Source: Candidatus Eremiobacteraceae bacterium
GTDB taxonomy: Bacteria > Vulcanimicrobiota > Vulcanimicrobiia > Eremiobacterales > Eremiobacteraceae
Assembly: GCA_036511855.1 (NCBI GenBank)
Contig: DATCBN010000049.1
Span: 1 to 43,586 of the forward strand
Direction: 5' to 3'
DNA: 43,586 bases
The notes below the pieces were generated by a model, which made no database searches, was not told the origin of the DNA, and saw only the letters and a program-made list of their open reading frames with translations. A program made the position numbers and the translations under genes. Below are positions 1 through 43,586 of the stretch, piece by piece; positions within the stretch are counted from its first letter, which is position 1, and each line of letters starts with the position of its first letter.

Positions 1-1
1 C

Positions 2-103
2 GAAAGGTACGGGCTCATTCATCTCGTGGGCGACGACGTAATCGACGCAGTCGATGTGTCGAAGGCCTCTCAAGGCGAGATCGTGTCGCTCGCTAAAACA
101 TAA
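2..103 (+). CDS. C-terminal fragment of an unknown protein (cut by window edge)
   Basis: An open frame runs in from the left edge and gives 33 residues ending in TAA at 101-103. The visible tail starts ERYGLIHLVGDDVIDAVDV and looks like a genuine acidic protein C-terminus, but it matches no family I can name. It ends 49 bases before the preferred GTG start of the RelA/SpoT-domain gene on the same strand, so the two could be co-transcribed. The 5' part lies outside the window, so neither length nor function can be judged. Confidence 0.5.
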   Translation, partial: ERYGLIHLVGDDVIDAVDVSKASQGEIVSLAKT

Positions 104-152
104 CGTGAATCTGCTGCCGGATAGCAGTACAGCCGTGGAGAATTGCGTCTCC

Positions 153-932
153 GTGGCCTACTCTAAGAGTCAAATCGAGAAGCTTGGCGAGCGCCTGAGG
201 GTGTCTCAAAAAGAGTCCGATTTACGAATGCTAGAGGAACACAGGCTTTCATTTGGCGAGATCAGCCACAGTACGGCGAAGCGCGTGATGGAACTTCTTA
301 ACGTGCCGGCCGTGGAGCGGCCTGCTAAGCAAACACTATCTATCATCGAAAAACTGAACCGTGAGAAAACCAACTTGGCTCGGATGCAAGACTTGGCAGG
401 TTGTCGCATTGTTGTTCCATCGCTTAGCGATCAAGACTTCGCGATTCGCGTACTATCGGCGGAATTCTCGGATACCAAAGTAGACGATAAACGAGACAAC
501 CCACGTCACGGATACAGATCCGTCCACCTCATTTCTAAGATCGATGGAAAACTGATTGAATTGCAGATCAGAACGCCAAGTCAAAATGCATGGGCAAACA
601 TAGCGGAACGAACCTCAAGAGTTGTGGACCCTGCAATTAAGTATGGCGGGGGGCCCGCCGATATTCAAAGAAAGCTAAAGGTGTTCAGTGATAGTCTTCA
701 CACGTTAGACCTGGTTTATCAAGTTGCAACCGCCGCGTTACTCGCCAAGGATACTCCGCCGACGGCCCTAACGAGTGCGCTCTTGGCCCTATTTCCGCAA
801 GATCAGGTAGGCGGGGGCGAACCCACGAAACGAAAGAACTATATTGACGAATTACAAGATTTAGCTCTAAGTAGGGCGATTGCTGACGGCGACGAACTTG
901 TCGCCGAGGTCATCAGGATAAAGGGCTCATGA
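153..932 (+). CDS. RelA/SpoT-fold (p)ppGpp synthetase-like protein (small alarmone synthetase or toxSAS type)
   Basis: The protein has a single nucleotidyltransferase domain of the RelA/SpoT family and no HD hydrolase domain. Signature stretches appear in order: a lysine-rich helix (IIEKLNREKTNLARMQ), DLAGCRIVV with the conserved Asp and Arg, RHGYRSVHLI (the GYR-S/A-x-H motif), and LIELQIRT, whose Glu belongs to the synthetase site. About 80 residues of unassigned helical tail follow. I prefer the GTG at 153 (protein begins VAYSKSQIEKLGERL, a typical family start, with GTGGAG about 12 bases upstream) over the ATG at 54, which overlaps the preceding CDS. The stop overlaps the next gene by ATGA. 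It lies in the AT-richer edge of an integrated element. Members of this family on mobile DNA include toxSAS toxins that make alarmones or pyrophosphorylate tRNA; which activity applies here cannot be read from the sequence. Confidence 0.8.
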   Translation: MAYSKSQIEKLGERLRVSQKESDLRMLEEHRLSFGEISHSTAKRVMELLNVPAVERPAKQTLSIIEKLNREKTNLARMQDLAGCRIVVPSLSDQDFAIRVLSAEFSDTKVDDKRDNPRHGYRSVHLISKIDGKLIELQIRTPSQNAWANIAERTSRVVDPAIKYGGGPADIQRKLKVFSDSLHTLDLVYQVATAALLAKDTPPTALTSALLALFPQDQVGGGEPTKRKNYIDELQDLALSRAIADGDELVAEVIRIKGS

Positions 933-1195
933 CACACACACCCAAGGTGTTCTTAATAGTATACGATCGCGCCTCAAAGAAGCTAGTCACCTTTCGAGAG
1001 TTTGACTATGCGTCCAGAGATGAGGCGCAGAAGGAGCGCTTCAAAATTGAACTGGAGGCCGCACACTCCGGTAGCAAGATTGAAGCAGTTATCCTCGTTG
1101 CGAATTCGGAAGAAGAGCTAAAAAGCAGCCACAGCGGCTATTTTCAAAATGTCACGACGATTGTCACCTCGACGTCGTCAACACCCACTATTTGA
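929..1195 (+). CDS. Small partner protein of the RelA/SpoT-domain gene (unknown function)
   Basis: This 88-residue protein starts at an ATG that overlaps the stop codon of the upstream alarmone-synthetase-like gene (ATGA, 929-932), so the pair is almost certainly translated in a coupled way. The N-terminal 60 residues alternate strand and helix (KVFLIVYDRASKKLVTFREF, then a charged helix, then IEAVILVANSEEEL), suggesting a compact alpha/beta fold. The tail is Ser/Thr rich. There is no signal peptide or membrane segment. I do not recognise a named family. Given the coupling, it could be an antitoxin or regulator of the upstream enzyme; that is inference from gene order only. Confidence 0.7.
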   Translation: MTHTPKVFLIVYDRASKKLVTFREFDYASRDEAQKERFKIELEAAHSGSKIEAVILVANSEEELKSSHSGYFQNVTTIVTSTSSTPTI

Positions 1196-1216
1196 GTTAG
1201 GTCGCTACCACGCGAC

Positions 1217-1417
1217 TCATTTCAGCCACTTCGCCAACTGATCGGTTTCAACGTTTAGGACCAGAGCCTCCATTATCTGGCTCTCTGTAGTCGCTATGCC
1301 GCTGGCTCGAAGGTCGGCCTTGGCATAGCTGAGCCGGCGCTTCACCTCGGGCGAAATGTACAGGGTCGTCTTGACTTTTTCAACGGGTGCGGCCTTGCGA
1401 GGCTTCTTTGTTGCCAT
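1217..1417 (-). CDS. Small ribbon-helix-helix-like DNA-binding protein
   Basis: The 66-residue protein begins with a basic arm (MATKKPRKAAPVEKV). A short strand-like segment, KTTLYISPEV, follows, then two helices (KRRLSYAKADLRAS and TESQIMEALVLNVE), the layout of CopG/Arc-type or ParG-like ribbon-helix-helix repressors. Such proteins commonly regulate mobile-element or plasmid maintenance genes. It is convergent with the RelA/SpoT pair, whose stop is only about 20 bases away, and divergent from the small ORF at 1540. A role as the element's repressor or as a partition-like protein is inferred from size and shape alone. Confidence 0.6.
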   Translation of the reverse strand: MATKKPRKAAPVEKVKTTLYISPEVKRRLSYAKADLRASGIATTESQIMEALVLNVETDQLAKWLK

Positions 1418-1539
1418 GCGGCGGAATACCCTGTGACGGGACGCTTACCCTTTGTGTTCTTAAGGCGAAAGGTTATGACGGCATAAATGGTGTAACGGCG
1501 TCGTCACTTGCGCCACTCGGCGCGAAAGGGGAGAATCAA

Positions 1540-1674
1540 ATGCACGTATCGCGAACGATTGGCCGCGAAAGCAAACTTGATTGGTGGCGACCCGTTCAAG
1601 CGGTGATTAGACCGCTGCTCGAGCTTACGGCAGCGGTCATCGACAACCCACTAGTGCGATGGTGGTCGAGTTGA
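1540..1674 (+). CDS. Possible 44-residue orphan protein
   Basis: The ATG at 1540 is preceded by a strong ribosome-binding site (AAAGGGGAG, 1525-1533, spacing 6). The predicted peptide starts MHVSRTIGRESKLDWWRP and ends NPLVRWWSS, with a hydrophobic middle (AVIRPLLELTAAVI) flanked by tryptophans, so it could be amphipathic or membrane-associated. The same frame is open further upstream, but the RBS supports the short version. No family is recognised. It sits in the element between the RHH-like gene and the Cys-rich gene. Confidence 0.35.
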   Translation: MHVSRTIGRESKLDWWRPVQAVIRPLLELTAAVIDNPLVRWWSS

Positions 1675-1690
1675 AGCAGACGTACAGGGA

Positions 1691-1948
1691 TCACAAGTCG
1701 CCCTCTGGGTTCAGGTCTGAGTCGGCTTGAGGCTTCGGGTCTTTAATGCTGTGCGGCTCGCAAACCGGGCAGAGCAGCGTGAACTTTACGCCGGCGGCGG
1801 TCCTGGCCATCCCGTATTCCCAGCCGGCGGGCGGCTTCACCTCAATGCCGACAAAACTGGCGCGACACTTCAAAACGACCCTGCGGGAGTTGTGCGGGGC
1901 GCACCCACTGCATCCCGCACACTCACAGGTGTGCGATCGATTCAACAT
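1691..1948 (-). CDS. Small cysteine-rich, probably zinc-binding protein
   Basis: The protein has 85 residues with an N-terminal cysteine cluster (CECAGCSGCAPH, then VLKC) and a later CPVC pair, arranged like one or two zinc ribbons or knuckles around a short beta-rich core. The C-terminus is acidic. The start is well supported: AAAGGAT lies six bases upstream of the ATG (complement of 1946-1948). It is divergent from the excisionase/integrase pair. No precise family is recognised; small zinc-ribbon proteins like this are common accessory genes of integrated elements. Confidence 0.55.
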   Translation of the reverse strand: MLNRSHTCECAGCSGCAPHNSRRVVLKCRASFVGIEVKPPAGWEYGMARTAAGVKFTLLCPVCEPHSIKDPKPQADSDLNPEGDL

Positions 1949-2004
1949 TTATTATCCTTTCAATAGACCCCCGAATTTTCGACGACGGACGGGAGTATCC
2001 ATAG

Positions 2005-2067
2005 GTGAGCAATCGGCGCGTCCACGGCGAAGGCTCGATTCGCCAACTACGGAGCCAATCGATTTGA
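2005..2067 (+). other. 20-codon leader-like ORF; duplicated 5' end of the integrase gene
   Basis: A GTG-initiated ORF with GGGAG nine bases upstream (1991-1995) encodes VSNRRVHGEGSIRQL and stops at TGA 2065-2067. The first 14 residues match the integrase N-terminus (VSNRRRGRGEGSISQ at 2231) at about 11 positions, and the DNA is similar too. The stop overlaps the TTG start I assign to the excisionase (2064-2066). It is either the stump of a decayed integrase copy or a retained leader that couples translation into the excisionase. It was found by eye and no expression evidence exists. Confidence 0.5.
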
Positions 2068-2234
2068 AGAACGAGGACGTCCTCACAACGTCAGAGGCCG
2101 CGCAAATGTTGGGCTGCGATGCGAAGACAGTTCGGGAAATGGGGCGCAAGAACCGGCTCAAGTGCTTCATGGTCGGCAGTCGCATGCGTTTCTTGAAGAC
2201 CACGATCGAACGGTATATGGGGGTAATCCGGTGA
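2064..2234 (+). CDS. xis: Excisionase / MerR-fold HTH protein
   Basis: The 56-residue product (initiator at TTG 2064, GGAG at 2051-2054) carries the excisionase-type winged helix. It reads DVLTTSEAAQMLGCDAKTVR (helix-turn-helix), then a basic wing with RLKCFMVGSRMRFLKTTIERY. Such proteins bind att DNA and set the direction of the adjacent tyrosine recombinase. The stop overlaps the integrase start by GTGA (2231-2234), a usual xis-int arrangement. The frame is open much further upstream (from 1746), but that part runs antisense to the Cys-rich gene and looks non-coding. Confidence 0.75.
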   Translation: MKNEDVLTTSEAAQMLGCDAKTVREMGRKNRLKCFMVGSRMRFLKTTIERYMGVIR

Positions 2235-3355
2235 GCAATCGACGGCGTGGACGCGGCGAGGGCTCCATCTCGCAACGCAAAGACGGCCGGTGGCGTGCGC
2301 GCCTTTCGCTTGGAGTCGGTAGCGATGGGCGCCGGATGCGTCAAGAAATCGTTGGCCGCACCAAGGCCGACGTCACGGACGAGCTCGTCCGGATGCGCGT
2401 GAAGTATTCCAAGCAGGGGCGCGTCGAGGCGCTCAAGACATCGATGAGCGATTACCTGACGGAATGGCTTGAGCGCAAAAAGGACGCGATCGCCTTCAAG
2501 ACATACGAGTTATACGACGGCGCTATCCAGAAGCACATCGGCCCGATCGGACGGATCTCGGTTTCCAAGCTCACGACGGCCAATTTGGAATTCATGCTCG
2601 GACGCATGAAGACAAACGGCACCGGCGCCCGGATGAGGCAGATCGTCCGCGGTGTGCTATCTATGGCGCTTACCGAAGGCGTCGACCGTGGCATAATCGA
2701 CCGCAACGTCTGCGCGCCTATCACGAAGGCCAAAGTCACCCCCAAGGCCATAAAGCCGCTGAATCGCGACCAGGCCCGCGCTCTACTGGCCGCCGCCGCG
2801 TCCGATCCGCTGGAGGCGCTCTATTGCCTCGCGGTGGCTACGGGAATGCGTCAAGGCGAGTTGTTGGCGCTTCACTGGTCCGACGTCGACTTCGCGGGCT
2901 CGCAAGTCTCGGTGCGACACACTCTTACTCGAATCGAGTCTGGGGAGCTCGTGAGGGGCGACACGAAAACCCCTGCCGGCCGCCGGTCGGTCGCGCTACC
3001 GGCCGTCGCCGTCGAATCATTGCGGCGACACCAACAGCGAGCGTTCGAAGACGGCAAGCGGGCTCATCCCTGGGTCTTCTGCGACGCCGCAGGGCAACCG
3101 CTTACCAAGGGATGGCTCGTCGTACAATCGTTCCAACCGCTTCTGAAGCTCGCCGGCCTGAGCCCGATCCGGTTCCACGACTTGCGCCACACGGCGGCCA
3201 CGCTTCTTCTGGCCGATGGACAGCACCCGAAGATCGTTCAGGAAATGTTGGGCCACTCGAGCATCTCAATCACGCTAGACCTTTACTCGCACGTCACGCC
3301 TTCGATGCAGCGCGGGTCGGCTGACCGTATGAACGCGATACTAAGCGCGAGTTGA
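2231..3355 (+). CDS. int: Tyrosine-family site-specific integrase
   Basis: With the GTG at 2231 (GGGGG at 2219-2223) the protein has 374 residues. The start, RGEGSISQRKDGRW, is the AP2-like arm-binding domain of phage and island integrases. A SAM-like core-binding domain spans roughly residues 65-165 and the catalytic domain about 175-365. Catalytic residues are visible: Arg207 (ATGMRQGELL), Lys246 (TKTPAGRR), His316/Arg319 (HDLRHT), His342 (LGHSS) and the nucleophile Tyr352 (DLYSHV). The enzyme therefore looks intact. It ends about 95 bases from the 3' end of tRNA-Pro, so it most likely recombines at that tRNA gene. Confidence 0.93.
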   Translation: MSNRRRGRGEGSISQRKDGRWRARLSLGVGSDGRRMRQEIVGRTKADVTDELVRMRVKYSKQGRVEALKTSMSDYLTEWLERKKDAIAFKTYELYDGAIQKHIGPIGRISVSKLTTANLEFMLGRMKTNGTGARMRQIVRGVLSMALTEGVDRGIIDRNVCAPITKAKVTPKAIKPLNRDQARALLAAAASDPLEALYCLAVATGMRQGELLALHWSDVDFAGSQVSVRHTLTRIESGELVRGDTKTPAGRRSVALPAVAVESLRRHQQRAFEDGKRAHPWVFCDAAGQPLTKGWLVVQSFQPLLKLAGLSPIRFHDLRHTAATLLLADGQHPKIVQEMLGHSSISITLDLYSHVTPSMQRGSADRMNAILSAS

Positions 3356-3414
3356 CCGCCTTCATCTACAATGGGGGCGCTGTGGGGGTCACCGGGTCGA
3401 ATGGCAAGGAAATG

Positions 3415-3450
3415 AAAAATCCGCAATCCCTTACGGAGCGGACTTTTCTT
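3415..3450 (-). terminator. Rho-independent terminator downstream of tRNA-Pro
   Basis: Read on the minus strand, the sequence just after the tRNA CCA end forms a hairpin. Arms are AAAAGTCCGC and GCGGATTTTT with one internal mismatch and a 13-base loop, and the second arm runs into a T tract (TTTTTCATTT). It also has an A/T-rich flank on the plus side, so it could stop integrase transcripts as well. Confidence 0.65.
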
Positions 3451-3528
3451 TGGTCGGGCCGACTGGATTCGAACCAGCGATTTCCTGCCCCCCAGACAGG
3501 CGCGATAACCAGGCTTCGCTACGGCCCG
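3451..3528 (-). tRNA. tRNA-Pro (anticodon GGG), CCA encoded
   Basis: The minus strand folds into a complete cloverleaf. The acceptor stem is CGGGCCG/CGGCCCG and the D stem GCGA/TCGC. The anticodon stem is CCTGT/GCAGG with loop CTGGGGG, giving anticodon GGG for proline. The T arm is CTGG-TTCGAAT-CCAG. The 3' CCA is genomically encoded. The integrase gene ends about 95 bases beyond the 3' end, so the 3' half of this tRNA is the likely bacterial attachment site of the element to its left. Confidence 0.93.
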
Positions 3529-3622
3529 ATGCCGTGGATATTGGGTTCTAGGCTTTTCTTGGCTTCTCCCACTTCTTCAGAGGGGCGTTTAGTGGGCCTG
3601 CGGGCTCTTCGTGAGCTCTTGA

Positions 3623-4297
3623 CTATCTGAATTTCGATAGATCGACGGGCTCCGTGTAGCTCCTGCCGTATGGATCGGTGATCCGCAAGGTCGCTTTGAG
3701 CCCAGCGATGTCAGATCCACGCTTGGTCAGCGGGCGAAGGTCGAATCGATAAGCATTGTAGCCAAGCCAGCGCAGGACGTGACTTTTGTTCGCCAGGTTG
3801 TAAAAATCAATAGTCGGTCCAAAAATCGATTTCGAGATTGGCCTCAAAGTGCCGAAACCGCGGACATCCAATATCGGACCCGAGTACTTCGTTAAAAAAT
3901 TCTGTTCGTCCGCATCCTTGCCTGCGCTATGTCCGACAACGACGACGTCGATGGAATACGGCGTCGCCGCACCTTGCAGATCCGTCGCCGTCGGTGCATG
4001 ACCTTGAAAAGCCGCGACGTAGCTCGCGTAGCTCACACGTTCATAGGGCGTGCCGACGATGATAGCGTCGACCGAACCGTCTCCGGGCGCGATGGTCAGC
4101 GCGTCAGGTCTGGCGAATACCGTATACATCGAGACTGGAAATCCGTTGTGTCCAGCCGCCGACTCAAATCCGGCTTTCTCTGCGGCGAGCAAATCGGCGT
4201 TCGAAAGTTTGGGCTCGAACCCAGCGGCCATCGACGCCGATGAAGCGATCAACATCGCCGCCACCGCGATCCCCGGCCCAGGCCGGATATTCCTCAT
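3623..4297 (-). CDS. Secreted protein of unknown function coupled to the PQQ dehydrogenase
   Basis: Starting at the ATG that overlaps the stop of the upstream PQQ protein (ATGA, 4294-4297), the product has 224 residues. An N-terminal signal peptide is clear (MRNIRPGPGIAVAAMLIASS, then a small-residue cleavage region near ASMAAG). The mature part is beta-rich with stretches such as DAIIVGTPYERVSYASY and TPYSIDVVVVGHSAG. It has no cysteines, haem motif or membrane helix. I do not recognise the family. Tight coupling suggests it works with, or is needed in fixed ratio to, the quinoprotein outside the cytoplasm. Confidence 0.75.
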   Translation of the reverse strand: MRNIRPGPGIAVAAMLIASSASMAAGFEPKLSNADLLAAEKAGFESAAGHNGFPVSMYTVFARPDALTIAPGDGSVDAIIVGTPYERVSYASYVAAFQGHAPTATDLQGAATPYSIDVVVVGHSAGKDADEQNFLTKYSGPILDVRGFGTLRPISKSIFGPTIDFYNLANKSHVLRWLGYNAYRFDLRPLTKRGSDIAGLKATLRITDPYGRSYTEPVDLSKFR

Positions 4298-5904
4298 AGC
4301 GAGAAGATATAGATCGTGGCCGAGCCCGTCGCGCCTGGCCATATCGAACGCGACACATTGCCCGAGTCGGCGACGACATACTCTTTGCCGTGCTCACGAT
4401 AAGCGACGACGCCGCCGGCCATCGCACCGGTCGTCTTAGACTGATACAATATCTTTCCGGATTTTGAATCGAACGCGAAGAACGTGCCGCCCATGTCGCC
4501 GGTGAATGTGACGCCGCCCGATGTCGGCGACACGCCGGCGAGCGCCGGTCCCGGTGTCTTGTCTTGCCACACGACCTTGCCGGTGTCTGCATTCAAGGCG
4601 GTGACCCAGCCGTGCGACAGGGCATACGGCCCGGGCACGAATGACCCGCCGAGGAAGAATTTACCCGCGACATAGCGCGCTTCACCCAGCACGTATTTGC
4701 CGCACCATTCATTTGATCCGACGATCACCTCGTTGCGGTCGAGCGCGTATGCGGGGCCGTTCCACTCGACACCCCCGACCCAACCGGGGCATACCTGAGA
4801 TCCTTGGACGGTCGCTGCGGAATTTTGATTGAGGATGGTTCCGACCGCTGTTTTGAACACAACCGCATGCGTCGCTCGATCGAGGCCATAGACAAATCCA
4901 TTTTTGCCGCCGAATACCACGAGGTTTTTCCCGGCCGCCGTCGTGATCAACATCGGCGCGGCGCCTAGATCGTAGTCGTGCACATCGTGCGGCACGAGCT
5001 GATAATACCATTTCAATTGTCCGCTTTTGGCATCGAGCACGACCAGCGAACATGTGTAGAGATTCGCACCCGGCCGGTAGTCGCCGGAAAAATCCGGCGC
5101 TGGATTTCCGACCGGCACGAATAACTCCCCGGTTTGCGGATCGAGCGTGTACGTCGTCCACGTCGAGCCGCCGCCGGTCGCGGCCGTGGACGCCTTGCCC
5201 CAGGTGTCGGCGCCCGCTTCCTTGCCCATCGGGATCAAATCAAAAGCCCAGACTTGATGGCCGTCGCTCGCGCCGAAGGCCATCATCCGTCCGCGAGCGC
5301 CCCAGTCGGCCCCAGCGATGCCGACGTAGACCGTGTCGTTCCACACGATAGGCGCTGCGCTCAGAAAATCGCCTTTGGTCGAGTCGCAAACGTTCACGTT
5401 CCAGAGCATCTTGCCGCTTGCCGCATCCAACGCGAGAAGATGGCAGTCTTGCGTGTCTCGATACAATTTGCCGCCGTCGAGCGCCACGCCGCGGTTGGTA
5501 TTGAAGTTCAGCGGCGTCGCCGGCACGTACGTCGATTTCCAAATCGACTTGCAGTTGGTCGCGTCGATCGCGTAGGTCGTGTTGACACTTGTGAAATATA
5601 AAATGCCGTCGGCGATCACCGGACCAGCCTGAAATGCGCCGGTCTCGCCGGTTGGAAATCTGCAGGCGACCTTGAGGTTCTTCACATTACTGACGTTGAT
5701 TTGGTTGAGATCTTGCCAGCGGTCGCCCGCGTACGATCCGTTGAACATGGGCCATCTCTCCGCCGTATCGAACGGAGTCGTCGCGGGCGAAGCTGCAGGG
5801 GCGCCGGCGCCGCCTTGATTTTGGCTGCAACCTGAAGAAACAATGATTGCGGCGACTGAAATGACACAGGCGCACGTTGCTGCACTAAGGCGGGCAATTC
5901 GCAT
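4294..5904 (-). CDS. PQQ-dependent dehydrogenase-like lipoprotein (quinoprotein alcohol dehydrogenase family)
   Basis: The protein has 536 residues from the ATG at 5902-5904. A lipoprotein signal (basic start, hydrophobic core, IVSSGC with Cys26) anchors it outside the membrane. The remainder is an eight-bladed PQQ propeller with repeated blade motifs such as ALDAASGKMLWN and VLDAKSGQLKWYY. VGNPAPDF (about residues 265-272) and PHDVHDYD (305-312) are hallmarks of methanol/ethanol-type quinoproteins. Asp291 aligns with the catalytic Asp. Two residues on there is Lys rather than the Asp typical of lanthanide enzymes, so a calcium-type site is more likely. There is no fused cytochrome domain. 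The substrate cannot be told. Longer N-terminal extensions in the frame look non-coding. Confidence 0.83.
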   Translation of the reverse strand: MRIARLSAATCACVISVAAIIVSSGCSQNQGGAGAPAASPATTPFDTAERWPMFNGSYAGDRWQDLNQINVSNVKNLKVACRFPTGETGAFQAGPVIADGILYFTSVNTTYAIDATNCKSIWKSTYVPATPLNFNTNRGVALDGGKLYRDTQDCHLLALDAASGKMLWNVNVCDSTKGDFLSAAPIVWNDTVYVGIAGADWGARGRMMAFGASDGHQVWAFDLIPMGKEAGADTWGKASTAATGGGSTWTTYTLDPQTGELFVPVGNPAPDFSGDYRPGANLYTCSLVVLDAKSGQLKWYYQLVPHDVHDYDLGAAPMLITTAAGKNLVVFGGKNGFVYGLDRATHAVVFKTAVGTILNQNSAATVQGSQVCPGWVGGVEWNGPAYALDRNEVIVGSNEWCGKYVLGEARYVAGKFFLGGSFVPGPYALSHGWVTALNADTGKVVWQDKTPGPALAGVSPTSGGVTFTGDMGGTFFAFDSKSGKILYQSKTTGAMAGGVVAYREHGKEYVVADSGNVSRSIWPGATGSATIYIFSL

Positions 5905-6105
5905 AATCGCAGCATTACTCCACGGGCGACGCAATACGTAGGCGGTGCCGACATTTGATGCCCCGCCGCTTCTTTCCGTTGCCGCCCGGCTAGCCAGATT
6001 CGTTAGAAATCTTCCAGCCAGAGAGCAAGTATTACGAGGTCGAGCATTTCGCGGGCGCGAACGGTCCTGACCCCACTGCACTCCAGCGGAGACTTGGAGG
6101 TTCGC
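5905..6105. promoter_or_regulatory. Divergent intergenic region between the PQQ gene and cox operon
   Basis: About 200 bases separate the two divergent transcription units, so the promoters of both must lie here. I see no clear inverted repeat, riboswitch or obvious -35/-10 pair. The only firm element is the GGAGG (6096-6100) that serves the coxM start. Confidence 0.4.
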
Positions 6106-6987
6106 GTGTTTCCTGCACAGTTCGAGTATCGGCGCGCCCGATCCACTGAGGAAGCGCTGTCGGCACTAGCGCAGGCCGGCTCCGATGGCCGCATCCTCGC
6201 CGGCGGCCAGAGCCTGATTCCGGCAATGCGCTACCGGCTCGCGCAGCCGGCCGTCCTTATCGATATCAACCCCATTCAATCATTGGACTATCTGCGCGAG
6301 GCCGGCGGCAGCCTCGTCATCGGTGCGTGCGCGCGCGATTTCGCCCTCGAGACCTCGAAAATCATCGGCGAGCGATACCGCTTGATCGCGGACGCATCGA
6401 AGGTGATCGCCGACCCGGTTGTTCGCCAGATGGGCACGGTCGTCGGCAGCCTTTGCCACAACGACCCTGCGGGCGACTGGCCCGTCGTCGCGCTCGCGTC
6501 CCGCGCGCAAATCTTGGTTCGGGGCGCCAAAGGGGACCGCACGATCGCGATCGACGACTTCATCGTGGACTCGTTCGCGACCGCGGTGCAGGAAGGCGAG
6601 CTTGCCATCGAGGTGCGCATCCCCACACCGGGCGATCGCACGTCGGGCTCCTATCAAAAGATGGAACGGAAGGTCGGAGACTTCGCGACCGTTGCGGCCG
6701 CCGTGCAGATCACCCTTGCCGCCGACGGAAGCGTCGCCGACATCGGGGTAGCCGTCGGCGCCGTCGGACCGAAGGCGATGCGTGTCGCCGCGGCCGAGAA
6801 GCTGCTGAAGGGCGCGAAACCCACGAAAGAGTTGATCCGTGCCGCAGCCGAGGAGGCGACGAAGATCGCCGACCCCACGGCGGACAATCGCGGATCGGTC
6901 GAGTTCAAGAAGGCGATGAGCGGCGTGCTCTTGCGGCGGGCGCTTGAAGCGACGTTCGAGCGTCTAGGCGTCGGAGGACTAAAGTGA
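6106..6987 (+). CDS. coxM: Aerobic CO dehydrogenase medium subunit (FAD-binding)
   Basis: This is the flavoprotein subunit of the molybdenum hydroxylase, taking electrons from the [2Fe-2S] subunit through FAD. Family motifs are present: [19 protein letters not shown] (FAD pyrophosphate loop), then [15 protein letters not shown] (second FAD loop), and a C-terminal CO_deh_flav_C domain with the [11 protein letters not shown] end. The GTG at 6106 is preferred because GGAGG sits five bases upstream; this gives 293 residues, a usual length. A TTG at 6094 is also possible. It is the first gene of coxMSLGFDE, and its stop overlaps the start of coxS. Confidence 0.93.
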
Positions 6988-7499
6988 TGAAGATCAACGT
7001 GAAAGTGAACGGCACGGCGTACGAACGCGATGTCGAGCCGCGGACATTGCTCGCTTACTTCTTGCGTGAGAACATCGGGCTGACCGGCACGCACGTCGGG
7101 TGCGATTCGTCGAGTTGCGGCGTGTGCGTGGTCGTCCTCGACGGCACGCGAGCCGTGAAATCGTGCACTATGTTCGCCGTCCAAGCCGACGGCCACGAGA
7201 TCATGACTGTGGAAGGGTTGCTCAAAGACGCCAAGCTGCATCCGCTTCAGCAGGCGTTCTGGGATTGCCACGGTCTGCAATGCGGCTACTGCACGCCGGG
7301 CATGCTGATGACGGCTTATACGTTTCTCCAACAAAACCCGGACCCAAGCGAGCATGAGATCCGGGAAGGCATCTCCGGGAATCTCTGCCGTTGCACGGGC
7401 TATCAGAACATCGTGACATCGATCCAGCAGGCGGCCAAAGAAATGAAGGGCGCGAAGGCGCCCGCGACTCCGGCGGCTGCCGAAGCCGCGACGGCGTAG
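6987..7499 (+). CDS. coxS: Aerobic CO dehydrogenase small subunit (two [2Fe-2S] clusters)
   Basis: The 170-residue protein carries both iron-sulphur domains. The plant-ferredoxin-like N-terminal cluster uses Cys39, Cys44, Cys47 (CDSSSCGVC) and Cys60. The C-terminal helical cluster uses Cys99, Cys102 ([10 protein letters not shown]), Cys134 and Cys136 ([10 protein letters not shown]). Electrons pass from the Mo centre of CoxL to FAD in CoxM through them. The ATG overlaps the coxM stop by one base, with GGAGG at 6973-6977; the GTG three bases earlier is an alternative. The last 20 residues form an Ala/Pro-rich tail of the kind seen in several CoxS proteins. Confidence 0.95.
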
Positions 7500-7508
7500 A
7501 CGGGGGGA

Positions 7509-9881
7509 ATGACGATGAGTGTGACAGAGCCGAACCGGCACGCGATGGGCGTCTCCATGAAGCGCAAAGAGGACCCGCGTTTCATCCAAGGTAGAGGTCG
7601 ATACGTCGACGACATCTATCTGCCCAACATGCTGCACCTCGCGCTCGTGCATAGCCCGTATCCGCACGCGCGCCTGAAGAGCATCGATAAGTCCGCCGCG
7701 ATGAAAGTGCCGGGTGTCCTTGCGGTGATCACCGGCGAAGATCTCGCCGGCGCGGGCCTGGCTTGGATTCCCACGTTCCACGGCTTCGACAAACAGATGG
7801 TGCTCGCTGTCGGCAAGGTGCTCTACCAATACCAGGAAGTGGCCGGCGTCGTCGCTCAAACGCGCGACGCGGCGCACGACGGCGCCGCACTGGTTGAAGT
7901 GGACTACGAGCCGCTCCAACCGGTCGTCGATCCATTCATCGCCAAGACCGACAAGACTATCCTGCGCGACGACCGCGAGAACAAGACCAATCACATCTAC
8001 CATTGGGAAGTCGGCGAACGCGATCAAACCGATGCTGCCCTCTCGAAATCCGACGTCCACATCAAGAACCGCATCTACTTCCAGCGTTGCCACCCCGCGC
8101 CGCTCGAGCCATGCGGCATCATCGCCGATATGAACAAGGCCACCGGCCGGCTCACGCTTTACTTGACGTCGCAGGCGCCGCACGCGCACCGCACGGTCGT
8201 CTCGCTCGTGACAGGCATCCCCGAAGACAAGATCCACGTCATCTCGCCGGACCTCGGCGGAGGCTTCGGCAACAAAGTCCCGGTGTATCCCGGTTACGTC
8301 GTCGCGGCCGCCGCGTCGGTGATCATCGGCGTGCCCGTGAAGTGGATCGAGACGCGCACCGAAAATCTCACAACCACCGGATTCGCGCGCGACTATCACA
8401 TGGACACCGAGATCGGCGCCACCAAAGACGGCCGCGTGACCGCGCTCAAAGTGACCACCACCGCGGATCACGGCGCGTTCGATGCGGCGGCCGACCCGCG
8501 CAAATATCCCGCAGGCCTTTTCGGCATCGTCACCGGTTCGTACGATTTTCCGTCGGCGTTCGCCGAGGTGGACGCATACTTCACGAACAAAGCGCCGGGC
8601 GGCATCGCCTACCGGTGTTCGTTCCGCGTCACCGAGGCTGCGTACGCGATCGAACGCGGCATGGATCTGCTCGCCGGCGAACTTGCCATGGATCCCGCGA
8701 AGCTGCGGTCCAAGAACTTCGTCAAGAAAGAACAGTTCCCGTATAAGTCGCCGTTGAACCTCGTGTACGACAGCGGCGACTATCAGGGCACGCTGGACAA
8801 GGCGCTCAATACGATCGGCTACGACGCATTACGGAAAGAACAAGCCGAGAAGCGCAAGCGCGGCGAACTGATGGGCATCGGCATCTCCGCCTTCACCGAA
8901 GTCGTGGGCGCAGGACCGGGCAAGTTCTTCGACATCATGGGTTTGAAGATGTTCGACAGCGCGGAGATCCGCATCCATCCCACGGGGTCGGGCATCGTGC
9001 GGGCCGGAACCAAGAGCCAAGGCCAGGGCCACGAGACCACGTGGGCGCAGATCGTCGCTGAGGAGCTCGGCTTAGATCCACAAAACCTCATGGTCGAGGA
9101 AGGCGATACCGATACCGCGCCGTACGGGCTCGGCACGTACGCGAGCCGCAGCACGCCGGTCGCGGGCGCGGCGCTCGCGATGGCATCGCGGCGCATCCGC
9201 GAAAAGGCGAAGAAGATCGCGGCGCATCTGCTCGAGGTCGCGGAAGCCGACGTCGAGTGGGTCGACTACAAGTTCCAAGTCAAGGGCGCACCGAGTAAGA
9301 ACGTCACGATGAATGCCGTCGCGTTCGCGGCGTACACGAACCCGCCGCCGGATTCAGAACCCGGCCTTGAAGCCACGTACTACTACGATCCGCCGAACAT
9401 GACGTTTCCATTCGGCGCTTACATCGCAGTGGTGGATGTCGACAAGGAGACGGGCACCGTGAGCGTGCGCCGGTTCCTCGCGATCGACGACTGCGGCAAT
9501 ATCATCAATCCGATGATCGTCGAAGGGCAGATACACGGCGGGTTGGCGGAAGGCTTCGCGATCGCATTCATGCAGGAGATCAAGTACGACGCTGAAGGCA
9601 ATAATCTCAACACCAACTTCACCGAATATCTCGTTCCGACGGCGCTCGAGACTCCGCACTGGGAGACCGACAAGACGACCACGCCGAGCCCGCATCATCC
9701 CTTCGGTGCAAAGGGCGTAGGCGAAAGCCCGAACGTCGGATCGCCGGCAGCGTTCGTGAACGCGGTCATGGATGCGCTGTCGCCGCTGGGCGTGAAACAC
9801 CTCGACATGCCGCTCACGCGCGATAAGGTGTGGCGGGCGATCCAAGACGCGCAATCCTCGGCGCCGGCGCCACGAGCGTAG
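7509..9881 (+). CDS. coxL: Form I aerobic CO dehydrogenase large subunit (Mo-Cu active site)
   Basis: The 790-residue catalytic subunit binds the molybdopterin cytosine dinucleotide and oxidises CO to CO2. The decisive feature is the active-site loop AYRCSFR at residues 367-373, with Cys370 as the copper ligand. This is the form I signature, not the AYRGAGR of form II look-alikes. Other cofactor motifs are present: DLGGGFGNKVPVYPGY (about 248-263), SQGQGHETTWAQI, and KGVGESPNVG with the catalytic Glu739. The start has a G-rich RBS (7501-7506). Gene order M-S-L is that of genuine carboxydotrophs and atmospheric CO scavengers, so the cell probably draws electrons from trace CO. Confidence 0.96.
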   Translation: MTMSVTEPNRHAMGVSMKRKEDPRFIQGRGRYVDDIYLPNMLHLALVHSPYPHARLKSIDKSAAMKVPGVLAVITGEDLAGAGLAWIPTFHGFDKQMVLAVGKVLYQYQEVAGVVAQTRDAAHDGAALVEVDYEPLQPVVDPFIAKTDKTILRDDRENKTNHIYHWEVGERDQTDAALSKSDVHIKNRIYFQRCHPAPLEPCGIIADMNKATGRLTLYLTSQAPHAHRTVVSLVTGIPEDKIHVISPDLGGGFGNKVPVYPGYVVAAAASVIIGVPVKWIETRTENLTTTGFARDYHMDTEIGATKDGRVTALKVTTTADHGAFDAAADPRKYPAGLFGIVTGSYDFPSAFAEVDAYFTNKAPGGIAYRCSFRVTEAAYAIERGMDLLAGELAMDPAKLRSKNFVKKEQFPYKSPLNLVYDSGDYQGTLDKALNTIGYDALRKEQAEKRKRGELMGIGISAFTEVVGAGPGKFFDIMGLKMFDSAEIRIHPTGSGIVRAGTKSQGQGHETTWAQIVAEELGLDPQNLMVEEGDTDTAPYGLGTYASRSTPVAGAALAMASRRIREKAKKIAAHLLEVAEADVEWVDYKFQVKGAPSKNVTMNAVAFAAYTNPPPDSEPGLEATYYYDPPNMTFPFGAYIAVVDVDKETGTVSVRRFLAIDDCGNIINPMIVEGQIHGGLAEGFAIAFMQEIKYDAEGNNLNTNFTEYLVPTALETPHWETDKTTTPSPHHPFGAKGVGESPNVGSPAAFVNAVMDALSPLGVKHLDMPLTRDKVWRAIQDAQSSAPAPRA

Positions 9882-9884
9882 CCG

Positions 9885-10337
9885 ATGGATCTGAAGTTCA
9901 ACGGCCAAGAACGAGTGCCGGCCGCGCTTCCCAAAGTGTGGGCGTTCATCAACGATCCGCAACGCGTCGCGTCATGCTTGCCTGAAGTCGAGGATATCGC
10001 GGTGCACGACCCGCGCAACTTCGACGCGACGGTGCGCGTTGCCGTCGGACCCGTGCGCGGCAAGTTCAAATTCAAGATACAATTGGACCCGCAAGCCGAC
10101 GGGAGGCACATCGTCCTTAAGATCGGCGGCGGCGGTTTTGGTAGTGTCGTCGACCTCACCGCCAACGCCGAGCTCACGGACAACGGCGACGCCTCCACGA
10201 CCTTGGACTGGAATGCCAGCGCCACCATGCGAGGGCCGGTGGCAACGGTAGGCGGGCGCGTGCTGGATGCCCAGGCACAACGGGTGATCAGCACGACATT
10301 CGCCAATGTCAAAGCGAAGCTGACCGAGGCTGCATAG
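9885..10337 (+). CDS. coxG: CoxG, SRPBCC-fold CO dehydrogenase accessory protein
   Basis: The 150-residue protein of the CoxG/carbon monoxide dehydrogenase subunit G family has a START/SRPBCC fold. It opens with FNGQERVPAALPKVWAFIND, then ASCLPEVEDI, and ends with a long helix (ISTTFANVKAKL). CoxG is linked to membrane attachment of the CO dehydrogenase and, in mycobacteria, to quinone delivery. The gene follows coxL by three bases and so is co-translated with it. No signal peptide is seen, as expected for a cytoplasmic-face protein. Confidence 0.9.
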   Translation: MDLKFNGQERVPAALPKVWAFINDPQRVASCLPEVEDIAVHDPRNFDATVRVAVGPVRGKFKFKIQLDPQADGRHIVLKIGGGGFGSVVDLTANAELTDNGDASTTLDWNASATMRGPVATVGGRVLDAQAQRVISTTFANVKAKLTEAA

Positions 10338-10391
10338 TACACGGCAGCGGTGGAGGCGGCGCGCGCCTGACGGTGTCGCGCACAGAGCAGG

Positions 10392-11399
10392 ATGCATTAC
10401 TTCGATAGACCGGCCGAACTCGAGCAGGCCCGCGCAACGTTTGCCGTTGCCACGGTCGTGGCGCGGCGTTCGCCTGTCAGCTCGCATCTCGGCGATCGCG
10501 CCGTCGTGCACGCGGACGGCAGGATGGAAGGCTTCGTCGGCGGGTCCTGTTCGCGCGACTTGGTCCGCCGCGAGGCGCTGCGTGCGATCCAGACCGGCAA
10601 ACCGCGGCTGCTGCAGATCCGGCCCGACAACGATTCCGACGAACATCCGGATTCGGCCGATGGGGAACGGGTGACCGTACCGATGGGGTGTGCTTCCAAC
10701 GGCGCCGTCGATGTGTACATAGAACCGCACGTTCCTCCGGGGCTGCTGCTCGTGGTCGGGTATACGCCGGTCGCCGAAGCGCTCGCGCGTATCGCCGCTG
10801 CGGCGCAGCAGTTCGACGTCGTGCGAGTGGCCATCGATGCAGAACTGCGCGATCTCGAGACCATATCCGGCGTCAGGGTCCTCGCGCTCGGCGCGCTCGA
10901 GCCGTTCTTGGCGGCGCTCGATCCCGCTGCACGCTCGCGGCTCGTCGCGATCATCGCATCGCAAGGCCACTACGACGAAGCGGCGTTGGAAACGCTTCTC
11001 GCCGGACCTGCGGCCTTCGTCGGACTCTTGGCAAGCCGGCGTCGCGCGGCCGCCATCCGCGGTGTGCTCGCGCAGTCGGGCACCGGCGCCGAAGCGATCG
11101 CTCGCATAAGAAATCCGGTCGGCATGGACATAGGCGCGCGCAGTGCCACCGAAGTCGCGATCTCGATTCTCGCAGAGATCGTGTCGGAGTCTTCGAAGCG
11201 CGCGGCGCGCGCGCCCGAGCAGACCGACTTTGGATCGTATGCCGCGGATCCGATATGCGGCATGGACGTCGACGTGCGGAGCGCACGATTCGCGGCCGAG
11301 CATCGCGCGAACACTATCTTCTTCTGCAGTGCGGGCTGCCGTGCGGCCTTCTTGGCCGATCCTGAGAAGTACGCGATCGCTTCGACGAGCCTGCCGTGA
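10392..11399 (+). CDS. coxF: XdhC/CoxF-type molybdenum-cofactor maturation protein with C-terminal YHS domain
   Basis: Residues 1 to about 90 form the XdhC N-terminal domain (VVARRSPVSSHLGDRAVV, then GGSCSRDLVRREAL), and about 110-265 the Rossmann-like XdhC C-terminal domain (LLLVVGYTPVAEALARIA, then SRRRAAAIRGVL). These proteins bind Mo cofactor and help insert or sulphurate it for CoxL. Unusually, residues about 280-330 add a YHS domain (ADPICGMDVDV, then IFFCSAGCRAAFLADPEKY) with conserved Cys residues suited to metal binding. The stop overlaps the coxD start by GTGA. The YHS part could handle the copper of the Mo-Cu centre; that is inference. Confidence 0.88.
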   Translation: MHYFDRPAELEQARATFAVATVVARRSPVSSHLGDRAVVHADGRMEGFVGGSCSRDLVRREALRAIQTGKPRLLQIRPDNDSDEHPDSADGERVTVPMGCASNGAVDVYIEPHVPPGLLLVVGYTPVAEALARIAAAAQQFDVVRVAIDAELRDLETISGVRVLALGALEPFLAALDPAARSRLVAIIASQGHYDEAALETLLAGPAAFVGLLASRRRAAAIRGVLAQSGTGAEAIARIRNPVGMDIGARSATEVAISILAEIVSESSKRAARAPEQTDFGSYAADPICGMDVDVRSARFAAEHRANTIFFCSAGCRAAFLADPEKYAIASTSLP

Positions 11400-12334
11400 A
11401 TTCGGACCGGATCAGCGAAGGCTTCGCGAGCCGCGGCTACATCGCGGGGCCCGATCTTGCCACCGCGCTTGAGCTCTCGCTCGCGCTCGAAAAACCATTG
11501 CTGATCGAGGGTCCCGCGGGTGTCGGCAAGACCGAAAGCGCTAAGGTCCTGGCGGAAGTGCTGAACACCCGTCTCGTCCGGCTTCAGTGCTACGAGGGTC
11601 TGGACGCCGCGACTTCGCTCTACGAGTGGAACTACCCGAAGCAGATGTTGCGCATCCGCCTCACCGAGAACGACGGTTCGTCGGTGGATTCGCGCGAAGC
11701 CGAGATCTTCAGCGAGCCGTTTCTGCTGAAGCGCCCGCTGCTCGAAGCGATCACCGAAGAGCGCGCACCGGTTCTGCTCATCGACGAAGTCGATCGCGCG
11801 GATGAGGCCTTCGAGGCGTTCTTGCTCGAGGTGCTCGGCGAATTCCAGGTCACGATTCCTGAGGTCGGCACGATCCGGGCGCGTCACCGGCCGGCGGTCA
11901 TCCTCACGTCCAATCGCTCTCGGGAACTGTCCGATGCGCTCCGGCGGCGGTGCCTTTACTCTTGGATAGACTATCCGGACCGCGAGCACGAGGTCGCCAT
12001 CTTACGCGCGCGCCTGCCGGAGATCGACAGGCGGTTGGCCGATCAGATAGCGCGATTCATGGAGTACCTTCGCGCGCAGCCTTTTCAGAAAGTGCCCGGC
12101 ATCGCCGAAAGCTTGGATTGGGCGCGGGCCCTCATGCAGCTGCACCGCGGTGCGATCGATGAGAAGACGATCGAGCAGACCCGCGGATGCTTCCTCAAAG
12201 TGCAAGAAGATTGGGAGCAATTGCGGGCGCAGCGCGACCGTTATCAGGTGCTGATCGCGCCACCCGGATCGAGCGAGGAAGCGCCGTACGCAACGGACTA
12301 CGGCTTGGGTTCGGTGCAGGCACACAGCGGCTGA
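11396..12334 (+). CDS. coxD: CoxD, MoxR-type AAA+ ATPase for CO dehydrogenase maturation
   Basis: The 312-residue AAA+ ATPase has Walker A (LIEGPAGVGKTESAK) and Walker B (APVLLIDEVDRADEAF), with sensor and arginine-finger region ILTSNRSRELSDALRRRCL. The segment LQCYEGLDAATSLYEWNYP is characteristic of the CoxD/MoxR group. In Oligotropha, CoxD acts as a chaperone needed to build the [CuSMoO2] centre, working with the VWA protein CoxE. Here coxD starts at a GTG inside the coxF stop and is followed eight bases later by coxE, so both remain linked. Confidence 0.93.
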   Translation: MNSDRISEGFASRGYIAGPDLATALELSLALEKPLLIEGPAGVGKTESAKVLAEVLNTRLVRLQCYEGLDAATSLYEWNYPKQMLRIRLTENDGSSVDSREAEIFSEPFLLKRPLLEAITEERAPVLLIDEVDRADEAFEAFLLEVLGEFQVTIPEVGTIRARHRPAVILTSNRSRELSDALRRRCLYSWIDYPDREHEVAILRARLPEIDRRLADQIARFMEYLRAQPFQKVPGIAESLDWARALMQLHRGAIDEKTIEQTRGCFLKVQEDWEQLRAQRDRYQVLIAPPGSSEEAPYATDYGLGSVQAHSG

Positions 12335-12342
12335 GCGGGCAC

Positions 12343-13554
12343 ATGTCGGAATATGGCGGCGATCTCACCTCCAACGTCGTCGCGTTCTGCCGGACGCTTC
12401 GAAGCGACCTCGGATTCCATGTCGGACAGGACGAAGCCCACGATGCGCTTCGGGCCGTAGAAGTCGTCGGGGTGCACGATGTCGCTCGCGTCCGCCGCGC
12501 GATGCGGCTCGTGCTCTGCACGAAGCCTGAAGAAGTCCAAGCGTTTGACGCTGCGTTCGACGCGTTCTTCCGGCACCCCGATCGGGGTGTCCGCCAAGAC
12601 CATTACGCCCCACGCCATACGCGAAGCGCACAGGGCGCGCGCGAAGATCGGGAATCGCATTCCGGACAAACGCCCGGCAGCAAATCTAGCGAAGTCGCCG
12701 ATGAGAGTGCTCTTGCGCCGGGTGAGTCGGCGCCCGCTGAGATAACGTCTGTCGGCGACGAGCGGCCAAGCGTCGCTGCCTGGGAATCCCTGCGCGCGCG
12801 ATATAGCCCATTCGCCGGAAGCGCTGACGCACCCACGTTGACGCTCGAAGATTCGACGTCACTTTTGCGTCCGGCGAGCGATCTCGTGGCAAGCGTGCGC
12901 CTTGGGCGCGCGCGTCGCTGGCGAAGCCAACTCGTCGGGCCGCGGCTCGACCTGCGGCGCACGCTGCGCACGAGCTTGCAGACCGGCGGCGAATCGATGG
13001 TGATCCGAAAGCTCGGCCACCCTCCACGCAACCCGCGCTTCATCTTGCTCATCGACGGCAGCCGCTCGATGGCGCCGTTCGGCACGTTAATGCTCCGCTT
13101 CGGCTATGCGCTGTGCCGGCGTTGGCAACGCGCACATATTTTCGTTTTCAGCACTTCGTTGCTCGACGTCACGAGAGACGTGCGCAAGTGGATGCGGATC
13201 AGGGAACACCGATTGACGCGGCTCGGCGAGGCTTGGGGAGGCGGCACACGGATCGGGGAGAGTCTTCTTGCGTTCGTGCGGGATAACGGGGCTTTGCTGA
13301 CCGACGATACGGTCGTACTGATCTACAGCGACGGCATGGACGTCGGCGAAGTCTCGGATCTTGCGCGCGCGATGCGCGAGCTCGATCGTCGGACTGCGGC
13401 TGTCGTGTGGGTGAATCCGCTTGCGAACACGCCGGGTTACGAACCTTCAGCGCGAGGAATGCGAGCGGCGATGCCGTTCATCTCGGCATTCTTGGGGATT
13501 CGAGATGCCGGCGACTTCGCCGCACTATCGCGCGCGGCCGCGCGCACGCGATAA
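12343..13554 (+). CDS. coxE: CoxE, VWA-domain partner of CoxD
   Basis: From the ATG at 12343 the protein has 403 residues. The N-terminal 90 residues are helical, followed by a low-complexity linker. A C-terminal von Willebrand A domain has an intact MIDAS: DGSRS in FILLIDGSRSMAPFG, the Thr in GGGTRIGE, and SDG in VLIYSDGMDVGE. CoxE proteins pair with MoxR-type CoxD in inserting copper and sulphur into the CO dehydrogenase active site. It is the last gene of the cox operon. The reading frame is open further upstream, but that region overlaps coxD and is a shadow. Confidence 0.9.
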   Translation: MSEYGGDLTSNVVAFCRTLRSDLGFHVGQDEAHDALRAVEVVGVHDVARVRRAMRLVLCTKPEEVQAFDAAFDAFFRHPDRGVRQDHYAPRHTRSAQGAREDRESHSGQTPGSKSSEVADESALAPGESAPAEITSVGDERPSVAAWESLRARYSPFAGSADAPTLTLEDSTSLLRPASDLVASVRLGRARRWRSQLVGPRLDLRRTLRTSLQTGGESMVIRKLGHPPRNPRFILLIDGSRSMAPFGTLMLRFGYALCRRWQRAHIFVFSTSLLDVTRDVRKWMRIREHRLTRLGEAWGGGTRIGESLLAFVRDNGALLTDDTVVLIYSDGMDVGEVSDLARAMRELDRRTAAVVWVNPLANTPGYEPSARGMRAAMPFISAFLGIRDAGDFAALSRAAARTR

Positions 13555-13568
13555 CGGTTTTTGTTTTT
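13530..13568 (+). terminator. Possible terminator at the end of the cox operon
   Basis: A perfect 16-base palindrome (GCGCGCGGCCGCGCGC, 13530-13545) lies in the last codons of coxE. A T-rich run (TTTTTGTTTTT, about 13558-13568) begins some dozen bases after it. The spacing is longer than in a classical intrinsic terminator, so this is tentative. The rest of 13569-13727 holds no gene I can support. Confidence 0.3.
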
Positions 13569-13727
13569 CATGCTCGGCTATATGACCTGAAAATTTTGGA
13601 CAACTCCGTCCCTTACTGTGGCCTATGGCGCGTGCGTCGGGACTATTGGTGAAAGGTAATCGCGCTTTAGCCGGAGCAAGGGAGTAATGTCCTGCTTATT
13701 ACGTTTCTTCAAAATGGATGGGATTCA

Positions 13728-15095
13728 ATGTCGAGAATTTTTCCCGCGATCGCAGCATTCGCGTGCGCGCAGCTCTTCACGTGGAGTTTGGCCAGCGCGA
13801 GCAGCAGCATTCCGCAGATCCAGCATGTCATCATCATCATGCAAGAAAACCGGTCTTTTGACAGTTACTTCGGCACCTATCCCGGCGCGAACGGCATCCC
13901 GATGAAAAACGGAATGCCGAACGACTGCAATCCGGACCCGCAGACGAAACAATGCGTCTATTCCTATCACGAGCACATGGAGAAAACCTACGGCGGCCCG
14001 CACGACTCCTCGGCCGAGATAAAAGATGTGGACGGCGGGAAGATGGATGGGTTCGTGGCACAGGCAAAAATCGGGCAGAATTTTGGCGGCTCGGAGGTGA
14101 TGGCGTATCACGATGCGCGCGAGATCCCCGACTATTGGGCATTTGCGCACAACTACGTCTTGCAAGACGCCATGTTCTCGTCGACCACGGAGTGGAGCTT
14201 GCCCGCGCACCTTTATCTGGTCTCAAATTGGTCGGCCACGTGCGCCGTGCTGAACGACCCTCTCTCATGTCAATCGTCAGACCCATGCTGCCTGCCTCAG
14301 CCCGGTGGAAATGCCTGGACCGACATCACGTGGCTGCTGCATCGCTCCGGCGTGTCTTGGAAGTACTACGTTTTCCCAGGCCAGTCGCCCGATGTGATCA
14401 ACCCGGGTGAAGACGACGGCGTCCACGGCATCTACGTGCCGCAAAGCGCCACCATTCCCACCGATTGGAACCCGTTGCCGTTATTCACGGACGTAGCAGA
14501 AGACAATCAGCTCGGCAACATCGTCGACGGCGGCGGATTTTACGCCGACGCGAGACACGGCCGACTGCCGGCAGTGAGTTGGGTCGTTCCCGATTTTCAC
14601 ACCAGCGAACACCCGAACGCGAACCCACGGGTCGGCATGAAGTACGTCTCGGGTCTCGTCGATGCCGTCATGTCGGGGCCCGATTGGAATTCGACCGCGA
14701 TCTTCGTCAGTTGGGACGATTTCGGTGGACTTTTCGATCACGTGGTGCCCCCCACGATCGACTCATACGGGTATGGCATCCGCGTGCCCGGTCTTGTGAT
14801 CTCACCGTGGGCGAAACACGGATTCATCGACCATCAGTTGCTGAGCTTCGATGCGTACAACAAATTTATCGAGGACCTATTTCTCCGTGGTCAGCGGATC
14901 GATCCCACGATGGACGGACGCCCGGATAACCGGCCCGACGTACGCGAGAACTATCCCGGTCTCGGCGATCTGTTGAACGATTTCGATTTCTCGCAGTCGA
15001 TCAGGTACAGTAACTACGGGCGCCCCACCATCACGACCCACTCGCCGCCGGGATCGCGGGTGCGACCCACTTCCATGAACCGCGCGCGGGAGTAG
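13728..15095 (+). CDS. Secreted phosphoesterase (phospholipase C / acid phosphatase family)
   Basis: The 455-residue protein has a signal peptide (about residues 1-25, ending ASAS). Next come the family's opening motif [38 protein letters not shown] in the middle, and the late metal-site motif [15 protein letters not shown] followed by [14 protein letters not shown]. These are the signatures of non-specific phospholipase C and AcpA-type acid phosphatases, which cleave phosphate esters outside the cell. The canonical fold seems to end near FDFSQ (about residue 425). The last 30 residues read through sequence antisense to the GNAT gene, overlapping it by 82 bases. Confidence 0.88.
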
Positions 15096-15649
15096 ACAGC
15101 CCTAGCCGGCGCGTTGTCGGGGCGCACTTCCAATCGCAGTTCTTGAACGCCCCGGTCGCGGAGGTATGCGAGCCCGGCGCTCACGAGCGCGAAGGCGACG
15201 CCTCGGCCGCGTGCGTCTGCGGCGGTGGCGATGTTCAGGAGTTGTGCGTCGCCACTCGTGCGAAACTCGCCGGCTGTACGAGAGAACGCCATTTTGTTGC
15301 CGAATAGGCGAAGCACGTGCGCCCAAACTATTCCATATCGCCCGCATACCGCGCGCCATGCCCAGCGCAGCGGCGCAAGCCTCATAATCGCCTGTCGTCG
15401 CAGGCCGCCCACGGATGACGTGATAAACGCGTAACCGAGCAACGTGCCTGCGGCATCGCGCGCGGCGAGAAACCCGCCCGGTTCGACTTCTCGCGCGAAC
15501 GACCAGACGTCGATCATCGCTTCCGGGCGCGGTGGATCACCGTAGATGTATGAGGCGCCTTCATGAAAGGCTTCAAGAAAAACCGCCACCGCAGCGCCCA
15601 TCTCATCGGGCCGGATCGGCCCCACGTCGAGCGCGCTGGGAAGCGCCAT
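15014..15649 (-). CDS. GNAT-family N-acetyltransferase
   Basis: The 211-residue protein has the GNAT core in its C-terminal half. [20 protein letters not shown] gives the acetyl-CoA pyrophosphate loop (R-G-R-G-V-A), followed by [28 protein letters not shown], the usual strand and helix after it. The N-terminal part ([18 protein letters not shown]) is a divergent acceptor-binding region. The substrate is unknown. It follows HU by 14 bases and is likely in the aroQ-HU transcript. Its last 82 bases overlap the end of the convergent phosphoesterase gene. Confidence 0.85.
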
Positions 15650-15663
15650 CGCGCCGGCCCCGG

Positions 15664-15963
15664 CTAACGTTTCTTCGCTTTATTCACCGAATCACGCAGG
15701 TCTTTACCGGCGTGAAAAGCGGGGACCTTGCGGGCGGGAATGGTGAGCTTCTCACCGGTCTTCGGATTTCGGCCCTCTCGTTTTTGACGCTCGCGCACTT
15801 CAAAGCTGCCGAATGGGATGAGTTGGACCTTTTCGCCTTTTTGCAACGTCTTCTTGATCTGGTCGAGAACCGCGTCGACGATCAAGCCTACTTCGCGTTT
15901 GGTGGTCTCCTTCTCCGTGGAAACCGACTCTGTGACTGCATCGATGAGCTCGGCCTTGGTCAT
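15664..15963 (-). CDS. hup: HU-family nucleoid DNA-binding protein
   Basis: The 99-residue histone-like protein starts MTKAELIDAVTES, then has a helical dimerisation body. The DNA-binding beta-arm region includes PFGSFEVRERQKREGRNPKT, GEKLTIPARKVPAFHAGK, the classical HU signature including the Pro that intercalates into DNA. The C-terminus is basic (VNKAKKR). It bends and compacts DNA as a dimer. The gene lies between aroQ and the GNAT gene, with a separate 85-base upstream gap that may hold its own promoter. Confidence 0.97.
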   Translation of the reverse strand: MTKAELIDAVTESVSTEKETTKREVGLIVDAVLDQIKKTLQKGEKVQLIPFGSFEVRERQKREGRNPKTGEKLTIPARKVPAFHAGKDLRDSVNKAKKR

Positions 15964-16048
15964 CGGAATCCTCCTCCGGCGATGCCACGAAATATATCGA
16001 AGGCTGCGGCTTAGACCGCGCGCAGGACAATCCTCCCCGCGCGCGGGC

Positions 16049-16513
16049 TCAATCCCTTTGTTTGTCTAGCATTGCGGCGACGGCCCGCAGCGCGAGCAGA
16101 TAGGATTCCGCACCGAATCCGGCGACGACGCCATCCACCGCCGGGGCGATCACCGACGAGCGCCGGAAAATTTCGCGCGCGAAGATGTTCGTCAGGTGGA
16201 CTTCCACTTTAGGGACGCGCGCAGCGGATAACGCGTCGCGGATCGCAAGCGAATAATGCGCGTACGCGCCCGGATTGATGACGATCGCCGAACCGGCCGC
16301 GGCCGCGGCGTGGACGGCATCGATGATCTGGCCTTCGCCGGAATGCTGCGATGACGAGACTTCGCAGCCGAGCTTCCCGGCGAGCGCGCGGATCGACGCG
16401 TCGATGTCGTCCAAGGTGGCGGCGCCATAGACATCGGGTTCGCGCGTGCCGAGCAGGTTCAGATTCGGCCCGTGGATGACGGCGACCGATTTTCTTGCGT
16501 TGGCGGCGTTCAT
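16049..16513 (-). CDS. aroQ: 3-dehydroquinate dehydratase, type II
   Basis: The enzyme converts 3-dehydroquinate to 3-dehydroshikimate in the shikimate pathway. From the ATG at 16511-16513 it has 154 residues, normal for the dodecameric type II class. Motifs are all present: IHGPNLNLLGTREPDVYG (catalytic Tyr), SSSQHSGEGQIIDAVH (Glu), VINPGAYAHYSLAIRDAL (His) and VEVHLTNIFAREIFRRSS. The longer upstream frame would run into the divergent hslO promoter region. The 52 bases between it and hslO must serve both genes. Confidence 0.95.
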   Translation of the reverse strand: MNAANARKSVAVIHGPNLNLLGTREPDVYGAATLDDIDASIRALAGKLGCEVSSSQHSGEGQIIDAVHAAAAAGSAIVINPGAYAHYSLAIRDALSAARVPKVEVHLTNIFAREIFRRSSVIAPAVDGVVAGFGAESYLLALRAVAAMLDKQRD

Positions 16514-16565
16514 GGCGCGGCTGGTTCGGCAGGAACGCGTCGCGCTCCGCTCTGAAATCGGCACC

Positions 16566-17444
16566 ATGGAGTCGGACTATCTCTCATCGGCGATGGCTGC
16601 CGGCGATTCGGTGCTGGTCATCGCCGTGCGGACCACGCGCGTGGTCACGGACGCACAGGCTCGTCACGGATGCGGACCCACCGTCACTGCCGCGCTCGGC
16701 CGCCTTCTCACCGGTGCGGCGCTGATGGGCTCGTCGCTGTCGGGCCGCGACCGGATCGCGCTTCAAGTGACGGGCGACGGACCCGTCCGCAGGCTCACCG
16801 CGGAGGCCATGTCGGGCGGCCGCGTGCGAGGCTATCCTCAGCGGCCCGATGTCGACGTCCCTTTGAACGCGCGCGGAAAGTTCGACGTCGCCGGGCTCGT
16901 AGGCAGCGGCTCGCTGCATGTCACGCGGACGTTCAGCGACTTCCAACCTTATACGAGCGCGGTGCGGCTGGTCAGCGGCGAGATCGGCGAAGACCTAGCC
17001 CACTACTTCGCCAGCTCCGAACAGATCCCGACGATCGTCTCGGTCGGTGTGATGGCCGGGCCGGCCGGCGTGATGGCGTCGGGCGGCTTGCTCCTCCAAC
17101 TCTTGCCCGGCGCGGACGAAACGACGATTCGCGACCTCGAGTCGCGCGCACTTGCGCTGCCGGCTGTGAGCGGCATGATCCGCGAGGGCGCGCCTCCCGA
17201 GGCGCTGATCGATGCATATGCCGGCGCACTCTCGCCGCGTGCGACGGGGAAGCACGACGTCGCATTCGATTGCCCGTGCGACCGCGCGCGCGTCATCAAA
17301 GCGATGCTCGGGCTTGGGCGCCCGACGCTCGAATCGATGATCGTGCAAGACGATGAGACCGAGGCACGCTGCGATTTCTGCGGCGACGTCTACCGCTTTT
17401 CGCGCACGGAGCTGCGCGAAATCGTCACGGACGCGACTACGTAA
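16566..17444 (+). CDS. hslO: Redox-regulated chaperone Hsp33
   Basis: The 292-residue chaperone has an N-terminal substrate-binding domain (TVTAALGRLLTGAALMGSSL, and QVTGDGPVRRLTAEAMSGG with YPQRP). Its C-terminal zinc/redox switch has Cys236 and Cys238 (CPC) plus Cys269 and Cys272 (CDFC). Oxidation releases zinc and turns Hsp33 into an ATP-independent holdase. The ATG at 16566 is chosen because the family N-terminus begins there; the open frame upstream is antisense to aroQ. Its last eight bases overlap the convergent tyrS end. Confidence 0.95.
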   Translation: MESDYLSSAMAAGDSVLVIAVRTTRVVTDAQARHGCGPTVTAALGRLLTGAALMGSSLSGRDRIALQVTGDGPVRRLTAEAMSGGRVRGYPQRPDVDVPLNARGKFDVAGLVGSGSLHVTRTFSDFQPYTSAVRLVSGEIGEDLAHYFASSEQIPTIVSVGVMAGPAGVMASGGLLLQLLPGADETTIRDLESRALALPAVSGMIREGAPPEALIDAYAGALSPRATGKHDVAFDCPCDRARVIKAMLGLGRPTLESMIVQDDETEARCDFCGDVYRFSRTELREIVTDATT

Positions 17445-18633
17445 GCCTGACGAATTGATGGTTGCCCTTTTGCAAGACCTTGCCTCGCCAATCGCTGACG
17501 GCGTGCTTTGCGTCGTCGATGCGAGTTCCGTCCACTTTGACGGCGCCGGCCGCGATCAGCCGCTGCGCGTCGCGGTTCGACTCGGCGAAGCCGGCCGCCA
17601 CGAGCACTTTCGCCAACGTCGCCCCGCCTAGATCGGCCGGAAGAGCGAAGGATGGGATCTGATCGGGCATCTCCTTTCGGACGACCGTCTTTTCGAAGTG
17701 CGCGCGCGCACCTAGTGCAGCGTCGGCGCCATGATAGAGCCGCACGATGTCTTCGGCAAGCGACATCTTCGAATCGCGCGCCGAAAGCGCTCCCGAGCTC
17801 AGGTCGCTCAAAATCGCGTCGGTCTCGGCTTTGGTGCGCACGGCTGCGAGACGCCAGTAGCGTTCGAGGAGCGCGTCGGGCAGCGACATGATCTTGCCGA
17901 ACATCTGCGCCGGCTCATCGCGCAGCGCGATGTAATTGTTCAGACTCTTGCCCATGCGTTGCACGCCGTCGGTGCCCTCAAGGATGGGCAAGGTCATGCA
18001 GATCTGCGGACGTCTGCCCATATCGCTCTGCAGCCGCCGGCCCATGAGTAGATTGAAGAGCTGCTCCGTGCCTCCCAGTTCGACATCGGCATCGAGCACG
18101 ACCGAGTCGTACGCGACCGCGATCGGATACATGAATTCGTGCAGCCCGATCGATGCACCGTCGGCATACCGCTTGCTGAAGTCGTCGCGCTCGAGCATGC
18201 GGGCGACCGTGGTGCGCGCACACAACCCGATCACCTCGGCGAACGTCAGCTTGCCAAGCCACTCGCTGTTGTAGCGGACCTCGGCACTATCGATGTCGAT
18301 GATGGCCGCGGCCTGCTCGGAATACGAGATCATGTCGGCCTCGACTTCTTCGCGAGAACGCGGCTTTCGCGAATTGTCGCGGCCGGTCGGGTCGCCGATC
18401 TGAGCGGTGAAATCACCGACGACAAGCACCGCTTTGTGGCCGCAATCTTGGAATGCCCGAAGTTGACGGAGCACCACAGCGTGGCCCAGGTGAAGCATCG
18501 GGCCCGAAGGATCTATTCCCAGCTTCACGCGCAACGGACGTCCGTCTCTTATGCGAGCGGCGAGATCTTCGCGCGTGACCACGTCGACGCACCGTTCGGC
18601 GAGTATCTCTACTTGTTCATCGGGGCTCAGCAT
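17437..18633 (-). CDS. tyrS: Tyrosyl-tRNA synthetase
   Basis: From the ATG at 18631-18633 the enzyme has 398 residues. The class I HIGH motif appears as PMLHLGHA, followed by VGDFTAQIGDPTGRD. The KMSKS equivalent is RMGKSLNNYI. A C-terminal S4 RNA-binding domain (LAKVLVAAGFAESNRDAQRL, IAAGAVKVDG) is present. This pattern is the TyrZ-like branch. It charges tRNA-Tyr. The gene is the last of the gatCAB-mutS2-tyrS series but is set apart from mutS2 by 133 bases containing palindromic repeats. Confidence 0.95.
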   Translation of the reverse strand: MLSPDEQVEILAERCVDVVTREDLAARIRDGRPLRVKLGIDPSGPMLHLGHAVVLRQLRAFQDCGHKAVLVVGDFTAQIGDPTGRDNSRKPRSREEVEADMISYSEQAAAIIDIDSAEVRYNSEWLGKLTFAEVIGLCARTTVARMLERDDFSKRYADGASIGLHEFMYPIAVAYDSVVLDADVELGGTEQLFNLLMGRRLQSDMGRRPQICMTLPILEGTDGVQRMGKSLNNYIALRDEPAQMFGKIMSLPDALLERYWRLAAVRTKAETDAILSDLSSGALSARDSKMSLAEDIVRLYHGADAALGARAHFEKTVVRKEMPDQIPSFALPADLGGATLAKVLVAAGFAESNRDAQRLIAAGAVKVDGTRIDDAKHAVSDWRGKVLQKGNHQFVRLT

Positions 18634-18648
18634 CCGCCTGGTGTTTGG

Positions 18649-18752
18649 GGGCAAGCGCTGCTTGCCCTGGCTCCCTGTAGGAGGGCGAGCTACCCGTACT
18701 AAGGTGAGCAACGCTCACCCATTTTTTGGGCAAGCGATGCTTGCCCTAGTAC
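18649..18752. repeat. Intergenic palindromic repeat cluster (inverse copy of the 41233 repeat)
   Basis: Two A-type hairpins are present: GGGCAAGC-GCT-GCTTGCCC at 18649-18667 and GGGCAAGC-GAT-GCTTGCCC at 18728-18746. A B-type hairpin, GGTGAGC-AAC-GCTCACC, lies at 18703-18719. The stretch 18703-18752 is the reverse complement of the unit at 41235 onward, including the flanking TAGTAC, with only the short spacer differing (AAAAAAT against AAAGAT). It fills the mutS2-tyrS gap. Confidence 0.85.
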
Positions 18753-18766
18753 GGTTGCCCTCCATA

Positions 18767-21196
18767 TTACTTCAGCGAGATGACGGTGACGCCGGAGCCG
18801 CCTTCGCGGTCTGGTGCGAACGCGGTGTTTTCCACTTGCAGGTGGCCGCGCAAGAACTCGCGGATGCCGCGGCCCAATTGGCCCGTGCCTTTGCCATGCA
18901 ACACGCGCAACTCGCGCAATCCCGCGAGGCTTGCGTCATCGAGCGCTTTGTCCACGATCGGCATCGCTTCCTCAACGCGCATACCCCGCACATCGACGCG
19001 CGTGGAAGCCAGCTCCGCCGCGGCATGAAGTTCGCCGCTGCGCTTATTGCCCGGCGGCCGAGCAGGAGCTCCGGCGGCGGGACCTTCAAGCGACAAATCC
19101 GCGGGTGCTACGACGGTCTTCGCATTGCCGATCGTGACCAGCACGTCGCGGTCGTAGACATCGGCGACGATTCCTCTCGTGCCGAACGTTCGCACAAACA
19201 CCGCATCGCCGACACGAAATTGCTGACGGGCGCCGTCGCTTGCGCCACTCGCATCGGTGGCCGCCGCGCGCGACGTCGAGCGTTCGTGCGGTTCTAGGCC
19301 AAGACTGCGCCGCATCTCGGTCAACGTTCGGTCCAGTGCCTCGTCGGATTGCGGAACCGGTTTGATGCGCTGACGGCGTGTGTCGGCGGCGCCTTGTTCT
19401 GCCTTCGCACGGACTTCTTCTTCGACTTCCCGCACTGCATGCGCCAACGTTTCAGCCGCCTTGCGCTCGAAGCCGGCACGATCCGCTTGCGCTTGCGCGA
19501 GCTGATCGCGTAGACCGGACTCCAATTCCACGGCGCGCCGTCGCTGGGATTCCAAGTCTTCGACCTTCGCGCGGAACTGCTCGCGCTGGTCGGCAAGCGA
19601 CGCGAAGACGCGCTCGAGGTCCATCGCCTCGGCGCCGAGCAGGACTTCCGCTCGCTGGATCGTCGCGGGATCGAACCCGATCGCTCGCGCGAGGGCAAAA
19701 GCCAGCGAGCGGCCCGGCACGCCGACAAGCAGCAGGTACGTGGGCTCGTTCGTCGCGGGATCGAAGAGCATCGATGCGTTGGCGACGCGGTCGTGATCGG
19801 CCGCGAAGATCTTCAGTTGCGTATAGTGCGTGGTGACGATCGCGCGAGCGCCCGCAGACAGCATCGCTTCGATGAACGCCTGGGCAAGCGCAGCACCCGC
19901 ACCCGGCTCCGTGCCGCTGCCGATCTCGTCCACGAGAATGAGTGAGCCGGCTCCGGCGCGCGCCTGCGCCGCTCGAAGCGCCCGCAGATGAGCGGAAAAT
20001 GACGAGAGATTCTCAGCAATCGACTGCTCGTCGCCGATCACGCAAGCGATATGGTCGAACGCGCCGATGATCGTGCCGGCGGCGGCCGGTAGGGGGATGC
20101 CGGCGTACGCCATCACGCAGAAAAGTCCGACGGTCTTCAGCATGACCGTCTTGCCGCCCATGTTCGGTCCGGAGATGATGAGCGCGTCGAAAGCATCGCC
20201 GACGTCGATGTCCAGCGGCACGGCGACGCGCCGCAGCAGCGGGTGACGGCCGCGCACGATCCGCACGATGCGTTGCTCCGAGAGCGAGGGGCTGCCGGCT
20301 TCGACGGACACAGCCCAGCGAGCGCGCGCGCCAGCGCAGTCGAGGCGAGCGCTCAAGCCTGCGTTTGCGGCGAGCGCATCGGCTTGGGCCGCGGTCAAGC
20401 CCGTCAGCTCCGCGAGAATCCGAGCGACCTCACGTTCTTCCGCGGTCTCGAGGCCGCGCAGGCGATTGTTGGCCTCCACTGCCGCCATCGGTTCGATGAA
20501 GACGGTCGCACCCGAGGCGGATTGATCGTGGACGACGCCCGCGAACTGCGACGCGTACTCGACGCGGACCGGCACGACGTAGCGCCCGCGGCGAACCGTG
20601 ACGATCGGCTCCGAGAGCATCTTCGCCGTATCGGGATTGCGAGTGATCGACTGACAACGCTCGCGCACTTCATCGTGCAGCGCGCGCTGCTGCCGGCGGA
20701 TTTTCGCGAGCGCAGGCGACGCCCTATCCGCGACCTGGCCGTCCTCCTCCAACGCAGACGACAGCCGCGAGATGAGCGTGCCGGTCGGCGCGAGCGTGAG
20801 CGCAAGGGCCAAAAGGGGCGACCACCGGTTTGCAGTCCCCTGCCTTTTCGCGCCGGCGATACTGCGGCAGGCGGTGACGAGCGACGTCTCATTGTCCGCG
20901 ATGCGCCGCAATTCCACGCCCGAAAGTGAGCCGCCGACCACCGCTCGTTCCAACGTGGCCGCCATATCCACGACGCCGGTCAGCGCAAAGTCGCCGCCCG
21001 ACCGGATGAACGTAAGCGTGTCGTCCACGAGCGCGAGCTCGGCGGCCGCGGCCGCGAGATCGGTGGTGGGCTTGAGTTCGAGCACGGACAATCTGCCCGG
21101 TTCACTCGTGGCGCGCGTGGCGATCTGTGCGAGCACGACGTCAAATTCGAGCGCGGCGAGCGCCGCGTCGTCAAACGCGGCCTCGGAAGCGGTCAT
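18767..21196 (-). CDS. mutS2: MutS2 ATPase/endonuclease
   Basis: The 809-residue MutS2 lacks the mismatch-recognition domains of MutS. A helical lever and clamp precede the ATPase core, with Walker A ISGPNMGGKTVMLKT and Walker B SLILVDEIGSGTEP. A coiled-coil region (Gln/Arg/Glu rich, about residues 520-600) follows, and the C-terminal Smr nuclease domain has VDVRGMRVEEAMPIVD and LRVLHGKGTGQLGRGIREFL. It suppresses recombination or rescues collided ribosomes in relatives. The ATG overlaps the gatB stop (ATGA, 21193-21196), a tight coupling. Confidence 0.95.
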   Translation of the reverse strand: MTASEAAFDDAALAALEFDVVLAQIATRATSEPGRLSVLELKPTTDLAAAAAELALVDDTLTFIRSGGDFALTGVVDMAATLERAVVGGSLSGVELRRIADNETSLVTACRSIAGAKRQGTANRWSPLLALALTLAPTGTLISRLSSALEEDGQVADRASPALAKIRRQQRALHDEVRERCQSITRNPDTAKMLSEPIVTVRRGRYVVPVRVEYASQFAGVVHDQSASGATVFIEPMAAVEANNRLRGLETAEEREVARILAELTGLTAAQADALAANAGLSARLDCAGARARWAVSVEAGSPSLSEQRIVRIVRGRHPLLRRVAVPLDIDVGDAFDALIISGPNMGGKTVMLKTVGLFCVMAYAGIPLPAAAGTIIGAFDHIACVIGDEQSIAENLSSFSAHLRALRAAQARAGAGSLILVDEIGSGTEPGAGAALAQAFIEAMLSAGARAIVTTHYTQLKIFAADHDRVANASMLFDPATNEPTYLLLVGVPGRSLAFALARAIGFDPATIQRAEVLLGAEAMDLERVFASLADQREQFRAKVEDLESQRRRAVELESGLRDQLAQAQADRAGFERKAAETLAHAVREVEEEVRAKAEQGAADTRRQRIKPVPQSDEALDRTLTEMRRSLGLEPHERSTSRAAATDASGASDGARQQFRVGDAVFVRTFGTRGIVADVYDRDVLVTIGNAKTVVAPADLSLEGPAAGAPARPPGNKRSGELHAAAELASTRVDVRGMRVEEAMPIVDKALDDASLAGLRELRVLHGKGTGQLGRGIREFLRGHLQVENTAFAPDREGGSGVTVISLK

Positions 21197-22644
21197 CCCA
21201 AGCGTTCCTTCAGCAGAGCCCTGACGATATCGACGTTTGCTTTGCCGCGGCTTTCCTTCATGACTTGGCCGACGATGAAGTCGAACGCATTGACTTTGCC
21301 GCCTTTATACGCATCGACCGATTTTTGATTCGCGGCGATAGCCCGGTCGACGATGTCGGCGATGGCCTGCCGGTCGGTGACGGCTCCGAGACCGCGCTCT
21401 TCGACGATCGTCTTCGGATCACGCCCTTCGACGACGAGCACGTCGCAGATCTCCTTCGCGGCCTTCCCGGTGATCGCGCCGCCTTTGACCATGAGGATGA
21501 GATCTCCAAGCTGTGCGGCGGTCATCGGCGATTGCGCGAGGGTGAGCTCGGCGGCCTGCAGTGCTCGCCTGACATCCCCCATGAGCCAGTTCGCTGCGAG
21601 CTTCGCATCTCCGCAATGCGCGGCCACCGCTTCGAAGAAGTCGGCATCGGAGCGCTCGGTCGTCAGGACTGCGACGTCGTATTCCGCCAAACCGAACGCC
21701 GCGACGAGCCGCTTTCGTTTCGCGTCCGGCAGTTCGGGCAATTCCGCTCGCCATGCGTCAAGCAAAGACGCATCGAGCGCCATCGGCGCGAGGTCGGGCT
21801 CGGGGAAATAGCGATAGTCGTGCGCCTGCTCTTTCGAGCGCATCGAATAGGTGAGGCCACGGTTTTCATCCCAGCCGCGCGTTTCCTGAACGATGCGCTC
21901 GCCGGTTTCGACGCAACGCCGCTGGCGCTCGATCTCGTGTTTCACGGCGCGCCCCACCGAGCGAAACGAATTCATGTTCTTGACTTCGGTCTTGGTGCCG
22001 AGCGCTTCGGCGCCTCGCGGCCGGATCGAAACGTTGGCGTCGCAACGAAGCGAGCCTTCGTGCATCTTGACATCCGATACGCCGATGTACGACAAGACCG
22101 CTTTGAGCTCGGCGAGGTAGGCCTCGGCCTCATCCGGCGTTGCGAGGTCGGGCTCGCTCACGATCTCCATCAACGGAACCCCGGCGCGGTTGTAGTCGAT
22201 CAGCGTGTATTCCGACCCGGTCATGCTGCCGCCGTGGTGAAGATTCTTGCCGGTGTCCTCTTCCAAGTGGATGCGGTTGAGCCGCACCGATTTGCCGGAA
22301 GGCAGCTTGACCGTTCCGCCGGTCGTGAGCGGCATATCGTACTGTGATATCTGATAGTTCTTCGGCATGTCCGGATAGAAGTAGTTCTTGCGGTCGAATT
22401 TCGAATGCGGCGCTACCGCACAGCCGAGGGCGAAGCCGGCCTTGCAGAGGTACTCGACGGCGCGCCGGTTGATGACGGGCAACGAGCCGGGCATACCAAG
22501 GCAGACCGGACAGACGTGCGTGTTCGGCTCGCCCCCGAATTCGTTGAGGCATCCGCAGAACATCTTGCTCGCCGTGGAGAGTTCGACGTGCACTTCGAGA
22601 CCGATGACCGCCTCGTAGTCGGACGTCTTCATCTCGATCGTCAT
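21193..22644 (-). CDS. gatB: Asp/Glu-tRNA amidotransferase subunit B
   Basis: The kinase subunit of the GatCAB complex phosphorylates mischarged Glu-tRNA-Gln or Asp-tRNA-Asn before amidation. Signatures: YEAVIGLEVHVELSTASKMF, the zinc-type cysteines CGC and CPVCLG, YFYPDMPKNYQISQYD, and a C-terminal YqeY-like tail domain (EICDVLVVEGRDPKTIVEER). From the ATG at 22642-22644 it has 483 residues, and this start overlaps the gatA stop (ATGA). It shows that the organism uses indirect aminoacylation for at least one of Gln or Asn. Confidence 0.96.
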   Translation of the reverse strand: MTIEMKTSDYEAVIGLEVHVELSTASKMFCGCLNEFGGEPNTHVCPVCLGMPGSLPVINRRAVEYLCKAGFALGCAVAPHSKFDRKNYFYPDMPKNYQISQYDMPLTTGGTVKLPSGKSVRLNRIHLEEDTGKNLHHGGSMTGSEYTLIDYNRAGVPLMEIVSEPDLATPDEAEAYLAELKAVLSYIGVSDVKMHEGSLRCDANVSIRPRGAEALGTKTEVKNMNSFRSVGRAVKHEIERQRRCVETGERIVQETRGWDENRGLTYSMRSKEQAHDYRYFPEPDLAPMALDASLLDAWRAELPELPDAKRKRLVAAFGLAEYDVAVLTTERSDADFFEAVAAHCGDAKLAANWLMGDVRRALQAAELTLAQSPMTAAQLGDLILMVKGGAITGKAAKEICDVLVVEGRDPKTIVEERGLGAVTDRQAIADIVDRAIAANQKSVDAYKGGKVNAFDFIVGQVMKESRGKANVDIVRALLKERLG

Positions 22645-24098
22645 GCGGCACCGACTTTCGGCGATGCAGCCCACGCGAAGCGCGTCGCTTGCTCGTAGGC
22701 GTGAGCCACGCCGAGCATGCGCCCCTCTTCAAACGCCGGCGCTGCGATCTGCAAGCCGACCGGCAGCCCATCGATATAGCCGGCAGGCACCGACATCGCC
22801 GGAATGCCGGCCAAACTCATCGGAATCGTGAAGTAGTCCATGAGATACATGGCAACGGGATCGGATTTCGCGCCGAGCGGGAACGCAGGACAGGAAACGG
22901 CGGGGCACGCGATCGCGTCGCACGCCACGAAGGCCTCGTCGAAGTCTTTCTTCATCAACGTTCTGACCTTCTGCGCGCGCACGTAATATGCGTCGTAGTA
23001 GCCCGAACAGAGCGCGTACGTGCCGAGGATGATCCGGCGTTTGACTTCGGCCCCAAAACCCGCAGCACGGGTCTGCTCGAACATCTGATAGACGTCACCG
23101 TCCCCGGCGACGCGCACGCCGTAGCGGGCTCCGTCGTACCGCGCTAAGTTCGACGAGCATTCGGCCGGCGCGATGAGATAGTACGTGGCCAAACCGTACT
23201 TGGCGTGTGCGAGCGAGACCGGCACGAGAGTTGCGCCAAGACGTTCGAGTTCGGCGTACGCCGCTTTGTAAAGCCCGGCCAGCTTGGCGTCGCCGGCGAT
23301 GCTCGCTTCGAATTCTTGGACGATGCCGATGCGCACGCCGCGCAAATCATCGCGCAGCGCATCGGCGTAGTGCGGAACGGGCACGTCGATGCTTGTCGAG
23401 TCCATCGGGTCGTGGCCCGAAATCGCTTCAAGCGTATCGGCTGCATCACGCACATCGGCCGTAATGGGACCGGCTTGGTCGAGCGATGACGCGAATGCGA
23501 TGATGCCGTAACGGCTTACGCGGCCATACGTCGGCTTCACGCCGACGACGTTGCAGAAAGAGGCCGGCTCGCGAATAGAGCCCCCGGTGTCGGTTCCGAG
23601 CGCGATCGGTACCGAGCGGGCGCCAACCGTGCTCGCGCTGCCGCCCGACGATCCGCCCGGCACGCGATCTGTATCCCACGGATTGCGTGTGGGGAAGAAC
23701 GCGGAGTTTTCGCACGACGAGCCCATGGCGAATTCGTCCATGTTCGTCTTGCCGATGATGACCGCGCCCGCCGCTTCGAGCTTGCGGACGACCGTCGCCG
23801 AATACGGCGGCACGAAGTTCGCCAGGATCTTCGATCCGCTCGTCGTCGTGACGCCTTCGGTGCAGAACAGATCTTTGACGGCGACCGGCACACCCGCGAG
23901 TATGCCGCAGTCTTCGCCGCGGGCCAGCCGTGCATCGATTTCGGCCGCGCGCTTCAGTGCGCGCTCGGGCAAGAGCGTCAGATACGCTTTGATGATGGGA
24001 TCGGCGGCGGTGGCGGCATCGAGGGCGGTGCGCACCGCTTCAACCGAAGAAGTCTCCCGCTGCGCGATGCGTTCGCGGATGTCGTGGCCGGTCAGCAT
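22641..24098 (-). CDS. gatA: Asp/Glu-tRNA amidotransferase subunit A
   Basis: The 485-residue amidase supplies ammonia from glutamine to GatB. The Ser-cisSer-Lys triad is visible: Lys in PVAVKDLFCTEGVTTTSGS, and the serines in GGSSGGSASTVGARSVPIAL with GTDTGGSIREPASF. The C-terminal part (FTIPMSLAGIPAMSVPAGY, DGLPVGLQI) is typical of the family. The gene sits between gatC, nine bases upstream, and gatB, which it overlaps. Confidence 0.97.
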   Translation of the reverse strand: MLTGHDIRERIAQRETSSVEAVRTALDAATAADPIIKAYLTLLPERALKRAAEIDARLARGEDCGILAGVPVAVKDLFCTEGVTTTSGSKILANFVPPYSATVVRKLEAAGAVIIGKTNMDEFAMGSSCENSAFFPTRNPWDTDRVPGGSSGGSASTVGARSVPIALGTDTGGSIREPASFCNVVGVKPTYGRVSRYGIIAFASSLDQAGPITADVRDAADTLEAISGHDPMDSTSIDVPVPHYADALRDDLRGVRIGIVQEFEASIAGDAKLAGLYKAAYAELERLGATLVPVSLAHAKYGLATYYLIAPAECSSNLARYDGARYGVRVAGDGDVYQMFEQTRAAGFGAEVKRRIILGTYALCSGYYDAYYVRAQKVRTLMKKDFDEAFVACDAIACPAVSCPAFPLGAKSDPVAMYLMDYFTIPMSLAGIPAMSVPAGYIDGLPVGLQIAAPAFEEGRMLGVAHAYEQATRFAWAASPKVGAA

Positions 24099-24107
24099 GC
24101 GTCTGCC

Positions 24108-24395
24108 CTACTCGAGTATGCGTGGAACTTTGAAATACGGACCCTCGACATCGGGTGCGTTCCGCAGCGCGCTCGGACGGTCGAGCGAATCGCGGACCAC
24201 GTCGTCGCGCATCACGTTGAAGATCGGAATCACCTGCGCGGTGGCGGAGACGTGTTCGACTTCGAGCGCTTGAAGCTCCGCGATGAAATCGAAGAGCCTC
24301 GAGAACTGCGCCGCGAACGCCTCGGACTCAGGCTGGGTGAGGGCGATGCGGGCGAGCTTCGCGATGTGCGCGATATCGATGGGTACGTCGCTCAT
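24108..24395 (-). CDS. gatC: Asp/Glu-tRNA amidotransferase subunit C
   Basis: This 95-residue subunit wraps around GatA and stabilises it on GatB. The usual two-helix start (IDIAHIAKLARIALTQPESE) and FSRLFDFIAELQALEV are followed by the extended tail with DVVRDSLDRPSALRNAPDVEG and YFKVPRILE. It is the first gene of the gatCAB-mutS2 unit; the 25 bases to the methyltransferase gene upstream suggest that gene may share the transcript. Confidence 0.95.
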   Translation of the reverse strand: MSDVPIDIAHIAKLARIALTQPESEAFAAQFSRLFDFIAELQALEVEHVSATAQVIPIFNVMRDDVVRDSLDRPSALRNAPDVEGPYFKVPRILE

Positions 24396-24420
24396 GATCT
24401 CTCAATCTTTGTAGTGGCAG

Positions 24421-25779
24421 CTACAGCGCGAATTCGGCGAGCGTCTCCACGTGCCCCGTATGTGGGAACATGTCGAACGGCGTGACGCGTTCCAACCGGT
24501 ATCCGGAGGCGGTCAGCGCTTTCGCGTCGCGCGCGAGCGTCGCCGGGTTGCAAGAGAGATAAAGAACTCGCGGAGCGCGATTGTCGCTCAGCGCCGCGAG
24601 CACCTCCGGCTCACAGCCTTTACGGGGCGGGTCGAGGATGACGGCATCGGCACCCGCGAGCAAGGTTTTGCCCCGTTCGCCTACGAGTGCCCCGGCGACC
24701 GAAGCGTGCTCGAACGAAGCGTTGGTCACGGCATTTTCAGCGGCGTTTGCGGCCGCTTCGCCCACGGCTGGAGCGAACGATTCCACCCCGGACGCCGAAA
24801 TGCCCCGCCGGCCGAGCACGACGCCGAACGTGCCGACGCCGCAATAGAGGTCGATGATCCGGCTCGCCCCGTCGAGCCGCTCGATGAGGCGCTGCGCGAT
24901 CAATTCGAGCGTCGCGACATTGATCTGGAAAAACGAGGCGATCCCGAACGAGAACGTGGCGCCCGCGACGGTTTCGCGCACGACCGGGCTGCCCCAAAGC
25001 GTGGCCGAACGGCGTCCGAACACGGCGTTCTCGCCGGCCGGGTCCCAACTCATCGAAAGCCCAGTGACTCCTGGAATCCGCCTGCGCAATTCGTCCGTGA
25101 GCGCTCCGAGCCGCTTGTTCGGCTTCTCGCCGTTGAACGAGACCACGATCTCATCGCGCGTGGAGCTTGCGCGCGCGACCACGTGCGCGAGCCCCGAGAA
25201 CGCTTCCGGCTCGTCCGCCGCGAAACGCACGAGTTGCGATACCACCGCATCGAGCCGGGGCAATAAGACAGGGCAGCGTTCCACCGGAACGATTCGGTGC
25301 GATCGAGCCTCGTAGAATCCAAGCCTCATGGCCCCGCCGGCATAGCGGGCGACGAGCGAGACCTTGTTCCGATAGCCTGCGCGCGGGTCGACTGCGGGCG
25401 CTATCGTCTCGTCGACTACGATGCCGTGCAGTCCGCCGAGCCGCTCGAGCGCATCCACGACCAGTCTGCGTTTCCACGCAAGCTGCGCTTCATAGCGGTA
25501 GTGAAGTGTTTGACATCCGCCGCAACGTGGAAAAACGGGGCAGCCTGCGTCTACCCGATCCGGCGATGGAGATTCGATCGCGACGACGTGTGCGCTCGCA
25601 TACGACCGCTTGACCGAGTCCACCGCGACGCGCACGCGCTCGCCGGGTAGGCCGCCGGTGACAAATGTGACGAGGCCGTCGACGCGGCCGACGCCCTGAC
25701 CGTTCTCGAGGAGATCATCGAGGACGAATGATTGGGCGGCGACGGCTTCGGCGGCGCTACGCGCGCCGTTGGTTGTCAA
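24421..25779 (-). CDS. RlmD/TrmA-family RNA (uracil-5-)-methyltransferase
   Basis: The 452-residue SAM-dependent enzyme methylates uridine C5 in rRNA or tRNA. A short TRAM domain is at the N-terminus (LENGQGVGRVDGLVTFVTGG). The 4Fe-4S-type cysteine set starts CPVFPRCGGCQTLHY. The methyltransferase core has DLYCGVGTFGVVLG, and VILDPPRKGCEP and LYLSCNPATLARD with the catalytic Cys. Which RNA it modifies cannot be separated from sequence alone. The start is a TTG (25777-25779) inside the end of the upstream 60-residue gene; no better in-frame start precedes the TRAM domain. Confidence 0.9.
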   Translation of the reverse strand: MTTNGARSAAEAVAAQSFVLDDLLENGQGVGRVDGLVTFVTGGLPGERVRVAVDSVKRSYASAHVVAIESPSPDRVDAGCPVFPRCGGCQTLHYRYEAQLAWKRRLVVDALERLGGLHGIVVDETIAPAVDPRAGYRNKVSLVARYAGGAMRLGFYEARSHRIVPVERCPVLLPRLDAVVSQLVRFAADEPEAFSGLAHVVARASSTRDEIVVSFNGEKPNKRLGALTDELRRRIPGVTGLSMSWDPAGENAVFGRRSATLWGSPVVRETVAGATFSFGIASFFQINVATLELIAQRLIERLDGASRIIDLYCGVGTFGVVLGRRGISASGVESFAPAVGEAAANAAENAVTNASFEHASVAGALVGERGKTLLAGADAVILDPPRKGCEPEVLAALSDNRAPRVLYLSCNPATLARDAKALTASGYRLERVTPFDMFPHTGHVETLAEFAL

Positions 25780-25939
25780 GGGTCTGGAGCAGATCGTCGG
25801 CTTCGTCGATCAGCGCGCGGATGCGGTCGCGCGTGGGATTGTGTTCTTCGGGCAAGGCAAGATTTCGGATGAGGCAGTACGTGCAAAACGCGGATGCCAA
25901 AAAGGCTGCGGTCCACACGAACGGATAGATCCGCCTCAT
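25757..25939 (-). CDS. Small single-pass membrane protein
   Basis: The 60-residue product has one hydrophobic segment (about residues 6-26: PFVWTAAFLASAFCTYCLI). A short charged helix follows (PTRDRIRALIDEADDLLQTL). It overlaps the start of the methyltransferase gene by 23 bases. No family is recognised. It may belong with the FliO-like gene 79 bases upstream, since FliO proteins normally carry a membrane segment that the neighbour lacks. Confidence 0.5.
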   Translation of the reverse strand: MRRIYPFVWTAAFLASAFCTYCLIRNLALPEEHNPTRDRIRALIDEADDLLQTLDNQRRA

Positions 25940-26018
25940 CGCCGAGAGAGGTCCTTACTCAGCCGGTTTAGCATGCGGTCGCCGAACCGCGAACAAATAT
26001 CCAACATATGCTCTATTG

Positions 26019-26246
26019 TTAGACGCGAACGGGCTGCTGTCCCTCCGGCGCGCCGTTCTGCGGCGCTTGGTAGGCCGAAAGCACGCATATCGCGTGCGGT
26101 CCTGCGGCGAGCACAGTGCGATGACCGTCGATATCGATGACGTACACCGCGAGACCGGCGGCAAGCGGTTGCGCCGCCACCACGTCGATGGTGGCGCGCG
26201 GACTTCGCCGGAGCCGAGCGATCCAGCGCGCGAGCGGCGCGATCAT
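26019..26246 (-). CDS. Small FliO-like protein (weak similarity)
   Basis: The ATG at 26244-26246 overlaps the stop of the preceding gene (ATGA), giving 75 residues. The middle, RATIDVVAAQPLAAGLAVYV, IDIDGHRTVLAAGPHAICVL, has the pattern of the cytoplasmic FliO/FliZ domain (basic lead, I-x-V-V-x-x-x-P-L, then a V-x-x-G/D strand and an L-x-x-x-P-x-x-I strand). A FliO membrane helix is missing. The assignment rests on pattern and neighbour shape only; it may simply be a small beta-barrel protein of other function. Confidence 0.5.
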   Translation of the reverse strand: MIAPLARWIARLRRSPRATIDVVAAQPLAAGLAVYVIDIDGHRTVLAAGPHAICVLSAYQAPQNGAPEGQQPVRV

Positions 26247-27430
26247 GCTGCTCCGGCCATCCAACGCGGAACGAGCACTCGCAGGTTCGCTGCATTTCCG
26301 TCTACGTGGAGCGTGATCGCCGCCGAGATATGCTGGGTGCGCGCGAGTTGCGCATCGGCAGCGATGTAGACGATTCGCTGCGGCGCGCCGGGCACACGGG
26401 TGAGCCGCGCCGCGATGCCATTGACGATCTCCCGAAGCACCGCGTCGGCGGCCGCGCGGACCACGCTGCCGATCTCTTCCGCCTCCGGCACGCGCGCGCC
26501 GACGGCTCCCGATGCAAACGCGACCACGGCGTCGCGCTCCGCACAGACCACGAGCGCGCCTTTGCCCCCTGTGGTCAACGCTAGGCGCAGCGCCGCATCT
26601 GGCACTTCAGGCGCTTCGACCTCCGTGACCGTGGGCAAAGCGACCGCGACCGGACAATGCAATAGTTCGAAGAGACCAGCACACGCCGCTGCGATGATGT
26701 CGCGGATCTCGCCCATGACGTCGCGCTGGATGGCTTCGGGCGACGGCGCGTCCGGCGCACGTTTCGCCGGCTTCTCCATAACAAAGCCGAGCGGTTCCGG
26801 CGAACGCAAATCCTGGCTCGGGCGGCGTGGCAGCGTGAGTTCGTCGATCTGCGCCGCTTCACCGATGAACTCAACGCCCGCTTGCCACGCGTACGGTTGG
26901 GTGGTGACGACGCATCTGCCGGCGAGTTGTGCGCGGTTTTCGGGAAGCGCGGCATCGGTCCAAGCAGCCGCCGATGGTCGCGATGCGGCGACGATGGAGC
27001 TTAAGCCCTCGAAGAACACGTCGGCCACCTTCCCGACAAGCGCGCGCGCGCGCCGCCCGCCGCCGGACTTCACCGAGGAGCCGGTCCCTCCGAGCATCGC
27101 GTCGGCAAGACTTGCGGCAAGCGGCGCCTCGAATCCGATCCACCATTGAACGGGGCCGCTGCGAGCCACGTAGTGCCACGCTCCTGGAATGGCGCCGCTC
27201 GCGCCTCCGGCGACTGCGCGCACGGGGCGATTGAGATACGCTGCCAGCAACTGGGTGAGTGAACGGCCAAGCGCATCTTCGCCGGCCTTTTGGCCGAGTT
27301 CGGTCTGCATCCGTTCGAACGCGGCGCGTTGAACGCCCGACTCGTCGCGAGAAACGAACTTCTTGGCGCCTTCGGGCGCCGAAAGAGCCGATGCGAGACG
27401 GCGTAGGTCGTCGTCGTTGACGCGGCTCAT
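26243..27430 (-). CDS. Two-domain protein remotely like FliM/CheC-type switch proteins
   Basis: The ATG at 27428-27430 overlaps the upstream stop (ATGA), giving 395 residues. The start, MSRVNDDDLRRLASAL, recalls the N-terminal peptide of FliM. Two halves share a similar plan: WWIGFEAPLAASLADAMLGG in the first, and ALVVCAERDAVVAFASGAVG with ADAVLREIVNGIAARL in the second. This resembles the pseudo-repeat of the CheC/FliM fold. No SPOA domain is visible at the C-terminus. I call it a switch-like protein only tentatively. It is coupled to genes on both sides. Confidence 0.55.
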   Translation of the reverse strand: MSRVNDDDLRRLASALSAPEGAKKFVSRDESGVQRAAFERMQTELGQKAGEDALGRSLTQLLAAYLNRPVRAVAGGASGAIPGAWHYVARSGPVQWWIGFEAPLAASLADAMLGGTGSSVKSGGGRRARALVGKVADVFFEGLSSIVAASRPSAAAWTDAALPENRAQLAGRCVVTTQPYAWQAGVEFIGEAAQIDELTLPRRPSQDLRSPEPLGFVMEKPAKRAPDAPSPEAIQRDVMGEIRDIIAAACAGLFELLHCPVAVALPTVTEVEAPEVPDAALRLALTTGGKGALVVCAERDAVVAFASGAVGARVPEAEEIGSVVRAAADAVLREIVNGIAARLTRVPGAPQRIVYIAADAQLARTQHISAAITLHVDGNAANLRVLVPRWMAGAA

Positions 27431-27783
27431 GCGAGAGACTTCGCGGCCCGACGCGCGCGGCGCCGTTCGAGACCGGCGCGCATCTGCGACCACGGAATCA
27501 CTGCTTCGAACGCGAGACGAGCCGTTTCGTCGGCGGCGAGCTGGCGCGCGGCGAGGTGAGCGCCGGCAAGCGTCAACATGGTCCGCCGGGCCGCCGCCAC
27601 AGCGCACGCGAACGAGCTTCGCGACGCGGATGCGTTGAAGTGGTGAATATCCCCCGCAAATGCAAGACTGTTATGCCGCCGATGGTGCGCGGCCTCGCGC
27701 GCAAGTGCGGCGGCGGCCGATGACGCGGCGCGCAATCGCCGCTCGATGCCGCTCACCGCTTCAAGCGTGCGCGTTCGCGTCAT
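27427..27783 (-). CDS. Small helical protein coupled to purA (unknown)
   Basis: The 118-residue product starts at an ATG overlapping the purA stop (27780-27783) and ends overlapping the next start. It is Ala/Arg rich and almost wholly helical (GIERRLRAASSAAAALAREA, RTMLTLAGAHLAARQLAADE), ending in a basic stretch MRAGLERRRARRAAKSLA. Length, helicity and place before a switch-like gene recall FliJ-type export chaperones. Such compositions are low-information, so the product should be treated as unknown. Confidence 0.5.
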   Translation of the reverse strand: MTRTRTLEAVSGIERRLRAASSAAAALAREAAHHRRHNSLAFAGDIHHFNASASRSSFACAVAAARRTMLTLAGAHLAARQLAADETARLAFEAVIPWSQMRAGLERRRARRAAKSLA

Positions 27784-29054
27784 GCGGGCGCCGTCCCCGC
27801 GAGTGCGCGTACGCCGCGCTCGATGATCTGCCGCCGCTCCGGACCGACTGACACCAGCGTGATCGGCAACCCGCACTCGCGCTCGACGAACTTGACGTAC
27901 GCTTGCGCCGCGGGCGGCAGCCGGTCGAACGAACGCGCATCGGTGGTGGACTCGGACCAGCCCGCCAATGTGTGATATTCCGGTTGAGCGCCGGCGGCGA
28001 TCTGGAACGGCACGGAAACGTCGGATGCGCATCGATACGCGACGCAAACGTTGATCTGGTCGAAATCGTCGAGGACGTCTAATTTTGTGAGCGCGATCTC
28101 GGTGACGCCGTTCACTTGCGCCGCGTATCGAAGCGTGGCTAGGTCTAGCCAGCCGCAGCGGCGCGGCCGCCCCGTGACGACGCCGAACTCACGGCCGATC
28201 GACCGCAGCCGTTCGCCGGTCTGGTCGGTGAGTTCGGTGGGAAACGGGCCGCCGCCGACGCGCGTAGTGTAAGCTTTGACGACGCCCATCACCGATTCCA
28301 CGCACGTCGGGCCGAAGCCAAGACCGGCTCCCGCGCCGCCGGCGACGGTGACCGACGATGTGACGAACGGATATGTGCCAAACGTGACGTCCAGCATGCT
28401 TCCTTGCGCCCCTTCCACGAGCACGCGTTTGCCGGCACGCAGCGCATCGTGCAACATGGAGACCGTGTCGCAGACGTGGCGGAGCATGCGCGGCGCGAAT
28501 CGGTCCAACCACTGCATGATCTCGCCGGGGTCGACCTCGATGCCGGTCGGCGCGAGCGCGGCAGCGCGGCTCTCGACGATCGAACGGCAGTGAGCCAGGT
28601 CGCGCAAATCTCCTGCGCGGATCCCGCATCGTGCGACGCGATCTCCGTAGGCCGGTCCGATTCCGTTGCCGGTGGTGCCGATGGCGTCTTTGCCGCGTGC
28701 GCGTTCGCCGGCACGATCGAGTTCGATGTGATAGGGAAGGATGAGCTGCGCGAGATCCGAGACCCAGACGCGGCTCGTGTCGATGCCGGCCGCGTCGAGC
28801 GCGGCGATCTCTGCCAAGAACGATTCAGGATTGACGACTGTGCCCGGGCCGATGATGCATGACTCGACACCGGTGACCACGCCGCTCGGAACGATGCGCA
28901 GCTTGTACGTCTTGTCGCCGACGATGACCGTGTGACCCGCATTCGCACCTCCACCGAAGCGCGCAGCGATGTGCGCGCCGGCGCACAGATAGTCCACGAT
29001 GCGGCCCTTGCCTTCATCACCCCACTGAATACCGACGACAAGGTTGACGGGCAT
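27780..29054 (-). CDS. purA: Adenylosuccinate synthetase
   Basis: The enzyme joins IMP and aspartate with GTP to form adenylosuccinate, the first committed step to AMP. The 424-residue protein shows the P-loop-like start VVGIQWGDEGKGRIVDYL, the IMP-binding TTGNGIGPAYGDRVAR, EGAQGSMLDVTFGTYPFVTS, and the GTP-site KLDVLD. AGAGGTAG precedes the ATG at 29052-29054. Its stop overlaps the next small gene by ATGA, an unusual partner for purA. Confidence 0.97.
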   Translation of the reverse strand: MPVNLVVGIQWGDEGKGRIVDYLCAGAHIAARFGGGANAGHTVIVGDKTYKLRIVPSGVVTGVESCIIGPGTVVNPESFLAEIAALDAAGIDTSRVWVSDLAQLILPYHIELDRAGERARGKDAIGTTGNGIGPAYGDRVARCGIRAGDLRDLAHCRSIVESRAAALAPTGIEVDPGEIMQWLDRFAPRMLRHVCDTVSMLHDALRAGKRVLVEGAQGSMLDVTFGTYPFVTSSVTVAGGAGAGLGFGPTCVESVMGVVKAYTTRVGGGPFPTELTDQTGERLRSIGREFGVVTGRPRRCGWLDLATLRYAAQVNGVTEIALTKLDVLDDFDQINVCVAYRCASDVSVPFQIAAGAQPEYHTLAGWSESTTDARSFDRLPPAAQAYVKFVERECGLPITLVSVGPERRQIIERGVRALAGTAPA

Positions 29055-29098
29055 GCCGGCTACCTCTCAAGGACGACGATGATACTCTGCGCCGATGT

Positions 29099-30427
29099 TC
29101 AGCGAGAGCCCGACGCGGCCCTCGCCATTTCTTGCGGCGCTTCACCGACGTTGGCTGTAGGCAGCGCCGTGTACGCCATGACGCGGGTGAGAACCAGCTC
29201 GGCGAACAGCGAGCATGGCCAAGCGAAATTTGAGCGCGTGTAGTGCGCCGGCTCGTTCGGATCGAAAGATTCGTGCAACAGGTGGTCGCCGAGATCGGAA
29301 TTGTGCAACTGCGCGATGATCGTCGACACCTCGGCGGGATCCGTCGACGTGAGGGCCTGCATCACGAGCGCCAACGGCCATACATAGCCGTTCGGAGTGT
29401 GCGGACTTCCCTCGCCGCTCGCGGCGGCACCCGTGTAGTAATACGGATTATCTACCGACAACGCGAAGCGCCGCGTGTTCTGGTAGATCGCGTTCGTGGA
29501 CGTTTCGTAACCTATATACGGGATGGAAAGCAGGCTCGGGACGTTGGCGTCGTCCATCAAATTGACGTGTCCGGTGCCGTCGACTTCGTACGCATACATG
29601 TATCCGTACTTGTCCGAGTATACGATCGCGTAGTTGTTGATGCCGGTGCGGATGCCATCGCGAACCTCCGTCGTTTGCGCGCGCATGGCGTCGTCGTGCC
29701 AAACGTTTGCTTCAATCTCGGCTAGGTCGGTCAACGCCACCACGGCGAACATGTTGTCGGGGACGTTATAGCCGTATTGCGCCGGATCATCGCTCGGCCG
29801 GAAACCCGTCCACACCATACCGGTGTAACCGACCGGTGCGCCTGCGCCCCCATTGACAAGCGCTTGATGGCGGTAGTTCGAAAGGCTGTGGTCGCGTTCG
29901 AGTTCCATGACTCCAAGCGCCGCTTCGTACGCACGCTTCACCTCGGGCGTGAACACCGTGTCGTCGCCGGTGTGCTTCCAATAGGTCCACGAAAGCCAAA
30001 TCGGATACGCGAGCGAATCGAGCTCGAATTTCTCCTCGGCGACCTTGTAGTCGCTGTTAAAAGCGTTGGCGTACGGATCGACGAGCAGATCATTCGCTTC
30101 GCGCGCGATGACCCCGCGCAACATGGCTTTCACCGCCGGGTCGTCGGCGAAATATATGTACGGCCGCACCTCAGCGCTCGCATCCCGCAGCCACATCGCG
30201 CCGATGTCGCCGGTTATGACGTACGTCGTGTCGTCGGGTGCGTAGGTGATGTCGTTTTGGATGGTGGTGAGCAGACATTGCTGATAGAGAGCGCCGGTAT
30301 CGAGGCTACCGCCGTGATAGCCGGCGGCCGCTTTGGAAATGGCGTCGAGTTCTGCTGCTTGCGTGGGCGTGGGGACTTCGGCGCATAGGACTGCGGCGGC
30401 AGTTATAACGGCCAACCAGATCCTCAC
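29099..30427 (-). CDS. Secreted GH125 family glycosidase (exo-alpha-1,6-mannosidase type)
   Basis: A GTG start with AGGAGG eight bases upstream gives 442 residues with a signal peptide (IWLAVITAAAVLCAEVPTP, cleavage near TQA). TYVITGDIGAMWLRDASAEV and PYANAFNSDYKVAEEKFELDS are hallmark GH125 segments (formerly DUF1237, Mug157-like). Later blocks such as SYPIWLSW-type and GYVWPLALVMQAL keep the alpha/alpha-barrel fold. Known members trim alpha-1,6-linked mannose from glycans, so a role in using mannoside material outside the cell is likely. It stands alone, with no sugar transporter beside it. Confidence 0.88.
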   Translation of the reverse strand: MRIWLAVITAAAVLCAEVPTPTQAAELDAISKAAAGYHGGSLDTGALYQQCLLTTIQNDITYAPDDTTYVITGDIGAMWLRDASAEVRPYIYFADDPAVKAMLRGVIAREANDLLVDPYANAFNSDYKVAEEKFELDSLAYPIWLSWTYWKHTGDDTVFTPEVKRAYEAALGVMELERDHSLSNYRHQALVNGGAGAPVGYTGMVWTGFRPSDDPAQYGYNVPDNMFAVVALTDLAEIEANVWHDDAMRAQTTEVRDGIRTGINNYAIVYSDKYGYMYAYEVDGTGHVNLMDDANVPSLLSIPYIGYETSTNAIYQNTRRFALSVDNPYYYTGAAASGEGSPHTPNGYVWPLALVMQALTSTDPAEVSTIIAQLHNSDLGDHLLHESFDPNEPAHYTRSNFAWPCSLFAELVLTRVMAYTALPTANVGEAPQEMARAASGSR

Positions 30428-30525
30428 GCAAAATCCTCCTGACGGGCGCCGCGCGACGTTCCCTGTCTCGAGGCGGCGTCATCGTTGTTTGCGCGAAAGT
30501 TTCGGCGCTCCTGCGAGATCTCTTA

Positions 30526-31695
30526 TCAGGATGCGATATGAAGTTTGATGATGACCGATGCTCCGCCGCCGCGTCGTCCTGCCGCGCGCAATATTCCGCC
30601 GTGGGCTTCGACGAGCAGTCGCGCGATGGACAACCCAAGTCCGAATTGCCCACCTGGACCCACCATGAACGGCCGCGCGAAATCGTGCAGCGTTTCTCGC
30701 GCGAAGCCTTCGCCGTCGTCGCACACCGCGATCCGGAGCTCCCCCGCGCGTACGCCGATGCGGACCTCAACTCGGCCGGCCGCGTGGCGGGCCGCGTTGT
30801 CAACGAGATTGACGAGCACCTGCAGCATCCGTTCGCCGTCGACGGGCGCGACCGCGCGGCCGTTTTGCGTGAAGCGCAAGCTCCGCTCCGCGTATCGAGG
30901 TTCGACGGAACGCCACGCTCGTTGAACGATGGCGCCGATATCCGCGGGCGCGATGCACAGGCGCAGACTGCCCGCACCCCAAGCACCCGCGTCGATGAGG
31001 CCCTCGACCAACCGCGTGAGCCGCGCCGCCTCAGAGGCGATGACGTCGAGGTAGTGCCGCCGCTTCGATGCGGCCAGTCGAGGTGCCGACTGCAGCCGCT
31101 CCACGTACCCGACGATGGCGGTGAGCGGCGTGCGCAGTTCGTGTGTGACCGATGCCAAGAATGTGGACCGCCGCTCTTCCACTCGAGCCACCACTGCGGC
31201 GCCGCGCAATGCGTGACGCAGTCCAACCATGGGTGACGTCGAGTCGACCGGCTCGATCACGGTCCAGCCCGCGCGCACGCCGGCGAGACGCGGAACGGCT
31301 CCCACGGGCCGGGCGTCGCGAAATGCTTGAAGCACCGCGCTTCGCAAACGCATCGCCGCCACCACCAGGTCGGGGTCGGCCACTGCGGCTTGCGCTCGAG
31401 CATCGACCGCCCGTCCGACCAGCAGTGCGGCAAACCATGCGGCGCTCGGACCAGCCGCGACGACGTCTCCGTGCCGGAGCACGCTGCCGGCGGACGCGGC
31501 GAGAGCCGTCGCAACTGCTTGCTTGCACGCCTGCAATGCCTTGCTGCGCTGACCGCCGCGAATGCCGTCCAGCCCGGTGATCTCAAGGTAGAGGAGAGGA
31601 GCCGCGCGGCCCTGTTCGGCGAGCTGCCTCAGGCTCGGTGTGAGGCCACGAAGGTCGGCGATGCGCGACGGCAGATGGCGCCGCTCCGTGGGCAT
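30526..31695 (-). CDS. Cytoplasmic sensor histidine kinase
   Basis: The 389-residue kinase has a full HisKA/HATPase pair: phosphoacceptor His185 in FLASVTHELRTPLTAIVGYV, N box LVNLVDNAARH, G1 VCDDGEGFAR and G2 GQFGLGLSIARLLVEAHGG. No transmembrane helix or signal peptide is present. The N-terminal 130 residues (LLYLEITGLDGIRGGQRSKA, SVLRHGDVVAAGPSAAWFAA) follow the plan of a GGDEF-type fold without its catalytic residues; that reading is tentative. It follows its response regulator by 13 bases, so the pair forms a two-component system. Confidence 0.9.
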   Translation of the reverse strand: MPTERRHLPSRIADLRGLTPSLRQLAEQGRAAPLLYLEITGLDGIRGGQRSKALQACKQAVATALAASAGSVLRHGDVVAAGPSAAWFAALLVGRAVDARAQAAVADPDLVVAAMRLRSAVLQAFRDARPVGAVPRLAGVRAGWTVIEPVDSTSPMVGLRHALRGAAVVARVEERRSTFLASVTHELRTPLTAIVGYVERLQSAPRLAASKRRHYLDVIASEAARLTRLVEGLIDAGAWGAGSLRLCIAPADIGAIVQRAWRSVEPRYAERSLRFTQNGRAVAPVDGERMLQVLVNLVDNAARHAAGRVEVRIGVRAGELRIAVCDDGEGFARETLHDFARPFMVGPGGQFGLGLSIARLLVEAHGGILRAAGRRGGGASVIIKLHIAS

Positions 31696-31708
31696 GCCGC
31701 TCTAGTCC

Positions 31709-32446
31709 CTAGCCGGTTCCGGGTGTTGAGAGCTTGTAGCCAAGGCCGTGAATGGTGTGGAGATACCGCGGCGAGCGGGCATCGTCGCCGAGCGCGCGGC
31801 GCAGACGGCGGACATGGACGTCGACCGTGCGCGGGTCGCCATCGAAATCGAATCCCCATACCGTCTCGATCAATTGATCGCGGGTGAATACGCGGCCCTC
31901 GTTGCACGCCAGCAGCCAAAGCACGTCGAATTCGCGCGGTTTGAGGCGTACCGGTTTGCCGTCAAGGGTGACTTCGCGCCGCTGCGCGTCGACCGCAATG
32001 GCGCCGACGATTCGACGAGCCGCGGCCGCGAGCGGCGCCGCGCCCGAGCGGCGGAGGACCGCCCGCACTCGCGCGACCAGTTCTCGAGGGGAGAATGGCT
32101 TGACGATGTAATCGTCGGCGCCGAGCTCCAATCCCACGATGCGATCGACTTCGGCGCCGCGCGCGGTGAGAAAGACGACGGGTGCGTTCGTCTCTTTGCG
32201 CAGCGAACGGCACACTTCAAATCCGTCGAGTCCCGGCAATCCGATGTCGAGGACGACCACATCGGGCGAATGTTTGCGCGCGCTGCGCAGCGCCGCCATG
32301 CCATCGGACGCGGAGTCGACGGAAAAGCCTTCGGCGGTGAGGGCGTCGCGAACCAATTCCGTGATCGCCGGTTCGTCGTCCACGACGAGCGCGACACGCG
32401 TGGCGGGCGCAGTCACAGCCTTCTCGCCGGCCGCCAATAATTTCAT
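31709..32446 (-). CDS. OmpR-family response regulator
   Basis: The 245-residue regulator has a receiver domain with acidic pair DDE, phosphoacceptor Asp67 (VVVLDIGLPGLDGFE), and the conserved Thr (LTARG) and Lys (DYIVKPFS). A winged-helix output domain with LKPREFDVLWLLACNEGRVF, TRDQLIETVWGFDFDGDPRT and VDVHVRRLRRAL follows. The ATG at 32444-32446 is preferred; another ATG 39 bases upstream is possible. It partners the downstream soluble histidine kinase. The target genes are not evident. Confidence 0.93.
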   Translation of the reverse strand: MKLLAAGEKAVTAPATRVALVVDDEPAITELVRDALTAEGFSVDSASDGMAALRSARKHSPDVVVLDIGLPGLDGFEVCRSLRKETNAPVVFLTARGAEVDRIVGLELGADDYIVKPFSPRELVARVRAVLRRSGAAPLAAAARRIVGAIAVDAQRREVTLDGKPVRLKPREFDVLWLLACNEGRVFTRDQLIETVWGFDFDGDPRTVDVHVRRLRRALGDDARSPRYLHTIHGLGYKLSTPGTG

Positions 32447-32588
32447 AGACGACCCCGTAGTCGGACGAGCGACGACGATCGCCATATGACGACAACAGAC
32501 GTTCCCATAAAAGTGTCGACCTTTCGGAACGAATATCTAACGAGCTTTAAAGTATATCACGTATGAGTGCGCTGCGGACGCTAGCGTG

Positions 32589-33377
32589 CTACGCTATTTT
32601 GTCGATGCGTGTCACGCAGATGGCGCCCATGAGCGGGCCGCCTTTACCGTTGCGGCGATACGAATGTAAGATGTCGGCGCGGCAACGCGTGCACGCGCGC
32701 GCGACGTGGATTGTGCGGACGCCTTCCGAGCTCAAGCGCGCAGCGATGGACGACGCGGCGTCCAACGAAACGCTGTCGTCGCGATGCCGCTCGATGACGA
32801 GCATCGCAGCCGGGCGCGTGTGGCCCGGGAATTGCGCCGCGACCTCAGGCCCGACTTCGAAGCAGCAGGCTTGGAGGTGAGGGCCCACCGCGGCGACGAG
32901 CTGCCGCGCACTGGCCCCCCGTTCAACGCACGCACGCACGCCCGATTCGATCACGCCGGCCACGATGCCGCGCCAGCCTGCGTGCACCAACGCGCTGACT
33001 CGGCGCGAAGGATCGATGAGCCACACCGGCGCGCAATCCGCAGCCAAGACGACGGGAACATCGTGCGCCGAATCGGCGATGACGCCGTCGGCTTCGACGC
33101 GGCGGCCGTCGCGCAGCGTTTCGGCACCGGCGATGACCGCGCCATGCACTTGGTCGACGCCGCGCAGACGTGCGCCTGCGCCTGGGGATAGCGACTCGGC
33201 CCATGAGTGGAATTCGACGCGGGTCCGCGCGTTGACGGACGCAGCCGACATGAGCCCATGAAAATCCAGCGGCGCGAGCGCCCCTGCGATGATGACGGTG
33301 CCGCCGGCGCGGAGCTCCGCAAAACGGAATCCGCCTCCGAGATCCTCGCTCTGGAGCGCCTCGAGTGCTGCGCTCAC
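32589..33377 (-). CDS. pgeF: Purine nucleoside phosphorylase/laccase-domain protein (YfiH/PgeF family)
   Basis: The 262-residue protein of the multicopper-oxidase-like LACC1/YfiH family carries its zinc-site motifs: VDQVHGAVI, VVLAADCAPVWLID, ALVHAGWRGIVAGV, and the late VGPHLQACCFEVGPEV and HDD-like tail segments. Relatives phosphorolyse adenosine and inosine or edit peptidoglycan. The ATG overlaps the recX stop (ATGA, 33374-33377), so it closes the HTH-sigma-ftsY-recA-recX-pgeF series. A short inverted repeat (TAGCGT-AGC-ACGCTA) lies at its stop codon. Confidence 0.9.
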   Translation of the reverse strand: MSAALEALQSEDLGGGFRFAELRAGGTVIIAGALAPLDFHGLMSAASVNARTRVEFHSWAESLSPGAGARLRGVDQVHGAVIAGAETLRDGRRVEADGVIADSAHDVPVVLAADCAPVWLIDPSRRVSALVHAGWRGIVAGVIESGVRACVERGASARQLVAAVGPHLQACCFEVGPEVAAQFPGHTRPAAMLVIERHRDDSVSLDAASSIAARLSSEGVRTIHVARACTRCRADILHSYRRNGKGGPLMGAICVTRIDKIA

Positions 33378-33883
33378 TCGAGCACCTCGATCTGATCGGG
33401 CATGTTGCCGCGCCGCTCGGCGCTTCGGCGCAACGCGCGACTGATGTTGGGCGCTCCGAATCCGAGTCGTTCGAGCCGGCGGCCGAGCTGCGCGTATCCG
33501 TCGGCAGGCCGCATCGCCTCTAGCTTTGCGAGCGCGCGCTCGATGCGCGAATCCTCGTCGTCTTCAAGTTCGTCTAAGACTTCGCGCGCAAGATCGCCGT
33601 CGACGCCGTTGCGTACGAGCTCTTGGAACAGGCGCAATCGACCGACCGCTTTGCGGTCGAGCACGGACTTGAGGTGCAACTGGGCGTACGTGCGGTCGTC
33701 GAGATATTTTCGGCGCTCGCATTCGGCGAGCGCCGCTTCGATGGCATCGGCAGCGTGTCCGCGGTCGCGCAGTTTCTGCGCGAGCTGCGACCTGGTCATG
33801 CGCCGTCCTGAGAGCAGGCGCACGGCTGCGGCGATGGTGCTCCCGCCGGGTCGCGCCGCCTGCGCGCCCGGATGGCCGTCCAC
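33374..33883 (-). CDS. recX: RecX, RecA modulator
   Basis: The 169-residue protein consists of three-helix repeats typical of RecX: AVRLLSGRRMTRSQLAQKLR, ECERRKYLDDRTYAQLHL and GRLRLFQELVRNGVDGDLAR. It limits RecA filament growth. It follows recA by nine bases, the usual linkage, and overlaps pgeF. The C-terminal third (RLERLGFGAPNISRALRRS) is the third repeat. Confidence 0.9.
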   Translation of the reverse strand: MDGHPGAQAARPGGSTIAAAVRLLSGRRMTRSQLAQKLRDRGHAADAIEAALAECERRKYLDDRTYAQLHLKSVLDRKAVGRLRLFQELVRNGVDGDLAREVLDELEDDEDSRIERALAKLEAMRPADGYAQLGRRLERLGFGAPNISRALRRSAERRGNMPDQIEVLE

Positions 33884-33892
33884 GGAGCGGGC

Positions 33893-34939
33893 TTACTCGC
33901 CGACGACTGCGAATCGGGCCGCGCCGTTGTCGACGGCGATGGACCCTACAGGGGGCTTGACCAGCGTGGCGCGGATCTTCCCTTCCAGTTCGTCCGCGGT
34001 GTCGGTGTGCTCCTCAAGATAGGTCTTAGAATTCTCGCGACCCTGTCCGATGCGGGTGTCGCCATAGGTGTACCACGATCCGCTCTTGCCGACGAAGTTC
34101 AACTCGAGCCCGACATCGATGAGCGAGCCCGTCTTACTGATGCCTTTGCCGTACATGATGTCGAAGTCGGCGACGCGGAACGGGGGAGCGACCTTGTTCT
34201 TGACGACCTTCACCCGTGTGCGGTTGCCGATGACGTCGGTGCCCGACTTTATGGTCTCCAGGCGGCGGACGTCCAAGCGAACGGACGCGTAGAATTTTAG
34301 CGCCCGGCCGCCGCTTGTGGTCTCGGGATTGCCGAACATGACGCCGACCTTCTCGCGGATCTGATTGATGAACACCATCGTGGTGCGCGATTTGCTGATG
34401 GCTGCGGTGAGCTTGCGCAGTGCTTGCGACATGAGCCGCGCTTGCAGACCCATGTGCGCGTCGCCCATATCGCCCTCGATCTCGGCTTTCGGCACCAGGG
34501 CCGCCACCGAATCGACGACGACGATGTCCACTGCATTCGAGCGGACCAGCATCTCGGCGATTTCGAGGGCCTGTTCTCCGGTGTCGGGCTGCGAGACGAG
34601 CAGATTGTCGAGATTCACGCCTAAATTCGAGGCATAGAGCGGGTCCAAAGCGTGCTCGACATCGATGAACGCGGCGGCCCCGCCGTTCTTCTGCGCTTCG
34701 GCGATGCAATGGAGCGCTAAGGTGGTCTTGCCCGAAGATTCCGGGCCGTAGATCTCAACGACACGGCCCCGCGGAAGACCCCCGACTCCAAGCGCGATGT
34801 CCAACGCGATGCTGCCTGTGGACACCGTCTCGATGGCGATGGCAGATGCCGCCTCGCCAAGCTTCATGATGGCGCCCTTGCCGAATTGCCGTTCGATTTG
34901 TGCGACAGCGTTTTCCAGCGCCTTGTCTTTTTCGGACAC
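33893..34939 (-). CDS. recA: RecA recombinase
   Basis: The 348-residue recombinase has Walker [14 protein letters not shown], Walker [13 protein letters not shown], loop L1 region [34 protein letters not shown] (L2) and [17 protein letters not shown]. The start is best placed at the GTG 34937-34939, since AAGGAG (34945-34950) lies five bases before it and the protein begins [16 protein letters not shown] five codons earlier would overlap the end of ftsY. RecA carries out strand exchange and LexA cleavage; no LexA is in the window. Confidence 0.97.
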
Positions 34940-34950
34940 CGCGTTCTCCT

Positions 34951-35856
34951 TCAAAATAATGCGTCCACGTACGACCGAGGGTCGAACGCGCTCAATTGAT
35001 CCACCGTTTCGCCGAACCCCACATACTTGATGGGAATATCGACTTGATCCATCACCGCGACGATTATCCCGCCTTTCGCTGTGCCGTCTAGTTTCGTCAG
35101 GACGACCCCGGTTACTTGCGTCGCATCGTGAAAGAGCCGGGCTTGGGAAAGCGCGTTCTGGCCGGTGGTGGCGTCGAGAACGAGCAGGGTCTCATGGGGC
35201 GCACCGGCCACTTCGCGCGCGATCACGCGTCGCATCTTCTTCAACTCTTCCATCAAATTGTGCTTGGTCTGCAGCCGCCCCGCCGTGTCGATGAACACCA
35301 CATCGATGCCGCGCGCCTTCGCCGCGGCGAGACCGTCGAAGATGACCGCAGCCGGATCGGCCCCTTCCGCGCGCCGGACGATCTCCGCATCGGCCCGTCG
35401 AGCCCAGATCTCCAACTGATCCGCTGCCGCGGCCCGAAAAGTGTCGCCCGCGACGAGCATGACGGATTTGCCCCGCTTGTGCTCCTTGGCAGCCAGTTTG
35501 CCGATCGTCGTGGTCTTTCCCGAGCCGTTGACGCCGACCACCAGCACGACGTGGGGCCGGCCGGTCTCGATCATGCCGGCAAGCGCTGGGTGGCGCAGAT
35601 AGTCGCCCAGATCTTCCTTGAATACTTTGACGACATCGGCCGCGACGCGCAGATTGCGCTGCTGCGCGGCGGTCTTGAGCTGGCCGAGGATTTTTTCCGT
35701 GGTGGGCACGCCGAAATCGGCGCCGATCATGGTCTCTTCGAATTCTTGCCAGAACGCGTCATCCACCAGTTGACGGCCGATGAGCGAATTCCAATGGCCC
35801 TCAAGTTGATTGCGCGTCTTTTCAAGACCGTCGCGAAACGAGTTGAGCCATTGCAT
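34951..35856 (-). CDS. ftsY: Signal recognition particle receptor FtsY
   Basis: The 301-residue protein contains only a short N domain and the NG GTPase, without the long acidic A domain found in enterobacteria. G motifs: [18 protein letters not shown] (G1), [17 protein letters not shown] (G2), [19 protein letters not shown] (G3), [11 protein letters not shown] (G4) and [13 protein letters not shown] (C-terminal). It docks ribosome-SRP complexes at the membrane. The gene follows the sigma factor by 91 bases and precedes recA, to whose RBS its stop lies within about ten bases. Confidence 0.96.
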
Positions 35857-35947
35857 CGCATGCGGTTTCGCCCGTTCGGCAGCGCGTTCTTCTACTGCAT
35901 GCCGGGGCGCCGGCGAACCCCTCGTCGGAATCCGACCCGGGGCGGCC

Positions 35948-36772
35948 CTAACTTGCGGTTTGCGGCTTCTTTCTCACGTATTTTTGCTTCACGTTGGGGT
36001 CGCCCTCGCGGAACGTGCCCTCGACGTGCATGGCTTTGAGCTTGGATCGCAGGCGGATGACGGCCTGGGCATGGATCTGAGAAACGCGCGATTCCGAAAC
36101 ATCGAGCACGCTCTTGATCTCTTTGAGCGTCAGCCCTTCGAAGTAGTAAAGAGAGATCACCGTGCGTTCTTGCGGCGGCAGGCTGTCGACGGCAGTGGCG
36201 AGCGACCCTTTCATTTCGGTGGATTCAAGGAGGAACGTGGGATCGGGGCCGCCGTCCTTCAACGTGTCGACGAGCGCGACATCGTGACCGCGCTCGTTCG
36301 GCAAGAATTCTTCGAGCGACAACACGGAGGTGCTGCGCACCTTGAGCAGCAGCGAATGGTAGTCTTTCAGCGGAATGCCGAGCGCGGCCGCGACCTCGAC
36401 ATCGTCCGGCGCGCGCCCCATCCGCCCTTCGAGCTCCGCGAAGATCCTCTCCATCTCGCGCGCTTTTTGGCGCACCGCGCGCGGCACCCAGTCGAGCGCG
36501 CGAAGCGCATCGAGTATGGCACCGTTTATGCGTGTGATGGCGTACGTCTCGAACTTCACGCCGCGTGAATCGTCGTATTTGTTGATGGCGTCGATCAATC
36601 CCAGGATTCCTTCGTTGACGAGATCGTGGATCTCGACGTGCGAGGGCAGATTGATCGAGATGCGCCCGGCGACGTATTTGACGAGATGCAGATACTTATG
36701 GATGATCTCTTCGCGCGTCAGCGTCAGACCCGCGATCGTACATCGATCCCTGACCGGTGTGCGCGAGCTCAT
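35948..36772 (-). CDS. Sigma factor of the FliA/WhiG type (sigma-28 group)
   Basis: The 274-residue group 3 sigma factor has region 2 from HLVKYVAGRISINLPSHVEI with VNEGILGLIDAINKYDDSRG and FETYAITRINGAILDALR. Region 3 runs from WVPRAVRQKAREMERIFAEL, then GRAPDDVEVAAALGI. Region 4 contains LPPQERTVISLYYFEGLTLK and DVSESRVSQIHAQAVIRLR. The WVPRxVR motif marks FliA/WhiG/SigD sigmas, which direct motility or sporulation genes. A basic tail (KQKYVRKKPQTAS) follows. The ATG overlaps the stop of the BldC-like gene (ATGA), and no strong RBS is seen, so translation is probably coupled. Confidence 0.93.
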   Translation of the reverse strand: MSSRTPVRDRCTIAGLTLTREEIIHKYLHLVKYVAGRISINLPSHVEIHDLVNEGILGLIDAINKYDDSRGVKFETYAITRINGAILDALRALDWVPRAVRQKAREMERIFAELEGRMGRAPDDVEVAAALGIPLKDYHSLLLKVRSTSVLSLEEFLPNERGHDVALVDTLKDGGPDPTFLLESTEMKGSLATAVDSLPPQERTVISLYYFEGLTLKEIKSVLDVSESRVSQIHAQAVIRLRSKLKAMHVEGTFREGDPNVKQKYVRKKPQTAS

Positions 36773-37047
36773 GTTTTCGACCGCCGGCCCAGATCGGTCG
36801 ACCGCCGGTCCAAATCGGTCGCCCCATTGCGGTTTATGCGTTTGACATCCATGAGACGTGCGAGCGCTTCGCGCCGGAAGCGGTATTGACCGCCGGGCGT
36901 CTTGATCGCATCGACGAGCCCTTCGCGGGCCCAACGTCGAATAGCCGCCCTTGTCATATTGAGGGCACGCGCGACTTCGCCGGACGTCATCCAGTCCTTG
37001 GGTGGGATTCCGGCAAGACTTGCGCTACCGCGCCGTGCGCCTGCCAT
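36769..37047 (-). CDS. BldC-like small MerR-fold HTH regulator
   Basis: The 92-residue protein has a winged helix-turn-helix: WMTSGEVARALNMTRAAIRR, then WAREGLVDAIKTPGGQYRFR and REALARLM. This matches BldC-type regulators, whose signature is T-x-x-E-V-A, R-W-x-x-x-G and T-x-G-G-x-x-R-x-R. The C-terminus is two copies of TDL(D/G)RRS made by a 21-bp tandem duplication that ends right at the sigma factor start. BldC proteins bind direct repeats cooperatively. Translation is coupled to the sigma gene by ATGA, so the two are likely to act in one regulatory step. Confidence 0.82.
   Translation of the reverse strand: MAGARRGSASLAGIPPKDWMTSGEVARALNMTRAAIRRWAREGLVDAIKTPGGQYRFRREALARLMDVKRINRNGATDLDRRSTDLGRRSKT
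36779..36820. repeat. 21-bp tandem duplication at the HTH-sigma junction
   Basis: Two adjacent 21-bp units (36779-36799 and 36800-36820) start GACCGCCGG and end ATCGGTC, and differ at two bases. Being a multiple of three, they add seven residues to the HTH protein's tail. They lie directly upstream of the sigma factor start codon. Confidence 0.85.
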
Positions 37048-37233
37048 TGCGGCCTTCTTCCATGAAGACTCAAAATCGAGCCATCGGATAGAGGCTCTCG
37101 CTCATCCGCACACTCAAGCCGAACGCTGAATAGCTCGGCGCCTCCCGTTTTCCTAGCGGACCGTTTTTTCCCTTTTTGCGCGAATGACCGTATTGCTCCT
37201 AATATCCCGAATATCTTATTAGTACGCAATTAG
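37048..37233. promoter_or_regulatory. Intergenic region upstream of the HTH-sigma-ftsY-recA series
   Basis: About 186 bases lie between the HTH start and the end of the FHA gene, all on the minus side. The left part is ordinary; 37195-37233 is noticeably AT-rich (AATATCCCGAATATCTTATT). I see no confident -35/-10 pair or LexA-like operator. Confidence 0.3.
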
Positions 37234-37881
37234 CTAAGATTCTTTGGCCGGGCACAGCCGCAAAGTACAGTGCGTTTGACCGAACATCAGCCTGTCGCCG
37301 TCTTTCAGCGCCGCCAATATATGCGCGCCGACGCGCGTCGACCCGTTGAGATAGGTCCCGTTCGCGCTGTCCAAGTCCTCGATGGCGAATCCGCCGTGTC
37401 TGCGCAAGATGAGCGCATGGCGGCGCGAGACGTAGCTTTCCGGATCCGCCGCTGTTAGGTCGATCTCGGGAAACACCCGATCCAACTTCGACGCGCGGCC
37501 CACAAGGAGCACGTCTCGGTCGAGCTTCACCACGCAGCCGATGCTTCCAACCCCGTCCTCGTGGACGATCAATTCGCCGTCCACGGTCGGACGTGTGATG
37601 CGCCGCGTCGGGACCGCGGTTGGGATTCCGCCGCCGATCGGTGCCGGCAATTCGTCCCCGCACACTTTGCAAAAAGTCTCGCCGAGGCTATTGGTGGCCT
37701 CGCAGCGGGCGCAGATGCGCGTGTCGTGCGGTGTGCTTCTACCGGGGAACGCCGTTGCCGGCGAGCGGCGGTAGGTCTCGGTTGTGTCGGTTGTTCGGTC
37801 GCTGATCGTCGTCTCCCCTGAAGTGGATTGCGGCCGTGACTTATACCCGCGCTGAATCCTATCGTACCACGCTCGCGTCAC
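37234..37881 (-). CDS. FHA-domain protein with N-terminal zinc ribbon
   Basis: The 215-residue protein starts at a GTG (37879-37881). A disordered Ser/Thr-rich N-terminus (about residues 15-50) could be phosphorylated. Cys57, Cys60, Cys71 and Cys74 (CARC, CKVC) form a zinc ribbon. Residues about 110-205 are an FHA domain with the phosphothreonine-binding set: Gly128-Arg129, Ser152 (SRRH), His155, and NGT and Asn179-Gly180. It probably recognises phosphothreonine proteins, but no Ser/Thr kinase is in the window. The 186 bases downstream lead to the HTH gene. Confidence 0.88.
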   Translation of the reverse strand: MTRAWYDRIQRGYKSRPQSTSGETTISDRTTDTTETYRRSPATAFPGRSTPHDTRICARCEATNSLGETFCKVCGDELPAPIGGGIPTAVPTRRITRPTVDGELIVHEDGVGSIGCVVKLDRDVLLVGRASKLDRVFPEIDLTAADPESYVSRRHALILRRHGGFAIEDLDSANGTYLNGSTRVGAHILAALKDGDRLMFGQTHCTLRLCPAKES

Positions 37882-37915
37882 GCTCGTCGCGTGATGGCGG
37901 TTACAAACGAGGCTG

Positions 37916-38938
37916 TCACGCGTATCTGATTTTTGGATTGAGGACGGCGTAGAGCAGATCGACGAGCAGATTCACGACGACGAAGGTGGTGGCGAACAGC
38001 AAAATGGACCCGTTGATGAGCGGATTATCTCGATTGCTTATGGCTTCGAAAGCGAGCCTGCCGACGCCAGGCCATGCAAAGATGCTCTCGGTCAGCACCG
38101 CGCCGCCAAGCAAAAGTCCGGTCTGCAGTCCGATGACCGTGACGATCGGGATCAGCGCATTGCGAAGCCCATGATGCATCACAACGGCAAAGTAGCTCAA
38201 GCCTTTAGCTCTTGCCGTCCTGATGTAATCCGTCTGCATCACCTCGAGCATGCCGGCGCGGGTCATCTTCGCGATGATCGCCATCGGTATCGTTCCAAGC
38301 GTGATCGCGGGCAGCGCGAGATGCCGCAGAACGTCGACGAAGGCAGGCCAATTTCCGGCGAGCAGTGCATCGACGGTAAGCAAGTGCGTGTGCGCCGTCA
38401 CGTCGTAGCGCAGCGAGATTCGTCCGCCGATCGGGAACAGATCCAGATTCCATAACTTAGACGGTTCGTACGCGATGAGCCACAACATCATCCATCCGAG
38501 CCAGAATACGGGAACCGATACGCCGAGGAGAACCAAGACGGAAAGCGCGGTGTCGATCCAGGTGCGGTGATTGAGCGCGGCGACGATGCCGGCCGGAATG
38601 CCGACGAGGACCGCGACGAACATCGCCGCAAGCGCCAACTCGAGCGTCGCCGGAAAATACGTCTGCAGCTTCGAGACGACCGGCTCGTTGTCGGCGAGCG
38701 ACACCCCAAGATTGCCGTGGGCGACTTGGACAAGGTATGCCCAAAGCTGGACGTACCATGGCCTGTCGAGGCCCAATTGCTGCGTGAGCCGGATGATGTC
38801 GGCGCGCGTGGCATGCTCGCCCAAGAGGATCTGCACCGGATTCCCGGGGATTTCGTGCAAGAAGAAAAACGTGAGAACGGTGATCGTGACCAGCACGGCC
38901 ACGAAGCGGATCGCACGCGCAAATAAGAATCTCGCCAC
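37916..38938 (-). CDS. Peptide/nickel-type ABC transporter permease (DppB/OppB family)
   Basis: The 340-residue integral membrane protein starts at a GTG (38936-38938). The first TM (FVAVLVTITVLTFFFLHEIP) is followed by the family motif GNP and a periplasmic loop. Five more TMs and the conserved coupling-helix motif EVMQTDYIRTARAKGLS, with VMHHGLRNALIPIVTVIG and GGAVLTESIFAWPGVGRL, complete the permease. DppC, DppD/F and the binding protein, which normally sit beside it, are absent from the window, so it stands as an orphan. The substrate is unknown. Confidence 0.9.
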   Translation of the reverse strand: MARFLFARAIRFVAVLVTITVLTFFFLHEIPGNPVQILLGEHATRADIIRLTQQLGLDRPWYVQLWAYLVQVAHGNLGVSLADNEPVVSKLQTYFPATLELALAAMFVAVLVGIPAGIVAALNHRTWIDTALSVLVLLGVSVPVFWLGWMMLWLIAYEPSKLWNLDLFPIGGRISLRYDVTAHTHLLTVDALLAGNWPAFVDVLRHLALPAITLGTIPMAIIAKMTRAGMLEVMQTDYIRTARAKGLSYFAVVMHHGLRNALIPIVTVIGLQTGLLLGGAVLTESIFAWPGVGRLAFEAISNRDNPLINGSILLFATTFVVVNLLVDLLYAVLNPKIRYA

Positions 38939-39122
38939 GCGCCTAGGGCCTTTGTTGTTCCGGCCGAAGCGACCCTTCCCACAGCATCTTGACTGCATGG
39001 CGCAGGAGGAGCGGGACGGACCGGAAAAATCCGCAAGGTTATCTAGCAAGTGCCTTTAGGTATGCGTATACCCTATTGCCGCGCGGCGGCGGCGCGCTTC
39101 ACGGAGATATGCAAGCAACACT
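38939..39122. promoter_or_regulatory. Divergent intergenic region, permease and hppA
   Basis: About 180 bases hold the promoters of the two divergent genes. A short inverted repeat (GGTAT-GCGT-ATACC, 39059-39072) lies about 50 bases before the hppA start. There is no clear small gene; an open frame starting at 39050 overlaps hppA in another frame and looks like a shadow. Confidence 0.35.
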
Positions 39123-41225
39123 ATGAATCACTATTCGTCAATGTCGATGGAGCAACTGGCTATCGGATTCGCGCTCGTGTGCGGGCTTCTCGCCATCGGC
39201 TACGGCGCGTACCTCATCTCGTGGATTCTGCGCAAGTCCGACGGCAATCCCAAGATGCGCGAAATCGCGGCCGCCATCCAAGAAGGTGCGATGGCGTACA
39301 TGAAGCGCCAATATAGCACCATCGCCGTCGTAGCCGTCGTGCTCGCCATCGTGCTGGCCGTCGTCTTCAAAGGTTGGGAAGCGTCGGTCGGCTTTCTCGT
39401 CGGCGCGATCCTGTCCGGCCTGACTGGATTCATCGGCATGTTCGTCGCCGTGCGCGCGAACGTCCGCACGGCCGAAGCAGCGAAAGGCGGGCTGGGCGCG
39501 GCGTTCGACGTCGCGTTCAAGGGCGGCGCCATCACGGGTCTGCTTGTCGTCGGCCTCGGCATCATCGCGGTGTCCGGCTATTTCGCGATCATGCATTCCG
39601 TCTACGGCGACGACTTGCCCTCGGCTTTGAACGCCATGGTCGGTCTAGGCTTCGGTTGTTCGCTGATCTCCGTGTTCGCGCGTCTCGGCGGCGGCATCTA
39701 CACCAAGGGGGCCGACGTCGGCGCCGATCTCGTCGGCAAAGTGGAAGCCGGCATACCCGAAGACGATCCGCGCAACCCAGCGGTCATCGCGGACAACGTG
39801 GGCGACAACGTCGGCGATTGCGCCGGTATGGCGGCCGACTTATTCGAGACCTATTGCGTCACCACCATCGCCACCATGCTGCTCGGCGCTCTCGTATTCA
39901 AAGGCAACGCTGAACTCCAGCTGATCTCCACTTTGTTTCCGCTGGTCCTCGGTGGGGCCTCGATAATCACGTCGATCATCGGCACCGCATTCGTCAAGGT
40001 CAAGAACAAGAACATCATGGGCGCAATGTATGTCGGCTTGGCCATCGCGGCCGTGCTTTCGGCCATCGCCTTTTACTTCATCACCGGCCACATCATGCAG
40101 AATGCGGCTCAGGTCGACGAGCGCTTCACCCCGCTGAATCTCTGGTACTGTTCGCTCGTCGGTCTTGTGATCACCGGCCTCATGGTGATCATCACCGAAT
40201 ACTTCACCGGCACTCAATTCCCGCCGGTGCAAGCGATCGCGCGGGCTTCCACGACCGGGCATGCCACGAACATCATCACCGGCCTTGCAGTCTCCATGAA
40301 GGCGACCACGCTGCCGGTGATCGTGATCGTACTCGGCATTTTGGTGTCGTACGGTCTCGCCGGCTTGTATGGCGTCGCCATCGCTGTGATGTCCATGCTT
40401 TCGATGGCGGGCGTCATCGTCGCGCTCGACTCGTACGGGCCGATCACCGACAATGCCGGCGGCATCGCGGAAATGGCGAAACTTGGTCCGGAGATCCGCG
40501 GCATCACCGATCCGCTCGATGCTGTCGGGAACACGACCAAAGCCGTCACCAAAGGCTATGCCATCGGTTCCGCTGCGCTCGCCGCCATCGTCTTGTTCGC
40601 ATCGTTCCAACAAGAATTGGCGGGCATCGGATCCCAAACGCTCGTCTTTGCGCTCGACAAACCGTACGTTCTTGCCGGGTTGCTGCTCGGCGGCGCGCTG
40701 CCGTATATATTCGCTGCGCTGTGCATGGAAGCGGTCGGTCAAGCAGGCAGCGCGGTGGTCGAGGAAGTCCGCCGTCAGTTCCGCGAGATCAAAGGCATCA
40801 TGGATGGGACCGGCAAGCCTGAATACGGCCGTTGCGTGGACATCGTGACCTCATCCGCGCTTCGCCAGATGCTCGTGCCCGCGCTCATCCCGGTGCTCAC
40901 GCCGGTCTTCATCGTCTTGCTCGGCGTGGTCGGCATCATCAGCAGCGAAAACGCGGCGCTCATGCTCGGCGGCGTTCTCGTCGGATCGATCGTGACCGGC
41001 ATCTTCGTCGCCATCTCAATGACTTCTGGCGGCGGCGCGTGGGATAATGCGAAGAAGTACATCGAAGACGGCAACTACGGGGGCAAGAAAAGCCCCGCTC
41101 ACCAAGCCGCGGTCACCGGCGATACCGTCGGCGATCCGTACAAAGACACTGCCGGCCCTGCGATCAACCCGATGATCAAGGTGCTCAACATCGTGTCGCT
41201 GCTCCTGGTCCCGTTCTTGCACTAA
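39123..41225 (+). CDS. hppA: Membrane H+-translocating pyrophosphatase, K+-independent type
   Basis: The 700-residue, about 16-TM pump couples pyrophosphate hydrolysis to ion export. Catalytic motifs: [20 protein letters not shown], then [20 protein letters not shown] and [11 protein letters not shown], and the later [10 protein letters not shown] and [17 protein letters not shown]. The segment [18 protein letters not shown] has Lys where K+-dependent enzymes have Ala, so this should be the K+-independent H+ pump. It saves energy from biosynthetic pyrophosphate, useful to a cell living on trace gases. It stands alone, followed by tandem hairpin repeats. Confidence 0.96.
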
Positions 41226-41232
41226 TTGAATC

Positions 41233-41362
41233 GTACTAGGGCAAGCATCGCTTGCCCAAAGATGGGTGAGCGTTGCTCACCCTAGTACGACGGCAAGCAT
41301 CGCTTGCCCAAAGATGGGTGAGCGTTGCTCACCCTAGTACGAGGGCAAGCATCGCTTGCCCA
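41233..41362 (+). repeat. Tandem 52-bp palindromic repeat unit (2.4 copies)
   Basis: Unit plan: TAGTAC, A hairpin (GGGCAAGC-ATC-GCTTGCCC), AAAGAT, B hairpin (GGGTGAGC-GTT-GCTCACCC). A hairpins begin at 41239, 41291 and 41343, exactly 52 bases apart; B hairpins lie at 41264-41282 and 41316-41334. The second A arm starts with C instead of G. It fills most of the hppA-M48 gap. A reverse-orientation copy lies at 18703-18752. Confidence 0.92.
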
Positions 41363-41409
41363 ATGTCCCACAGAAACGCCGCCCCGACCCCTTACGTTAT
41401 AGAACTGCT

Positions 41410-42255
41410 ATGAACGCTCAGACCCCCACCGATCCCCAAACTCTTTCACGGCGTTGCCTGCTCTGCGGCGCCGGCGCGTTCGCCGCGCTGGCGGCGCTGC
41501 CGGCCGGCGCGCTGCCCGCGGCGGCAGACGCCCACGATCAAGAACGCCAAATAGGACAGCAAGTCTACAATCAACAGAAGAGCCAAGGGCTTATCGTGGA
41601 CTCATCGCCGTATTATCCGGTCTTGCGCAAGATCGGCGATAACATAAGCCGAGCTGCGGCGCCGCATTGGTATACCATGAATTTCATCGTGGTGAAAGGG
41701 ACCGACGCCAACGCTTTTTCGGTGCCCGGCGGCAATATCTACGTGACCCAAGCACTGCTGCACGACAGCGAAAACGAAGACGAGCTCGCGAACGTGCTCG
41801 GCCACGAAACGGGCCATCTCGTGCTCGGCCACGTCATGGATCGACTGCACAAGGCACAGACGGCCAATGTCGTCGGCACCATCCTCGGCATCTTCATCCG
41901 CAATCAGACCACGGCGACCATGGTGAATCTTCTCGGCAACTACGCGTTTCTCAACTTCTCGCGCGCGCAAGAGTACCAAGCCGACCATGAAGGCGTGATC
42001 CTCGCCGGCAAAGCCAACTACAATCCTTACGGCATGGAGTGGTTTTTTCAGAAACTCCAAAAGTTGTACGGCAACGCGGGGTTCGAACAATATGTGCAGG
42101 ACCACCCGTCCACCGACGACCGCATCACTCGAATCCAACAATTCTTCAATAGCGATCCGGCGCAGTTCGGCAAGTGGCAAAACACGATGACGTCCAAGAG
42201 CGGATTGGCCACGTCCAATGGATCGGATGCGAGAGTGATCATCACGCCGTCCTGA
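41410..42255 (+). CDS. Secreted M48-family metalloprotease
   Basis: From the ATG at 41410 the protein has 281 residues. A Tat-like signal (SRRCLLCGAGAFAALAALPA) precedes the mature part. The M48 zinc site is His132-Glu-x-x-His136 (VLGHETGHLVLGH), and the third ligand is Glu188 in AQEYQADHEGV. ANAFSVPGGNIYVTQALL and the C-terminal DHPSTDDRITRIQQF are family hallmarks (BepA/YfgC and Oma1-like group). It likely degrades or folds extracytoplasmic proteins. There is no TPR domain, unlike BepA. The frame upstream to 41356 lies in repeat sequence. Confidence 0.92.
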   Translation: MNAQTPTDPQTLSRRCLLCGAGAFAALAALPAGALPAAADAHDQERQIGQQVYNQQKSQGLIVDSSPYYPVLRKIGDNISRAAAPHWYTMNFIVVKGTDANAFSVPGGNIYVTQALLHDSENEDELANVLGHETGHLVLGHVMDRLHKAQTANVVGTILGIFIRNQTTATMVNLLGNYAFLNFSRAQEYQADHEGVILAGKANYNPYGMEWFFQKLQKLYGNAGFEQYVQDHPSTDDRITRIQQFFNSDPAQFGKWQNTMTSKSGLATSNGSDARVIITPS

Positions 42256-42272
42256 CAGGCGGCGAACAAATA

Positions 42273-42307
42273 CGAAGAGAGGGCAAGCATGGCTTGCCCT
42301 CTCTTCG
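42273..42307. terminator. Perfect 16-bp inverted repeat between convergent genes, probable bidirectional terminator
   Basis: CGAAGAGAGGGCAAGC and its exact complement flank the loop ATG. The inner part is an A hairpin of the dispersed repeat family. It lies 17 bases after the M48 stop and 11 before the rplL stop, so it could end both transcripts, though no long T tract follows. Confidence 0.65.
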
Positions 42308-42318
42308 TTCCGATCGTT

Positions 42319-42699
42319 CTACTTGATTTCGACCTTCGCGCCTTCGGCCTCGAGTTTGGCTTTGATCGCGTCGGCTTCTTCCTTGGTCACGCCGGTCTTC
42401 ACAGCCTTGGGCGCGCCTTCGACGAGATCCTTAGCCTCTTTGAGGCCGAGACCGGCGACGACTTCGCGCACGACTTTGATGACGTTGATCTTCTTGTCGC
42501 CGGCGGCCGTCAGCACGACGTCGAACTCGGTCTTGGCTTCGGCGGCGGGAGCACCCGCGGCCGCCGCACCGGGCGCCGCAGCCATCATCACCGGCGCCGA
42601 AGCGCTGACGCCGAACTTCTCTTCCAGCGTCTTGACTAGTTCGTGCAGCTCGAGCACGGTGAGTTTGTCGATGTGATCGAGAATTTCTTGAATCGCCAT
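42319..42699 (-). CDS. rplL: Ribosomal protein L7/L12
   Basis: The 126-residue stalk protein has an N-terminal dimerisation domain ([20 protein letters not shown]) and an Ala/Pro-rich hinge ([17 protein letters not shown]). The C-terminal factor-binding domain has [20 protein letters not shown] and [18 protein letters not shown]. Two dimers or more bind L10 and recruit elongation factors. It follows rplJ by 38 bases, the universal order. Confidence 0.98.
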
Positions 42700-42737
42700 G
42701 ATACTTTCCTGATATCCTTTCGCAAATTGCTGATGAA

Positions 42738-43268
42738 TTAAGCTGCCGGTTCTTCCGATTTCTTCCTATGGATCGCGCTGATTACGTGCACGATCCTGGC
42801 TCGATGGCCGCCCAAAACGCCGACGATTCCGTGAATCGGGCTCTTGAGGCTTCCGACGAGCCTGGTCAAGAGCTCGACGCGCGACGGGACCCTCGACAGC
42901 GCTTCGATCTTCGGACGATCGAAATACTCGCCGTCAACAAACGCTGCCTTGATGGTCAGCTTTTTGCTTTCGGTCGCGAACTGCGTGAGCGCCTTGGCCG
43001 CGCCCACGGGATCCGGTCCCGTGAATGCGACGCCGGTGGGCCCTTCGAGAATGGACTTGAGCTGCGCTCGCTTTTCGTCGCCGATCGCGATGCCGAACAG
43101 CGTGTTCTTCACCACTTCGTAGCTCGCCGAGGCCTTACGCAGGCTCGTGCGCAGGGTGCGCATTTCGCCGACGGTGAGACCGCGGAAGTCCGTGAAAAAG
43201 ACGTTCGAGCTCTGCGCGATCTTCTCGCGCAGAACCGCGATGGCTTTGTCTTTCTTTTCAGTTGGCAT
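42738..43268 (-). CDS. rplJ: Ribosomal protein L10
   Basis: The 176-residue protein anchors L7/L12 to 23S rRNA. It has an N-terminal RNA-binding domain ([20 protein letters not shown], then [14 protein letters not shown]) and a C-terminal helix region for L12 binding. A strong RBS (GAGGAGGTG on the minus strand, about 43278-43286) precedes the ATG at 43266-43268. An L10-leader-type RNA lies further upstream, pointing to feedback control by L10(L12)4. Confidence 0.97.
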
Positions 43269-43298
43269 TAGACTAGTGTCACCTCCTCAGATAATGAT

Positions 43299-43334
43299 GC
43301 GGGCGCCCTCTCGATCTCTCAAGAAAGCGCCCGC
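43299..43334 (-). promoter_or_regulatory. Hairpin between the L10 leader and rplJ
   Basis: Arms GCGGGCGC and GCGCCCGC (43327-43334 and 43299-43306) enclose a 20-base loop. The hairpin lies after a T run on the minus strand and before the rplJ RBS, so it could take part in attenuation or protect the RBS. Confidence 0.5.
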
Positions 43335-43359
43335 GAAAAAAATCTTCTTCGCTTATCGC

Positions 43360-43432
43360 TTCCTCGGCAGGCCCCAACTTAGGGCTTAACGGCTTCCATT
43401 TCAGGAAGCGCGACCTGCGGTCATCGGACGAC
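43360..43432 (-). ncRNA. Ribosomal protein L10 leader
   Basis: On the minus strand the sequence GACCGCAGGTCGC, then CTTCC and GGAAG arms, GTTAAGCCC, and CCTGCCGAGG matches the conserved core and pairing (GCAGG with CCTGC) of the L10 leader kink-turn RNA. It lies about 90 bases upstream of the rplJ start and should bind L10 to repress rplJL. Confidence 0.75.
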
Positions 43433-43475
43433 CCGATTCGTGGAACGCTCTCGCGTATCCACGGAATTCTTTATG

Positions 43476-43586
43476 TTATGCGGCGTCAGCGGCCGACTTC
43501 AGCCGCGAGGAATCCACTCGAATTCCGGGCCCCATAGTGGAGGCCACGCTGATGCTTCTCAAGTAGGTTCCTTTCGCCGACGCCGG
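43476..43586 (-). CDS. rplA: Ribosomal protein L1, C-terminal part (cut by window edge)
   Basis: The frame from the right edge reads 36 residues, [20 protein letters not shown] and then [16 protein letters not shown], ending in TAA (complement of 43476-43478). [18 protein letters not shown] is the invariant end of bacterial L1. The remainder lies outside the window. The gene order L1, L10, L7/L12 matches the universal cluster; nusG and rplK are expected further on. Confidence 0.95.

Follow-up and report, generated by a model that had tools for sequence, protein, structure and literature searches.

A tandem REPIN array downstream of hppA and its probable dispersal by a resident RAYT in a member of the Eremiobacterota

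The short array of hairpins that follows hppA, which encodes an H+-translocating pyrophosphatase, in a draft genome of the Eremiobacteraceae is almost certainly a BIME, namely a small cluster of tandem REPINs, i.e. non-autonomous mobile elements composed of two REPs in inverted head-to-head orientation, whose family has been dispersed by the genome's own RAYT (TnpA-REP), an HUH/Y1 single-strand nuclease. The array is situated in a window of 43,586 nucleotides, by which we denote the whole stretch of DNA analyzed and which corresponds to contig 49 of a 3.07-Mb draft genome comprising 112 contigs.

Anatomy of the array downstream of hppA

Direct reading together with a repeat search resolved positions 41233-41361 into five REP units, namely three REP-A alternating with two inverted REP-B, and the same array can be parsed as two tandem REPINs followed by one REP (Table 1). 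In each unit, a head of 6 nt (GTACTA or GTACGA) precedes a hairpin with an 8-bp stem and a 3-nt loop. REP-A, which lies on the + strand in the array, reads GTAC[TG]A + GGGCAAGC-ATC-GCTTGCCC, while inverted REP-B reads GGGTGAGC-GTT-GCTCACCC + TAGTAC. The heads of all five units are GTAC, a self-complementary tetranucleotide that is common to adjoining units, as an inverted REP-B ends in TAGTAC and the next REP-A starts with GTAC. Because adjoining units overlap in GTAC, the period is fixed at 52 bp. The three REP-A units found by the repeat search start at 41233, 41285 and 41337, exactly 52 and 52 bp apart, and share 93-96% identity, and the full 52-mer is present in two copies of 96% identity. 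An earlier note, made from the sequence alone, had described two palindromes alternating with an exact 52-bp period; this description is borne out by both the reading and the repeat search, and the 6-nt head on each palindrome is now added to it.

The first unit of the array begins 8 nt past the hppA stop codon. At up to three mismatches, the window holds six A and three B palindromes, compared with 0.26 and 0.29 expected from shuffling, and no shuffle reaches these counts. A single REP unit, with its perfect 8-bp stem and 3-nt loop, is capable of forming a hairpin (DNA fold z -6.0), the A-B doublet folds into one long hairpin in both DNA and RNA folding, and the array region as a whole folds far more stably than shuffles (DNA z -10.2, RNA z -11.2). 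Elsewhere in the window, a headless A palindrome at 18649-18667 lies beside the second REPIN of the family.

As a separate observation, the perfect palindrome CGAAGAGAGGGCAAGC-ATG-GCTTGCCCTCTCTTCG at 42273-42307 has arms of 16 bp and is located between the M48 peptidase gene and its convergent neighbour. This palindrome includes the REP-A stem without a GTA head; it may represent a converted REP or, alternatively, act as a bidirectional terminator.

Table 1. Positions of the REP units, REPINs and genes described in the text; positions refer to the window unless a contig (C) or locus (L) is named.
Feature	Position	Strand	Description
Second REPIN of the A/B family in the window	18696-18752		REP-B forward, GTACTA + AGGTGAGC-AAC-GCTCACCC; REP-A inverted, GGGCAAGC-GAT-GCTTGCCC + TAGTAC
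hppA, H+-translocating pyrophosphatase	39123-41225	+	PF03030, E 8e-262
REPIN 1, head-to-head A-B doublet	41233-41288		one long hairpin possible; DNA -20.7 kcal/mol, z -7.7
REP-A copy 1	41233-41257	+	head GTACTA 41233-41238; hairpin GGGCAAGC-ATC-GCTTGCCC 41239-41257
Spacer AAAGAT inside REPIN 1	41258-41263		6 bp; direct reading
REP-B copy 1, inverted	41264-41288	-	hairpin GGGTGAGC-GTT-GCTCACCC 41264-41282 + TAGTAC (head GTACTA on the - strand)
REPIN 2	41285-41340		tandem copy of REPIN 1, offset 52 bp
REP-A copy 2	41285-41309	+	head GTACGA, GTAC in common with REP-B copy 1; hairpin CGGCAAGC-ATC-GCTTGCCC 41291-41309, one foot mismatch, C for G
REP-B copy 2, inverted	41316-41340	-	hairpin 41316-41334 + TAGTAC
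REP-A copy 3, unpaired terminal REP	41337-41361	+	head GTACGA (GTAC overlapped); hairpin 41343-41361
M48 peptidase gene, downstream of the array	41410-42255	+	PF01435, E 8e-28
Second RAYT copy	C4:14964-15466 (L017:1426-1812 and onward)	+	70% identical to the C109 gene; frameshift near the C-terminus
Intact RAYT, 177 aa	C109:10505-11035	-	PDHVHML and YYITQNPVRA motifs

Distribution and pairing of REP-A and REP-B in the genome

The family extends far beyond the window. At up to two mismatches, the genome contains 499 matches to stem A and 179 to stem B, as opposed to 9 and 0 for the reversed-pattern controls, and the copies are spread across most of the listed contigs. Position and anatomy were studied in a sample of 291 kb, consisting of the window and 13 further stretches (about 248 kb), in which a simple codon-usage caller assigned 89% of the sequence as coding and 10.7% as intergenic. 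Of 91 sampled copies, 88 are intergenic (binomial p about 1e-81, uncorrected for clustering), so that high copy number is combined with an almost exclusively intergenic position, as is characteristic of REPs. The earlier note had proposed such a genome-wide count as a check and had stated that its reading would fail if the motifs showed no intergenic excess and no copies beyond the window; the counts ran the opposite way, with several hundred copies that are mostly intergenic. Within the sample, the REP clusters favour the 3' ends of genes: among the 35 clusters with called neighbours, 18 lie between co-directional, 15 between convergent and 2 between divergent genes, the corresponding numbers for all gaps being 143, 23 and 22.

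Copies in the sample were oriented according to which side of the palindrome carries a GTANNA head. A head of the consensus GTA[CG][TG]A, present on one side only, orients 87 of the 91 copies and is GTAC in 53, GTAG in 24, GTAT in 7 and another tetranucleotide in 3 of them (GTGG in one). The loop is ATC in 64 of the 87 oriented copies. Regarding the stems, GGGCAAGC/GCTTGCCC was found 57 times, GGGTGAGC/GCTCACCC 11 times, GGGCGAGC/GCTCGCCC twice and GGGTTAGC/GCTAACCC once, and the changes between them are compensatory (CA/TG, TG/CA, CG/CG, TT/AA).

A distinctive property of the family is the way in which its units pair. Exact matches in the whole genome form 79 A-B, 9 A-A and no B-B head-to-head doublets with spacers of 1-12 nt, while about 44, 27 and 18, respectively, would be expected under random pairing; the 9 A-A doublets represent 18 of 20 strand matches, of which the remaining two are not head-to-head. 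Over-represented inverted doublets with short spacers, their fold into a single hairpin and the tandem cluster after hppA are the hallmarks of REPINs and BIMEs. The excess of A-B doublets may arise because the doublet is copied as a unit, by selection against perfect long palindromes, which has been suggested for REP heterodimers (PMC3733652), or by both.

Other tandem arrays were also encountered. Nine REP-A units in the same direction follow each other with an exact 42-bp period at L024:4416-4770, an array larger than the one after hppA, in which two main spacer sequences are intermixed. At L029:33-191, five direct repeats of REP-A with a 35-bp period are located at a contig edge, which suggests that the repeats break the assembly. 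Moreover, a second palindrome family, GGCCGACC-TTTAT-GGTCGGCC with a GTGG/GTAG-like head, is represented near REP-A copies of the same genome by about 8 clear examples within the 291 kb sampled (L019:6807, L020:17271, L020:17346, L020:18258, L023:9279, L027:3722, L027:4997 and L030:10393). In its shape it resembles the GGCGGACC REP that flanks the RAYT of the congener G001.

The RAYT genes and the proposed mechanism

Searching the genome with PF01797 (Y1_Tnp) yielded two genes. The product of the intact gene on C109 scored 95.5 bits against NF047646, the model of REP-associated tyrosine transposases (cut-off 80), and 28.8 bits against the IS200 model, which is below the cut-off of 55. Its HUH (PDHVHML) and catalytic tyrosine (Y..xNPxR) motifs are conserved, as is typical of the RAYT class. 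The frameshift of the second copy on C4 may reflect either genuine decay or an error in the assembly. REPs of the A/B family border each of the two genes on either side and point inward, which is the REPtron arrangement. The C109 gene is flanked by two forward REPs with GTAGGA heads on one side and by two inverted, partly decayed REPs on the other, and the C4 gene by three forward REPs (GTACTA, GTAGGA, GTACTA) and, on the opposite side, two inverted REPs with GTACTA heads. The search for a TnpA-REP gene that the earlier note had called for was thus successful, and the note's reading of the array as a REP/BIME-like element moved by a RAYT gains support from the copy counts, the intergenic position, the REP-flanked RAYT genes and the strong difference in copy number between congeneric species, the movement itself being deduced from these.

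A single RAYT sequence retrieved no match from the PDB with phmmer. When 14 RAYTs of the phylum were combined into a profile, E. coli TnpArep (4er8, E 4e-17) emerged as the best solved relative, and in the alignment with 4er8 the motif W-Q-x4-[DE]-[HR]-x2-R corresponds to W94, Q95, E100, H101 and R104, residues that have been discussed in terms of contacts to the GTAG guide (PMC6006769).

Adopting single-strand recognition, cleavage and copying from biochemical work on E. coli TnpA-REP and from studies of Pseudomonas REPINs (PMC3116915, PMC8049555), we infer the following course of events. The locus would become single-stranded, e.g. at a replication fork, whereupon each REP would fold into a hairpin. 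The RAYT would then read the unpaired 5' head (GTAC or GTAG) at the foot of the hairpin, and its tyrosine would cut and rejoin single strands, by which the A-B doublet would be copied into other intergenic sites. Finally, the 52-bp array would have formed locally, by duplication of the REPIN via the common GTAC. As for hppA expression, the hairpins at this site probably act as a stable mRNA 3' end or are neutral.

Related genomes and the hppA site

At up to one mismatch, stem A occurs 450 times in the genome under study, 65 and 78 times in two congeners (G001 and G002) and, across 145 further members of the phylum, 0-2 times per genome, which is what chance would give; stem B occurs 141 times here and is missing from both congeners. 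Near the scanned sites in G002, 36 of 45 stem-A copies carry a GTAGTA head, although the scan itself required a nearby GTANNA head, and none of the G002 stem-A copies near these sites has a head-to-head partner. Despite their 65-78 A copies, no cognate RAYT of the A/B family was detected in the congeners, and the only RAYT found in G002 belongs to a different REP (TGAAGGGGCCGA...). Since the G002 copies are mostly GTAGTA-headed and unpaired and stem B is missing from both congeners, the GTAC head, REP-B and the A-B REPIN are traits of the window's lineage, the one that possesses the cognate RAYT.

The hppA-M48 junction lacks REP-A and REP-B in both congeners. Instead, the hppA-M48 spacers of G001 (C43) and G002 (C23), loci L097 and L098, harbour another palindrome family (TGAAGGGGCCGA...): in G002, the palindrome flanking the genome's own RAYT occurs here as an inverted pair, and in G001 a related palindrome is present. 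The same site has therefore received different families. The difference between the species at this position shows gain or loss, whatever the mechanism.

Nine to ten additional genomes from the phylum likewise contain RAYTs flanked by their own, different, inverted REPs. In a more distant genome of the phylum, G124 (L103, L123, L130), a dozen RAYT-like matches were noticed, some of which are flanked by GTAGGA-headed REPs with a 6-bp stem. A match from the Nannocystaceae (L092), which emerged from the collection scan with one copy, was discounted as probably due to chance.

Alternative explanations

Three other origins of the array were weighed against dispersal by the RAYT. It is unlikely that the RAYT is incidental, as a domesticated or passenger gene, and that the repeats spread by recombination or gene conversion and replication slippage instead of transposition. 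The tandem arrays of fixed period (52 bp, 42 bp in nine units, 35 bp) do point to local slippage, one RAYT copy of the pair has a frameshift, and the congeners maintain their A copies without a detected cognate RAYT. However, the intergenic dispersal across most listed contigs exceeds what slippage gives, the A-B doublet is amplified only in the lineage with the cognate RAYT, and a RAYT and flanking REPs co-occur in nearly every family member examined.

Quite improbable is the view that the hairpins are immobile RNA-level elements, either intrinsic terminators or stabilizers of the hppA mRNA 3' end, that are kept for their function. The immediate proximity of the array to the hppA stop codon and its very stable RNA fold would suit such a role, as would the location of 15 of the 35 sampled REP clusters between convergent genes compared with 2 between divergent ones, yet a preference for 3' ends is equally expected from insertion combined with purifying selection. 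Furthermore, an RNA-level function is opposed by the several hundred near-identical units, which also flank a transposase, and by the absence of REP-A and REP-B from the hppA 3' end of either congener. No intrinsic terminator, in the sense of a GC-rich stem with a T tract, was detected at 41150-41450 on either strand, and the Rfam search returned sub-threshold matches with no family above the cut-off, both of which count against this view.

An origin of the elements as MITE-like remains left by an IS200/IS605 insertion sequence is hardly credible: although RAYTs belong to the same HUH-Y1 superfamily and the genes match PF01797, the IS200 model stayed below its cut-off while the RAYT model passed, and the genes are few and bordered by inward REPs, with no full IS copies with such ends seen.

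REP heads and RAYT residues

Among RAYTs with GT(A/G)G heads, 11 of 12 have kept Q95, H/R101 and R104, while all five RAYTs with other heads are changed at 95, 101 or 104: those of the genome under study (G000), with GTAC heads, carry H or K at position 95, G004a and G011a, with GGAG heads, carry H at 104, and the G002 RAYT, with a GAAG head, carries N at 101. The association yields a Fisher p of 0.001 per protein and 0.011 per lineage in a small, post hoc table compiled by hand with heads read by eye. The RAYT genes of G000 also adjoin GTAG-headed REPs. A change of Q95 as the sole cause of non-GTAG heads was considered and rejected in view of the third RAYT of G009, which has Q95M yet GTAG heads; the Q95 rule is therefore not absolute.

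G004 (L038/L048) and G011 (L037/L125) each possess two RAYTs with near-identical REP stems (CGGTCGAG) and with GTAG versus GGAG heads. In both genomes, the GGAG-headed RAYTs feature H, not R, at the equivalent of E. coli R104, while the R104 paralogues keep GTAG.

We tentatively suggest, as a possibility somewhat short of even, that the REP head and its RAYT reader co-evolve in Eremiobacterota, such that changes of residues 95, 101 or 104 accompany head switches, and that here near-obligate A-B heterodoublets were amplified along with the switch to GTAC. The suggestive correlation from these protein and repeat sequences is to be taken as a lead rather than a result.

Comparison with known systems and implications

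REP, BIME, REPIN and RAYT are of a known kind with an ordinary mechanism; new are the host phylum, within the literature searched, as well as the predominant GTAC head and the near-strict A-B heterotypy. The GTAG-tagged REPs and REPINs of Pseudomonas (PMC3116915, PMC3733652) likewise combine a short stem with two extra bases after the tetranucleotide (GTAG-GA-GGGCAAGC... here, GW in the Pseudomonas GTAG-1 family; PMC3733652), and also display inverted pairing across short spacers, intergenic copies in the several hundreds, tandem REPIN clusters and a cognate RAYT flanked by REPs. In contrast to Pseudomonas REPINs, the present elements mostly bear a GTAC head and show two stem types, near-obligate A-B pairing and a 3-nt loop, and they reside in another phylum; the likeness need not reflect descent at the sequence level. 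The D/R at RAYT positions 100/101 agrees with RAYT subclass 2.5 as described in PMC6006769.

In E. coli BIME-2 (Y and Z2 REPs, RAYT yafM; PMC2817692), two REP types also alternate in opposite orientation and in tandem, and the RAYT is flanked by both. The E. coli REPs, however, exceed the present ones in length and have bulged stems and GTAG heads, whereas here the stems are short and free of mismatches and adjoining units overlap in the palindromic GTAC. The A-B heterotypy resembles both this Y/Z arrangement and the heterodimers of PMC3733652. Within the same family, other Eremiobacterota pairs correspond in that each RAYT is flanked by its own inward repeats of head plus hairpin, but their stems and heads are RAYT-specific (GTAG, GTGG, GGAG, GAAG). 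In the literature, REPs are defined by a GT(A/G)G head. The five window units, all with GTAC, deviate from this definition, which speaks against the REP assignment, but the family as a whole does include such heads, GTAG being present in 24 of the 87 oriented copies here and in 36 of 45 copies of the same stem in G002. Our literature search found no paper combining Eremiobacterota with "repetitive extragenic palindromic", and the one item found with both Eremiobact- and RAYT was a skin-genome catalogue.

Taken together, the REP/RAYT system is extended to the Eremiobacterota, in which several RAYT-specific REP families exist within one bacterial family. If the correlation between head and reader holds true, genomes with two RAYTs of nearly the same stem and GTAG versus GGAG heads would constitute natural pairs for dissecting the recognition of the guide tetranucleotide, a matter relevant to the whole IS200/IS605-RAYT group. 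In addition, the A/B heterotypy provides a clean case for asking what keeps inverted REP dimers from being perfect long palindromes.
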